From NCBI GenBank assembly GCA_015488535.1, contig WFNP01000022.1, positions 1 through 49,978 of the forward strand: a stretch of 49,978 nt of DNA, in the 5' to 3' direction. Source of the stretch: Nitratifractor sp. GTDB taxonomy: Bacteria; Campylobacterota; Campylobacteria; Campylobacterales; Sulfurovaceae. The notes below the pieces were generated by a model. It saw nothing but the letters and a program-made list of their open reading frames with translations, did no database searches and was not told where the DNA came from. Position numbers and translations under genes: made by a program. How positions within the stretch are numbered: the stretch's first letter is position 1; the number at the start of each line of letters is the position of its first letter. Shown here one piece after another: positions 1 through 49,978 of the stretch.

Positions 1-75
1 AAACTACCTTAAAAAGAGTTTATAATATAATAAGACATTTTTGTCCCACCTAAATAGCTTAAAAATAAATTTTAG

Positions 76-2043
76 TTATTTTAACTGCTCTGCCATAATT
101 ATAGCTTGAGCAATATCAACTTTTGAAATTTTTACCTTTACAGTCTCAAACAGCATAGCGTTATATGTTTTTAAATTGACTACAACCCCTTGCATATCAC
201 AAATCAATTCAGCCTTGGCACCTTTTGAAGTATCTTCTATATCTATCTCTACAATTTCAGCCTCAAATACTTCATCTATATGCTCATTTGCCCATCTTGC
301 AAATTTACGCTCTGTAAAATCCCATTCGGCTTTGGCTGATTTTCTCTCCAAATCACTCACCCTTACACTCAAAGGCTCTATATTTCTAAGTAGATATTCA
401 CTCTTATTTTTATCATCTTTTAAATTTGCTTCAATAAGTCTATGCAAAATCAAATCACTATATCTTCTGATTGGTGATGTAAAGTGGCTGTATTTATCAA
501 ATCCCAATCCAAAATGCCCTCTGTTAAATGATGAGTATGTAGCTCTTTTGAGTGATTTGATTATTAATGTATCCACCTCCTCTTCAAGCTCTTTGAGTCT
601 TGCCTCTTTTTGGATAGCTCTTATCATATCAGATACATCAGCATCCTCTTTGGTTTGGACAAATATACCTATTGTTGCCAACTCCTCCATAAGTGTCTCG
701 ATTTTGGACTCTTCAGGTGCTTCGTGTATCCTGAATATTGCATCACCTTCACCGTCAAATCTTTTTGCAGCCGCTTTATTTGCAAGTAGCATACACTCTT
801 CAATTAATGAGTGCGATGGTGTGCCTGTCTCTATGGTGGTCTCTTTTAGTTTATGCTCATCATCTATCATCAATCTTACTTCATCGCTTCTAAAATCAAA
901 GCCCTTTTTCATTCTCTCATTTCTGATTTTAACACTCAGCTTTTGTAGAGGCAGTAACCATTTCATAATCTTTGTATCACTATCTTTTAGCACACTCATA
1001 TCACCGGATAATACTCTGTCAATCTGCTCATAATTAAATCTTCTATGAGAATGTATTACCGCTTTGAAAAACTCCTCTTTGATTACCTGTGTGCTGTTTG
1101 GTTTGAGTTTGATTTTACAAACAAATGCCAATCTATCTACATTTGGTTTGAGTGAGCATATATTCTCACTCAACTCCCTTGGCAACATAGGAAATGCCTT
1201 ATGAGGCAAATATGTGGTAAAGCCTCTGAGTTTGGCTTCTTTGTCTATTGGTGAAAAGTATGGCACATAATGGCTCACATCGGCAATAGCTACATATAGC
1301 GTATGGCTTTGAATATCAAAATATATTGCATCATCAAAATCTTTGGCACTTACGGGGTCTATTGTGCAAAATGGCAACTCTCTTAAATCTACTCTGCCTT
1401 CTATCTCGCTTGGTGTTACACTACTTGGTATTTTTAGGGCTTGTTCTATGCAATCTTGTGGGAATTTATCATCTTCTCTGTCAAAAAGGGCTAATGATAT
1501 CTTCTCATCTACTCTTGCATCTGCCAAATGTCCAAATATCTCTTTGACTTCCATCGTAAAAGCATCTACCAATAACACAGTCCCTATCTTAAAGGCTTTC
1601 AAATCCATACCCGGCATTTTGGCATATATTGGCATACCTGTTTTTATATCCAATACTTCAACCTTGCCACTCTCGTCTTTATGGGTATATGCTACTATTT
1701 TGACTACTGCTCTTTTGCTAATGGCTACTACTTTGGCTGATGCTCTGCCTCTTCTTGCTATTATCCTCTTGACTACTACCTCATCACCATCTTTGGCATC
1801 TTTTAAATTGTTTGGCTCTATCAATAAATCTTTGGATACCTTATCTTCTGCTTCTACAAATCCTCTGCCATCATTTGAGATATATAATCTACCCACTCTG
1901 TAAAGTGATTTTAATCTGTATAAACCTTTATCATCTTTTTCCAATGCTCCAATCTTAGATAGATACTCAAAAACTTCTCTATCTTCCGACTCCAAATCTT
2001 CGGGTAAAAACCCCCTTGTTAATTGAATTCCAAATGGACTCAA
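76..2043 (-). CDS. rnr: Ribonuclease R (RNB-family 3'-5' exoribonuclease)
   Basis: A 655-aa cytoplasmic processive 3'-5' exoribonuclease that degrades structured RNA. The RNB signature around residues 217-243 carries the four metal-binding aspartates in the D-x5-D-x-D-D arrangement (D229, D235, D237, D238). A second conserved block, HFTSPIRRYSDL, lies near residue 545, with an S1-like tail after it. The protein is shorter than the enterobacterial one (about 810 aa) but normal for Campylobacterota. The start codon is TTG, supported by AGGAGA 6 bases upstream and by the absence of a better ATG. It lies 75 bp downstream of dut and may have its own promoter. Assignment is firm. Confidence 0.93.
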   Translation of the reverse strand: MSPFGIQLTRGFLPEDLESEDREVFEYLSKIGALEKDDKGLYRLKSLYRVGRLYISNDGRGFVEAEDKVSKDLLIEPNNLKDAKDGDEVVVKRIIARRGRASAKVVAISKRAVVKIVAYTHKDESGKVEVLDIKTGMPIYAKMPGMDLKAFKIGTVLLVDAFTMEVKEIFGHLADARVDEKISLALFDREDDKFPQDCIEQALKIPSSVTPSEIEGRVDLRELPFCTIDPVSAKDFDDAIYFDIQSHTLYVAIADVSHYVPYFSPIDKEAKLRGFTTYLPHKAFPMLPRELSENICSLKPNVDRLAFVCKIKLKPNSTQVIKEEFFKAVIHSHRRFNYEQIDRVLSGDMSVLKDSDTKIMKWLLPLQKLSVKIRNERMKKGFDFRSDEVRLMIDDEHKLKETTIETGTPSHSLIEECMLLANKAAAKRFDGEGDAIFRIHEAPEESKIETLMEELATIGIFVQTKEDADVSDMIRAIQKEARLKELEEEVDTLIIKSLKRATYSSFNRGHFGLGFDKYSHFTSPIRRYSDLILHRLIEANLKDDKNKSEYLLRNIEPLSVRVSDLERKSAKAEWDFTERKFARWANEHIDEVFEAEIVEIDIEDTSKGAKAELICDMQGVVVNLKTYNAMLFETVKVKISKVDIAQAIIMAEQLK

Positions 2044-2101
2044 AATCTCTCCTATATTTGTATATTAATATATTGGTTATAAATTTTACGGTAACATAAA
2101 T

Positions 2102-2107
2102 ATTATA
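2102..2107 (-). promoter_or_regulatory. Candidate -10 box for rnr
   Basis: TATAAT on the minus strand, about 58 bp before the rnr TTG, in the 75-bp gap after dut. No convincing -35 is seen, which is normal in Campylobacterota. The box abuts a GGCATT repeat. It may give rnr a promoter independent of the tamA-tamB-dut run. Confidence 0.35.
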
Positions 2108-2135
2108 ATGCCCAATGCCTAATTATCTAATGCCT
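2108..2135 (-). repeat. GGCATT-type short repeat at the dut stop codon
   Basis: Minus strand reads GGCATTAG, 6 bases, then TAGGCATTGGGCATT, with the dut TAG stop inside the repeat. The same heptamer-like motif occurs at 26675-26700, 27064-27073, 33328-33347, 33627-33636 and 33733-33745. Confidence 0.5.
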
Positions 2136-2805
2136 CATACCTCTTTTCCAATTCACTATACAGCTCTTTGGGTGTAATATCCTTATTTTCAGAGAGTATC
2201 TCTTGCATTACTACATTATCTTCTACACCATTCCACTCTTTTATATAAGTCCCTTCTTTATATCCGTTTTTTTGCCTAAAACTATTTAGGATATTTTTAC
2301 CTATATATAATTTATACAGACTATCCATATCCAACCCTGCATTATTGGCAATGGCAAAAAAATCTTCTATCATCTGCTCGATACTCTCATTGCAATATAA
2401 ATTGGCTATCATCTTTTCGACTTTAGATATCTCTTCATAAAAATTTTCAGCTTTTTCATATTCATTATTGACAAATTTGTTATAAGAATCTAGATTTTCT
2501 ATTGTATCCGCCAACTCTTTGATATTAGCATTTCCGTTTATAGTGTTTAATCTCAATGCTTCACTCATCACAAAGTGCCAGATATCAACACTCTCTATCA
2601 TAATATTTTCATAATCAGGACTTGCTTCTATACTCTTCCAGTGCTTCCATGGATAACTCTCAATCAATTCAGAGGCTTCAAGCAATATACATCTACGCCA
2701 ATCTATTAATTTGCCTCTGTTTGTAATACCTCTCTCCCAACCCTCGCCATTGGTTGAGTCATTCAATTCCTGTTGAAGATTTAACATTATCTCAATTTTA
2801 CTCAT
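2119..2805 (-). CDS. dut: Dimeric (all-alpha) dUTPase
   Basis: A 228-aa dUTP diphosphatase of the all-alpha NTP pyrophosphatase superfamily. It hydrolyses dUTP (and in this family dUDP) to dUMP, limiting uracil in DNA and feeding dTMP synthesis. The N-terminal half shows the family pattern: LNLQQELND near residue 8, then WRRCILLEASELIES with the metal-binding Glu pair, WKHWK, and ESVDIWHF supplying further acidic ligands. It closely resembles the Campylobacter jejuni dimeric dUTPase rather than the trimeric beta-type enzyme. Its start codon overlaps the tamB stop by one base (TAATG), so translational coupling is likely. The stop codon lies inside a dispersed GGCATT-type repeat. Confidence 0.9.
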   Translation of the reverse strand: MSKIEIMLNLQQELNDSTNGEGWERGITNRGKLIDWRRCILLEASELIESYPWKHWKSIEASPDYENIMIESVDIWHFVMSEALRLNTINGNANIKELADTIENLDSYNKFVNNEYEKAENFYEEISKVEKMIANLYCNESIEQMIEDFFAIANNAGLDMDSLYKLYIGKNILNSFRQKNGYKEGTYIKEWNGVEDNVVMQEILSENKDITPKELYSELEKRYEALDN

Positions 2806-5800
2806 TAATACTCCCTCTTATAAATAATATCTACACTTTGAGAATCCTGACCTACTGATATCTCTGTTTCCACTTTGGCAGAGTGTTCTATTCTTACAAT
2901 TACTTTGGATTCATCTTCCTGGTCATATATAATAGATACTTTGTTGCTAATCTTTTTACCCACTTCAAATCCATTTTGACTAAGCACCAATGTATCAATT
3001 TTAAGCCCCATATTTCCAAGAATTGATTTTGCCAATCCTCCGCCTACAAGTGACAGCATATCCTCTGTGCTACTTCCGGAATTTTCTGTATCAAAAAGAA
3101 TAAATGATAATATCTGATCTCTTGTCATATATGGTGAGCTGGAGAAATTGAGTGCCGGTTCTGTGCCGGTTCCAGAGACTGTAATCCAGATTGTTTTGCC
3201 ATATCGTCTATATACAAGCCTGATATTCAGTAATGGAGCCGTGGGTTTTCCTGTAAAGTATATACTGCTTTTTTCCAATACAAATTTTTTACCCTCAAAG
3301 TTATAATAACTGCCTTTTTTCAAATCTATTGAACCCAATACCATCAATTTGGAATTATACTCTTTTACAATACTCAAACTTGGCTTCAGACCAATTTTGA
3401 CATCTTTTTGCTTGAATAAAACATCTTTTTTACTGTCAATTAAAATATTTAATTTCACATTCTTCATAAAGAAACTGTCATTTTTCTCTTTTGTATGCTG
3501 AACAATTACAATATCTTCATCACTGGCATAATGTTTGGAGGATAAATTGTAAAATACCCTTCCACCCAATATATATACTTTGCCACCTATACTTATTTTT
3601 CCTTTATTGAGTGCAAGTTTCAAATTGGTAGATATATCTATTTTGGCATTTTTATGCACTACTTTGAATTTGGAAGATTTTATATCAAATTTACCATCTT
3701 GCTTTTTGATATTATATCTACCCTTGATACTCATAGAGTCATTTACCCATACTTTATCTACAATTACACTATCTTTTTTCATGGCTATTTTGGAGCGTTT
3801 TGTAGCAAAAATCTTCATACCACTTGCCTGTAAAGAGTAATTGTCTATATAGAAAATCTTCTGTTTCATATCAGCTGATAGTGATAGTTTTATATTTGTA
3901 ATTGGATTTTTGACTCTTGCTTTGGTATTTGCAATAAATTTATTTGATGAGATATTTGCCTTGATATTGCCATCTTTTTGTCTAATTAGTTTTAAATTCA
4001 AATCACCATCTATATTTGGTGATTTAAATGTATATACTTTTGACAAATCCTTTATCAAATTTTTTAAAGACTTGGTATTTAAAGAGAGACTTATATCTTT
4101 ATCTGTTTTACCATCTATATTTACCAAAGTGCCTGATAGTTTGATTTTCCCTTTGATACTCTTGCTTTTGATATTGTAATCAGTAATACCATTTAATACT
4201 GTAGAGTTTATTTTCAGATGTAAATTGTCGTTTTTGGGTTTTAGTGAAATTTTCAAAGGTGACAAGCCTGAAAGTTTTAGATTTTTATCAAATTTATTCA
4301 ACAAAGAGTGTTTTGGTATTTTGACTACTGCATCAATATCCGGCACTTTGTTATAAGCTATCTTTGCATCAAGATTAGCAATATTGGATTTTTCTGTTAC
4401 TTTTAGCTTGATAGGCAGAGGCTTTTTGATATTTACCGTGCTGTTCATTTGCACACCAAGCCAGGCATTTTTCAACTCTTTTGGTAATTTGTTTACTATA
4501 TATCTTAATCTCAGTTTACCCTTTGTCCCCAATGAGAGATGAGCTTTTTTCATATCTTGTGAGACTATATGACCTTTGATTTTGGCACTCTCAAGCGTAG
4601 CAGACAATCTGTGTTGATTTCCGTCAAATTTAAGATTAAGCCCTTTTATGAGACTCTTTAGCTCCTTTGGTGCCTGTGATACATCAGAAATATCCAGTCT
4701 GCCACTATAGCCTGCTCCACTATTTTTGTTATAGCTAATATCACTATTTAATTTAATACCTTTTATCATCTTTGGCATATCTGCAAGTAATTTGATATGA
4801 GATTTCAGTGATGAAGCTTTGATATCATATTTTCCGTTTATTGCCAATTGATTTAAATCTACTTTGAAACTTGCATTTTTATCACTGTATATATCTTTGC
4901 CATTGGTAAATATATCAAATATTACGCTATCTTTATCAGCACTGCCGGCTAAGCGTATAGGAGATATATTATTAGCTTTCAAAGGTATTTTATACCTCTT
5001 CATCAAATTATCTTTTAAAGTTATTTTACTCTTGTCTGCATCTATCAATACACCATTATCCTGCAAGATAGAATTGATATTGATATCAGCCATATCAGTA
5101 GATACAAATAGATTGGCTATACCGTTTTCAAGACTCATTTTGGAGATGTCTGCTACTGTATTTTTGATATTCAATGATGCTTTATCTATATTTATATCTT
5201 TACTTTTATATGCAGTTGTAGAGATATCTGCACTATTCAATACCACTCTTTCAGGAAGATATGGAATATCTATAACGCTTGCACCTTTTTTTGATTGTTT
5301 AGTGTTATTAGTCTCTTCTTGACTCTTTTTGGCATTGGCAAGAGATATAATTTGATTTATATCTATGCTGTTTATATCAAGATTGTTTACTACTATCTCA
5401 TCTCTGTCTATGAATATATCTGCATCACTGCTCCCAAGATTGGTATCTATATGGGTATTGAGTTTATCTACTGTTACAAACTCTCTACGCAAATCTATTG
5501 CCAAATCTTTGACATTAATCTTGGCATTATCATAATCAATGCCTTTTATCTTTTGAGACAACAGTGCTACTTTTGCATGTTTGATATCTACAATATTTGG
5601 CACAAAAGGTATATCGGCTATAATAGTCTTTGATTTGTTACTATCTTTCTCTTTTTTATCTTTGGCACTGTTTTTTGCAATATCCAAAATATTTTGAATA
5701 TTTACTCGTCTGATATCCAAATCATTGGCAATACACTCATCATCTATACAATCCATCTGTAAAATCACATTACCTATATTACTCTGGGTTTTGAGTGTTA

Positions 5801-6656
5801 ATTTTGCTTTGTCAAATATCATCTTTTTTAAATCTATATCGATACTGTTACCATTTAATACTACCGCATAAAAATCTATTCCGGATACCTTGTAAGGAAG
5901 CATTTTAAATATCAATTTGTCTGTTACTATTTTGGTAGGTATAAAGATATTCTCTTCACTGCTTTGTTTATCTTTATGCTCTTTTTTATCTTCACTGTTT
6001 TCAGCAGAAGAGAGATTTGATATAAAATTTGTCAGCTCCTCAACTCTCAATTCATTAATCTGTAACAAAGACAGATTTAAGACTCTCTTGTGATAGCTCC
6101 CTCTTAATTTGACATTTCCCAATGATGTTTTGGCATCCTGTTTGAGATTGCCTACAATAAATCTGTCTCCATCAAATACGATAGAGTCTATATTCAAATT
6201 CTCTTTGTATATATCCAAACCTACCATACTAAAAGGTTTTAATGACAAATGGATATTATCGATTTCAAATCCTACAGGCAAAGATGATGAATTATCACTA
6301 TCTTCTTCTATCTCTTTATTTTTATTGGGTTTGGAAAAGTCTTTAATAATCTTTTGTAAGATATTTACATCAACTCCACTCAAATCTAATTTGCTGATTC
6401 CAATATTGCCTCTTAAAAATAGATATGGATTAATATGTAATATTATCTCATCAGATAAAAGCCTGTTTTTATAATACAAATCATCTATCTTGATACCGCT
6501 GAGAGGATTGCCACCGATATGTTTATATCCAAATCCATACTGTGGAGCAAATTTTTTGGCTATATATTCAAATACAAATGAAGAGTTTACCAATATATAT
6601 ATAATTGTAAGCAGTATCAAAATAGTTGATACTACCCATATAAAAAACTTTTTCAA
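2805..6656 (-). CDS. tamB: TamB, translocation and assembly module inner-membrane component
   Basis: A 1283-aa AsmA/TamB-type protein. Residues about 5-25 form one hydrophobic anchor, and the rest is a long periplasmic beta-rich region of repeating hydrophobic strands. The C-terminal 350 residues carry the TamB (DUF490) domain, with blocks such as KISIGGKVYILGGRVFY and GSIDLKKGSYYNFEGKKF. With TamA it spans the envelope and helps insert some outer-membrane proteins; TamB-like proteins are also implicated in phospholipid transport between membranes. The start overlaps the tamA stop by 4 bp (ATGA) and the stop overlaps the dut start. The whole length is open with no frameshift. Function is assigned from the family and from pairing with tamA. 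Confidence 0.9.
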   Translation of the reverse strand: MKKFFIWVVSTILILLTIIYILVNSSFVFEYIAKKFAPQYGFGYKHIGGNPLSGIKIDDLYYKNRLLSDEIILHINPYLFLRGNIGISKLDLSGVDVNILQKIIKDFSKPNKNKEIEEDSDNSSSLPVGFEIDNIHLSLKPFSMVGLDIYKENLNIDSIVFDGDRFIVGNLKQDAKTSLGNVKLRGSYHKRVLNLSLLQINELRVEELTNFISNLSSAENSEDKKEHKDKQSSEENIFIPTKIVTDKLIFKMLPYKVSGIDFYAVVLNGNSIDIDLKKMIFDKAKLTLKTQSNIGNVILQMDCIDDECIANDLDIRRVNIQNILDIAKNSAKDKKEKDSNKSKTIIADIPFVPNIVDIKHAKVALLSQKIKGIDYDNAKINVKDLAIDLRREFVTVDKLNTHIDTNLGSSDADIFIDRDEIVVNNLDINSIDINQIISLANAKKSQEETNNTKQSKKGASVIDIPYLPERVVLNSADISTTAYKSKDINIDKASLNIKNTVADISKMSLENGIANLFVSTDMADININSILQDNGVLIDADKSKITLKDNLMKRYKIPLKANNISPIRLAGSADKDSVIFDIFTNGKDIYSDKNASFKVDLNQLAINGKYDIKASSLKSHIKLLADMPKMIKGIKLNSDISYNKNSGAGYSGRLDISDVSQAPKELKSLIKGLNLKFDGNQHRLSATLESAKIKGHIVSQDMKKAHLSLGTKGKLRLRYIVNKLPKELKNAWLGVQMNSTVNIKKPLPIKLKVTEKSNIANLDAKIAYNKVPDIDAVVKIPKHSLLNKFDKNLKLSGLSPLKISLKPKNDNLHLKINSTVLNGITDYNIKSKSIKGKIKLSGTLVNIDGKTDKDISLSLNTKSLKNLIKDLSKVYTFKSPNIDGDLNLKLIRQKDGNIKANISSNKFIANTKARVKNPITNIKLSLSADMKQKIFYIDNYSLQASGMKIFATKRSKIAMKKDSVIVDKVWVNDSMSIKGRYNIKKQDGKFDIKSSKFKVVHKNAKIDISTNLKLALNKGKISIGGKVYILGGRVFYNLSSKHYASDEDIVIVQHTKEKNDSFFMKNVKLNILIDSKKDVLFKQKDVKIGLKPSLSIVKEYNSKLMVLGSIDLKKGSYYNFEGKKFVLEKSSIYFTGKPTAPLLNIRLVYRRYGKTIWITVSGTGTEPALNFSSSPYMTRDQILSFILFDTENSGSSTEDMLSLVGGGLAKSILGNMGLKIDTLVLSQNGFEVGKKISNKVSIIYDQEDESKVIVRIEHSAKVETEISVGQDSQSVDIIYKREY

Positions 6657-8419
6657 AATGACTGTCCTATCATAAATGAAATTCTGTTTATTGAAGTATC
6701 ATGAGTATTTACTGCAAAATCCATTTTGACTGGTCCCATTGGAGTAGCATATCTTACACCAACTCCTGCAGACTCTATCCATGGAGCAGAAAAATCATAA
6801 GTCCCCTCTGCTATCATAGTAGCATCATAAAACATAGCTCCGGAGATTTTTTCCATAAACTGATAATCAGCCTCTCCACTGAAGTTTAGCCATGTCCTAC
6901 CACCTATTGAGCCATCTTCTGTAGGTGATATGGTATATCCTATATCTTTATCGCCATAAGCACGGTTACTGTATGCACCTCCTGCATAAAAGTATTTTGA
7001 AGCAGGCAATACTCCGGCAGAGTCATCAATAGAACCAAATTTACCAACTGTTGCAAGTGTAAGAAGACCAAATGTTTTGATATATCTACCCTCTAAAATA
7101 TATTTTAGATAATTACTCGCCTCCGGATCAAATGGTAAGCCATACTCAGCATATAGTGATAGATAATATCCGTTTTGGGGGTCAAGTTTTGAATCTCTTT
7201 TATCCCATGTAATTTCGCCATAAGGATATAGCATCAAAAAGCTGCCACCTATGACAGAGGGGTCATATCCGGTTTTGTCTATTTGAATATTTTCCAGTGC
7301 CAAACCTGTATCTACAGTCAAATCACCCTCAATATGTCTCAGTTTCATATCAAAGTAGGTATTTTTTTCATTATAGTTATCATAAACCTCTTCAAAATAT
7401 CCTGTCTTTGCAAAGAGATCAAAATACCTGTTGTTCCAGCCAAAGAGTGCAGGTTGTAAAAAGTTTGCTTCTACCTTTTTCAATTCACTTGAATACTCAG
7501 CCGATAGTTGCAAACTCCTTGCACCTCCCAAAAAATTGTAGTGATGATATGTAGCTTTTGCTCTCATTCCCACTTTTGAATCATAACCTGCTGCTATTGT
7601 ATATCTGTGAAGTTTATCTTTGAGTGCTGTATGGATTTCCGGTGGCACTACATTAAAAAACTTTTTATTTGTATCTATCAAAGTCCTGCCAAATACTCCA
7701 AGTTGGCTCAAAGCAGTATATGTATCATTTACCTTTTCAGTAGTAAATATATCACCCTCTTTATATCTAAGCCTTGAGATTATTACTTTTTCCGGAATCC
7801 CCTCAGGCTTTTCTACTACTGTGGTATTACCAAAATAGCACAAATCACCCTTTTTGAGTTTATATACCAAATCCACACTCTTTTTATCCAAATCCACATA
7901 GGCTTTGGTATTTAAATCATAACTACAGTATCCGTCTTTTAAAAGTTTGGACTTTATAGCAGATTTTATATCAGTAAATTTTGATGTCTCAAATACATCA
8001 CCCTTTTCAAATTTGACAATATCTTTGATTGGATAATCACTATCTATATCAACTTTGCTCACCTTTACAGGCTCACCTTCATCTATTTTAATGATTACCC
8101 TGTCACCATTTTTGATGATTTTAAAAGTAGCATCATAATACCCCTTACTGTCAAGATAACCTCTTAGAGTATCTGATATAGAAGTGAGCAAAGATGCTGG
8201 AATATAGTGTTTGTCACTCTTCCAAAACTCAAACCATGATTTTGTAGTAGCTCCAACTATTCCGTATATATCATCAGCATCAAGATGTTTAAGACCCTCT
8301 ATAGTTATTTCATATTTTTGTTCACTCTCTTGGGTAACTGTCTGATTAGTTTCCTGTGAGGCATTGGCTACTGAGAGTGTAGCTGACGCTAATAGTAAAA
8401 CCATTATCAAGCGTCTCAT
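6653..8419 (-). CDS. tamA: TamA, Omp85-family outer-membrane barrel
   Basis: A 588-aa Omp85-superfamily protein. A signal peptide covers residues 1-20 (positively charged start, hydrophobic core, cleavage near NAS-Q). POTRA-like repeats follow to about residue 250, then a 16-strand-type barrel. The barrel has the GGAYSNRAYG loop, equivalent to the (V/I)RGY motif that plugs Omp85 pores, and the strand VGVRYATPMGPVKMDFAV. The chain ends in Phe (GQSF), the usual outer-membrane signal. It is the partner of the overlapping tamB. A BamA identity is unlikely because BamA normally has five POTRA domains and about 740 residues. The start codon lies one base from the stop of the upstream ABC ATPase. 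Confidence 0.88.
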   Translation of the reverse strand: MRRLIMVLLLASATLSVANASQETNQTVTQESEQKYEITIEGLKHLDADDIYGIVGATTKSWFEFWKSDKHYIPASLLTSISDTLRGYLDSKGYYDATFKIIKNGDRVIIKIDEGEPVKVSKVDIDSDYPIKDIVKFEKGDVFETSKFTDIKSAIKSKLLKDGYCSYDLNTKAYVDLDKKSVDLVYKLKKGDLCYFGNTTVVEKPEGIPEKVIISRLRYKEGDIFTTEKVNDTYTALSQLGVFGRTLIDTNKKFFNVVPPEIHTALKDKLHRYTIAAGYDSKVGMRAKATYHHYNFLGGARSLQLSAEYSSELKKVEANFLQPALFGWNNRYFDLFAKTGYFEEVYDNYNEKNTYFDMKLRHIEGDLTVDTGLALENIQIDKTGYDPSVIGGSFLMLYPYGEITWDKRDSKLDPQNGYYLSLYAEYGLPFDPEASNYLKYILEGRYIKTFGLLTLATVGKFGSIDDSAGVLPASKYFYAGGAYSNRAYGDKDIGYTISPTEDGSIGGRTWLNFSGEADYQFMEKISGAMFYDATMIAEGTYDFSAPWIESAGVGVRYATPMGPVKMDFAVNTHDTSINRISFMIGQSF

Positions 8420-9040
8420 CTATACCGCCTCCTTCAAATTTTTATTTTCCAATTTTATTATCCTGTCTGCTATCCATTTGGCTAAATCCATATCATGCGT
8501 AATTAGCAGTATCCCCACTCTATCTAGTAGTGATACAAGCAGTTTCATAGTTTTTAATTGAGTAATATTATCCAAAGCACTCGTAGGCTCATCACAAAGA
8601 AGAATATCGGGCTTCATAGCCAAAGCCCTGAGAATTGAGCATCTCTGAAGCTGACCACCTGATAAATCACTAGGATATTTATCTAATAATACTCTATCTA
8701 TATCCAACTTTTTTATATCAACAAAATTCAAAAAATTTTTATCCGATACCTCTGAAATTTGTTTATAAATGGTATATGACGGGTGAAAAGAGCTGTATGG
8801 GTCTTGAAATATCCAACCAATCTGACCTGATTTTATCTCTCCCCTTTTAGGTTTTAATACCCCTGCAATAAGTTCAAGAAGTGTAGATTTACCCACTCCG
8901 CTACTACCTGTAACTGCTATACATTCACCTCTTTTTAAAGTAAGATCAAAAGAGTCATATATAGATACTCTGTTATCATAAGAAAATGACAAATCTTTGA
9001 TACTAAGCACTATATCATCTACTCTTTTTTTACTACTCAT
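8420..9040 (-). CDS. ABC transporter ATPase, peptide/nickel (DppF/NikE) type, orphan
   Basis: A 206-aa ATP-binding subunit with every ABC motif: Walker A GSSGVGKST (45-53), Q-loop Q79 within WIFQDPYSSFHP, signature LSGGQLQR (126-133), Walker B DILLCDE (145-151) and H-loop H182. The Q-loop segment is typical of the oligopeptide/nickel importer ATPases, but the C-terminal extension of that family is absent and no permease or binding-protein gene is adjacent. It lies 10 bp after proA and directly before tamA. It may serve a permease encoded elsewhere. The substrate cannot be told from sequence. Confidence 0.75.
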   Translation of the reverse strand: MSSKKRVDDIVLSIKDLSFSYDNRVSIYDSFDLTLKRGECIAVTGSSGVGKSTLLELIAGVLKPKRGEIKSGQIGWIFQDPYSSFHPSYTIYKQISEVSDKNFLNFVDIKKLDIDRVLLDKYPSDLSGGQLQRCSILRALAMKPDILLCDEPTSALDNITQLKTMKLLVSLLDRVGILLITHDMDLAKWIADRIIKLENKNLKEAV

Positions 9041-9050
9041 AAATTACTCT

Positions 9051-10283
9051 TTATCTAATTTGACCATTGCCATAAATTTTATATTTATATGTAGTGAGTT
9101 CATTGATACCCATTGGACCTCTTGCATGCAGTCTGTTGGTAGATATTCCGACCTCCGCACCAAATCCAAATGCACCTCCATCAGTAAATCTGGTAGAGGC
9201 ATTCACATAAACACAAGCAGCATCTACCTCATCTAAAAATTTTTCAGATGCAGTATAATTTTCTGTAACAATAGCCTCAGAGTGTCCAGAGCCATATCTT
9301 CTTATATGTATAATTGCTTCATCTATATCCTTCACTACTCTTACAGATAATATATTTGCCAAATACTCTGTATCCCAATCCTCATCAGTAGCCAAAGCCA
9401 CATCTATTAACTCTCTTGCTTCTTCATCTGCTCTGATTTCTGTGCCAAACTCTTTAAAAGCTTCATAAAGCTTTGGTAAAATATCAATCGCAATATCTCT
9501 ATCTACAAGCAGAGTCTCCATAGCATTACAGACTCCGGGTCTGTCACATTTGGCATTAATTGTTATTTCAATAGCCTTTTTAAAATCAGCATCTTTATGT
9601 ATATATGTATGACACAATCCTTTATCATGCTTGACTACAGGTACAGTGGCATTTTGAGATACATATCTAATTAAAGCTTCTCCACCTCTTGGCACAATCA
9701 AATCTACATATCTATCCTGTCTAATCAGATATGCCACCCCCTCTCTGCTACTGTCTGGAAGCAAAGATATTATTTCTCTTGGCAAACTGTTTTTTTCTAA
9801 AACCTCTTGAAGTATGTCAGCTATTATCGTATTGGAGTTTTCAGCCTCTTTACCACCCTTTAAGATAGCCACATTTCCACTTTTGAAACATAATGCCCCC
9901 ACATCAGCAGTTACATTTGGTCTTGATTCATATATCACTCCTATTACTCCAATAGGCACAGATACTTTTTCAATAAGTAAATTGTCATCATTTCTCCATC
10001 CATCCAATACCCTGCCAAGAGGCTCTCTTAGAGATGCTATCTCTCTTAGAGAATTAGCCATAGCTTGAATTCTTTTATCATCAAGCATCAATCTATCCAT
10101 CAATGCAGAGCTTAAATTATTACTCTTCCCGTTTTGCATATCGACAGCATTAGCCTCTTTTATTTTATCAGCACTTCTTTCAAGAGCATCTGCCATCTCA
10201 TTCAATATTCTACTCTTTGTTCTACCATCTAATCTGGCTATATCAGCTTTGGCTTGTGATGCCTGTTTTAAAAAACTCTCCAT
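9051..10283 (-). CDS. proA: Gamma-glutamyl phosphate reductase
   Basis: A 410-aa aldehyde-dehydrogenase-fold enzyme that reduces gamma-glutamyl phosphate to glutamate-5-semialdehyde with NADPH, the second step of proline synthesis, in the cytoplasm. The catalytic cysteine is C252 in CDRPGVCNAMETLL. The ProA-specific blocks YESRPNVTADVGALCFKSGN (118-137) and IVPRGGEALI are intact. Length is normal for the family. No proB is adjacent, so the glutamate kinase must be elsewhere. proA is the first gene of the run leading to tamA-tamB-dut and probably carries its promoter, in the 161-bp divergent gap with ybgC. Confidence 0.95.
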   Translation of the reverse strand: MESFLKQASQAKADIARLDGRTKSRILNEMADALERSADKIKEANAVDMQNGKSNNLSSALMDRLMLDDKRIQAMANSLREIASLREPLGRVLDGWRNDDNLLIEKVSVPIGVIGVIYESRPNVTADVGALCFKSGNVAILKGGKEAENSNTIIADILQEVLEKNSLPREIISLLPDSSREGVAYLIRQDRYVDLIVPRGGEALIRYVSQNATVPVVKHDKGLCHTYIHKDADFKKAIEITINAKCDRPGVCNAMETLLVDRDIAIDILPKLYEAFKEFGTEIRADEEARELIDVALATDEDWDTEYLANILSVRVVKDIDEAIIHIRRYGSGHSEAIVTENYTASEKFLDEVDAACVYVNASTRFTDGGAFGFGAEVGISTNRLHARGPMGINELTTYKYKIYGNGQIR

Positions 10284-10329
10284 AATATTATCCTCTTCCT
10301 ATACACTTGTAATAATAACTCTAAATAAT

Positions 10330-10342
10330 GGATATTTTATCC
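10330..10342. promoter_or_regulatory. Small palindrome in the proA/ybgC divergent promoter region
   Basis: GGATA-TTT-TATCC, a perfect 5-bp inverted repeat with a 3-base centre, about 47 bp before the proA start. It could be an operator for either divergent gene. No known regulator motif is recognised. Confidence 0.25.
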
Positions 10343-10405
10343 AAAAAGGAGTTAAGTCTTAATTTCAAAGTCTCTAAATTGAAATCATTTATCAACTGCC
10401 TATGA

Positions 10406-10411
10406 TATAAT
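10406..10411 (+). promoter_or_regulatory. -10 box for ybgC
   Basis: TATAAT preceded by TATGA, 33 bp before the ybgC ATG. An AGAGAG ribosome binding site follows at about 10431-10438. No -35 at proper spacing is visible. Confidence 0.5.
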
Positions 10412-10444
10412 AAATCCAATTATATAAAATAGAGAGAGTAGAAT

Positions 10445-10816
10445 ATGAAGATACGAGTTTATTATGAGGATACCGATGCAGGTGGGATCGTATATCATAC
10501 CAACTATATCAAATATTGTGAAAGGGCAAGAAGCGAAATCTTTTTTAGTAAAGGAGTCAATCCCTTTGAAGATGATAATAGTGGCTTTGTAGTGAGAAAA
10601 ATAGAGTGTGATTTTTTAGGTACATCAAAACTGGGAGATATACTCACTATACATACCAAAACAGAAGAGATAAAAAGAAGCTCACTGACTTTGACTCAAT
10701 GGATTACAAAAGATAACAAGACTATATTTTCAATGAAAATACTGCTTGCCTATATGAAAAATGCCAAAGTAGCCAGAATACCCGAAGATATCAAAAATAT
10801 AATTATCCCTTCATAG
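10445..10816 (+). CDS. ybgC: YbgC-type acyl-CoA thioesterase
   Basis: A 123-aa single hotdog-domain (4HBT) protein. The active-site segment YYEDTDAGGIVYHTNYIKYCERAR (residues 6-29) carries the catalytic Asp in the TDAGG context and the HTNY motif that defines YbgC. Family members hydrolyse acyl-CoA thioesters, and in Helicobacter pylori the homologue prefers long-chain substrates. The classical neighbours tolQ/tolR are absent here. The gene stands alone on the plus strand, and its last 14 bp overlap the 3' end of convergent cysE. Confidence 0.85.
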   Translation: MKIRVYYEDTDAGGIVYHTNYIKYCERARSEIFFSKGVNPFEDDNSGFVVRKIECDFLGTSKLGDILTIHTKTEEIKRSSLTLTQWITKDNKTIFSMKILLAYMKNAKVARIPEDIKNIIIPS

Positions 10817-11510
10817 CCTTGAGAAATGAATCATACACCTCATCAAGCTCATGGTCTTGCTTCTCCATAGTATCCAAATCACCGCTTTTAATTGTATATT
10901 CCAATACTGCAATTCTTTTAAGCAGATAATCAAACAACTCTTTGTCGATATCTGGCATCACATTGTGGCTTAGAGGTTTTTTACCATCAATTCTTTTGGT
11001 AACTCTAGCTGGAACTCCAACAGCTGTGCAAGAGGGAGGGACATCTTTTATTACTACGGAATTGGCTCCTATTTTGGCATCTTTGCCAATAGTTATATTA
11101 CCCAATACTTTTGCACCTGCTCCTATTATTACATTATCTTCTATTGTAGGGTGTCGTTTGCCTTGTGATAAACTTACTCCACCAAGGGTTACCTGTTGAT
11201 AAATTAATACATTATTACCAACTTCAGCAGTTTCACCTATGACTACTCCAGTAGCGTGGTCTATAAATACTCCGCTTCCTATTTTGGCTCCGGGATGTAT
11301 ATCAACAGTAGTCAAAAACTGCCCAATAGCTGATATTAATCTGGGCAAAAATCTCCAACCTCTTATATATAAGGAGTGGCTAATTCTATAAAAAATCAAT
11401 GCCCAAAGCCCCGGATAATTGAAAAACAGCTCAAAAGATGAATGAAGGGCTGGGTCATTTCGTTTGACTGTGGCAATATCTTCTTTTATGCTTTTTATTA
11501 AATTTAACAT
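10803..11510 (-). CDS. cysE: Serine O-acetyltransferase
   Basis: A 235-aa enzyme forming O-acetylserine from serine and acetyl-CoA, the committed step of cysteine synthesis. An N-terminal helical SATase region (about 1-65) is followed by a left-handed beta-helix of hexapeptide repeats. Motifs include DIHPGAKIG, FIDHATGVVIGETA with the catalytic His-Asp region, and GKRHPTIEDNVIIGAGAKVLG. A charged helical tail of about 50 residues ends the protein. It is only 6 bp downstream of speA and probably co-transcribed with it. Its 3' end overlaps ybgC on the other strand. Confidence 0.93.
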   Translation of the reverse strand: MLNLIKSIKEDIATVKRNDPALHSSFELFFNYPGLWALIFYRISHSLYIRGWRFLPRLISAIGQFLTTVDIHPGAKIGSGVFIDHATGVVIGETAEVGNNVLIYQQVTLGGVSLSQGKRHPTIEDNVIIGAGAKVLGNITIGKDAKIGANSVVIKDVPPSCTAVGVPARVTKRIDGKKPLSHNVMPDIDKELFDYLLKRIAVLEYTIKSGDLDTMEKQDHELDEVYDSFLKAMKG

Positions 11511-11516
11511 ATACTC

Positions 11517-13403
11517 CTATATTCCTCTATCATAATTTTCAGCTATTATTGTTTTAAGATAACTATTTTCACTTAAATATAGATATAATTTTCCCAACAG
11601 CTCTTGCTTTTGAGTATCATCAATCAAACTTGATTCATCAATTAAAGTTTTAAGTGCCTTATCAATTTTTCCGGTATCATAATCCAAATCATCTAAGACA
11701 TCCATCAAATTTTGAGCTTCTATTATATTTTCAAAAAAATAATCTCCATTTTCATTAAATTTGACAGTTACTTCTGTGGGATGAGTAAAGAGATTATGTC
11801 TCATACCCAATACTTCCTGATAAGCCCCTGTTAAAAAGAATGCCAAAAAATACTCCTCTTTTTTGACATCTACATCATGCAACAGTAGCGGAGCTTTGGC
11901 ATCAAATGCTATCTCTCCATCACTATCGCAAGTGATATCCCAAATACTTGCCGAACGAGTGGGTCTACTTGAAAGTTTGGAGATGGGCATCACCGGAAAG
12001 TTTTGCCCCAATCCCCAAAAGTCTGGCAAAGATTGAAATATGGAAAAATTTACCAAATATCTCTCTTCTATTCTATCTTGTAATCTTTTCATCTCCTGGC
12101 TATCTTCATTTTCGAGCAAAGATATAGCCTTTTTGATAATCAAATTTACAAGTATTTCACTGTTTGAGCGGTCTTCAAGGTCAATATATCCCAAATCAAA
12201 AAGAGTTAGCAGACTCTCCATATGATCTAATGCATCATGTAGATACTCTCTGGCATTATGTCTGCTAATTGAGTTATACAAATCATAAAGCTCTTGAATC
12301 AGAGGAGGATTATTCTCTTTTAGTCTCAAACTTCTCTCATTATACTCTTGACTGAAAAGCTCTAAAACCGGAGCTATCAATACAGTATGGCTTGAAGCTA
12401 TAAATCTACCCGATTCTGTATAAATATCCGGCTCTTCTACCCCTTTGCTTTTGGAAATCTCCTGCATTAAAAAGACTACATCATTGGCAAACTCTTTGAT
12501 AGAGTAGTTACGGTTGGCATTTGCTTTATGCTGACTATACTCTACTGCCAAACCTCCACCTATATTTATTGCTCTGAGTCCATTGGCTCCTCTTCTTTTA
12601 AGCTCTGCATAAATATTTCCTGCTTCTCTCAGAGCTTTTTTGAGTGGGGCTATCTCACTCATCTGTGAGCCTATATGAAAGTGTATCATTGCAAATTTAT
12701 CTACTAAATTCTCTTTTTTGAGCATCTCATAAGCCTCTAAAAGCTCAGTTGAGGTTAATCCAAACTTTGAGCCATATCCACCACTCTTTGCCCATACTCC
12801 AATACCGGAGCTGTGAAGTCTGATTCTCATTCCGATATTGGGAGTGACCCTGTTTGTATCATCTTTGTTAAACTCTTTATCTACTTCAAGTATTGTCTCT
12901 AATTCATTAATACCCTCTATAGTCAAAGTAATATTATGTCCGCCTTTTGCGGCGATAAATGCCAAAGATATCATCTCTCTGTCTTTGAAGCCGTTTACTG
13001 TAATAGGAGCTCCCTTTGGAGTGAGTGCCATAGCAATAATAAGTTCGGCTTTACTACCTGCTTCCAAGCCGTAGTTGTATTCAGATGATACATCCAAGAG
13101 TGAATGTATAAAGGATGGATACTGATTTACCTTTAAAGGGAAAACTGCTTTAAAGTCTCCTTGATATTCAAACTCATTTTTTGCTCTGTAAAACTCTTGA
13201 AACAGACTGTCAATCTGCTTTTTTATCAAGTGTGGAAATCTAAGCAAAATTGGACCTCTATAACCCATATCTCTAATATTTTTGGTAATATCAAGCAGAG
13301 ATGGATTATTACCATACAGGATATTTACTGTATCACCTTCGATTGAAAAATTGTTATCTCCCCAGACAGATAAACCGTAATCTTCCATCTTGATACTACT
13401 CAT
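11517..13403 (-). CDS. speA: Biosynthetic arginine decarboxylase
   Basis: A 628-aa PLP-dependent decarboxylase (fold type III, alanine-racemase-like) that converts arginine to agmatine for polyamine synthesis. The PLP-binding lysine is K91 in VFPLKVNQYP. The FHIGSQ block and the C-terminal WDITCDSDGEI segment with the substrate-contacting Cys-Asp are intact. Length matches the SpeA family (about 630-660). Its first 8 bp overlap the end of the thioredoxin-like gene and it is followed by cysE after 6 bp, which argues for a shared transcript. No speB is seen in the window. Confidence 0.95.
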   Translation of the reverse strand: MSSIKMEDYGLSVWGDNNFSIEGDTVNILYGNNPSLLDITKNIRDMGYRGPILLRFPHLIKKQIDSLFQEFYRAKNEFEYQGDFKAVFPLKVNQYPSFIHSLLDVSSEYNYGLEAGSKAELIIAMALTPKGAPITVNGFKDREMISLAFIAAKGGHNITLTIEGINELETILEVDKEFNKDDTNRVTPNIGMRIRLHSSGIGVWAKSGGYGSKFGLTSTELLEAYEMLKKENLVDKFAMIHFHIGSQMSEIAPLKKALREAGNIYAELKRRGANGLRAINIGGGLAVEYSQHKANANRNYSIKEFANDVVFLMQEISKSKGVEEPDIYTESGRFIASSHTVLIAPVLELFSQEYNERSLRLKENNPPLIQELYDLYNSISRHNAREYLHDALDHMESLLTLFDLGYIDLEDRSNSEILVNLIIKKAISLLENEDSQEMKRLQDRIEERYLVNFSIFQSLPDFWGLGQNFPVMPISKLSSRPTRSASIWDITCDSDGEIAFDAKAPLLLHDVDVKKEEYFLAFFLTGAYQEVLGMRHNLFTHPTEVTVKFNENGDYFFENIIEAQNLMDVLDDLDYDTGKIDKALKTLIDESSLIDDTQKQELLGKLYLYLSENSYLKTIIAENYDRGI

Positions 13404-13716
13404 CTGTCATAATTGAATATGGTCTTGATAGTTTCTCTTCCAACTGATGCAGACTTACTGCCCTGCCCTCTCTGGCAAACTCTCTGCCTCCCAAAAATAC
13501 TATCATTGTAGGCACTGAAAATACACCAAAATGGGCTGAAATTTCCGGATTTTGGTGAGCATCTAAAAATACTCTCTCAATCAATGGGAATTTTTTGGCA
13601 AAAAGTTCATCTACCTTTGGTCTGAGTGCATGACATACATTACAATTTTCACCGCTAAAATACAGCAATACCCCATCTTTTTCATTTATCAAATTTTGTA
13701 TCTCTTCCAAACTCAT
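13396..13716 (-). CDS. Thioredoxin-like protein with CxxC active site
   Basis: A 106-aa thioredoxin-fold protein without a signal peptide, so probably cytoplasmic. The active site is CNVC (C25, C28) instead of the classical WCGPC, and the cis-proline motif appears as FSVPTMIVF. A conserved FLGGRE segment follows. The atypical dipeptide between the cysteines and the missing Trp suggest a specialised reductant rather than the general thioredoxin. The gene lies between a small unknown gene (14 bp) and speA (8-bp overlap). Confidence 0.75.
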   Translation of the reverse strand: MSLEEIQNLINEKDGVLLYFSGENCNVCHALRPKVDELFAKKFPLIERVFLDAHQNPEISAHFGVFSVPTMIVFLGGREFAREGRAVSLHQLEEKLSRPYSIMTDE

Positions 13717-13730
13717 ATATTACCCTTGTA

Positions 13731-14045
13731 TCAGATTAAAAACAGTGATTTTACTCTTATCTCTTCATTACCCAAAACATCTATCAAATCACTTTTATCC
13801 AAATATAGATATCTGCTTAAATGGTTATACAACACCTCAATATCTTCTGTATAATCAATTCTATTAAACTCTCTCTCTATCTCCTCAAATATGAGTAAAT
13901 TTGCCCTGCATCTGCTTCTTTGCAATCTATTCAGCCTCTTAATAGTCTCTAACTCTCTTTTTGCAACTCTTGTTTTGAGAAAAAAATCATTAATTACTCT
14001 TCTTCTTTCATTATAATTTAACTCCATGCTACACAAAAGATTCAT
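13731..14045 (-). CDS. Small conserved-looking hypothetical, helical
   Basis: A 104-aa protein, MNLLCSMELNYNERR..., starting at the ATG at 14045 because a perfect AGGAGG lies 5 bases upstream. A longer reading from a non-ATG codon at 14072 has no such support. The protein is rich in Arg, Glu and Leu, predicted helical, without signal peptide or membrane segment. No known domain is recognised. It is the first gene of the short unit leading into the thioredoxin-like gene, speA and cysE. Confidence 0.6.
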   Translation of the reverse strand: MNLLCSMELNYNERRRVINDFFLKTRVAKRELETIKRLNRLQRSRCRANLLIFEEIEREFNRIDYTEDIEVLYNHLSRYLYLDKSDLIDVLGNEEIRVKSLFLI

Positions 14046-14096
14046 GATATCCTCCTCTTGTAAATTTTGCAATTATACAACCTCTAAGTTTATTCT

Positions 14097-15191
14097 CTAA
14101 TAACCAAACCATGCTCTAATTTGATCCCAATAAGCAATTGCAGAGAGTATCAATAGTATAAGGCTAATCAATCCTGCAATCTTGAAGTAACTATATGGTC
14201 TTTCTCCACTTACTCTGCCGTTAAATCCATTGATTAGATATCTGTAATCTTTGCCTTTGTATCTGAAGTGCGTAGTCCAAACAGGAAAGAGTTTGTGTAT
14301 AAACTTCTCATTACTGAATACTGGATTCATACTGTTTATCTCTTGCTCATCTCCTCCTATATCTCTACGGATATCCATCTCAATAACAGACTCCATTATA
14401 TTTACAGCATCAGAATAACAGGTATCAAATCCCCTTGCATACTCTCTGGCATTAAATCCACTGATATATTCATCTTTAAATTTTCTAGCTGGTTTTGAAT
14501 CCCAAGGCTCTATTTTTCTAAGTAGTGAAGGCTTTATAATTAAATCAGCCGGTATTGGCAAATCATTAAAATCTCTTGATACCACACCACTTACAGGAGT
14601 CCATCTAATCTTTCTTACCTGTTCTTGCTCAACTCTTTCGACTCCATTTACTACTCGTCTCACATTGACAGTCTCATAATATGCATCTCCTCTCATACCA
14701 CTGTATGCAGTAACACTATTGGCATCAAAGAGCCAATATGGAAGATATACTCCGTCAAGTCTTTTTTGAGTATCTACTACCCTTTTTAGTTCATTTGGAG
14801 CAAACCACAAAGAGCCTATCCAATCTTTAAATATTGCTTTTGCCTCTTTTTCAGGTATTTTGAAAGGCAAAATTTCAGATGGCTTTATCTCTTGAAAATA
14901 ATCACTTACAAGCGGAGTATCACAATATTCACATCTTTTTGCAAATGCGAACTCTTCAAACTCATTTGAAGCTCCACACTTTGGACACTTTCCACTCTTA
15001 TTCACCTTTTTTGGTGAAAATTTAGCTCTGTTTGAAAAACTCTTTCTTAAATCAAATTTATCTCTATCTGTCTCATCATCTATTAGTTTATCTGTGCCAC
15101 AATATGGACACAACAAGCTCATCTTTCGTGGTGAATATACCATCATAGCCCCGCACGCAGGGCAGTCAAAATGTCTTATTTCAACTTTCAT
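14097..15191 (-). CDS. Zinc-ribbon membrane protein (Bacillus YdjG-like)
   Basis: A 364-aa protein with two N-terminal zinc ribbons: C10/C13 with C28/C31 and C69/C72 with C87/C90, each a CPxCG or CxYC pair. A mixed domain follows (residues about 100-330), including YLPYWLFDANSVTAYSG, and one membrane segment at about 337-356 lies near the C-terminus. The arrangement resembles proteins often annotated as TFIIB-type zinc ribbon or PriA-like, such as Bacillus YdjG. It begins 12 bp after the SPFH protein gene, the same pairing as Bacillus ydjG/ydjI. A helicase role is unsupported, since no Walker motifs are present. Confidence 0.65.
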   Translation of the reverse strand: MKVEIRHFDCPACGAMMVYSPRKMSLLCPYCGTDKLIDDETDRDKFDLRKSFSNRAKFSPKKVNKSGKCPKCGASNEFEEFAFAKRCEYCDTPLVSDYFQEIKPSEILPFKIPEKEAKAIFKDWIGSLWFAPNELKRVVDTQKRLDGVYLPYWLFDANSVTAYSGMRGDAYYETVNVRRVVNGVERVEQEQVRKIRWTPVSGVVSRDFNDLPIPADLIIKPSLLRKIEPWDSKPARKFKDEYISGFNAREYARGFDTCYSDAVNIMESVIEMDIRRDIGGDEQEINSMNPVFSNEKFIHKLFPVWTTHFRYKGKDYRYLINGFNGRVSGERPYSYFKIAGLISLILLILSAIAYWDQIRAWFGY

Positions 15192-15203
15192 AATCTATTC
15201 CAA

Positions 15204-16289
15204 TTACATAGGTGGTGGAGGTGGAGGCATAGAGGCAAATATATCACCTGCTACATCTTTGGCTCTCTTCCAGTCAGTAAAGCCATCTCTCCATAGATAA
15301 GTATCCGGTGTAATTTCACCATTGGATGCCATCTGTTTTAGTTGCTCTTTGCCAAACGGTCCTTTGCTAGAGCCGTTTTGGGCTACAAACCACTGCTCAC
15401 TTTGAGGTGGAGGAGGCGGAGTGGCACCGCTACCACTATGGCTATTGCCACTTGCAAAACTTTGTGCCATCTGTTGAGCCATAGCCATACCTGCACCAAG
15501 TCCAGCCATTTCACTCATACCTCCACCACTACCAAGAGCTTGGGCTGATTGATATTTGAGATGCTCATCAAGATTACCGCTTATTGCTCTGCTTGTTCTG
15601 GTATCAAGAGCCTTCTCCACCTCTGGTGGCAGAGAAATATTTTCTACTAGTATTTTAGTAAGCTCCAAACCATACTCTTCAAAAAACGGAGAAATTGCAT
15701 CAGTAATATATTGACTGAATTTTTCATAATTTGCAGCCAAATCCAAAACAGGAGTATCATCTTGACCTAACACTACGGCAAGTTTGGAAACTATCAAATT
15801 ACTAAGCTGATCATCTATCTCATCAGTGGTAAAGTGTCCATCTGTGCCTACAATCTCTTTCATAAATGTTTCAGGGTCACTTATTCGTATCTCATAAGTT
15901 CCAAATGCCCTGAGTCTCACCATTAAAAACTCGGGGTCTCTTACAGTAATTGGATTTTTGGTTCCCCATTTGAGATTTGGAAATCTTTTGGTATTTAAAA
16001 AATATACTTCTGCCTTAAATGGAGAGCTAAATCCATGGTCCCAATGCTGAAGTGAAGTCAATACCGGAAGGTTGGCCGTCTCAAGCTCATAAGTTCCCGG
16101 AGTAAAGATATCAGCTATTTCACCTTCATTTACAAATACAGCAACTTGCGACTCTCTGACTATAAGTTTAGCACCATACTTTATCTCATTACCCTGCCGT
16201 GGAAATCGCCAAACCATAGTATCATTAGAGTCATCTGTCCACTCAATTACATCTATAAACTGTCCGCCAATCCAATCAAAAAGCCCCAT
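15204..16289 (-). CDS. SPFH-domain protein (YdjI-like) with C-terminal GYF_2 domain
   Basis: A 361-aa protein of the YdjI/'virion core protein' SPFH branch. The N-terminus MGLFDWIGGQFIDVIEWTDD and the segment around GTYELETANLP are typical, and the SPFH region runs to about residue 235. A Gly/Met/Gln-rich linker (about 250-297) follows, then a GYF_2-like domain (about 298-350; EQWFVAQNGSSKGPFG and LWRDGFTDWKRAKDV) and a terminal polyproline run. YdjI proteins form membrane-associated oligomers and recruit partners. The next gene encodes the YdjG-like zinc-ribbon partner. GGGAGG lies before the ATG, and a TATACT box at 16313-16323 gives a local promoter. Confidence 0.75.
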   Translation of the reverse strand: MGLFDWIGGQFIDVIEWTDDSNDTMVWRFPRQGNEIKYGAKLIVRESQVAVFVNEGEIADIFTPGTYELETANLPVLTSLQHWDHGFSSPFKAEVYFLNTKRFPNLKWGTKNPITVRDPEFLMVRLRAFGTYEIRISDPETFMKEIVGTDGHFTTDEIDDQLSNLIVSKLAVVLGQDDTPVLDLAANYEKFSQYITDAISPFFEEYGLELTKILVENISLPPEVEKALDTRTSRAISGNLDEHLKYQSAQALGSGGGMSEMAGLGAGMAMAQQMAQSFASGNSHSGSGATPPPPPQSEQWFVAQNGSSKGPFGKEQLKQMASNGEITPDTYLWRDGFTDWKRAKDVAGDIFASMPPPPPPM

Positions 16290-16331
16290 ACTATACCTCC
16301 CAAATATTCTTGAGTATAGTATATCTTATTT

Positions 16332-16607
16332 TTATAACTCCACCCCTTTTAGGGCTTCTTGCTCTATTTTTCGATTAAAATCTTTATGAATTATTATATC
16401 TACAGGTTTATCAATAATATATTCCAATTTAGATGCTATTTTGATTTTGGTCTCATAATCATTTTGCTCTGATATGATAAATATATCTATATCGCCACCC
16501 TTTTTATTATCATCCAATCTACTGCCAAACAGATATATTTTGGGATTTTTGCAATAGTGATTAATTGTCTCTTTTATAATATCAACTTCTCTTTTGCTTA
16601 ATCTCAT
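16332..16607 (-). CDS. MNT-type nucleotidyltransferase (antitoxin MntA-like)
   Basis: A 91-aa minimal nucleotidyltransferase. The signature GSR-(x)10-DIDIF (FGSRLDDNKKGGDIDIF) supplies the two catalytic aspartates, and PVDIII supplies a third. In MntA/HepT systems the MNT protein AMPylates the HEPN toxin and so neutralises it. I start at the ATG at 16607. A TTG at 16631 is possible because AGGGA precedes it. The gene overlaps the end of the HEPN gene by 26 bp, so the two are clearly coupled. Confidence 0.8.
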   Translation of the reverse strand: MRLSKREVDIIKETINHYCKNPKIYLFGSRLDDNKKGGDIDIFIISEQNDYETKIKIASKLEYIIDKPVDIIIHKDFNRKIEQEALKGVEL

Positions 16608-17040
16608 TATATCTTGACTCCATTTTATCAATTATCCCTACTAATATATCACTCTTTTTTATAAGTAAATTTACTTTATCAAGCATCTCTTGCAACTCTT
16701 GAGGATAATCGTGAGCTATATCATTTCTCAATTTTCTTAACTGGCTCCAACTGTCAATATCTACTATTCCCTCTTTTTCTATCTCTTTGAGCAAATCAAA
16801 AAAACTCATATCATCTACCGGAAACTCACTAAACTCCAAATAAGCCCTCATAATTTTGGCACCTATCAAATCTTGGAGTTTGGAAAATCTAAATATAAGT
16901 GTATTTAATGCAAATTTCTCAATTTTTGGAAGTGTTTCATAATCACTTATTGGTATATTTAACTCCTCTTTTGCCTCTCTTATATGCTCTTTATGCCTTT
17001 TGGCTTCATAAAAGTAACTCTCTAATCTATTTTGTATCAT
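16582..17040 (-). CDS. HEPN-domain RNase toxin (HepT-like)
   Basis: A 152-aa helical HEPN protein. The RNase motif is intact as R105-N-D-I-A-H110-D-Y112, the Rx4HxY form of HepT toxins in which the Tyr is the residue AMPylated by the MNT partner. I start at the ATG at 17040; the longer reading begins with TTG at 17061. Upstream it overlaps the Uma2 gene by 14 bp and downstream the MNT gene by 26 bp. The order toxin then antitoxin is that of hepT-mntA. Activity as a toxin is inferred from the family. Confidence 0.78.
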   Translation of the reverse strand: MIQNRLESYFYEAKRHKEHIREAKEELNIPISDYETLPKIEKFALNTLIFRFSKLQDLIGAKIMRAYLEFSEFPVDDMSFFDLLKEIEKEGIVDIDSWSQLRKLRNDIAHDYPQELQEMLDKVNLLIKKSDILVGIIDKMESRYNEIKQKRS

Positions 17041-17599
17041 CACTTTGCCTAAATCTATCAAACAGTGCTTGAAAATCCAGCTCTATATCGCACTCAATAT
17101 CTTCAAAGTTTAGCTTGGTATCGCTAAATTCTCCTAATAAAATATATCTATTATCTTCAAGTTTATAAACTTTGGCTATCAAATTATCTGGATAAACTAA
17201 TATATAGTATTTAACCCCTTGAGATTCATATAGACTAAATTTTATCTCTTCATCTACTCTTTTAGTTGAGGGGCTAATGATTTCAACTATGATTTTGGGT
17301 GGTTTTGTTAGATAGTTTGTGCCTTTGTCATTACAACTAAAGATAATATCAGGTCTAAGCACTGTAAAATCATCTATTTTCCAATCATTCTCATAAGATA
17401 CTATACACTCTTTGCAACTATTACTATCAATGCTATCTATTGATTTTTTGAGATAATATAAAATTTCAGCACCGATATTTTGGTGCAGTCTCATTGGAGC
17501 CGGAGCCATAGCAACAGGATATCCATCTATAAGCTCCCAATCACCCTCCCACTCTTTGTAATCATCATAACTATATTTTAATATCTTAGCCAATGACAT
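17027..17599 (-). CDS. Uma2-family (DUF820) PD-(D/E)xK nuclease-like protein
   Basis: A 190-aa Uma2/DUF820 protein with a restriction-endonuclease-like fold. The hallmark order is visible: N-terminal WELIDGYPVAMAPAP, LRPDIIF with the catalytic Asp (about 92-98), KIIVEIISPSTKRVDEEIK with the catalytic Glu (about 115-133), then LYESQGVKYYILV. These proteins are abundant in cyanobacteria and scattered elsewhere, usually of unknown function. ATG is preceded by AGGAG at 5 bp. It is the first gene of a Uma2-HEPN-MNT unit. Whether it belongs functionally to the HEPN/MNT pair is unknown. Confidence 0.8.
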   Translation of the reverse strand: MSLAKILKYSYDDYKEWEGDWELIDGYPVAMAPAPMRLHQNIGAEILYYLKKSIDSIDSNSCKECIVSYENDWKIDDFTVLRPDIIFSCNDKGTNYLTKPPKIIVEIISPSTKRVDEEIKFSLYESQGVKYYILVYPDNLIAKVYKLEDNRYILLGEFSDTKLNFEDIECDIELDFQALFDRFRQSDDTK

Positions 17600-17607
17600 A
17601 AAGACTC

Positions 17608-17630
17608 CTAAAAAGCTTTTTTAGATTATA
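17608..17630 (-). promoter_or_regulatory. Promoter and palindrome of the Uma2-HEPN-MNT unit
   Basis: TATAAT (minus strand, 17625-17630) lies 26 bp before the Uma2 ATG. Immediately downstream, 17608-17624 is a near-perfect palindrome (CTAAAAA-GC-TTTTTTAG) covering the expected transcription start, a position suited to autorepression. Confidence 0.45.
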
Positions 17631-17678
17631 GCAAGATTTCTATATTTAGCTTTCGTTGTAAATATTAAACTTAAAACA

Positions 17679-17694
17679 ACCTCATTTGTGAGGT
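17679..17694 (-). terminator. Likely Rho-independent terminator after the atpB-thiE run
   Basis: On the minus strand ACCTCA-CAAA-TGAGGT forms a 6-bp stem with a 4-base loop, starting 6 bp after the ThiE-like stop and followed by TTGTTTTAAGTTT. The stem is short but the U-rich tail fits. Confidence 0.5.
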
Positions 17695-17700
17695 GGAGTA

Positions 17701-18252
17701 TCAATACAAATATGATGGTATAAAATATCTTATGGAAGCAAATCCATATGCACCAATCTTTTTGATATCATCTATCTCTTTTTGGCTAATAATTCCACCC
17801 AGTGCAATAATTGGTATTTTGGATATTGATATAGCCTCTTTGAGATACTCTGTTCCAAGAGGGTTACCCTTATTTGGAGATGGAAATATGGGACTTAGTG
17901 TTACCATATCAACACCTTTTTGCTCAGCTTTGATAATATCATCTATTGAGTGGGTGCTAATGACAGTAAAGAGAGATTTTTTTTTGGCATAAGATATATC
18001 ATCAAATTGTGAAGATGTCAAATGGATACCATCGGCATTTAAACTGTATGCTGTATCTATATCACTGTGTAAAAAGAGTTTTTTTATACCATATCTTTTT
18101 GATTTTTTCAAAATCTCTTCAGCACTCTTTTGATAATTTGGATTATGTTTGTCTCTGTATAAGAAGATATCGCAGTTTTTGGCAAGATAAGAAAGATAGC
18201 CATCTATATCTTTTTTCAATACGGATGGCTCACTAATAGCATAAGCTATCAA
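17701..18252 (-). CDS. ThiE/TenI-family protein
   Basis: A 183-aa TIM-barrel protein of the thiamine phosphate synthase/TenI family. Visible motifs are FLYRDK (about 31-36), DGIHLTSS, STHSIDDIIKAEQKGVDMVTLSPIFPSPNKGNPLG and the phosphate-loop IIALGGI. ThiE joins the thiazole and pyrimidine halves of thiamine; TenI aromatises the thiazole. The protein is about 20-30 residues shorter than typical ThiE, and the SPxFPSPxKGNPLG form is common in TenI-like paralogues, so I do not choose. It overlaps the small membrane-protein gene by 4 bp, so it is coupled to the atpB transcript. Confidence 0.7.
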   Translation of the reverse strand: MIAYAISEPSVLKKDIDGYLSYLAKNCDIFLYRDKHNPNYQKSAEEILKKSKRYGIKKLFLHSDIDTAYSLNADGIHLTSSQFDDISYAKKKSLFTVISTHSIDDIIKAEQKGVDMVTLSPIFPSPNKGNPLGTEYLKEAISISKIPIIALGGIISQKEIDDIKKIGAYGFASIRYFIPSYLY

Positions 18253-18533
18253 TTATTATCTTCCTCTTTTTTATCTTTGTTTAATAACTCTTCTAAAAGT
18301 TTTGTCTGTTTTTTTGCCTCTTCAAGTCTGGCAAATCCACTAAGGATATACTCTAAAACCAACACTGAAAAAAGCCCCGGTATCATCCATACTATCGCAC
18401 TTGCAACAGCATACAAGATACCTTGGGCATAATGGGTAAAAAACGCTGAAACTGCACTGACCAAAACAGAAGCCCATGCAACTCCAAGTAAAATATTTAT
18501 TAATGCAGATATCAAATTATCTTTTAATCTCAT
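18249..18533 (-). CDS. Small membrane protein downstream of atpB
   Basis: A 94-aa protein with two hydrophobic segments (about 8-32 and 38-66) and a charged, Lys/Glu-rich C-terminal tail likely to be a cytoplasmic coiled helix. A small integral-membrane gene follows atpB in Campylobacter jejuni too, as I recall, so the linkage seems conserved in this phylum. It lies 6 bp after atpB. It might aid ATP synthase assembly, by analogy with AtpI, but no sequence motif proves it. Confidence 0.65.
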   Translation of the reverse strand: MRLKDNLISALINILLGVAWASVLVSAVSAFFTHYAQGILYAVASAIVWMIPGLFSVLVLEYILSGFARLEEAKKQTKLLEELLNKDKKEEDNN

Positions 18534-18539
18534 TATAAA

Positions 18540-19262
18540 TTATACTGCACCCATTGTATCTACTACCGGCTCTGGAGCTTTTTCAGGATGCTCCTCTTCC
18601 AATGCCACAGCACCTGCAAGATATACATAAGTAAGAATCATAAATACAAATGTTTGAAGAAGTGCCGAGAATGTAAGGAGTAGATATCCAGGTAAAGGCA
18701 CAATCCAAGGAACCAACATCAACAGAACCCACAAAAAGAGGTCATCACCCTTGATATTTCCAAAGAGTCGGAAAGATAGAGATATAATTCTTGAGATATG
18801 AGATACTATCTCAATAGGGAACATCAATGGAGCCAAAGCTTTTACCGGTCCCATAAAGTGTGCGAAATAGTGAGTAACTCCCTGCTTTCTGATACCTTCA
18901 AAATTGTAATATATAAATACAACAAGAGCCAAAGGCAAAGTTACATTTATATTAGAAGTTGGTGATTCAAAACCTGGAATAATACCTATCAGGTTGGATA
19001 CCAATACAAAAAGACCAATAGTAGCAACAAGTGGCAAATATTTTCTCGCCAACTCTTCACCTATTACATCTCTACCCATAGCTATCACACCCTCAAGGTA
19101 TGCTTCCATAATATTTTGGGCACCATTTGGAACTGCTCTCATATTTACAGCTGCTTTATTTGCCAACCACATTACAATAACAGCAACCAATAGCAAATGT
19201 CCAATTACAAGTCCATTACCCTCTCCGGTAATGCTTCCTATAAAGGTATATACACCTTCCAT
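18540..19262 (-). CDS. atpB: F0F1 ATP synthase subunit a
   Basis: A 240-aa polytopic membrane protein, the proton-channel stator subunit. The essential arginine is R165 in [14 protein letters not shown], and the segment [38 protein letters not shown] is classic. About five to six membrane spans are seen. As in other Campylobacterota, atpB is apart from the main atp cluster. The promoter region lies at 19294-19299, and AGAGAGG precedes the ATG. Confidence 0.95.
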
Positions 19263-19293
19263 AAAACCACCTCTCTGAAGTATATTTTGTGAT

Positions 19294-19299
19294 ATTATA
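19294..19299 (-). promoter_or_regulatory. -10 box for atpB
   Basis: TATAAT on the minus strand in the context AGATATAATATC, 32 bp before the atpB ATG. Confidence 0.5.
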
Positions 19300-19321
19300 T
19301 CTACTTTTTCTTAGTTACGGA

Positions 19322-19341
19322 TATTGCTAATATAAGCAATA
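19322..19341. promoter_or_regulatory. Inverted repeat between the divergent atpB and 19470 genes
   Basis: TATTGCT-AATATA-AGCAATA, a perfect 7-bp inverted repeat with a 6-base spacer, between the two divergent -10 boxes. It could be an operator. No regulator is assigned. Confidence 0.3.
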
Positions 19342-19435
19342 ATTACTATTTTTTGATTTGTGTAAGAAAATCGTAAATTTTGAATATCTTATACAAGAAA
19401 CATAAAATATATAAAATTATAATATGATACTGTGC

Positions 19436-19441
19436 TATAAT
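19436..19441 (+). promoter_or_regulatory. -10 box for the gene at 19470
   Basis: TGTGCTATAAT, an extended -10-like box 29 bp before the ATG, followed by AAGGA at 7 bp spacing. Confidence 0.5.
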
Positions 19442-19469
19442 AATCTTATATCATAATAAGGACTTATAA

Positions 19470-20255
19470 ATGAATAGAAGAAATTTTATGCTTATAGGAT
19501 TAATATCATTAATATCAGTAGAACGCTCTGAATCATTGGATATCAAACCTCTAAAATCCAATTTTTCATTGACTAAAGCTCTTTATATTAATTGTTTGCA
19601 AAGAACACAGACGCAACAACTTTTAAAAGAGTATATAATGATAGCTCTCAAGAGTAACTATGACAACCCCAAAGCGAAACTCCCAAAAGATGTAAAAGCT
19701 TATGATGAAAGATTTTATGTCCTCTATAACTATTTTATGCATAAACTAAAAGACAAACAGGCGAGAAAAAAGATGAAAAAAGCCAAAGATTTATGGGAAA
19801 GTAGTAAAAAAATACTTTTAAAAGAGCCTGATAATAAAAATATTATGCTATTGGATAATAATTTCAAAGAGATGATTCATCTTCTGTCAGCTCCAAAAGT
19901 CTTAAAAACCAAAAAGAGTTTTAAGGCTGTGGCAAAAACCGGTCATATGTGTAGAATACCTCTTTATATGGCAAATCTATATCTGATGAAAGTATTGGGT
20001 ATAGAGATACCTGACTATATCAAAAGAATGCAAGATTATATAAAAAAGTTTAGAGAAGATATAAAATTTCTTGAAGCTTATTCTGAAAATACAGATGATA
20101 TAAAGAATTATCTGAAAAAAGCAAGTAACAGCTTTATATTCTTTGAAATGATGTATCGCTCAAAAAGAAGTGCTATACCTACTCTCATATCCAAAAAAGC
20201 CGATGATATTTTCTATAATATAAGAACGATAAAGAGCCTCTACGGAAAGATGTAA
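19470..20255 (+). CDS. Secreted helical protein resembling two PilJ-type N-terminal domains
   Basis: A 261-aa protein starting MNRRNFMLIGLISLISVERSES, an export signal with a twin-arginine-like RRNF start. The mature part looks like two copies of the helical domain found at the N-terminus of PilJ-type chemoreceptors. Copy 1 spans about 30-140 (INCLQRTQTQQLLKEYIMIAL), copy 2 about 150-255 (KTGHMCRIPLYMANLYLMKVLG, then a helix, then FFEMMYRSK). The normal GKQRMLSQRMA core is strongly degraded in both. Such stand-alone proteins are probably periplasmic sensors or binding proteins. The assignment rests on pattern only. It ends convergent with dnaK. Confidence 0.5.
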   Translation: MNRRNFMLIGLISLISVERSESLDIKPLKSNFSLTKALYINCLQRTQTQQLLKEYIMIALKSNYDNPKAKLPKDVKAYDERFYVLYNYFMHKLKDKQARKKMKKAKDLWESSKKILLKEPDNKNIMLLDNNFKEMIHLLSAPKVLKTKKSFKAVAKTGHMCRIPLYMANLYLMKVLGIEIPDYIKRMQDYIKKFREDIKFLEAYSENTDDIKNYLKKASNSFIFFEMMYRSKRSAIPTLISKKADDIFYNIRTIKSLYGKM

Positions 20256-20263
20256 AAAACAAA

Positions 20264-20282
20264 GAAGCGGTAAAACCGCCTC
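20264..20282. terminator. Bidirectional terminator between the 19470 gene and dnaK
   Basis: GAAGCGGT-AAA-ACCGCCTC pairs with one mismatch. It is flanked by a T-rich stretch on the plus strand (TATATATTTTTATT) and by TTCTTTGTTTTTT on the minus strand, so it can end transcription from both sides. Confidence 0.7.
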
Positions 20283-20295
20283 TTATATATTTTTA

Positions 20296-22170
20296 TTACT
20301 CTACTTCTGCATCAATTACATCATCATCAGCAGGTTTTTTCTGCTCTGATGCACCACCTGCATTACCAGCAGCTGCTGCTTGTTGGGCTAGTTGCTGATT
20401 TAGAGTATTTAACTCATTAACTTTTGCATCAATCTGCTCTTTTGTAGCATTCTCATCTTTTACAAGTGCTTCAAGCTCACCCAAAATCTTCTCTATTTGA
20501 GATTTTACAGATGCATCTACTTTATCACCCATATCAGTGAGTGTTTTTCTGGTTTGATGAACAAGAGCATCTGCTTGGTTCTTAGCCTCTACTAAAGCTT
20601 TTCTCTTCTCATCTTCTGCTTTATGAGCTTCTGCTTCTTGCACCATTCTTTGAATCTCTTCTTCACTTAGTCCTGATGAACCAGTGATTTTAATCTCTTG
20701 AGATTTACCGGTTGCTTTATCAGTAGCTGATACTGTTAAGATACCATTTGCATCTATATCAAAAGTTACTTCAATTTGTGGCACTCCTCTTGGTGCTGGT
20801 GCGATACCGCTTAGCTCAAACATTCCAAGAGATTTGTTATCTTTTGCAAACTCTCTTTCACCTTGCACTACATGGATACTAACTGCTGGTTGGTTATCCT
20901 CTGCTGTTGAGAATATTTGAGACTTTTTAACCGGAATTGTTGTCCCTTTTTCGATAATCTTAGTTGTTACTCCACCAAGAGTCTCAATTCCAAGGCTAAG
21001 CGGTGTAACATCAAGCAACAATACATCTTTAACATCACCTGTTAATACTCCACCTTGAATAGATGCACCAATTGCAACCACTTCATCTGGATTTACAGAT
21101 TTATTTAACTCTTTACCAAAGTAAGCTTTTACTTTCTCTTGAACTAGTGGCACTCTAGTAGAACCACCAACCATTACTACCTCTTTAATTTCACTCTTGC
21201 TAAGTCCAGAATCTTTTAGAACCTCATCAATTTTTGTAATAGTTTTCTCTACCAAATCTTCTATTAGAGATTCAAACTTAGCTCTTGTTACTTTAAGCAC
21301 TAAGTGTTTTGGTCCTGTTGCATCTGCTGTAATAAATGGCAAATTAATCTCTGTCTCATTAGCAGTAGAAAGCTCTTTTTTAGCATTTTCAGCTGCCTCT
21401 TTGAGTCTTTGAAGTGCCATCATATCAGCTTTTAGGTCGATTCCATTCTCTTTTTTGAACTCATCAACAATATAATCAATCAATCTGTTATCAAAGTCAT
21501 CACCACCTAAGAATGCATCACCACCAGTTGATAGAACCTCTACAACACCATCACCGGTCTCAAGGATAGTAACATCAAATGTTCCACCACCAAGGTCATA
21601 AACTGCGATATTTTCACTATCTTTTTTATCAAGTCCATAAGCAAGTGCTGCTGATGTTGGCTCATTGATAATTCTAAGTACATTAAGTCCAGCAATTGTT
21701 CCAGCCTCTTTTGTAGCTTTTCTTTGGGCATCGTTAAAGTATGCAGGAACTGTAATAACAGCATCTGTTACAGTTGTGCCAAGATATGCCTCAGCATCCT
21801 CTTTTAGTTTCATCAAGATTTTTGCTGAAATCTCTTGAGGAGTATATACTTTACCATCTATCTCAATAGCACAAGCTCCATTTTTATCCACTACACTATA
21901 TGGTAATCTCTCTTTAGCCTCTTTTGCTTTATCTTCATTACACATTAATCCCATAATTCTTTTTACAGAATAAATTGTCTTTTGAGGGTTTGTTACCATT
22001 TGTCTTTTTGCAGGGTCTCCTACAAGAACTTCACCTTTATCAGTAAATGCCACTACTGATGGAGTTGTATTTTTACCCTCTTTGTTTGGGATAATTTTTG
22101 CTTCACCATTTTCATACACTGCCATTGCAGAGTTTGTTGTTCCTAAATCTATTCCAATTGGCTTACTCAT
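20296..22170 (-). CDS. dnaK: Chaperone protein DnaK (Hsp70)
   Basis: A 624-aa Hsp70. Motifs include [18 protein letters not shown] at the start, the phosphate-binding [14 protein letters not shown] (about 190-205), [11 protein letters not shown] (about 335), the interdomain linker [19 protein letters not shown], and the flexible tail ending [10 protein letters not shown]. It folds nascent and damaged proteins with DnaJ and GrpE. It lies 102 bp after grpE with AAGGAG before the ATG, and the tail is Gln/Ala-rich as usual. No dnaJ is nearby. Confidence 0.98.
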
Positions 22171-22272
22171 TTTTTTCTCCTTCTTAATAATATATTTTCT
22201 TTTTTTCTGAGCGTATTTTACAGATATTTTTTATATCTTTTAGCAACCTAAGTTACTTTTTATCAACTTTTT

Positions 22273-22821
22273 TTATTTTTTTGTTGTAACAATTGCTGGT
22301 CTTAGTAATCTATCTTTTAATAGATAACCCTTTTGCAATACATTTACAATCTCACCACTCTCATGCTCATCACTCTCTACTTGCTGTATAGCTTGATGGA
22401 AATTTGGGTCAAATACTCCCTCATTTGCTACCTCTTCAACGCCGTGCTTTTTCATCACTTTTAAGAGTTGCTCAAATGTTAGGCTTACACCCTCTTTGAT
22501 TTTATTAACAGCTTCATCACCCTCAATCTGCTCCATAGAAGATATTGCACTCTCAAATGAATCAATCACACTTAGCAAATCTTTGGCAAATGTCTCATTG
22601 GCAAATGAAACAGCTGAAGATTTATCTCTTTCGAGTCTTTTTTTCATATTTTCAAAATCTGCATAAGCTCTTAGATACTTCTCTTTCTGCTCCTCAAGCT
22701 CTGCACAGCAATCATTTTCACTTTCAGTAGTCTCATCTACTTCTTGAGTCTCTTGATTTTCACTCTCTTGAATCTCTTGTTCTTTTTGCTCTTCTATATT
22801 GTTTTGCTCATTTTTACTCAT
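22273..22821 (-). CDS. grpE: GrpE nucleotide exchange factor
   Basis: A 182-aa GrpE. A Glu/Gln-rich disordered N-terminus (1-40) leads into a long coiled-coil helix containing YLRAYADFENMKKRLERDK (about 49-67). The C-terminal beta domain has GVFDPNFHQAIQQVESDEHESG and VLQKGYLLKDRLLRPAIV. It releases ADP from DnaK. The usual Campylobacterota order hrcA-grpE-dnaK is broken here because recG, not hrcA, is upstream. The promoter is at 22864-22892. Confidence 0.97.
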   Translation of the reverse strand: MSKNEQNNIEEQKEQEIQESENQETQEVDETTESENDCCAELEEQKEKYLRAYADFENMKKRLERDKSSAVSFANETFAKDLLSVIDSFESAISSMEQIEGDEAVNKIKEGVSLTFEQLLKVMKKHGVEEVANEGVFDPNFHQAIQQVESDEHESGEIVNVLQKGYLLKDRLLRPAIVTTKK

Positions 22822-22863
22822 TACTCCTCCTTTCCAAATCTACAAAATTATAAAATTTTGGGA

Positions 22864-22893
22864 ATTATAGCAGTTGAGTTTATCTTTGTCAAG
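22864..22893 (-). promoter_or_regulatory. Perfect sigma70-type promoter of grpE-dnaK with overlapping HAIR-like operator
   Basis: Minus strand: TTGACA (22887-22892), exactly 17 bp, TATAAT (22864-22869). On the plus strand 22873-22893 reads GTTGAGT-N7-TGTCAAG, which matches 11 of 14 positions of the HspR operator HAIR (CTTGAGT-N7-ACTCAAG) with the exact 7-bp spacing. It covers the -35 and spacer. Repression by an HspR-type regulator is inferred. No CIRCE (HrcA) element is seen. Confidence 0.7.
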
Positions 22894-22926
22894 CTTAGTT
22901 TATTAAATTTATTGAATAAAGTTGAG

Positions 22927-24747
22927 TTAATTGGACTCAATATATCTTATTCTTCTTTTGGCTTCTTCTATAATATGCTCATCTTCAGCCAAATCGAGCC
23001 ATTTAAATTTTTGTCCGCTTTGGATTGTGCCGTCAAGAATATCCCCACTTGCTCTATACTTCAAATCAAGCTTGGCTATATCAAATCCGTTTGTAGTTTT
23101 AGCAAACTGAGCCAATCTTTTACTATCTGGCTTGTTTGTATATAAAAAACATCTACTCTCCAAGCCGTTTCTACCTACCCTACCCCTTAATTGATGAAGT
23201 GTAGCCAAACCCAACCTCTCAGCTCCTACTATTACAATGGTGGTAAGCTGTGGCAGTGAGATACCTACCTCTATCACAGTAGTAGCAAGTAGTATTTTGC
23301 CTTTGTCTCTAAACTCTTGTAAAACTTTCTCTTTGTTTTTATCCTTGCCGTGAGTTACATATACTCCATCATATCGCTTTTCCCAAAAGCCTCTGGCTTC
23401 ATCTATGGATTGGTATGGTATCTCTTCACTACTCTCTACAAGTGGATAGACTATCAAAATTTGATGATTCTGTTTTAATTCGCTCTCTATATGAGCCAAG
23501 AGCCTTTTGAAATCTTTTTTGCCTATCACTTCTGTATGAATTAATTTCTCAAATGGAGTATGCTCAATTAAACTTACATCTATCATTTCAGACTCCATCA
23601 TAGCCTGGGTGCGGGGGATTGGAGTAGCTGAAAATTGCAAATAGTGGGGTCTCTTTTCACCTTTGCTTACCATAGCTTCAAGCATTGCTCTTTGGTTTGT
23701 CCCAAATCGGTGCTGCTCATCTACCATTACAAGAGAAGCCTTTGGCAAATCATCAAGATATAAGAGTGCGTGTGTGCCTATCACAAAATCAGCATTCCTA
23801 TAATCCCCCTCCATACTTCCTTGCATCACAAGAGCTATCTTCATATCTTTTGGCAAAAATTTGAGTGCCTCTTCATATATCTGTTTGCAAAGTATTGAAG
23901 TAGGAGCCATCAAAACAGCCCCTTTTCCTTTTGCCATTACTGCCGAAGCCAATATTACAATCGTTTTACCGCTACCCACATCACCTATTATCACTCTTTT
24001 TGCTGCCCTGTCTGTTTGAAGTAAATCTTTTCTAATATCTGATATTGCTCTCCATTGGTCTGAAGTAAGCTCAAACGGTAATGATGAGATAAAATCTCCA
24101 GGGTCATTATCCAATCTTGATATTGCAGGATAGAATTCTTTTTTACTCTTTAGTTTTTTGATATGATTAAAGCTCTCTATAAATTTCAGTATCTGTGTAA
24201 TCTCATCACTCAATCCCTCTTTTGATATCTCAAAATTGTATCTATCCGGAAAGTGAAGTTTTAATAATGTATCTGCTTCTTTATCTGTAAGCCCCTCTTT
24301 TAACAAAAGGTTTTTATTTAGATACTTTTGAATCAAAGCTCTCATTTGACTCTCTTTGATTACTTTTACCCTGTATTTGGGTATGACTACTCCATATTGG
24401 GATATACTTTTAGGCTGAGTAAGTTGTAAATTTCCTTTAAAGGTAGTAACCCTGCCACTTACTACCAAATTTGCACCTACTGCAAAAGTTTTGAGATGAT
24501 ACGCAGTAGCTTTGAAAAATATCGCATCTATTTGTTGATTGAATGCAGTCATATATAAAGTAGCATAGAGTTTACCTCCGCTGTTTCGTGTAGATATCAC
24601 TTTGACTTGCAAAACATGCTCTTTTGATGGTATTAACTCCTGGCTTAATCTTCTGTCTTCATAAGTAGCAGGCAGTATCAAGGCGAGATCTAATAGTGTT
24701 CTGATTTTGAGCTTTTTAAACAGCCTTTTCGCCTCTTCTTTTTCCAT
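22927..24747 (-). CDS. recG: ATP-dependent DNA helicase RecG
   Basis: A 606-aa superfamily 2 helicase that remodels stalled forks and Holliday junctions. An N-terminal wedge/OB region (about 40-125) precedes the helicase core with Walker A GDVGSGKT (255-262), the DEQH box (343-346 in MVDEQHRFG), FSATPIPRTQ, and the C-terminal TTVIEVGISLPQLTTIVI and QLRGRVGR motifs. It is shorter than E. coli RecG (693 aa), as usual in this phylum. Its end lies only about 34 bp before the grpE -35 box. Confidence 0.95.
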   Translation of the reverse strand: MEKEEAKRLFKKLKIRTLLDLALILPATYEDRRLSQELIPSKEHVLQVKVISTRNSGGKLYATLYMTAFNQQIDAIFFKATAYHLKTFAVGANLVVSGRVTTFKGNLQLTQPKSISQYGVVIPKYRVKVIKESQMRALIQKYLNKNLLLKEGLTDKEADTLLKLHFPDRYNFEISKEGLSDEITQILKFIESFNHIKKLKSKKEFYPAISRLDNDPGDFISSLPFELTSDQWRAISDIRKDLLQTDRAAKRVIIGDVGSGKTIVILASAVMAKGKGAVLMAPTSILCKQIYEEALKFLPKDMKIALVMQGSMEGDYRNADFVIGTHALLYLDDLPKASLVMVDEQHRFGTNQRAMLEAMVSKGEKRPHYLQFSATPIPRTQAMMESEMIDVSLIEHTPFEKLIHTEVIGKKDFKRLLAHIESELKQNHQILIVYPLVESSEEIPYQSIDEARGFWEKRYDGVYVTHGKDKNKEKVLQEFRDKGKILLATTVIEVGISLPQLTTIVIVGAERLGLATLHQLRGRVGRNGLESRCFLYTNKPDSKRLAQFAKTTNGFDIAKLDLKYRASGDILDGTIQSGQKFKWLDLAEDEHIIEEAKRRIRYIESN

Positions 24748-24809
24748 TCAAATTCACCTTAAAAATCAATATTTTAACAATAAGCATTTCAAAGCAATGC
24801 ACACAGATA

Positions 24810-25478
24810 CTATTCACTCTCCATCTTGTTTTTTACAAGTAGCATATCTTTAAAAGCCTCCTTTTTAGCCGAAGGGTTACGAAGCAGATAACTTGGGTGA
24901 AATGTAGGTATCAAGATATAGCTTCCCATATCTATAACTCTTCCTCTTACTTTACTGATTGGAGTATCATCAGAGCTTAGATACTTATATGCCGTAGCTC
25001 CAAGTGTAACAATAATACGAGGTGAAATCAACTCAATCTGCTTCATCAGATAGGGTCTGCATGTCATAGCCTCTTCGGCAGTAGGCACTCTGTTTCCCGG
25101 AGGTCGGCACTTTACAATATTGGCTATATAGACTTGGTTTCTTTTGATATATAAAACATTTTCTATCATCTTTGTCAGTAACTCTCCGGCTCTGCCTACA
25201 AACGGTCTGCCGGTGCTGTCTTCGGTAGCTCCGGGACCTTCTCCAACAAACATCAACTCGGCATTTTCATTCCCTTCTCCAAATACCACTTTGTGTCTGC
25301 TTTTGGAGAGTTCACACAGATGACAATTTAATACTGTTTTTTTAAGCTCTTGCATATCATTTGGCAATATTATATTATCCTCCTGGATATCAGACGGAAC
25401 TATATCTGTATATCTGTAACCCATCTCTTTGAGCATATATAACTGTTTCAGCAGTAGTGCATTGTGCAAATTTTTCAT
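24810..25478 (-). CDS. Uracil-DNA glycosylase, family 4 (Fe-S)
   Basis: A 222-aa family-4 UDG that removes uracil from DNA. The four cysteines expected to hold a 4Fe-4S cluster are C52 and C55 (CHLC), C124 (KCRPPGN) and C140. Active-site blocks are GEGPGATED (79-87) and FHPSYLLRNP near residue 193. An N-terminal extension of about 40 residues precedes the core. It is separated by 62 bp from recG on the same strand. With dut, it is the second uracil-control gene in this window. Confidence 0.88.
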   Translation of the reverse strand: MKNLHNALLLKQLYMLKEMGYRYTDIVPSDIQEDNIILPNDMQELKKTVLNCHLCELSKSRHKVVFGEGNENAELMFVGEGPGATEDSTGRPFVGRAGELLTKMIENVLYIKRNQVYIANIVKCRPPGNRVPTAEEAMTCRPYLMKQIELISPRIIVTLGATAYKYLSSDDTPISKVRGRVIDMGSYILIPTFHPSYLLRNPSAKKEAFKDMLLVKNKMESE

Positions 25479-25519
25479 TAAAATACTATCCTTTGATATC
25501 TTTTACAACTCTATAACAC

Positions 25520-25525
25520 TATAAT
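25520..25525 (+). promoter_or_regulatory. -10 box of the efflux operon
   Basis: TATAAT 28 bp before the HlyD ATG, followed by AAAGG at 6 bp spacing. Confidence 0.5.
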
Positions 25526-25552
25526 ACAGAAATACTTTTTTAAAGGTCATAA

Positions 25553-26686
25553 ATGTCTAAAAAAATAGGCTCAATTATTCTATTCATATTTGCTTTGGGT
25601 GTAGCTGTCACAGGCTATAGATATATCAGTTATCGGATGCAAAATGCTGTAAGTGATGCAGCATTTATCAAAAGTGATGAATTGCCTATTCTCTCATTCA
25701 AAGTCGGTGGCAAAGTAGTCAAAATGACAAAAGAGGAAAATAGTGCCGTCAAAAAAGGAGAGCTTCTTGCCATAATAGATGACAGTGATTTTCAGACAAC
25801 AAAATCAAAGCTTATATATCAAAAAGATGCACTTAAAAAAAATATAGAAGCTATGAAACTAAAAAAAGACAGACTCTTTCTAACACTCAAACTCCAAAGC
25901 TCAATAAGCCAGACTGATATATCAGCTCTTAGAGCCAAAAAAGAGGCTCTACAGTATCGAATAAAAGCTACCCAAGCCAAACTATCCAAACTCCAAAAAG
26001 ACAGCATCAGATATGCCAATATGCTATCCAATAATTTGATAGCCAAATCAACATATGAAAATATAGATACTCAAACAAAAGCTACAAAAGATAATATATC
26101 AGCTATGCAAAAAGAGCTAAAAGCTGTAAATGAGAGTATATCCAAAGCCAAATTGGCTCATAAACTAAGTTTTGTAAATCAAAAGCAGATTGAAGAGTTG
26201 GATAAGAGTATCCAATCACTCCAGGATAAATCAAAATCACTCCAAAAAGCTATAGATGCATTGAAATTAAAAATCTCTTATACCAAACTCTACTCTCCGA
26301 TAGATGGCATAGTTGCCAAAAAGTTTTTTGATGCTCCAAAAGTAGTATCCAAAGGCTCTCCTGTATATGCTATAGCCAACCCAAATAAACTATACTGCGA
26401 AGTATTACTCTCAGAAAAGAAACTAAAAGGTGTAAAAGTAGGCAACAGAGTAACAATTAGTGTAGATGCCATTGAAGATAAAAAATACAGAGGAGTAGTA
26501 AAGTCTATTTCACCCGTATCAGCCTCTACTTTCAGCCTGGTCCCTAGAGATATAGCCAGTGGAGAGTTTACCAAACTGGATCAAAGATTTAAAATCAGAA
26601 TCAAGATGGATGATACAGAAAATCTTAGAAGCGGAATGGGAGCAACAGTAGCTATATCTCGCAGAGCAAGAGACAATGGGCATTAG
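25553..26686 (+). CDS. HlyD/EmrA-family membrane fusion protein
   Basis: A 377-aa periplasmic adaptor. One N-terminal membrane anchor (about 5-24) is followed by a lipoyl half (LSFKVGGKVVKMTKEENSAVKKGELLAIID), a long coiled-coil hairpin (about 85-235, rich in Lys, Ser and Gln), the second lipoyl half (YSPIDGIVAKKFFDAPKVVSKGSPVYAIANP) and a beta-barrel domain. It should link the MFS pump to the TolC-like channel. Its TAG stop lies inside a GGGCATTAGGCATT repeat, and the last residues (RDNGH) may derive from that insertion. Confidence 0.85.
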   Translation: MSKKIGSIILFIFALGVAVTGYRYISYRMQNAVSDAAFIKSDELPILSFKVGGKVVKMTKEENSAVKKGELLAIIDDSDFQTTKSKLIYQKDALKKNIEAMKLKKDRLFLTLKLQSSISQTDISALRAKKEALQYRIKATQAKLSKLQKDSIRYANMLSNNLIAKSTYENIDTQTKATKDNISAMQKELKAVNESISKAKLAHKLSFVNQKQIEELDKSIQSLQDKSKSLQKAIDALKLKISYTKLYSPIDGIVAKKFFDAPKVVSKGSPVYAIANPNKLYCEVLLSEKKLKGVKVGNRVTISVDAIEDKKYRGVVKSISPVSASTFSLVPRDIASGEFTKLDQRFKIRIKMDDTENLRSGMGATVAISRRARDNGH

Positions 26687-26700
26687 GCATTTGGCATTTG
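26675..26700 (+). repeat. GGCATT-type repeat, left flank of the four-helix-bundle gene
   Basis: AATGGGCATT, AGGCATT and TGGCATT in tandem at 7-bp intervals, beginning inside the HlyD reading frame and supplying its TAG stop. An inverted copy (AATGCCCAAT) lies at 27064-27073 on the other side of the small gene. Confidence 0.6.
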
Positions 26701-26712
26701 AAGGATATACAA

Positions 26713-27075
26713 ATGGCAAATAGATTAAATGACCTAAATGTATATAAAAAATCTATATATCTATCCAAAAATGCTTGGAAATTATATACTTCACTACCTA
26801 TGGATATCCAAATAGTTACAGGCAAACAGTTTATAAGAGCTGTTGATTCAATTGGAGCCAATATTGCAGAAGGGTTTGGTAGATACCATTACAAAGATAG
26901 TTTGAAATTTTATTATAATGCAAGAGGCTCTTTATGGGAATCTAAACACTGGATATATTTACTCTTTAAAAGAGGTTTTGTCAATAAAGATACATTTGAT
27001 AATTTTATTGCAGATATAGATATATTAGGAAAACAGTTAAACAATTTTATTAACAGGTTGAAAAATGCCCAATAA
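26713..27075 (+). CDS. Four-helix-bundle protein (S23/23S rRNA intervening-sequence family)
   Basis: A 120-aa protein of the S23/IVS four-helix-bundle family: LNDLNVYKKSIYLSKNAWKL near the start, then QFIRAVDSIGANIAEGFGRY and FYYNARGSLWESKHWI. The function of the family is unknown; many genes sit in rRNA intervening sequences or as small cassettes. I start at the ATG at 26713 (AAGGA 7-8 bp upstream); a TTG at 26698 is less likely. It is inserted between the HlyD and MFS genes of an efflux operon. Its stop overlaps the MFS start by 11 bp, and GGCATT motifs flank it in inverted orientation. Confidence 0.85.
   Translation: MANRLNDLNVYKKSIYLSKNAWKLYTSLPMDIQIVTGKQFIRAVDSIGANIAEGFGRYHYKDSLKFYYNARGSLWESKHWIYLLFKRGFVNKDTFDNFIADIDILGKQLNNFINRLKNAQ
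27064..27073 (-). repeat. Inverted GGGCATT copy, right flank of the four-helix-bundle gene
   Basis: AATGCCCAAT, complementary at 9 of 10 positions to AATGGGCATT at 26675-26684. It supplies the ATG of the MFS gene and ends in the TAA of the small gene. Confidence 0.5.
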
Positions 27076-28621
27076 ACCAATAACTAATAACAAATACACT
27101 AATAGTTGGGACATCACTCCAAAAGAGAGAGCAATCTTTTCTATTATCGTAATGACAGGGGCATTTATGGCAATACTTGATACTACCGTAGTAGATGTCA
27201 TAGTGCCAAAACTTACTGCTCCACTGTCAACTGATATGTATGGGGTGCAGTGGATAATTACCAGCTATATGGTGGCAGCTGCTATTGCATTGCTCATTAC
27301 TGAGTATCTTATCAAACGATTTGGAGCCAAAAGTATATTTTTATCCGGAGTAGCACTCTTTACTGTTGCTTCTTTTATGTGTGGGATATCTGATACACTG
27401 GAAACTATTATCATTTTTAGAGTCATTCAGGGAGTCGGAGAGGCTTTTATTATGGTAACTAGCCATATTATGATTTTTAGCTACTTTCCACCCGAAAAAC
27501 AGGGCTTGGCTATGGGAATATACGGGCTTGGTGTCAGCTTCGCTCCAGCTCTTGGTCCTACAATTGGTGGATACTTGACAGAGTTTTACAGTTGGAGAAT
27601 GGTGTTTTTTATAAATGTCCCCGTTGGTGTGATGCTGGTAACTGCCGGAGTGATATTTTTGCCGAAAGAGAGCTTTTTTACCAAGCTCAAATTTAACTTT
27701 GTCAGCTTCTTTCTACTATCCATTGCTACAATATCACTGCTTATTATGCTCAGTCGTGGTCAGCAGATGGGGTGGTTTAATTCTATCGAGATAGGAGTAT
27801 TGTTATTTACTACTCTTATATCTTTTGCACTATACGGTATCAGCGAACTACTCTCAAAAGATAGATTGATAGATTTTAGATTATTTAGTAATCCGCTCTT
27901 TGCCAATGGTATGATGATATACTTTTTTATTCTTGGTTTTTCAATGTATCAATATTTTTATCTATTGCCGGTTTACTATGAGCATATCAAGATGTTACCT
28001 ACTCTTGATGCCGGTATTGCGGTCTTTGCCTTTGCGGTATTTATAGGTCTTTTTTCTCCGATTGCCGGGATACTGGCAGATAAAATCGGAGCCAAAAACA
28101 CAGTAGCCATTGCTGCGGGATTTTATGTAATTACATCTTTGCTCTTTTTACCACATCTAAATTACTATACACCCATCCATCAGGCAATGCTTTTGACTAT
28201 CCCCTTTGGTATCGGTATGGGTCTGTTTTTTGCTCCTGTTACGGTAATGGTATTGCAAAACGCTCCGGGTGAGAAAGGAGAGTTGGCTATTGTATTGATG
28301 GATTATTTTAGATTTGTAGGAGGGAGTTTTGGCACAGCACTGGCTACGAACAATATGGAGTATTTTAAAAATATGCATTTTCTAAGAATGCAGGAGTTGC
28401 AAAATTGGGAGTATCTAAACTACTATTTACATAAACTTCAATCACTATCTGGTATGAGTATAGATAAAATCAAAGCCACCTTTGGCAACTATGAGACATT
28501 TATGGGATATAATTACGGATTTTACAATACATTTATGCATGCAGGATACTGGGGATTGCTCGGCTCTATCTTTGTAATTGCACTCTTTATAAACTTCAAA
28601 CCATCAAAGGCTAAGAAATGA
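27065..28621 (+). CDS. DHA2-family (EmrB-like) MFS drug exporter
   Basis: A 518-aa transporter with about 14 membrane spans. DHA2 hallmarks are TGAFMAILDTTVVDVIVPKL in span 1, the motif A region EYLIKRFGAKSIFLSG, and GVSFAPALGPTIGGYL with WRMVFFINVPVG (motif C and following loop). It should pump drugs or other small molecules using the proton gradient, through the HlyD-type adaptor and TolC-like channel flanking it. The start overlaps the inserted small gene by 11 bp and the end overlaps the TolC gene by 4 bp. The start codon is part of a GGGCATT repeat, so the original N-terminus may have been altered by the insertion. Confidence 0.88.
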   Translation: MPNKPITNNKYTNSWDITPKERAIFSIIVMTGAFMAILDTTVVDVIVPKLTAPLSTDMYGVQWIITSYMVAAAIALLITEYLIKRFGAKSIFLSGVALFTVASFMCGISDTLETIIIFRVIQGVGEAFIMVTSHIMIFSYFPPEKQGLAMGIYGLGVSFAPALGPTIGGYLTEFYSWRMVFFINVPVGVMLVTAGVIFLPKESFFTKLKFNFVSFFLLSIATISLLIMLSRGQQMGWFNSIEIGVLLFTTLISFALYGISELLSKDRLIDFRLFSNPLFANGMMIYFFILGFSMYQYFYLLPVYYEHIKMLPTLDAGIAVFAFAVFIGLFSPIAGILADKIGAKNTVAIAAGFYVITSLLFLPHLNYYTPIHQAMLLTIPFGIGMGLFFAPVTVMVLQNAPGEKGELAIVLMDYFRFVGGSFGTALATNNMEYFKNMHFLRMQELQNWEYLNYYLHKLQSLSGMSIDKIKATFGNYETFMGYNYGFYNTFMHAGYWGLLGSIFVIALFINFKPSKAKK

Positions 28622-29907
28622 TTAGATATCTACTTGTAACTACACTTTTAAGCTTTTTATCTAATGCACATACTCTAAAAGATATTTTGCATCATATAGA
28701 TAAAAGCCCTGCTCTAAAGAGTGCTGATATGGCAGTAATTGCCTCAAAAGAGAGAGCTTTGGCAACCAAAGGGCTAAATATGCCCTCAATTGATATAGAC
28801 TTCAAAGCCATTCATCTAAAAGACACCCCCACAATGATACTCCACTTCCCTGCCCTACCTATACCCACATCTGATTTGCCAATGGGTTCAAGAGACAACT
28901 TTGAGGGTGAAATATCCATAAGCTATCCTCTCTTTAGCGGATTTGCCATCACTTCCAAGATAGAGCAAAGCAGACTAAAAGCCGAGCAAAGCAGACTCAA
29001 ACGAAAAGATTTACAAAGAGAGCTTTATCTAAAAGCTATAGAGCTTTTTGGCTCTATCAAAAGCATTGAATCAGCAATTAAAGCCCAAAAAAAAGCCAAA
29101 AAGGCTATGCAGGATGCTCTAAAAAAGGCAAAAGGATTCTACTCTAATGGTCTCATTCCTCCCTCAGAGCTGTATAATATCAAAGCCAAACTCTATGAGA
29201 TAGATTCAACCTTGGCTAAAACTCACTCCCAAAAAACCAAACTGTTAAATATGCTCTCATACCTAAGTGATACAAAAATTAGGTATATTGAAGGTCAAAT
29301 TAATACAAAGATACCCTCAGCAAAAATATTAAAACAACTTGCACACAAAAACAGAAGCGATATTTTGGCTCTAAAAAGAGTGCTAAATATAAATGATGAG
29401 CAAATCAAACTTGCAAAAAGCACCCTCTATCCAAAAGTGGCTCTAAAAGCCGGACTCAAACGACACGGAGACACACTATCACTCAATGGAGACGGATACA
29501 CCAATGCAGACAACAGTTATATAGCTATGGATATCAATTATAATCTATACAGTGGCGGCAAAGATATACACAATATAGAATCAGCCAGATACCTAAAACT
29601 ATCAAATGAATCAAAACTGATTGATTATATAAATAGAGTTGATACTGACATAGATAATGCTTACAGTGATTTAACAGCACTAAGATACCAGCTAAAAAGT
29701 GCCTCTATGCAACTAAAAGCCCAAAGAGAGTATTACAAATTGACTCTGGGCAGGTTTGAAAATCAGATGGCAAGTGCTGATGAACTAAGCCGTGCCATTG
29801 CGTCACTCGCCAATGCCAAAGCCAAAAAATCAGCTATCATTTACTCTATAGAGGTGCAAAAAGCCAGGATTGGATTGTTGGGAGGATTGGGTGTAAATAA
29901 CAGATAA
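28618..29907 (+). CDS. TolC-family outer-membrane efflux channel
   Basis: A 429-aa outer-membrane factor. A signal peptide covers about 1-18 (MIRYLLVTTLLSFLSNAHT). Two long helical hairpin repeats follow, with SYPLFSGFAITSKIEQSRLKAEQ (about 101-123) in the first and DINYNLYSGGKDIHNIESARY (about 304-324) in the second; the paired 'Y-x-L/L-F-S/SGG' strands are typical of TolC. It overlaps the MFS gene by 4 bp (ATGA) and completes the tripartite pump. It converges on the HEPN gene with a 22-bp gap and no obvious terminator. Confidence 0.85.
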   Translation: MIRYLLVTTLLSFLSNAHTLKDILHHIDKSPALKSADMAVIASKERALATKGLNMPSIDIDFKAIHLKDTPTMILHFPALPIPTSDLPMGSRDNFEGEISISYPLFSGFAITSKIEQSRLKAEQSRLKRKDLQRELYLKAIELFGSIKSIESAIKAQKKAKKAMQDALKKAKGFYSNGLIPPSELYNIKAKLYEIDSTLAKTHSQKTKLLNMLSYLSDTKIRYIEGQINTKIPSAKILKQLAHKNRSDILALKRVLNINDEQIKLAKSTLYPKVALKAGLKRHGDTLSLNGDGYTNADNSYIAMDINYNLYSGGKDIHNIESARYLKLSNESKLIDYINRVDTDIDNAYSDLTALRYQLKSASMQLKAQREYYKLTLGRFENQMASADELSRAIASLANAKAKKSAIIYSIEVQKARIGLLGGLGVNNR

Positions 29908-29929
29908 AAAAGTATTGTCTCTAATCACT

Positions 29930-30337
29930 CTAAATAATATCTTGAAGATTAATTTGAAAAATATTACAGACTTTTTCCAATACACTTTTTGCAAAATTAT
30001 AAAACTCTTCAGCATCATCTACCGTAGGCTTCCCATGTGGTAAAAGTCCCATATCACCGGGATACCTGGACTCTATATAAAGCCCATCCAAGATAATCAT
30101 AATATCCTCATCCAAATCATTTAAAACAAATGAAACATTTTCATATAATTTCAGCAATTTATGAACTTTGGGTATATCTATTTCATTCTCTTCAATAACA
30201 GCTTTCATACATTTTTCTACACACTGCTGTGCATGAAATGCAACAATATGTGTCAAATGAGGATTATTAATAATTTCTTCTATTGTAAGCAAATCATCCG
30301 CTGCTGCTTTCAACCACTCTTTCGTAAAAGCTCTCAA
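29930..30337 (-). CDS. HEPN-domain protein (HI0074-like)
   Basis: A 135-aa helical HEPN protein: WLKAAADDLLTIEEII, VAFHAQQCVEKCMKAVI (about 33-49), HKLLKLYE and YIESRYPGD. The Rx4-6H RNase motif of HepT toxins is not present, so it resembles the substrate-binding HI0074-type HEPN rather than an RNase. It overlaps the MNT gene by 4 bp, in the order MNT then HEPN, the opposite of the pair at 16.6 kb. Role is unknown; a toxin label would be premature. Confidence 0.75.
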   Translation of the reverse strand: MRAFTKEWLKAAADDLLTIEEIINNPHLTHIVAFHAQQCVEKCMKAVIEENEIDIPKVHKLLKLYENVSFVLNDLDEDIMIILDGLYIESRYPGDMGLLPHGKPTVDDAEEFYNFAKSVLEKVCNIFQINLQDII

Positions 30338-30666
30338 GATATGATTACACCTTCATTCAATATTTTTCTACTAAACATACTATCCATCTCTACAAATTTA
30401 TCATGCATAGCTTTAGTATGAATAATCAAATCTATCGGATATTGTTTCATTATATTTTTTATGGCAATAGTAATTTTTTTATATATTTCACTTTTCTCTT
30501 TCCATGTATTAGGTATAAACTCATCATTTGTAACTATATATAAATCTATATCGCTATCATCAGTAGGATTCCCATATGCATAAGAGCCAAAGAGTATAAT
30601 TTTATGAGGATTTAAAGGTCTTAAATTATCAATAATATCAAATTTTATCTTTTCTATATTTAACAT
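30334..30666 (-). CDS. MNT-type nucleotidyltransferase (HI0073-like)
   Basis: A 110-aa minimal nucleotidyltransferase. The signature is IILFGSYAYGNPTDDSDIDLYIV (about 24-46) with the catalytic DxD, and PIDLIIHT carries the third acidic residue. The GSYARGxxxxxSDIDL pattern is nearly canonical. Its 3' end overlaps the HEPN gene by 4 bp. Together they form an MNT/HEPN two-gene module 36 bp after the hotdog gene. Substrate is unknown. Confidence 0.8.
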   Translation of the reverse strand: MLNIEKIKFDIIDNLRPLNPHKIILFGSYAYGNPTDDSDIDLYIVTNDEFIPNTWKEKSEIYKKITIAIKNIMKQYPIDLIIHTKAMHDKFVEMDSMFSRKILNEGVIIS

Positions 30667-30702
30667 ATCTCACTCCTCTTCTCTTTATTTTAACATATAT
30701 TT

Positions 30703-31092
30703 TTACTTTTTTAAAATATGTTTATCCAAAACAAAAGCTGTAAATAAACCTTGAAATACCTTTTTGGATTCTACAAATGCCTCTACCTCAACGACTCTTT
30801 TTTTGCCTTTTTGTGAAATCACATCAGCTTCAAATATGACACTCTCACCCTTTATAACAGGTGCTACAAATCTACACTCAGACGCACCTAGCACTACATT
30901 TGCATCATTTACTGCTACCATCGCCGCATAATCAGCAGCCGAGAATATAAAACCGCCGTGAATTAGTCCATGCTCATCTGCTACCATATCTATATTGGTA
31001 TGTAAGATGACTTTAGAGCTACCCTCAGTCATATTTATAACTTTGCCGCTAAATCTCTCATTTATTGCTTTATGTGTATTAATACTATTCAT
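30703..31092 (-). CDS. PaaI/FapR-like hotdog thioesterase-fold protein
   Basis: A 129-aa single hotdog domain. The segment DEHGLIHGGFIFSAADYAAMVAVND (about 39-63) has the HGG turn and helix of PaaI-type thioesterases, and SECRFVAPVIKGESVIFEADV supports it. It recalls the Campylobacter Cj0977-type acyl-CoA-binding protein, from memory. It overlaps the preceding Cys-rich gene by 8 bp and belongs to the fabD-mtnN run, so a lipid-linked role is plausible but unproved. Confidence 0.7.
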   Translation of the reverse strand: MNSINTHKAINERFSGKVINMTEGSSKVILHTNIDMVADEHGLIHGGFIFSAADYAAMVAVNDANVVLGASECRFVAPVIKGESVIFEADVISQKGKKRVVEVEAFVESKKVFQGLFTAFVLDKHILKK

Positions 31093-31516
31093 TTTTATCC
31101 CTTATGCAATCTTTCATCATTTCAAACCAATCAAGAGAAAAGTTTTTTAAAATGAAGCTCTTTTTGTGAGGTATCACACAGTTTGAACAGTTTAGATGTG
31201 TAACTCCGTCGTGAGTGATGGTAGAGCTGTTTTTGGCATCTATAGAGCATATACTTTTGACTATATTGCTATTCTTTTCAAACAGTCCCTCATCATCAAA
31301 TCTAAAATATGGACAGGCACAAAGATAACAATTTAGCTCCTGCATATCATGACACTTTTTATTTTTGGCATAAAGAGGACAAAAATCGGGCTCTTTTTGC
31401 TTCATATTCTCAAAATCAAAATAATCTACTATCTCTTCATCACTCAAATGTGAAAGTTTTGCAACTATTTTGGCATGTTTTTTACCATGCTCTGTAAACC
31501 ACTCTTTGTATGTCAT
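31085..31516 (-). CDS. Cysteine-rich protein of unknown function
   Basis: A 143-aa protein without signal peptide. Ten cysteines are in three groups: FCPLYAKNKKCHDMQELNCYLCACPYF (about 45-71), a single one in SICSID, and LNCSNCVIPHKKSF (about 108-121), plus one near the C-terminus. This suggests a metal or Fe-S site. I do not recognise a named family. It lies between mtnN and the hotdog gene, in one transcript with fabD. Start ATG at 31516. Confidence 0.6.
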   Translation of the reverse strand: MTYKEWFTEHGKKHAKIVAKLSHLSDEEIVDYFDFENMKQKEPDFCPLYAKNKKCHDMQELNCYLCACPYFRFDDEGLFEKNSNIVKSICSIDAKNSSTITHDGVTHLNCSNCVIPHKKSFILKNFSLDWFEMMKDCIRDKNE

Positions 31517-31561
31517 AAATGATTTTATCCTCTCTATTATATGACTCTAATAAAAGATATA

Positions 31562-32290
31562 CTAATTACCGCTTTTTGAAATCTTTTCTAACATCCCTAT
31601 TATAAAACTGCTGCTAACCTTTGAAGAGTGCTTCAAAAACTCATCAAAATCAAATGCCGCATCCATATCTGCTGCGTCACTTATGGCTCTTAGCACAAAA
31701 AACGGCACATTCAAACTGTCACATACCACAGCTACTGATGCTCCCTCCATCTCAATAGCATCGGCATCAAATGTATCTGCTATCCACCTCTTCTTTTTAG
31801 CATCGGCGATAAACTGGTCTCCTGTAGCTATGATGCCTTTTTTCAATTCAATGCCTCTGTCATCTGCTACCTCTTTGGCAATATGTAGCAACTCTTTTGA
31901 TGGCTCTATATATACTTTGCCCTCCGGCACATATCCGTGTGGATGACCAAATGCCGTGATATCCAAATCGTGCTGACACAGTTGAATTGCTGCTACCAAA
32001 TCACCTATTTTCAAATCCGGTGCCACCGCTCCTGCTACTCCTGTAAAGAGTAACATCTCACACCCAAACTTCTCTATCATTGTTGCAGCTGTAAGAGCCG
32101 AATAGACTTTGCCGATTTTGGAATATGCCAACACAATATCCAAATCTCTGTATTTGGCTTCGTGATACAAATTACCGCCATACTCAATATCATTATGCTT
32201 TTTAAAATATTTCAAAAGAGGCTCATGCTCACTCTCTGATAAAAAAGGATCCACCTCTTCTACCATTGCTCCCATAATAGCTATCTTCAC
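31562..32290 (-). CDS. mtnN: MTA/SAH nucleosidase (aminofutalosine hydrolase-type)
   Basis: A 242-aa nucleosidase of the Pfs/MTAN family. It cleaves methylthioadenosine and S-adenosylhomocysteine, and in menaquinone-by-futalosine bacteria such as Campylobacterota also 6-amino-6-deoxyfutalosine. Motifs are IAIMGAMVEEVDP (start; catalytic Glu), LFTGVAGAVAPDLKIGD, AIEMEGASVAVVC and VLRAISDAAD (catalytic Asp). It overlaps fabD by 4 bp. The double role in menaquinone synthesis is family knowledge, not shown here. Confidence 0.92.
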   Translation of the reverse strand: MKIAIMGAMVEEVDPFLSESEHEPLLKYFKKHNDIEYGGNLYHEAKYRDLDIVLAYSKIGKVYSALTAATMIEKFGCEMLLFTGVAGAVAPDLKIGDLVAAIQLCQHDLDITAFGHPHGYVPEGKVYIEPSKELLHIAKEVADDRGIELKKGIIATGDQFIADAKKKRWIADTFDADAIEMEGASVAVVCDSLNVPFFVLRAISDAADMDAAFDFDEFLKHSSKVSSSFIIGMLEKISKSGN

Positions 32291-33228
32291 GCCAACTCCT
32301 CGATAGATTTGATTGAATTTTCAAGTGATGCCATATCTGATACATTGAAGTGTGGCTTTTTTGTAGCTCTTCTGTTGAGTCCTTTAAGCACTGCACCGTT
32401 ACCAAACTCTATATAGCAATCAACTTCACTATCAAATTTGGCAATAGATTGTTTATAAAGCACAGGAGATACCAACTGCTTAGGGAGTAACTCCAAAGCT
32501 TCTGCTTTGGTAGCATATTTTTGGGCAGTTACATTGGAGATGACAGGAGCTATAAACTCATCTCTTAGTTTATCTTCCAGTGCTTCTTTAAGAGGCTCTA
32601 CTGCACTTTGCAAAAGTGGACAGTGACTGGCTACCGACATATTAAGAAGCATTGCTCTTCTGGCTCCGGCTTCTTTTAAAACAGGCTCTAATTTTGCCAA
32701 ATCACTCTTGATACCGGCTATTACAATTTGACCTTCAGCATTATAGTTTACCGGCCACACCTGCATACCCTCTTTTCGTGCATTTTCACACAGCTCTTCT
32801 ACTTTTTCATCCAAAAGCCCCAAAGATACAAGCATTCCTACATCCTGCCCTTCACATGCATCAGCCATCAGTTTGCCTCTAAGATGCACAAGCTCAACAG
32901 CATCTATCATATCCAATGCTCCTACACTAGTAAGAGCAGAAAACTCTCCCAGTGAATGCCCCAGAGCAAAATGAGGCTTGATAGGCATCTCATTTTCAAA
33001 GAGTTTGTGAGCTATGCTACTAACTAACAAGATAGCAGGTTGTGTATATTGAGTCAGCTCCAGTTTGTCATTCTCTTCAAACAAAAGATTTGTAAAATCA
33101 ACTCCTACTCTCTCACTGACTTTTACAAATATATCTCTAACCAATTCACTGTTATCATAAAAATCTTTACCCATTCCTACTGATTGGGAGCCTTGTCCTG
33201 GGAATAAAAAAGCACACTTCAAAGCCAT
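32287..33228 (-). CDS. fabD: Malonyl-CoA:ACP transacylase
   Basis: A 313-aa enzyme that loads malonyl groups onto acyl carrier protein for fatty acid synthesis. Motifs: FLFPGQGSQSVGMG (8-21), nucleophile S92 in GHSLGEFSA, catalytic His in VASHCPLL, and QYTQPAIL. I start at the ATG at 33228 with AAGGA 8 bp upstream. A reading extended to a TTG at 33291 adds 21 residues not found in the family. It is the first gene of fabD-mtnN-Cys-rich-hotdog. Confidence 0.95.
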   Translation of the reverse strand: MALKCAFLFPGQGSQSVGMGKDFYDNSELVRDIFVKVSERVGVDFTNLLFEENDKLELTQYTQPAILLVSSIAHKLFENEMPIKPHFALGHSLGEFSALTSVGALDMIDAVELVHLRGKLMADACEGQDVGMLVSLGLLDEKVEELCENARKEGMQVWPVNYNAEGQIVIAGIKSDLAKLEPVLKEAGARRAMLLNMSVASHCPLLQSAVEPLKEALEDKLRDEFIAPVISNVTAQKYATKAEALELLPKQLVSPVLYKQSIAKFDSEVDCYIEFGNGAVLKGLNRRATKKPHFNVSDMASLENSIKSIEELA

Positions 33229-33327
33229 ATAATAATCCTTCTCTTTACCGAAATTTGCGGTATATTTATAGTTTTTGGCTATTTTATCCAAAAAGCTGTT
33301 AGAATTAGATATTAGAAATTAAAATAT

Positions 33328-33347
33328 AGGCATTGGGTATTGGGCAA
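33328..33347 (+). repeat. GGCATT-type repeat
   Basis: AGGCATTGGGTATTGGGCAA, three heptamer-like units, in the fabD-der intergenic region. Confidence 0.5.
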
Positions 33348-33376
33348 TGTAAAGAGTATAAATCAAAATATTTCTA

Positions 33377-33400
33377 GTTACATATCTTTAGATGTGTAAC
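33377..33400. repeat. Hairpin GTTACATATC-TTTA-GATGTGTAAC
   Basis: 10-bp stem with one non-Watson-Crick position and a 4-base loop, directly left of the 14-bp inverted repeat of the candidate mobile block. Confidence 0.5.
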
Positions 33401-33570
33401 TAACGCAAGTCTCGGATAAGAGATAACTAAGTGCAATTCACTTTGGGGGTTGGGCTTCAGCCCCACAAAAAAGATGAGTTTCCAAAGAAGTGGGACTAAA
33501 GTCCCACCCCCATGTAGAGTATTTACTTCTCTAAGAAGATTGGGCTTAAACGAGACTTGCGTTAACTAAC
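33398..33570. mobile_element. Candidate MITE/REP-type element, non-coding
   Basis: TAACGCAAGTCTCG (33401-33414) is perfectly inverted at 33551-33564. AACTAAC occurs at both outer edges (33398-33404 and 33564-33570), a possible 7-bp target duplication that overlaps the repeat ends. Inside are two matching hairpins, each with an 8-bp stem and a 2-base loop: GTTGGGCT-TC-AGCCCCAC (33449-33466, one mismatch) and GTGGGACT-AA-AGTCCCAC (33490-33507, perfect). Paired G/C-rich palindromes of this kind are typical of REP elements handled by TnpA-REP transposases. No transposase is present, so mobility is inference. Confidence 0.5.
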
Positions 33571-33626
33571 TTTGTAGCTATACTTCATATAAGCAGATGT
33601 GGAGTAAGTAGCAATATTTTATGAAA

Positions 33627-33636
33627 TGGGCATTGT
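33627..33636 (+). repeat. GGCATT-type repeat, start of a diverged direct repeat
   Basis: AATGGGCATT at the head of GGGCATTGTAAAGGATAAAA, a diverged direct copy of GGGCAATGTAAAGAGTATAA at 33341, 287 bp away. The two copies bracket the hairpin block. Confidence 0.45.
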
Positions 33637-33788
33637 AAAGGATAAAAGTAAAAGTATTTTTAAGCATCTTTATAGGTGGGGTTTTTGTCCAACAATACCT
33701 CATAAATATTTGAAACAACTTTTAGCTTATTTACAATGCCTAATGCAAATAAATACCAATAAACGAAAAAACGGAGACATTTAATAGT

Positions 33789-35174
33789 ATGAAAAAAGTA
33801 GCAATTTTAGGCAGACCCAATGTGGGTAAGAGTTCACTCTTTAACAGATTGGCAAGAAAACGAGATGCCATCACATCTGATGTAAGCGGAACGACCAGAG
33901 ATATCAAGAAAAATATTGTCACGATATCAGGTGACAGAGAGTTTGAATTGATGGATACTGGCGGTATAGATGAGATAGACGGTCTGTTTGAAAAGGTAAC
34001 TCAAATGTCATTAAAAGCCGCCAAAGAGGCTGATATCATACTCTTTATGGTAGATGGCAAAACTCTGCCTCAGGAAGAAGACAAAAAGCTCTTTTACTCT
34101 TTGCAACAGCTTGGTAAACCTATGGCACTGGTAGTAAACAAGATAGATAATGACAGAGAAGAGCAGGAGAGGTTTTGGGAGTTTGTGGAGTTTGGTGCAG
34201 ATGATGTATTTGGCATATCTGTCAGCCACAACAGAAATATGAACAATCTCTACAAATGGCTTGAGTATCATATACCCCCTACAAAGCAGAGTATCACACT
34301 ACAAGATAGCGATGAACCCTCTCTTGAAGAGTTGCTTGAGATGCAAGAGAGTGAATCAGAAGATGAGGATAGGAGTATCAAAGTAGCCATTTTAGGCAGA
34401 CCCAATACCGGTAAAAGCTCTCTGCTCAATGCTTTGCTAAAAGAAGAAAGAGCAGTAGTCAGTGATGTAGCAGGAACCACAATAGACCCTATAGATGAGA
34501 GTATAATTTATAATGACTATGAGATTACATTTGTTGATACAGCAGGGATTAGAAGACGAAGCAAAATTTTAGGCATAGAAAAGTATGCTCTGGGCAGAAC
34601 CGAAAAGATGCTACAAGAGGCTGATATTGCAATACTGATGATAGATGCCACTGAAGGTGTAACTGAGCTTGATGAGAGGATAGCCGGACTTATAGACAAA
34701 TATAAACTAGGCTCTATCATAGTAGTAAACAAATGGGATATCAGAGGAGAAAAGGAGTATAAAGAAGCCATTGAAGAGATAAGAGATGAATTAAAATTTT
34801 TACATTATGCTCCGATCCTTACCATCTCAGCCAAAACAGGACTGAGAGTCCACAGACTGCTCGATACGATTGTAGATATATATAGAAGATACAAAACAAG
34901 AATACCTACAAGCAAATTGAATGAAGCGATAGAGACAGCTATCAGAAGGCACCATGTCCCAAGTCATCACGGACAGGTAGTGCGTATCAAATATGCTGTG
35001 CAGTATGCTGTAAAACCGCCTAGAATTGCACTGGTAGTAAATAAACCAGAACTCTTACACTTCAGTTATATCAGATATCTCAGCAATTTTCTAAGAAGTG
35101 TATTTGATTTTGAAGGTGTGCCAATAGAAATCAATGCAAGAAAACGAGGTGAACGCTCTGAAGATGATAGGTAA
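33789..35174 (+). CDS. der: Ribosome biogenesis GTPase Der
   Basis: A 461-aa protein with two tandem GTPase domains and a KH-like C-terminal domain, required for 50S subunit maturation. Domain 1: GRPNVGKSS (8-16), DTGG and NKID. Domain 2: GRPNTGKSS (about 203-211), DTAGIRRR, NKWD and ISAKTG. The basic KH-like end includes KPPRIALVVNKP and RYLSNFLR. An acidic linker (about 177-195, EEDRS-type) separates the GTPase domains. Length is standard. Upstream lies the repeat-rich gap. Confidence 0.97.
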   Translation: MKKVAILGRPNVGKSSLFNRLARKRDAITSDVSGTTRDIKKNIVTISGDREFELMDTGGIDEIDGLFEKVTQMSLKAAKEADIILFMVDGKTLPQEEDKKLFYSLQQLGKPMALVVNKIDNDREEQERFWEFVEFGADDVFGISVSHNRNMNNLYKWLEYHIPPTKQSITLQDSDEPSLEELLEMQESESEDEDRSIKVAILGRPNTGKSSLLNALLKEERAVVSDVAGTTIDPIDESIIYNDYEITFVDTAGIRRRSKILGIEKYALGRTEKMLQEADIAILMIDATEGVTELDERIAGLIDKYKLGSIIVVNKWDIRGEKEYKEAIEEIRDELKFLHYAPILTISAKTGLRVHRLLDTIVDIYRRYKTRIPTSKLNEAIETAIRRHHVPSHHGQVVRIKYAVQYAVKPPRIALVVNKPELLHFSYIRYLSNFLRSVFDFEGVPIEINARKRGERSEDDR

Positions 35175-35229
35175 ATTTATTATAAAATGATAGTATAGCA
35201 AACAATATCTAAGTTGGAGGTAGTTAGTT

Positions 35230-37332
35230 TTGGATATAAAGATAAAAAAAGAGCTTAGCGAAAATGAATTTTTGAAACTGATGGCAGAGTGTGAAAAGAA
35301 AATATCAACAACGGATAATAAAAAGGAGTTGATATCTTTTTGTACATCTATCATTCAAAGAATCATACCGGCTGATATTATATATCTGGTAAAAGTCACT
35401 AAAGAAGATGAAGATATATATATTTTGGAATATGCCGATATTACAAAAAAGCTATCTCTGTCTGACAATGATAATTCTATTATAACCGAAGCATTAAGAA
35501 GTAAACAGCCACTAATATCCAATGATATTCAAATCAGTTTCATATACAATAAAAAAATAGACGACCTCTTGAATGACTCAGAAAAGAAACTCAAAGATTT
35601 GCTGGTAGTGCCAATAACAGATACCGACAATACAGATGTAGTAGCTATGATATGGGCAGCTACATATAGTGACAATTTAAATCAATTTATACAAAAAGAT
35701 ATGGATTATATGATTCGTTTCTCTCCTGTAATCAGAAAACTTCTTAAAAATGACTCTTTGGTATTTGATGATAGTAAAACTGTAGATGAAGAATCAGATA
35801 GTCTAAAAGAGTGCCTCCAGATACAGGAGAAACTGAGAAAAGAGTTGAAGTATAAAGATTTATACTTCTCATCAATCATTCATGATGTGAGAGCCCCTAT
35901 GAATGCACTACTTGGCTTTTTAGATTTGTTGAAACTAAAAGAAAAAGATGAAATCAAAATAGATTATATAGAATCTGCTATAAAAAGTGGTGAAAACATA
36001 GTAACTCTCATCAATGATGCTCTGGATTTGGCAAAAATTAAAAGTGGCAAGATGGATATAAACAAAACAGAATTTTCACCTCACAAAGATTTGGAAGATT
36101 CAGCCCAAATATTTGCTAATGCCTCTTTGAAAAAAGGAATATGTTTCAGCACATACTTTGACCCTGCTTTGCCTGAAATAATAATCTCAGACCCCATGAG
36201 AATACGACAGATTATAAACAATCTTTTGAGTAATGCACTGAAATTCACTCCAAACGGAGGTTCAATAGATTTGGAGATAATCTATGATGCCAAGATAGAC
36301 GGTATGACAGTCAAAGTTCAAGATAGCGGTATAGGTATCCCAAAAGAGAAACAGAGCAAAATATTTGCACCATTTGAGCAAGAGAGTTCTGAAACAGCAC
36401 AGAAATACGGAGGTACCGGACTGGGCTTGAGCATAGCTATGCAACTGACCATAAGACTGGGAGGAAAATTACAATTAAAATCCAAAGAGGGTAAAGGCAG
36501 TCTTTTTTATTTCACAATACCATGTAATACTCCTCCACTTGTAAAAGCTACATATGAAAGAGATATACTCCATAGTAAAAGTATTGCCGTTTATCAAAAA
36601 GGCAAATGTAAAAATATCATAAATTCAATCAACAGATATATCGAATATATGACAGATTCTGGCTATAAAATTGATAAATTTGACAAATATGAGTATGACA
36701 CAGTTTTTATATCCAAAGAGAGTGCAATAGAGTATCAGGATAAAATTTTTGAAGCATTAAAAAACAATGTAAAATTTGTAATATTTGGTTGCGACAATAC
36801 AGTTGATGATGATTGTATATTTGATAAAAAGGTAGAAAAAATCAATACACCCATCTTGCCAAATACTATTATTAGAAGTATTAACGGTGAGAAAAGAGAT
36901 AATAACAAACTATATGACTCTATGATTGAAGAGACCAAAAAGAAACTATCAGGCAAAGTTGCACTCACTGCAGATGACAATCCTATCAATCTGAAATTTA
37001 TGCAAGAGTTATTCAAATCACTGGATGTAAAAATGTTATCAGCCTCTGACGGAGATGAGGCAGTAAAAGAGTATGTAAAAAATCACGATAATATAGATAT
37101 CATTTTCATGGATGAGAATATGAACAAAGTCAATGGCTCTGAAGCTATAAAAGCAATCAGAGAATTTGAAAAGAATGAAGAGATTGAAAATGTTATAATC
37201 ATAGGTCTAACAGGTGATGCCCTCAGACAAACAAGAGACAAAATGATAGATGCCGGAGCTGATGATGTCCTTGTAAAGCCTGTTAGACTAGATAATTTGA
37301 TAGAAAAGCTTGAGATGTACCTTTCTAAATAA
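35230..37332 (+). CDS. Soluble hybrid sensor histidine kinase/response regulator
   Basis: A 700-aa protein with no membrane segments. A GAF-like N-terminal domain (about 20-175) is followed by a coiled helix, HisKA with H218 (SSIIHDVRAPMNALLG), HATPase with N-box NNLLSNALKFTPNGG (about 330-344), G1 DSGIGI and G2 GGTGLGL, then a degenerate receiver-like region (about 450-550) and an intact receiver (577-700: D582/D583, D628, T661, K683). Start is TTG with GGAGG 9 bp upstream. No DNA-binding output domain is present, so a phosphorelay to another protein is likely. The signal is unknown. Confidence 0.85.
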   Translation: MDIKIKKELSENEFLKLMAECEKKISTTDNKKELISFCTSIIQRIIPADIIYLVKVTKEDEDIYILEYADITKKLSLSDNDNSIITEALRSKQPLISNDIQISFIYNKKIDDLLNDSEKKLKDLLVVPITDTDNTDVVAMIWAATYSDNLNQFIQKDMDYMIRFSPVIRKLLKNDSLVFDDSKTVDEESDSLKECLQIQEKLRKELKYKDLYFSSIIHDVRAPMNALLGFLDLLKLKEKDEIKIDYIESAIKSGENIVTLINDALDLAKIKSGKMDINKTEFSPHKDLEDSAQIFANASLKKGICFSTYFDPALPEIIISDPMRIRQIINNLLSNALKFTPNGGSIDLEIIYDAKIDGMTVKVQDSGIGIPKEKQSKIFAPFEQESSETAQKYGGTGLGLSIAMQLTIRLGGKLQLKSKEGKGSLFYFTIPCNTPPLVKATYERDILHSKSIAVYQKGKCKNIINSINRYIEYMTDSGYKIDKFDKYEYDTVFISKESAIEYQDKIFEALKNNVKFVIFGCDNTVDDDCIFDKKVEKINTPILPNTIIRSINGEKRDNNKLYDSMIEETKKKLSGKVALTADDNPINLKFMQELFKSLDVKMLSASDGDEAVKEYVKNHDNIDIIFMDENMNKVNGSEAIKAIREFEKNEEIENVIIIGLTGDALRQTRDKMIDAGADDVLVKPVRLDNLIEKLEMYLSK

Positions 37333-37357
37333 CAGAAACAAGTTTTAATTAGTCAAA

Positions 37358-39697
37358 TCATTTCAAAATTTTGAGACTCTCAAAACTTATCCCAAGCTTT
37401 CTGCCATTTTTTGAGGGAGATTGAGGTGATGGAGCTATAAACTCTATCATATCACTGTTTACTCCATCAAATTTAATTTTATAAACTCTTGGGTTATATG
37501 ATGATATCTTCAATCTTTTGGTAATATTTCCAACTTTTATGAGTGTATCTTTTCCAATATTTTTACCAAAAGCCCCTACCTTCAACTCAAGCATAAAATC
37601 TTTTGGAAGAGGTTTTTTGAATTGAAATTTTACTGATGGTGCCAAATTTGCATCTGACCACCTCCCCCATGATTCTTTGCCTGATACACCCCAGACTTTT
37701 CTGATAAAATCGGGGTATCCATCTTTTTTGAAATCTATACCATCACTCAAAGAGGAGTGATATACTTTTTTGGCATCTACTAAAAATGAGAATACAGGTT
37801 CTATGAATTTGATATCCACCAACTTTTTCATTTTCAAAGATATATCATCATATTTTCCGGCACCTATTAAATCTCTGTTATCTATTGTTGTTGAAATATT
37901 ATTATCATTATCCAAAGCTATGATATTTACACCTTTTGAAAGTGTTCCTTTGGCTACGCATATCTCTTTGTTAAATTTAGTGCCATATACAAAATTGATT
38001 TTTTCACAACTGTCTATCCATATAAATCGTTTATATTTGGGCAGTTTGGAGAGTTGATATGAGATATGATGAGTTTTGTCAAATATATTCAAATCAAAAT
38101 GAGGTTCAATTGTTTTATCTGCCTCAATCTCCAAATATAATGGTAATTTATATCTATCAGAAGAGATTAATGCACTGTTATCAGATACATTTATATCTAT
38201 TGAAGATGATAGCTTGGGGAATTTCCAAAATTTTAAGATATCCTCTCTCCAGGAGTATAGCTTTTTATCTATATCTTTAAATTTAACCGCAAGTGAATCT
38301 TCATGTAATATATCTCTACCAAGTCCCAAATCTGTTTTAATGCCAAGTTTATTTAAGATAGTAGATGCTTGGTCAAACATTAATGCCGGTTTATTTATAA
38401 TCAAATGCCTGCCCTTGTCTTTTGGGTCTATGAGCATTACAAAATCTCTTCTTTTTCCCTTTTTCAAAATAGAAGTGGCAGTATTTTCCATTGCCAAATG
38501 ATCTGAAGTCATCACAATAATTGTATCTTTGGCATATTTTGAGTGCTTTATCTTATCTATCAGTTTTGATATTAGATAATCGCTACATTTAACAGCATTT
38601 AAGATAGGATTATCTCCATTACCATATTTAATCCCCGCCTCTTTACAGGTTTTGGAGATATGACCGTCAGGATGATGGGTATCTAGTGTCATTATTACAA
38701 GTGAAAAGGGCTTACCGCTTTTTGATAAATCTTCATATTTTTTGTATGCAATATCAAATGTAGTATCATCATACAATCCCCACGCATTGAGATAATTTTT
38801 ATCTTTCAAACGCCCTTGCAACTCATCTCTGCCGTAAATTTCATCATATTTATGAGTTTTGAAAAATTTATCTTTGCCTGAAAATTTGGTAGAAGCTCCC
38901 TGTATATATACTTGATGATATCCTGCTTTATGTAATACATCACCCAGACATACAGCACCAGGCAGATATTTGTCACTTCCACCCATACTATTACCATCTG
39001 ATGGAGTAAAAAGAGGAATAGCACACTGAGTTGCTGTAAGACCTCCTATTGTCCAACCTGTAGCAATTACTTGCTTTACATCTGTAAATTCTGTAGAGTG
39101 GTTTTTTATTTTTTTGAGATGAGTGACAAGATTTGGAAAAAGTTTTTCATCAAAATAAGTCCTTTCAAAACTCTCAGCCACAATATAGACCAAATTCATC
39201 TTTTTTCCCTCTATCTGGGAAATTTTAGGCTTTTTGTAGTATTGATAAAAGTCATTTGAGTGTTTGATACTCCTGTAACTGTATATTTGATAAAGATTAT
39301 AAAAAAGAGGATGGGATAAAAAAGCTAAAATAAAAAATGTATTATGAATAAATCCCTTTATCTTAGATGGACTAGGATGTTTGTATCCTTTGATAAATCT
39401 GTAATAGAAGTATCCGATAGCAAAAGTTGCAATTACTCCGAGTGTTGTAACTGCAATCAATACTATATAATCACCAAATCCGGCATCTCCCAAACCATAA
39501 ACAATCGTATATATAACAGCCTCATCTACACCGTGACCGGTAAAGAAGTTTGCAGAAAGATAAGTAATTGTTACAAGCAGATATATTACAACCAAAGATG
39601 CATTGAGTACCAAATAAGCTTTTTTTTTGCTTTTATATCTGGCACTTGTCAATGCAACAATAAAAAATAGTAGTGAAACTGCCAACTGTATATTCAT
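37358..39697 (-). CDS. opgB: OpgB/MdoB-type phosphoglycerol transferase
   Basis: A 779-aa alkaline-phosphatase-superfamily enzyme. N-terminal membrane segments (about 1-20, 28-48, 76-100, 118-138) precede a periplasmic sulfatase-like domain: YIVAESFERTYFD (about 171-183; metal-binding Glu), ATGWTIGGLTATQCAIPLF with the probable nucleophile T216, TLDTHHPDGHIS and TSDHLAM. The C-terminal domain includes KESWGRWSDANLAPSVKFQF. From memory, this layout and many blocks match E. coli OpgB, which transfers phosphoglycerol from phosphatidylglycerol to periplasmic glucans, over the full length. No opgG/opgH is in the window, so the acceptor glycan is uncertain. Confidence 0.8.
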   Translation of the reverse strand: MNIQLAVSLLFFIVALTSARYKSKKKAYLVLNASLVVIYLLVTITYLSANFFTGHGVDEAVIYTIVYGLGDAGFGDYIVLIAVTTLGVIATFAIGYFYYRFIKGYKHPSPSKIKGFIHNTFFILAFLSHPLFYNLYQIYSYRSIKHSNDFYQYYKKPKISQIEGKKMNLVYIVAESFERTYFDEKLFPNLVTHLKKIKNHSTEFTDVKQVIATGWTIGGLTATQCAIPLFTPSDGNSMGGSDKYLPGAVCLGDVLHKAGYHQVYIQGASTKFSGKDKFFKTHKYDEIYGRDELQGRLKDKNYLNAWGLYDDTTFDIAYKKYEDLSKSGKPFSLVIMTLDTHHPDGHISKTCKEAGIKYGNGDNPILNAVKCSDYLISKLIDKIKHSKYAKDTIIVMTSDHLAMENTATSILKKGKRRDFVMLIDPKDKGRHLIINKPALMFDQASTILNKLGIKTDLGLGRDILHEDSLAVKFKDIDKKLYSWREDILKFWKFPKLSSSIDINVSDNSALISSDRYKLPLYLEIEADKTIEPHFDLNIFDKTHHISYQLSKLPKYKRFIWIDSCEKINFVYGTKFNKEICVAKGTLSKGVNIIALDNDNNISTTIDNRDLIGAGKYDDISLKMKKLVDIKFIEPVFSFLVDAKKVYHSSLSDGIDFKKDGYPDFIRKVWGVSGKESWGRWSDANLAPSVKFQFKKPLPKDFMLELKVGAFGKNIGKDTLIKVGNITKRLKISSYNPRVYKIKFDGVNSDMIEFIAPSPQSPSKNGRKLGISFESLKILK

Positions 39698-39730
39698 TTG
39701 TTGTATCCATTTAATTTATTTAAAAGTGAA

Positions 39731-39736
39731 ATTATA
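39731..39736 (-). promoter_or_regulatory. -10 box of the opgB-type gene
   Basis: TATAAT on the minus strand, 33 bp before the ATG, in the divergent gap with the NosL-like gene. Confidence 0.4.
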
Positions 39737-39777
39737 CTCAAATATTAAAATTAACTATTAATTAACACTCCCTTACA

Positions 39778-39783
39778 TATAAT
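39778..39783 (+). promoter_or_regulatory. -10 box of the NosL-like gene
   Basis: TATAAT 30 bp before the ATG. AGGAG follows at 39804-39808 with 5 bp spacing. Confidence 0.5.
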
Positions 39784-39813
39784 TTGAAGCTAAATCACTT
39801 ATTAGGAGTATAA

Positions 39814-40524
39814 ATGAAAAAGTCTATTATTGCACTCTTTGCAATGATTGCAATGCTTACAGGATTGTCTGCAGAAGGTATGGGACATCATCACGGTATG
39901 AAGATGCCAAAAAAATATCAAATGGTGCCTATGAATCAAGCTCAACTATTGCAAAAGGGTGAGGGTAAAATGTTTTGTCCAAAATGCGGTATGACTCTGC
40001 CTATGTTTTACCGCACCAACCATGCAGCCAAAGTAGATGGCAAGGTTGAGCAGTTTTGCTCTATGCACTGTCTGGTAGAAGAGATGAAAGCAGGTAAAAA
40101 GATAGAAGATATCAAAGTGGTAGATAACACTACTCTTAAATTTATACCAGCTAAAAGTGCGTGGTATGTAGTAGGCAGTAAAAAACCGGCAACTATGTCA
40201 AAGGTGAGTAAGTATGCATTCAGCACAAAAGAAGCAGCACAAAAGTTTGCCAAAGAGTTTGGCGGAAAAGTGATGAGTTTTGAAGAGGCTTTAAAAATTG
40301 CCCAAAAAGACTATGAGAATGAAGCCAAAATGATAACCCAAAGACAAGCTATGATGGCAAAAAAGGGTGAGCAGATTTATAAAATGAAGTGTAAGCAAAT
40401 AGATAAAAGATTTAAGACTCCAGCTGAGGCAAAAAGTTATATAACCTCTAACAATATGTGTGGAGCTTTAAAAGGCAAAGCTCTACAAGCTGTTGGTTTG
40501 TATCTAAGCGGACACGCACAATAA
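39814..40524 (+). CDS. NosL-like copper-binding protein, periplasmic
   Basis: A 236-aa exported protein with a signal peptide (about 1-20), a His/Met-rich GMGHHHGMKM segment and a NosL-like domain: CPKCGMTLPMF (C55, C58), DGKVEQFCSMHC (C82, C86), and KSAWYVVGSKKPATMS with FSTKEAAQKFAKEFGG. NosL delivers copper to nitrous oxide reductase, but related stand-alone proteins occur without nos genes. There is no lipobox cysteine. The extra C-terminal region (about 183-236, GEQIYKMKCK...NNMCGAL...AVGLYLSG) looks like a cytochrome c fold that lost its CxxCH. Role: copper handling, inferred. Confidence 0.7.
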   Translation: MKKSIIALFAMIAMLTGLSAEGMGHHHGMKMPKKYQMVPMNQAQLLQKGEGKMFCPKCGMTLPMFYRTNHAAKVDGKVEQFCSMHCLVEEMKAGKKIEDIKVVDNTTLKFIPAKSAWYVVGSKKPATMSKVSKYAFSTKEAAQKFAKEFGGKVMSFEEALKIAQKDYENEAKMITQRQAMMAKKGEQIYKMKCKQIDKRFKTPAEAKSYITSNNMCGALKGKALQAVGLYLSGHAQ

Positions 40525-40557
40525 TTATATTATTTAAAGAGACAAAAGTTTCATACT

Positions 40558-40583
40558 TACTCCACATCTCCTGATGTGGAGTA
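40558..40583. repeat. Strong hairpin after the NosL-like gene
   Basis: ACTCCACATC-TCCT-GATGTGGAGT with one further A-T pair gives an 11-bp perfect stem with a 4-base loop. No T-run follows, so it is not a classic terminator. The arm TACTTACTCCACATCT recurs inverted at 33594-33609. Confidence 0.55.
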
Positions 40584-40689
40584 TAACTTCAAGGTTGACT
40601 CCAACTATCTTATACTTTCTTTTCTTTGACTTTTCTAAATAATCAAATTCCGATATACTAAATATGAATTTAAATTGAGGTTTACATAT

Positions 40690-42051
40690 ATGTTAAAGAC
40701 TCTAATATCAAAGCAAAATGGAAAAATTTTAATAGTAGGCAAAAGTAACTATTTTACATTTGATGAGATGAAAAAGTTTCTTACCAAAAGAGGCTTTGAG
40801 GTGGTCAAAGATTATGAAGATGGAGTAATTGCCACAATTGAAAGCAGTAGATTAAATACAATTGAAGAGGATATCAGTGATAAAGCTTACAGTGCTAAAG
40901 TTCCAAAATATGATATGAAACATTTAGAAAAGCTTATGAGTGATAATCTAAAAGTCAATGAGACTCTAATGGCTCTAAAACTGTCAAAAGATAGAGACAG
41001 ACTTATAAGACTGCTTCAAAATGAGTATATAGATGATGAGTTTTTTATAAAATTACTATCTTTGTATGAGTGGAGAGGGGAAGAGTTATTAGATGATGAC
41101 GATGACAGATATGTATATTGGGCTTTGATGGAGAGATTTTTACATCTTGGCACTTATGAAAGAGACGCTCTATATTCACCTGCTACACTGTTGAAATTGA
41201 TAAATACCACTGATAACCCTAATCTGCTTGATATCTTGCTCAATCTCCCACACTATGAATTTAGACTAAGAGGCAAACAGTCTATAACCATACCTCAAGC
41301 TGTAGCTATGAGGGATACTGTTTTGCCACAAACTATCAAAACACTTTTTAATAAAAGAGATAAAGATATCAATATTTGTCTTGCATTAAATCCGGCTATT
41401 GATGATAATTTAATGGAGAGTCTGGTCAATAGAGATGATAAGATGATAGATGAAGCATTGGCAAGAAATACATCTTTGAGTAATAAAGTTTTTAAAAAAT
41501 TACTAAACAGAGTATCAGATGAGCTAAAAAAAGATATGCTCAAAAATAAAAAATTTGATAAAGATTTACTCTTAGAGACTATTAAAGAGATAGATGATTT
41601 ATCAATTTTATCTGAAATTGCTTCAAATCTAAATTTAGATAAAGAGATGATAGATATTTTGATAGATTTAGATAACAAAGAGATAAAAAAGGCACTTGCT
41701 AAAAATCCATCTATTGATACTCAAACAGCCCAAAAACTATATAGTGATAAAACTCTACATAAATATTTAGCCCTAAATCCATCTATGCCAAAAGAGCTTA
41801 TTAGAGAGATTTACAAAAGTGCCGATAGTGAAACCATAATATCATTAGCCCAAAATCCAGCCACACCGGAGGATATTTTAAGAAAGATTTATCAAAAGCA
41901 AGATTATGAGTATCTAAAAGCATTGGCAAAAAACAGATCAACTCCAATGGATATACTCCATCAGTTAAAAACTGACCATAGCCTATGGCTGATACTGCAA
42001 TATAATGAAAAATTTGTAAAAGAGGCAAATAAAGAGATGGGAATGAGATAA
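40690..42051 (+). CDS. LRV-type repeat protein with possible BRCT-like N-terminus
   Basis: A 453-aa soluble protein. Residues about 1-80 (GKILIVGKSNYFTFDEMKKFLTKRGFEVV...) look like a BRCT-type fold: strand, turn, amphipathic helix, GFEVV. The C-terminal half (about 230-440) carries eight or nine leucine-rich variant (LRV/HEAT-like) repeats, e.g. CLALNPAIDDNLMESLV, KALAKNPSIDTQTAQKLY, YLALNPSMPKELIREIY and SLAQNPATPEDILRKIY. An acidic DDDDD run is near residue 133. ATG at 40690 follows TTGAGG at 9 bp. A TATACT box is at 40654-40659. It probably serves protein or nucleic acid binding and may belong with the MoxR/VWA genes downstream. Confidence 0.65.
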   Translation: MLKTLISKQNGKILIVGKSNYFTFDEMKKFLTKRGFEVVKDYEDGVIATIESSRLNTIEEDISDKAYSAKVPKYDMKHLEKLMSDNLKVNETLMALKLSKDRDRLIRLLQNEYIDDEFFIKLLSLYEWRGEELLDDDDDRYVYWALMERFLHLGTYERDALYSPATLLKLINTTDNPNLLDILLNLPHYEFRLRGKQSITIPQAVAMRDTVLPQTIKTLFNKRDKDINICLALNPAIDDNLMESLVNRDDKMIDEALARNTSLSNKVFKKLLNRVSDELKKDMLKNKKFDKDLLLETIKEIDDLSILSEIASNLNLDKEMIDILIDLDNKEIKKALAKNPSIDTQTAQKLYSDKTLHKYLALNPSMPKELIREIYKSADSETIISLAQNPATPEDILRKIYQKQDYEYLKALAKNRSTPMDILHQLKTDHSLWLILQYNEKFVKEANKEMGMR

Positions 42052-42068
42052 TTTTAATATATTATCTG

Positions 42069-42662
42069 TTATTTGTGTTTTTTTCTTGGAAGAAATACAC
42101 CTTTTATACACTCTAAATTTCGTATAGCTATTTGAATATGATTTCCTTGTCTAAATCCTGCTCCCGGATAAATCTCTTCTCCTTCCCAAAAAGCAGCTCT
42201 TACAGAATCAAATATAACTCCCTCTCTTTCTGCTAATTTGTGTGCATATCGAATTACAGCACAATCCAAATCTCTCTTTTTAAAATCAAAATCATGAGGT
42301 CCAAAAGGAGAGTTTTCCGGTAGTGGCAAACCTTGAGACTCTAAGTCATTTTTAAAATATATATATGTCTGTGCAAGAAAATCTATATATTTTTGATCAA
42401 GTAAATCAAGACAATTTCCAAGATCTATTATTGCTCCTAATACAAAAGGCTCTTTAATATTTGAATTTTTTCTTTTAGATGCTATCTCTGCATACTCTTT
42501 TGCACGAAAATAGTTATTCTCCCAAAAATATACACCATCTCCAAGCCAATCATAATCATTATTACTATGTTTGAAATCATCTTCTTGATTCAAAATTTTA
42601 TAAGCGACACTCCTATCTAATCCATGAAAGCCATAAACTAATGTAGGTTTTGAAGAGTACAT
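42069..42662 (-). CDS. ADP-ribosyltransferase-like protein, candidate toxin
   Basis: A 197-aa cytoplasmic protein. Three blocks resemble the ART (PARP/DUF3990-like) fold: TLVYGFHGLDRSVAYKIL (about 7-24; first-motif His in the GxHG turn), YDWLGDGVYFWENNYFRAKEYA (about 37-58; the GxGxYF-x-N second motif with Tyr), and FDSVRAAFWEGEEIYPGAGF (about 151-170) with the acidic EGEE, followed by HIQIAIRNLECIKGVF. The match is by eye to the motif layout and not to a named family. It starts directly after the 59-aa gene, and the two look like a toxin-antitoxin operon. Confidence 0.55.
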   Translation of the reverse strand: MYSSKPTLVYGFHGLDRSVAYKILNQEDDFKHSNNDYDWLGDGVYFWENNYFRAKEYAEIASKRKNSNIKEPFVLGAIIDLGNCLDLLDQKYIDFLAQTYIYFKNDLESQGLPLPENSPFGPHDFDFKKRDLDCAVIRYAHKLAEREGVIFDSVRAAFWEGEEIYPGAGFRQGNHIQIAIRNLECIKGVFLPRKKHK

Positions 42663-42842
42663 CTATTTGGATAATCTATTGATATTTTTACTTTTTGCTA
42701 CTGTCTTAGCACTAAAATAGCGTTTATCATAAAATCCATAGTTATCTAATATCCTTGCATCTATCAATAACTGCTTTCTATCCTCTTTTGTAAGAGTTTT
42801 ATGAGTTCTGTCTATTTTTTTAAGTAACTCTTCTATAAACAT
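42663..42842 (-). CDS. Small protein upstream of the ART-like gene, candidate antitoxin
   Basis: A 59-aa protein (MFIEELLKKIDRTHKTLTKEDRK...), basic and mostly helical. The first 30 residues are amphipathic and the tail is Lys/Ser-rich. Start chosen at the ATG at 42842, with AAGGA about 6 bp upstream; an extended reading to 42881 is less supported. Its stop abuts the ART-like ATG with no gap. Position, size and coupling fit an antitoxin. No known antitoxin family is recognised. Confidence 0.5.
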   Translation of the reverse strand: MFIEELLKKIDRTHKTLTKEDRKQLLIDARILDNYGFYDKRYFSAKTVAKSKNINRLSK

Positions 42843-42946
42843 ATTCTTCCTTTTTATGTTGGAGTGATTATATTTTAACACAAAAAAAGATAATATCTAT
42901 TTGGATAATATTTAGAAGTTAAAATATCTGAAGGAATATAAAATAT

Positions 42947-43948
42947 ATGAAAGCATCTGAATTAATAACAACTTTGCAAAGTATGATAGAGGTAAAGCTT
43001 CCTGCTTTTATATGGGGACCACCGGGGATTGGCAAATCCTCTATTGTCAAAGAGATAGCCAAGAAAAACGATTTAGAGTTTTTGGATTTGAGATTGTCTT
43101 TGCTTGATCCGACCGATTTGAAAGGGATACCGTTTTTTGATGCAAAGAGCCAAAAAGGGGTATGGGCATCTCCATCATTCTTGCCACACGATAAAAACTC
43201 AAGAGGGATACTCTTTTTAGATGAGATAAACAGTGCTCCACCGGCTGTGCAAGCATCGGCTTATCAGTTAGTGCTTGATAGAAAAGTGGGAGAGTATGAG
43301 TTACCAAAGGGGTGGAGTATAATAGCTGCCGGAAACAGGGAGAATGATAGAGGAGTGGTATATCGTATGCCTCCACCGCTTGCAAACAGGTTTGTTCATT
43401 TGGAGCTTGATGTAGATATCAATGAGTGGAAAAAATGGGCATACAGTAGCAATATAGAGGATATTTTAATAGCTTATCTCTCTTATTCTCCAGAGTCTCT
43501 GTTTAGATTTGAGCCGGACAATACTCAAAAAGCATTTGCTACGCCTCGCTCTTGGAGTTATGTAGATAAAATCCTAAAAAGCTCTCTTCCAAAAGAGTTA
43601 TATATAGAAGGGATTAGTTCAGCAGTAGGAGAAGAGGAGGCTGTAAATTTGGTAAGTTTTATGCAAGTAGCCAAAGATTTACCAAATATTCAAGATATAT
43701 TAGATGGCAAAAATCCAAAATGCTCAGATGATGTAAAAGTTTTAACCATATTGGTTACCGGAGTAGTAAGTGCATTAAAAAGAGACAATATAATTACAGC
43801 TCTTGATAATGTGATAGATTATAGTATGAGTCTGCCTCCTGAATTTGCTGTAATGATGATAAAAGAGTTGCAATTAAACGGTTTTGAGCTTGAAGATAGC
43901 AGTGAGTGGAGTAGATGGGTAGAAAAATTTGCTTATCTTTTAGGATAA
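42947..43948 (+). CDS. MoxR-type AAA+ ATPase
   Basis: A 333-aa AAA+ protein of the MoxR group. Walker A GPPGIGKSS (24-32), Walker B GILFLDEIN (D92, E93), sensor 1 IIAAGNRENDRG, arginine finger region PPPLANRFVHLEL, and a lid region with FATPRSWSYVDK (sensor 2). MoxR ATPases act as chaperone-like motors with VWA-domain partners. The next gene, 3 bp away, encodes such a partner, so the two form one system. The substrate cannot be read from sequence. Confidence 0.85.
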   Translation: MKASELITTLQSMIEVKLPAFIWGPPGIGKSSIVKEIAKKNDLEFLDLRLSLLDPTDLKGIPFFDAKSQKGVWASPSFLPHDKNSRGILFLDEINSAPPAVQASAYQLVLDRKVGEYELPKGWSIIAAGNRENDRGVVYRMPPPLANRFVHLELDVDINEWKKWAYSSNIEDILIAYLSYSPESLFRFEPDNTQKAFATPRSWSYVDKILKSSLPKELYIEGISSAVGEEEAVNLVSFMQVAKDLPNIQDILDGKNPKCSDDVKVLTILVTGVVSALKRDNIITALDNVIDYSMSLPPEFAVMMIKELQLNGFELEDSSEWSRWVEKFAYLLG

Positions 43949-43951
43949 CAG

Positions 43952-45028
43952 ATGGATAACTCCAAACTACAAAAAGCCAAAGCTTCACTAATGATAGAGG
44001 CTCCATATTTTGGTAATATCGCTTCGGGTATAGATGTAATAGATAGTAATTCAATACCTACATACAGATACAAAAACTCTAAACTCTATTTAAATAGCAA
44101 CTGGGCTAATAATCTAAGCAGTGCTGAGCTAATGGCAATACTGGCAAACAGTGCTATGAAAAAGGTATTGCATCATGAAGACAGAGCCAATAAAAGAAGC
44201 AGTCGCCTTTGGAATTTGGCAACCGATTATGCAATCAATTCAATGCTACTTCAAAATGGCTTCATACTTCCACTTCAAGCACCATATGATATGCAATTTG
44301 AGGGTATGTATGCAGAAGAGATTTATAATATACTATCCAATGACAATAATGTTGATGAAGATGAGAGTGATGATGAGCAAGATAGTGAGGATGATAATAA
44401 TAAACTTGATAAAAAATTGGAAAAAGCATACCTAAAAAGCCTGTTTGATAAAATGAAAAAAGAGTCTCTCTTGCCGGAGGGATTGGATAGGCTTGTGCCA
44501 TCATATTTTAAAAACCAAATAGATTGGAAAGAGAGATTAAGAAGATATATAAATGAGTTTTTAAAAAGCTCATACCGCTTTATGCCTCCAAACAGCAAAC
44601 ATCTATATAGAGGCTATGCTCTTCCCTCTTTATACTCTAAAACTTTGGAGATAGTTGTAGCTATTGATGTAAGTGGTTCAATAGATGATAACTCTTTGGC
44701 TCAATTTTTTTCAGAACTGGAATCTATTATGATGAGTTTTTCAGATTATATTATAGATGTAATAACCTGTGATTATAAGATTAGAAGTGTGGATAGATAT
44801 ACTACTGCTGAACCAATCATCAGACCCAAAATAGAAGGGGGAGGTGCCACAGATTTCAGAGCTGTGTTTGAGTATATAAGCAGATATTTGGATAATCCAA
44901 AATTAATAATCTATTTCACTGATGCCCAAGGCTCTTTTCCTGATAATGCACCTGAAATTGAGACTCTGTGGATATTAAATAGTGAAGCCAAGGTGCCATT
45001 TGGGGAGAAGATTGTGATAGATGGATAG
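43952..45028 (+). CDS. VWA-like protein with degenerate DUF2201 metallopeptidase-like N-terminus
   Basis: A 358-aa protein. The N-terminal part (about 10-115) resembles the DUF2201 putative metallopeptidase region (SSRLWNLATDYAIN, about 83-96), but the zinc-binding HExxH is replaced by KVLHHEDR (72-78 region), so catalysis is doubtful. An acidic Asp/Glu-rich linker (about 130-150) follows. The C-terminal VWA-like domain has a MIDAS: D239-V-S241-G-S243 (VAIDVSGS), GGGATDF supplying the Thr, and YFTDAQGSFP. It is the VWA partner of the upstream MoxR ATPase. Confidence 0.75.
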   Translation: MDNSKLQKAKASLMIEAPYFGNIASGIDVIDSNSIPTYRYKNSKLYLNSNWANNLSSAELMAILANSAMKKVLHHEDRANKRSSRLWNLATDYAINSMLLQNGFILPLQAPYDMQFEGMYAEEIYNILSNDNNVDEDESDDEQDSEDDNNKLDKKLEKAYLKSLFDKMKKESLLPEGLDRLVPSYFKNQIDWKERLRRYINEFLKSSYRFMPPNSKHLYRGYALPSLYSKTLEIVVAIDVSGSIDDNSLAQFFSELESIMMSFSDYIIDVITCDYKIRSVDRYTTAEPIIRPKIEGGGATDFRAVFEYISRYLDNPKLIIYFTDAQGSFPDNAPEIETLWILNSEAKVPFGEKIVIDG

Positions 45029-45077
45029 TGCTTATCTTTATGGCTACTCCTATTTAGTGCAGAATTTTGTGAATATT

Positions 45078-45338
45078 TTACTCATAATGCTTCCACATTC
45101 TATAAATTTTAACTATTTTTTCTTCCTCAAAAACCTCATAAACCAATCTATGTTGCTTATTTATTCTTCTACTAATTAAGCCACTCATATCACCTTTTAG
45201 ATATTCAAATTCAGGAGGATACTGAAATGGGTTATTTTGTATAATTTTGAGTAGTTTCATGGTTTTTTGTTTTAAACCACTTGAAGCTAAATTTTTTGCA
45301 TCTTTTTGAGCTTGAGTCATAAAAATAAGTTTATACAT
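45078..45338 (-). CDS. YoeB/Txe-type mRNA interferase toxin
   Basis: An 86-aa RelE-superfamily toxin of the Txe/YoeB branch. The conserved core FEYLKGDMSGLISRRINKQHRLVYEV has the catalytic Glu (E45) and Arg (R64), and the C-terminal WKHYE has the catalytic His (H84). These cleave mRNA in the ribosomal A site. It lies 1 bp after its putative antitoxin gene. The antitoxin is not a normal YefM, so the pair is a variant. Confidence 0.85.
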   Translation of the reverse strand: MYKLIFMTQAQKDAKNLASSGLKQKTMKLLKIIQNNPFQYPPEFEYLKGDMSGLISRRINKQHRLVYEVFEEEKIVKIYRMWKHYE

Positions 45339-45339
45339 A

Positions 45340-45558
45340 TTACCATTCTAATTTATCTAATGTAACACCTTTTTCAATAGGCTCTTTTCTAGCTTCAAGT
45401 ATGCTTTCAACCATTCCATCAATACTTCTTAAATAGTCATCATCACTAATATATTCATCTTTATCAATTATGCTAATCTCTTGTTTATCAAAATGGCTTA
45501 AAAGCCATAAAAACTTGTCAGCTACTGAATCTTCAAGTTTTAATGTAACTGTCTGCAT
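45340..45558 (-). CDS. Antitoxin of the YoeB-type toxin
   Basis: A 72-aa acidic protein (MQTVTLKLEDSVADKFLWLLSHFDKQEISII...). Start is the ATG at 45558, with AAGGAG 8 bp upstream; the TTG at 45564 is too close to that site. A short beta/helix N-terminus is followed by a flexible tail with SIDGMVESILEARKEP near 48-63. It is not YefM/Phd-like and has no visible DNA-binding motif. It is assigned as antitoxin because it directly precedes the toxin gene. Confidence 0.75.
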   Translation of the reverse strand: MQTVTLKLEDSVADKFLWLLSHFDKQEISIIDKDEYISDDDYLRSIDGMVESILEARKEPIEKGVTLDKLEW

Positions 45559-45604
45559 ATTCAAATCTCCTTTGTTTTATAAGATTCATTATATTAAAAA
45601 TATC

Positions 45605-46324
45605 TTAATACTGCTTCCTAAAATAATATACCCTCTCTACATTTCCCTCTTTACCAGCTATTACACTATCAGCGGAGTATATTATTTCCCAATTTAGAGA
45701 TGATATATGTTCCAAAAATCTATTTTGTGCCTCTTTTATTGCTTTTTTGTCAGTTACCACCCCTTTTTTATCTCTTTTGACCTCTTTGCCTACTTCAAAT
45801 TGGGGCTTAAAAAGCAGAATAATATCAGCTCCACTTTTAGCTAATCTATCAATATGAGCCAATACAAGATTTAGTGAAATAAAAGAGATATCAGATACTA
45901 TCAAATCATATCTGTATCCGGCATCAAAATCTCTGATATCAGTTTGTTCAAAAACTCTAACTCTGCTATCATCTCTTAGTATTGGGTGGAGTTGGTCTGT
46001 GCCTACATCCACAGCATCTACACTTTTTACACCACTATCCAACAATACTTGCGTAAAGCCTCCGGTGCTACTTCCTATATCAAGAGCTGTTTTATCTTTG
46101 ATATCCAAATTTATCTCTTGTAAAAATCCCTCCAACTTCATAGCTGCACGGGATACAAAAATTTTATCTTTGGTGATATATACAATATCATTATCTGTTA
46201 CTTTGGCAGATGGTTTTTTGATTATATTGCCATTTATAGTAACAATACCACTTTTTATAGCCTCTTGAGCTTTGTTTCTACTCTCAATCAATCCTCTATC
46301 TACAAGAGCATTATCCAATCTCAT
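45605..46324 (-). CDS. tlyA: TlyA-family rRNA 2'-O-methyltransferase
   Basis: A 239-aa protein with an N-terminal S4 RNA-binding domain (about 1-62; MRLDNALVDRGLIESRNKAQEAIKSGIVTING) and an FtsJ/RrmJ-like methyltransferase domain. The SAM site is ALDIGSSTGGFTQVLL, with FDLIVSDISFISL-type and LFKPQFEVG motifs. TlyA methylates 16S and/or 23S rRNA cytidines. Start at the ATG at 46324 (AAGGA at 6 bp); the ATG at 46351 lacks a ribosome site. Divergent from the cytochrome gene. Confidence 0.9.
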   Translation of the reverse strand: MRLDNALVDRGLIESRNKAQEAIKSGIVTINGNIIKKPSAKVTDNDIVYITKDKIFVSRAAMKLEGFLQEINLDIKDKTALDIGSSTGGFTQVLLDSGVKSVDAVDVGTDQLHPILRDDSRVRVFEQTDIRDFDAGYRYDLIVSDISFISLNLVLAHIDRLAKSGADIILLFKPQFEVGKEVKRDKKGVVTDKKAIKEAQNRFLEHISSLNWEIIYSADSVIAGKEGNVERVYYFRKQY

Positions 46325-46416
46325 ATAAATCCTTATGATTACTCTTATCATTTTTAAATATTTATCACGCTATCATATACAATCTATCTAAAATTACTCA
46401 TAAAAAGGATATGACT

Positions 46417-46869
46417 ATGAAATTAAAATTATCTCTTATTATAGTTATGGCACTGTCTATATCTGCTACTCAAGCTCATACAAGTGGTGAGGCTCTCTTC
46501 AAAGCAAAATGCTCAATGTGTCATATTATGCACCGACCATCAGACTTTTCCAAAATGGTAGCACCTCCGGTTATGGGAATTACTATGCATGTCAAAATGG
46601 CACATCCTAATAAAAAGGGGTTTAAAGCTTTTATCAAAGACTATGTAATACATCCATCTAAAGAAAAAGCACTATGTGAAAAAAATACTATCCAGAGATT
46701 CAATCTGATGCCTTCACAAAAAGATAATGTTACACCTGAAGAGTTGGATAAAATAGCTGAGTATCTCTATGACAATTTTGCCCAAAAAGGAAACAATATG
46801 GGTTGCAGAGGAATGATGCATAAAATGCACAGAGGTATGCACAAAGATATGAAAATATATGGAATGTAG
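46417..46869 (+). CDS. Small periplasmic c-type cytochrome
   Basis: A 150-aa protein with signal peptide (about 1-20) and one haem-binding CSMCH (C32, C35, H36). The probable distal Met is in RFNLMPSQ, about 62 residues later, as in class I cytochromes. The C-terminus is Met/His-rich (GCRGMMHKMHRGMHKDM), perhaps metal binding. I use the ATG at 46417 because AAGGA lies 7 bases upstream; the ATG at 46411 is only 1 base from it. Electron partner unknown. Confidence 0.8.
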   Translation: MKLKLSLIIVMALSISATQAHTSGEALFKAKCSMCHIMHRPSDFSKMVAPPVMGITMHVKMAHPNKKGFKAFIKDYVIHPSKEKALCEKNTIQRFNLMPSQKDNVTPEELDKIAEYLYDNFAQKGNNMGCRGMMHKMHRGMHKDMKIYGM

Positions 46870-46897
46870 AGAAATAAAAAATATATAAGGAAATCAA

Positions 46898-47746
46898 ATG
46901 GCGTCAATTAAAAAGTGTCTCTTTCCGGCAGCTGGATATGGCACCAGATTTTTACCTGCTACAAAAGCCATGCCAAAAGAGATGTTGCCAATACTTACAA
47001 AACCTCTTATTCAATATGGTGTGGAAGAAGCAGTAGAAGCAGGAATAGATACTATGGCTATTATTACAGGCAGAGGCAAAAGAGCCATAGAAGATCATTT
47101 TGATATCAGTTATGAACTAGAACATCAAATCAAAGGCAGTAGTAAAGAGCATCTGCTTGATGATATCAGAAATTTGATAGAACAATGCACATTTACATAT
47201 ACCAGACAAAAAGAGATGAAAGGCTTGGGAGATGCTATTTTAAAAGGAAAGGTGTTGATAGGAAATGAACCCTTTGCCGTAATACTGGCTGATGATTTGT
47301 GTCACAATCCAAAAGGCACAGGTGTACTCTCTCAAATGATAAAAATATATGAAAAGTATAGATGCTCCGTTGTTGCCGTGCAGGAGGTAGATGGAGAAGA
47401 GATATCCAAATATGGTGTAGTATCCGGCAGAAATATAGATGATACACTGATAATGGTAGATGATATGGTAGAGAAACCAGCATACGAAGAAGCTCCGTCA
47501 AATCTGGCAATTATAGGCAGATATATACTTACGCCCGATATCTTTCAGAAGATAGAAGAGACAGAAGAGGGAAAAGGAGGAGAGATACAGATAACCGATG
47601 CTCTCAGAAGCCAGGCAAAAGACGGTATGGTAATAGCTTACAAATTCGAAGGCAAGAGATTTGACTGTGGTAATGTAGATGGATTTGTAGAGGCTACCAA
47701 CTATTTCTACCAAAAGAGAAAAGAGGAAGATTTGCTTGAAGATTGA
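46898..47746 (+). CDS. galU: UTP-glucose-1-phosphate uridylyltransferase
   Basis: A 282-aa nucleotidyltransferase that makes UDP-glucose. Motifs: FPAAGYGTRFLPATKAMPKEMLPI (9-32), AIITGRGKRAIEDHFD, KGLGDAILKGK, FAVILADDL and GGEIQITDAL. It supplies UDP-glucose for envelope glycans, possibly including acceptors of the opgB-type enzyme at 37.4-39.7 kb (inference). Its end overlaps the LolD-like gene by 11 bp. Confidence 0.95.
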   Translation: MASIKKCLFPAAGYGTRFLPATKAMPKEMLPILTKPLIQYGVEEAVEAGIDTMAIITGRGKRAIEDHFDISYELEHQIKGSSKEHLLDDIRNLIEQCTFTYTRQKEMKGLGDAILKGKVLIGNEPFAVILADDLCHNPKGTGVLSQMIKIYEKYRCSVVAVQEVDGEEISKYGVVSGRNIDDTLIMVDDMVEKPAYEEAPSNLAIIGRYILTPDIFQKIEETEEGKGGEIQITDALRSQAKDGMVIAYKFEGKRFDCGNVDGFVEATNYFYQKRKEEDLLED

Positions 47747-48407
47747 TACAAAGACTCCATTGATAGAGGCAAAAGGACTCTCACACAGTTTTGATTATCT
47801 TTTGTATAAAGATATAGATATATCCATCAACAGATCTTGCAGTGTGGCAGTGATAGGCAGAAGCGGTAGTGGTAAATCAACGCTACTGCACAACCTGTCC
47901 GGATTTTTAAAACCACACAAGGGCAGAGTAATACTCAATGGCAAAGATATATATTCCATTCCCACCAAAGAAGCAGACAGTATCAGAAGATACGATACAG
48001 GCATAGTATTTCAAATGCACTATCTCTTCAAAGGTATGAGTGGTATAGAAAATATAGAAATAGCCTCACTTATGGCAAACAAAAAGATTGATACACAAGT
48101 TTTAAAAAGGCTTGATATAGAGCATGTACTCAAACAGAGAGCATCTACTCTATCAGGTGGACAACAGCAGAGAGTATCCATAGCCAGAGTATTGGCAAAA
48201 GAGCCAAAGATACTGTTTGCAGATGAGCCTACAGGAAATTTAGACAGAGAAAATGCACATATTGTAATGGATACAATAATTAGCTATATCAGAGAGAAAA
48301 ATGCTTCACTATTTTTGGTCACTCACGATGAAGAGATGGCAAAAATGTGTGACAGAGTATATCTGTTAAAGGATAAAAAATTAACTCTACTGCAATCAAG
48401 TGTATAA
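47736..48407 (+). CDS. lolD: ABC transporter ATP-binding protein, LolD/MacB type
   Basis: A 223-aa ATPase. Walker A GRSGSGKST (41-49), Q-loop GIVFQMHYLF, signature LSGGQQQRVSIARVLA, Walker B ILFADEPTGNLD and H-loop VTHDEEM. The LFADEPTGNLD and FQMHYLF patterns are typical of LolD, which energises lipoprotein release from the inner membrane. Start is TTG at 47736, inside the galU end, with AGAGGA about 8 bp upstream. The permease partner is not in the window. A lipoprotein gene follows, which fits the theme. Confidence 0.75.
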   Translation: MKIDTKTPLIEAKGLSHSFDYLLYKDIDISINRSCSVAVIGRSGSGKSTLLHNLSGFLKPHKGRVILNGKDIYSIPTKEADSIRRYDTGIVFQMHYLFKGMSGIENIEIASLMANKKIDTQVLKRLDIEHVLKQRASTLSGGQQQRVSIARVLAKEPKILFADEPTGNLDRENAHIVMDTIISYIREKNASLFLVTHDEEMAKMCDRVYLLKDKKLTLLQSSV

Positions 48408-48441
48408 TTATAAAAGAATAAATACTTCAAGAGGACAAAAA

Positions 48442-48978
48442 ATGAAAAGCTATTTAGTGATATTTATAAGCGTTGTTTCAATATTAATGACAGGATGCAC
48501 CCAACAACCTAAAATAAATACAAAAACAGATACCACTCGTGAATTGACTCTCAAAGAGATAAACAAAGTAATCAATCTCAAAATGCCCATAAGCCAAAAA
48601 GCAGGTGACGACAGTATCAAAATTGTCAATGCTGAAATCGAAAGAGACGGCAAAACCAGAGATGGTGTGACAGTGGAATCAGATTTCATATACAAAAGTT
48701 TTGCCATTCCGGAAGGAATTACAGGTAAAATCACACTAAATGGCAAAATAATTCATAATGAAGAAGATAATAATCTCTATCTATACGGATTAAGGGCTAC
48801 AGATTATACATTTGCAGATAAAAAACTCTCTGAATATGTCATAGACAAAGACAAAAAGCTGATTGAACAAATGGTAGCAGGAGAGTTGTCTTTGATTCCT
48901 GTATATCATATAAATCCGAATATAAAAAATATAAACATTGCCAAAGATAAGATATCTCTGACATACAACGGTTTGTAA
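48442..48978 (+). CDS. DUF1439 (YceB)-like lipoprotein
   Basis: A 178-aa lipoprotein: signal peptide with lipobox LMTG-C (Cys at about 18). The mature part [20 protein letters not shown], a repeating beta pattern ([25 protein letters not shown]) and the C-terminal block resemble the YceB/DUF1439 fold (a tubular lipid-binding type). Match by overall pattern only. Start at the ATG at 48442 with AAGAGGAC upstream; the reading from a GTG at 48400 is rejected. It is likely co-transcribed with galU, lolD and cmoA. Confidence 0.6.
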
Positions 48979-48979
48979 A

Positions 48980-49693
48980 ATGATGGAAGAGGATAAGGTA
49001 TTCAGTAAAGCTCTAAATAAAAAATTTGAATTTGATGAAACTGTTGCGGCTGTATTTGATGATATGCTCAGTCGCTCTGTTCCATACTACAATGATGTAA
49101 TAGAGCTGATATGCAAATTGATACTATCTCAGAAAAAAGATAAATTATCAGTTTTGGATTTGGGTTCATCTACTGCCAAACTGCTGATAGAGCTTCATAA
49201 ACGAGCCAACTTCCCTATACGACTCAAAGGTATAGATAATTCTCCTGCAATGATTGAAAGAGCATTATCCAAAGCCAAAGCATTTGGAGCAGATATAGAG
49301 TTGATAGAGGGTGATATACTTAAATATCCTATCTCAAACGAAGATATTATAGTATCCAACTATACATTGCAATTCATACGACCAATAAAGAGACCTCCAC
49401 TTGTAAAAAAGATATATGACGGATTGAACGAAGACGGAGAGTTTTATTTCTCTGAAAAGGTAGTTTTTCATGATAGTAAACTAGATAAGATTATGATAGA
49501 TATATATTACGATTACAAACGCTCACAGGGATACAGTGATTATGAGATATCTGCCAAAAGAGAAGCACTTGAAAATGTTTTGATACCATTTACAATAGAT
49601 GAAAATATCCAAATGTGCCGTGAAGCAGGTTTCAAACGGGTAGATACTGTATTTCAATGGGCAAATTTTGTTACATTCAGAGCAGTAAAGTGA
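48980..49693 (+). CDS. cmoA: Carboxy-S-adenosylmethionine synthase
   Basis: A 237-aa methyltransferase-fold enzyme that makes carboxy-SAM from SAM and prephenate for wobble-uridine (cmo5U) tRNA modification. Motifs: [23 protein letters not shown] (18-40), [13 protein letters not shown] (SAM loop), [19 protein letters not shown] and [11 protein letters not shown]. It starts 2 bp after the lipoprotein gene; two consecutive ATGs are possible starts. cmoB is not in the window. It is the last gene before the origin-like region. Confidence 0.92.
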
Positions 49694-49705
49694 AAAAGTA
49701 TATGG

Positions 49706-49746
49706 TTACTCACTATTTATTCACATCTTTTTCACATAGTGAATAA
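49706..49746. promoter_or_regulatory. DnaA-box array 1
   Basis: TTACTCACT (49706-49714, plus), TTATTCACA (49717-49725, plus), TTTTTCACA (49728-49736, plus) and AGTGAATAA (49738-49746, i.e. TTATTCACT on minus). Box starts are spaced 11, 11 and 10 bp, one helical turn each. Confidence 0.75.
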
Positions 49747-49799
49747 ATTTAAAAAAATCATATTAAAAAATCTAGAAAATTATTTATCGCTATATCGAT

Positions 49800-49829
49800 A
49801 TTTTCACACTTTTTTCACTATGTGAATAA
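49800..49829. promoter_or_regulatory. DnaA-box array 2
   Basis: ATTTTCACA (49800-49808, plus), TTTTTCACT (49811-49819, plus) and TGTGAATAA (49821-49829, TTATTCACA on minus). The 11- and 10-bp spacing and the forward-forward-reverse orientation copy the last three boxes of array 1. Confidence 0.7.
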
Positions 49830-49978
49830 CTTTTTCATCTGGAAAATCATATTATCTTATATAAAAATATCAATATAAACAGCAATTTATATTATAAGAA
49901 TTTTCTACTATCATTCAACCATATATATAAAAGCAATCCTATAAAGAATAACTTAAACGGAGCGAAAAAATAGGAAAT

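Follow-up and report, generated by a model that had tools for sequence, protein, structure and literature searches.

Putative mobile cassettes carrying an S23 gene between tandem heptamers: a copy in an efflux operon of Nitratifractor and its relatives in other bacteria

Background

Among the 'unknown' genes of bacteria, those of the S23/four-helix-bundle type are often met. S23 ORFs occur in the intervening sequences (IVSs) of 23S rRNA in Coxiella, Leptospira and Brucella, where they lie in sense between complementary ends, as they do at the locus described here. The origin of IVSs has been a question since 1990, and we know of no catalytic activity of S23. The IVS in the 23S rRNA of Coxiella combines the S23 ORF with a 28-bp stem, is excised by RNase III and has three tandem copies of the heptamer GACAGAT beside the ORF (PMC4990558).

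Dispersed heptamers have been described separately, and without a cause, in several genera: GGGAATC in Xanthomonas, GGGGA(T/C)T in Nostoc and TAACTGA in the Beggiatoaceae (PMC4692102, PMC4679880). Like the repeats reported below they are intergenic and tandem, and those of Xanthomonas often form inverted pairs. However, in these papers they are linked to G-quadruplexes or regulation rather than to S23, and no general link to mobile elements is stated (PMC4692102, PMC4679880).

Two further systems share features with the S23 loci. REP/RAYT elements (REPtrons) are short hairpins spread over the genome, with a species-specific repeat and a linked gene. They differ in that the gene encodes a Y1 transposase, whereas the S23 loci encode a four-helix bundle and end in tandem heptamers. 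The second system is bAvd of diversity-generating retroelements, which also has a four-helix-bundle fold.

The comparisons below lead us to a reading that we consider rather probable: the S23 loci would be copies of a transcribed mobile cassette that carries a single S23 gene, ends in cognate heptamer arrays and is accompanied by derivatives lacking S23.

The S23 locus of the window

The window, that is the whole stretch of 49,978 nucleotides that was analysed, contains an efflux operon at positions 25553-29907. Its three genes, all on the + strand, encode an HlyD-type efflux adaptor (25553..26686), an MFS efflux pump (27065..28621) and an outer-membrane efflux protein (OEP; 28618..29907). Gene limits are simple ORF calls throughout. 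Between HlyD and MFS lies a gene for a protein of 120 aa (26713..27075, + strand), which the original prediction had taken for an S23/IVS-type gene. Profile searches confirmed this: the protein matched PF05635 (23S_rRNA_IVP) with an E-value of 6e-28 and 97.6 bits, above the curated Pfam cut-off of 33.8, and TIGR02436 with 95.3 bits, above the NCBIfam cut-off of 24. Its solved relatives are XCC0516 of Xanthomonas (PDB 2gsc) and PDB 2rld, which form pentamers of four-helix bundles (PMC4990558). Unlike the IVSs, this locus is not within 23S rRNA but inserted in the HlyD-MFS-OEP operon, and the hosts of the S23 cassettes examined are likewise protein-coding operons. Directly after the efflux operon, at 29930-30666 on the - strand, a HEPN domain gene (PF05168, E 8e-22) stands beside a minimal nucleotidyltransferase gene (PF18765/PF01909), a typical toxin-antitoxin pair.

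The S23 gene is flanked by the inverted pair AATGGGCATT (26675-26684) and AATGCCCAAT (27064-27073), which match at 9 of 10 positions. The TAG stop of HlyD is created at the joint of left heptamer copies 1 and 2, and the ATG of the MFS ORF lies within the right copy, so that the start of this ORF overlaps the final codons of S23. The motifs and coordinates of this pair had been predicted correctly. Taken alone, though, the ten-base pair is not above chance (its left/right inverted score is 17, and mismatched loci average 16.8); the signal of the window copy that exceeds chance is period 7.

The left arm (26678..26698, + strand) consists of three tandem heptamers, GGGCATT, AGGCATT and TGGCATT. 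It is G-rich in sense and is the sole period-7 array in the window to pass the threshold used. The right arm (27064..27098, + strand) is G-poor in sense and comprises five degenerate heptamers, AATGCCC, AATAAAC, CAATAAC, TAATAAC and AAATACA, with lag-7 repetition at 15 of 21 positions; it overlaps the 3' end of S23, and its translation seems to give the MFS protein an N-terminal leader. Since most of it belongs to another heptamer (CAATAAC type) than the left arm, the window copy is partly degenerate. Translation of right-arm heptamers as a variable N-terminal leader of the downstream protein seems to occur also at L025, L026, L020 and L093, the proteins concerned being an rRNA methyltransferase, an acetyltransferase and an MFS pump.

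The left arm matches a GGCATTN family found throughout the genome from which the window was taken, where 154 overlapping matches to GGCATTNGGCATT were counted (control: 0), many of them at contig ends. A hairpin of the same kind that lacks S23 is located at 2071..2125 (- strand) in the window. One half, TAGGCATTGGGCATT, falls where the gene at 2119-2805 (- strand) has its 3' end; ACCAATATATTAATATAC is on the far side, beyond a spacer of about 40 bases. Elsewhere in the genome an S23-less GGCATTA/CCAATAACC hairpin precedes pepA. The ends of seven contigs (C4, C7, C8, C31, C53, C56 and C67) carry arrays of the heptamer GGCATTG with up to about 19 copies, and this repeat probably breaks the assembly.

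Inverted arms of period 7 at S23 genes of many phyla

PF05635 is represented by one copy in the genome of the window and is present in 94 of 175 genomes of the same family, with up to 11 copies per genome; many of the comparison genomes are drafts. In the flanks of 91 S23 loci of this family a lag of 7 dominated, with a mean best 21-base score of 15.7 on the left and 16.2 on the right against about 10 for unrelated lags, and lags 14 and 21 followed as multiples of 7. The arms are inverted: left flanks scored 35.4 against the reverse complement of their own right flanks, but 16.8 against those of other loci and 17.2 against their own right flanks read directly. In a further 78 loci, from other organisms of at least 12 phyla, the inverted match of a locus with itself was 35.8, versus 16.5 for mismatched flanks. 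Individually, 62 of the 169 loci exceeded the 99th percentile of mismatched left/right pairs, and these came from Bacteroidota, Geobacter, Cloacimonadota, Bipolaricaulota, Atribacterota, Patescibacteria, Bacillota, Planctomycetes, Omnitrophota, Hydrogenedentota and Proteobacteria, among other groups. Arms were also present at all four of the cyanobacterial plasmid S23 genes examined. By this comparison, S23 genes in many phyla are nearly always accompanied by heptamer arms.

The survey of other S23 flanks that had been suggested with the original prediction thus did reveal inverted repeats on both sides. The GGCATT repeats expected there are literally absent. This fulfils to the letter one refuting condition set with the original prediction, but the condition misses the rule shared by the loci, which is period 7 plus inversion. 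GGCATT as a universal S23 signal is ruled out, since the units differ by S23 lineage (see below). In the open-access literature we found no description, for the 23S rRNA IVSs, of heptamer arms, their dependence on the S23 lineage or S23-less copies, nor anything that ties S23 to heptamer arms in general. A search of 50,697 phage records for carriage of an S23 cassette gave no matches.

Several variants were seen. Period 8 takes the place of period 7 at some S23 loci (L111, L114, L116, L144 and L164). In an S23 subfamily with the motif KSFxFALRI (L074, L082, L070, L080 and L091) the inner ends of the arrays are formed by conserved strings, AACCGA or TTTTGG / GTTATGG, with a small hairpin next to them. 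Similar strings terminate several of the dispersed arrays without S23 in genome G062. Plasmid pANA02 of Anabaena sp. 90 carries an S23 cassette (L297) whose heptamer arms are of the AGGTGAC type; it separates cas6 from cas4 in a type I-D CRISPR operon and has the sense orientation.

It might be thought that the arms match because they pair in RNA. The cassette would then be an IVS in mRNA: the arms would pair in the transcript with S23 in the loop, RNase III would cut the stem, and the match would persist because the RNA stem is selected. The 23S rRNA IVS of Coxiella is such an element (PMC4990558). The orientation of S23 is as this reading would have it, since between co-directed neighbours the gene is in sense in 71 cases and antisense in one, and the orthologous cassette L100 folds with a long closing stem around the gene (z -4.3). 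The window copy, on the other hand, has a closing stem of just 8 bp (z -1.4), the 23S rRNA motifs searched for were present in none of the S23 loci examined, and cutting would sever the host mRNA. Between the arms of the 91 loci we counted 67 G-U but 126 A-C mismatches (p 3e-5), the opposite of what selection on RNA should produce. The predominance of A-C implies that pairing in RNA is not what keeps the arms matched, and copying at the level of DNA fits better. We regard an IVS in mRNA as an unlikely explanation. The A-C mismatches, which outnumber G-U by about 2:1, would be G-T wobbles on the antisense strand; their excess may stem from a mutation bias that differs between the strands, or the antisense strand may be the one that folds.

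Heptamers, S23 lineages and dispersed arrays

The consensus heptamers of the left arms are diverse, 75 of 91 being distinct. Where two loci have unrelated flanks, their heptamers agree in 6 or more of the 7 bases in 59% of the pairs with an S23 identity of 70% or above, compared with about 4-5% of the pairs with distant proteins. When two S23 genes of one genome belonged to different subfamilies, they had the heptamer in common in none of 32 pairs, whereas close S23 genes in different genomes shared it in 31%. Because close S23 genes share a heptamer and distant ones in the same genome do not, the arms travel with the gene. By this comparison each S23 lineage carries its own heptamer, the arms changing together with the protein. 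The absence of sharing across subfamilies within genomes also rules out, for the family set, that the arm heptamer is merely the common repeat of the genome; for the left arm of the window, though, the GGCATTN family is such a common repeat.

Heptamer arrays are also dispersed away from S23 genes. They were counted with one unit family, GTGANNN, so that others, including the GGCATTN of the genome from which the window was taken, are missed by these counts. In the 175 genomes of the family the number of arrays rises with S23 copy number (rho 0.65, p 1e-22; within-genus permutation p 0.0005), the median being 0 in genomes without S23 and 56 in those with at least four S23 genes. This is a correlation and not causation. 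Arrays were also found in nine S23-negative genomes, of which eight are less than 93% complete. In other groups, GTGA-type arrays were dispersed in 16 of 18 S23-carrying genomes.

In 400 kb of genome G062 we counted 52 arrays of period 7, just seven of them at S23 genes; as controls, periods 5 and 8-11 gave 0-2 arrays each and period 6 gave 11. The dispersed units of this genome match those of the resident S23 loci at p 0.06-0.11, which is suggestive only. With crude gene calls, arrays at the 3' ends of genes are G-rich in sense in 24 cases versus 6, and those at 5' ends are C-rich, again 24 versus 6.

Arrays without S23 are common, and this would be expected if the heptamers arose by ordinary polymerase slippage at junction hairpins, with S23 as an unrelated passenger. 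Heptamers are over-represented among the long simple repeats of many bacteria, and slippage has been proposed as the cause (PMC4692102, PMC4679880). However, slippage leaves unexplained why arms are near-universal at S23 genes across many phyla, why the heptamer unit is linked to the S23 lineage, and why array numbers follow S23 but not other mobile genes. We hold it to be a decidedly improbable account.

Presence, absence and exchange of the cassette

The MFS gene was present in all 13 genomes of the genus, and the HlyD-MFS junction was readable in 12 of them. Four junctions are empty (G036, G039, G044 and G047). The other eight are filled and have matching arms of the CATTGGT, TTATTGG or GGCATTN type. 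No target-site duplication was found, the junction sequences having diverged too far between relatives with and without the cassette.

Across the genus the MFS tree and the S23 tree disagree, and the case of G037 illustrates how. Its flanks match those of G045 (0.97-1.0) and its MFS protein is 96-97% identical to the MFS proteins of G041 and G045. The cassette between them matches G043 and G046 (about 0.9 versus 0.6) and is of the kind found in G042, G043 and G046 (86% versus about 60%). The switch points are the 3' end of HlyD and the 5' end of MFS. By this comparison the cassette block has been exchanged horizontally between related species.

Exchange at the same junction could proceed by homologous recombination via the conserved flanking genes. 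This does not extend to the 71 pairs of close S23 proteins (at least 70% identity) at unrelated sites, for which real transposition or an equivalent is needed. Presence and absence at one junction, horizontal exchange at a site and close copies at unrelated sites are general hallmarks of mobile elements, and all three were observed. The idea of a small mobile cassette, as first put forward for the window, accordingly gains from the empty and filled junctions and from the exchange, and loses GGCATT as its shared signal.

Junctions at hldE and pepA in the same genomes are empty, carry a heptamer hairpin without S23, or are filled with S23 cassettes with several different heptamers. S23-less hairpins are found at pepA in G037 and G042; at hldE in G036 only the left half is present.

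The original prediction had further proposed stop and start signals built into the cassette. A cassette selected for such signals would leave the operon unharmed by the insertion, and at the window site the HlyD stop and the MFS start do lie in the arms. Moreover, as 7 mod 3 is 1, three tandem copies of a stop-containing unit place a stop in every frame, and left-arm units with a stop codon are mildly enriched (63 of 91, versus 50 +/- 4 in shuffled units). The start signal fared worse: right arms show no excess of ATG (3 of 105 units, 5.9 expected). About a third of the left arms have no stop-containing unit, and at pepA a few bases separate the natural stop from the start of the cassette, whose other end lies upstream of the natural ribosome-binding site. 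Selection for built-in signals is in our view a very remote prospect.

Nature of the putative cassette

The S23 cassette does not have the make-up of a transposon or IS, with a transposase and fixed terminal inverted repeats: S23 is the sole ORF between the arms, and the arm sequence differs between loci. It can be regarded as a mobile cassette that has received little description and for which no transposase is known. We suggest that such a cassette sits in sense at gene-gene junctions within operons, an orientation borne out by the comparison of loci, and would rely on the host promoter. The S23 homopentamer may recognise its cognate heptamer arrays in nucleic acid that is single-stranded or folded into a hairpin, bind them there, and help the cassette to be copied or annealed into junctions that are transcribed. 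As the cassette has no known nuclease of its own, host replication and repair would do the chemistry, and S23 would stand to its heptamers much as REP-associated transposases stand to REPs. Slippage in steps of seven together with exchange between the arms might keep these matched while the unit drifts. The S23-less hairpins, whose spacer is short, probably arose from cassettes by deletion or represent non-autonomous copies.

The 23S rRNA IVSs with an S23 ORF look by analogy like a special case of the cassette, the same element lodged in rRNA. A wider reading, which we offer tentatively as possible though short of probable, is that S23 and its cognate arrays represent a mobile element of a new kind, spread across the bacteria. 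Period and protein lineage, and not a fixed sequence, would set its ends, and a pentameric four-helix-bundle protein that is not an enzyme would assist its movement; the heptamers of Xanthomonas, Nostoc and Beggiatoaceae, as well as the rRNA IVSs, would then be its traces. One rule, that the S23 lineage dictates the heptamer and the S23 number tracks the arrays, would join S23 itself, the origin of IVSs and the heptamer repeats, and the cassette could reveal a route of transposition without a known transposase.

That S23 is only cargo of elements driven by REP/RAYT or a reverse transcriptase is hardly credible: hairpin-ended S23-less copies resemble REP/BIME, and bAvd, a retroelement accessory protein, is a distant profile relative (PF22296 with E 0.002 for a related S23, below the family cut-off, and no match for the window protein), but no reverse transcriptase is linked or required, neither Y1_Tnp (rho -0.02) nor RVT_1 counts (rho -0.24) correlate positively with arrays in the 175 genomes, the complete genome G036 has six S23 genes and no reverse transcriptase, and G041, which has the highest array count, has no Y1_Tnp.

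The S23 gene itself is under purifying selection, with dN/dS values of 0.05-0.16, and is therefore not mere debris in the putative cassette.
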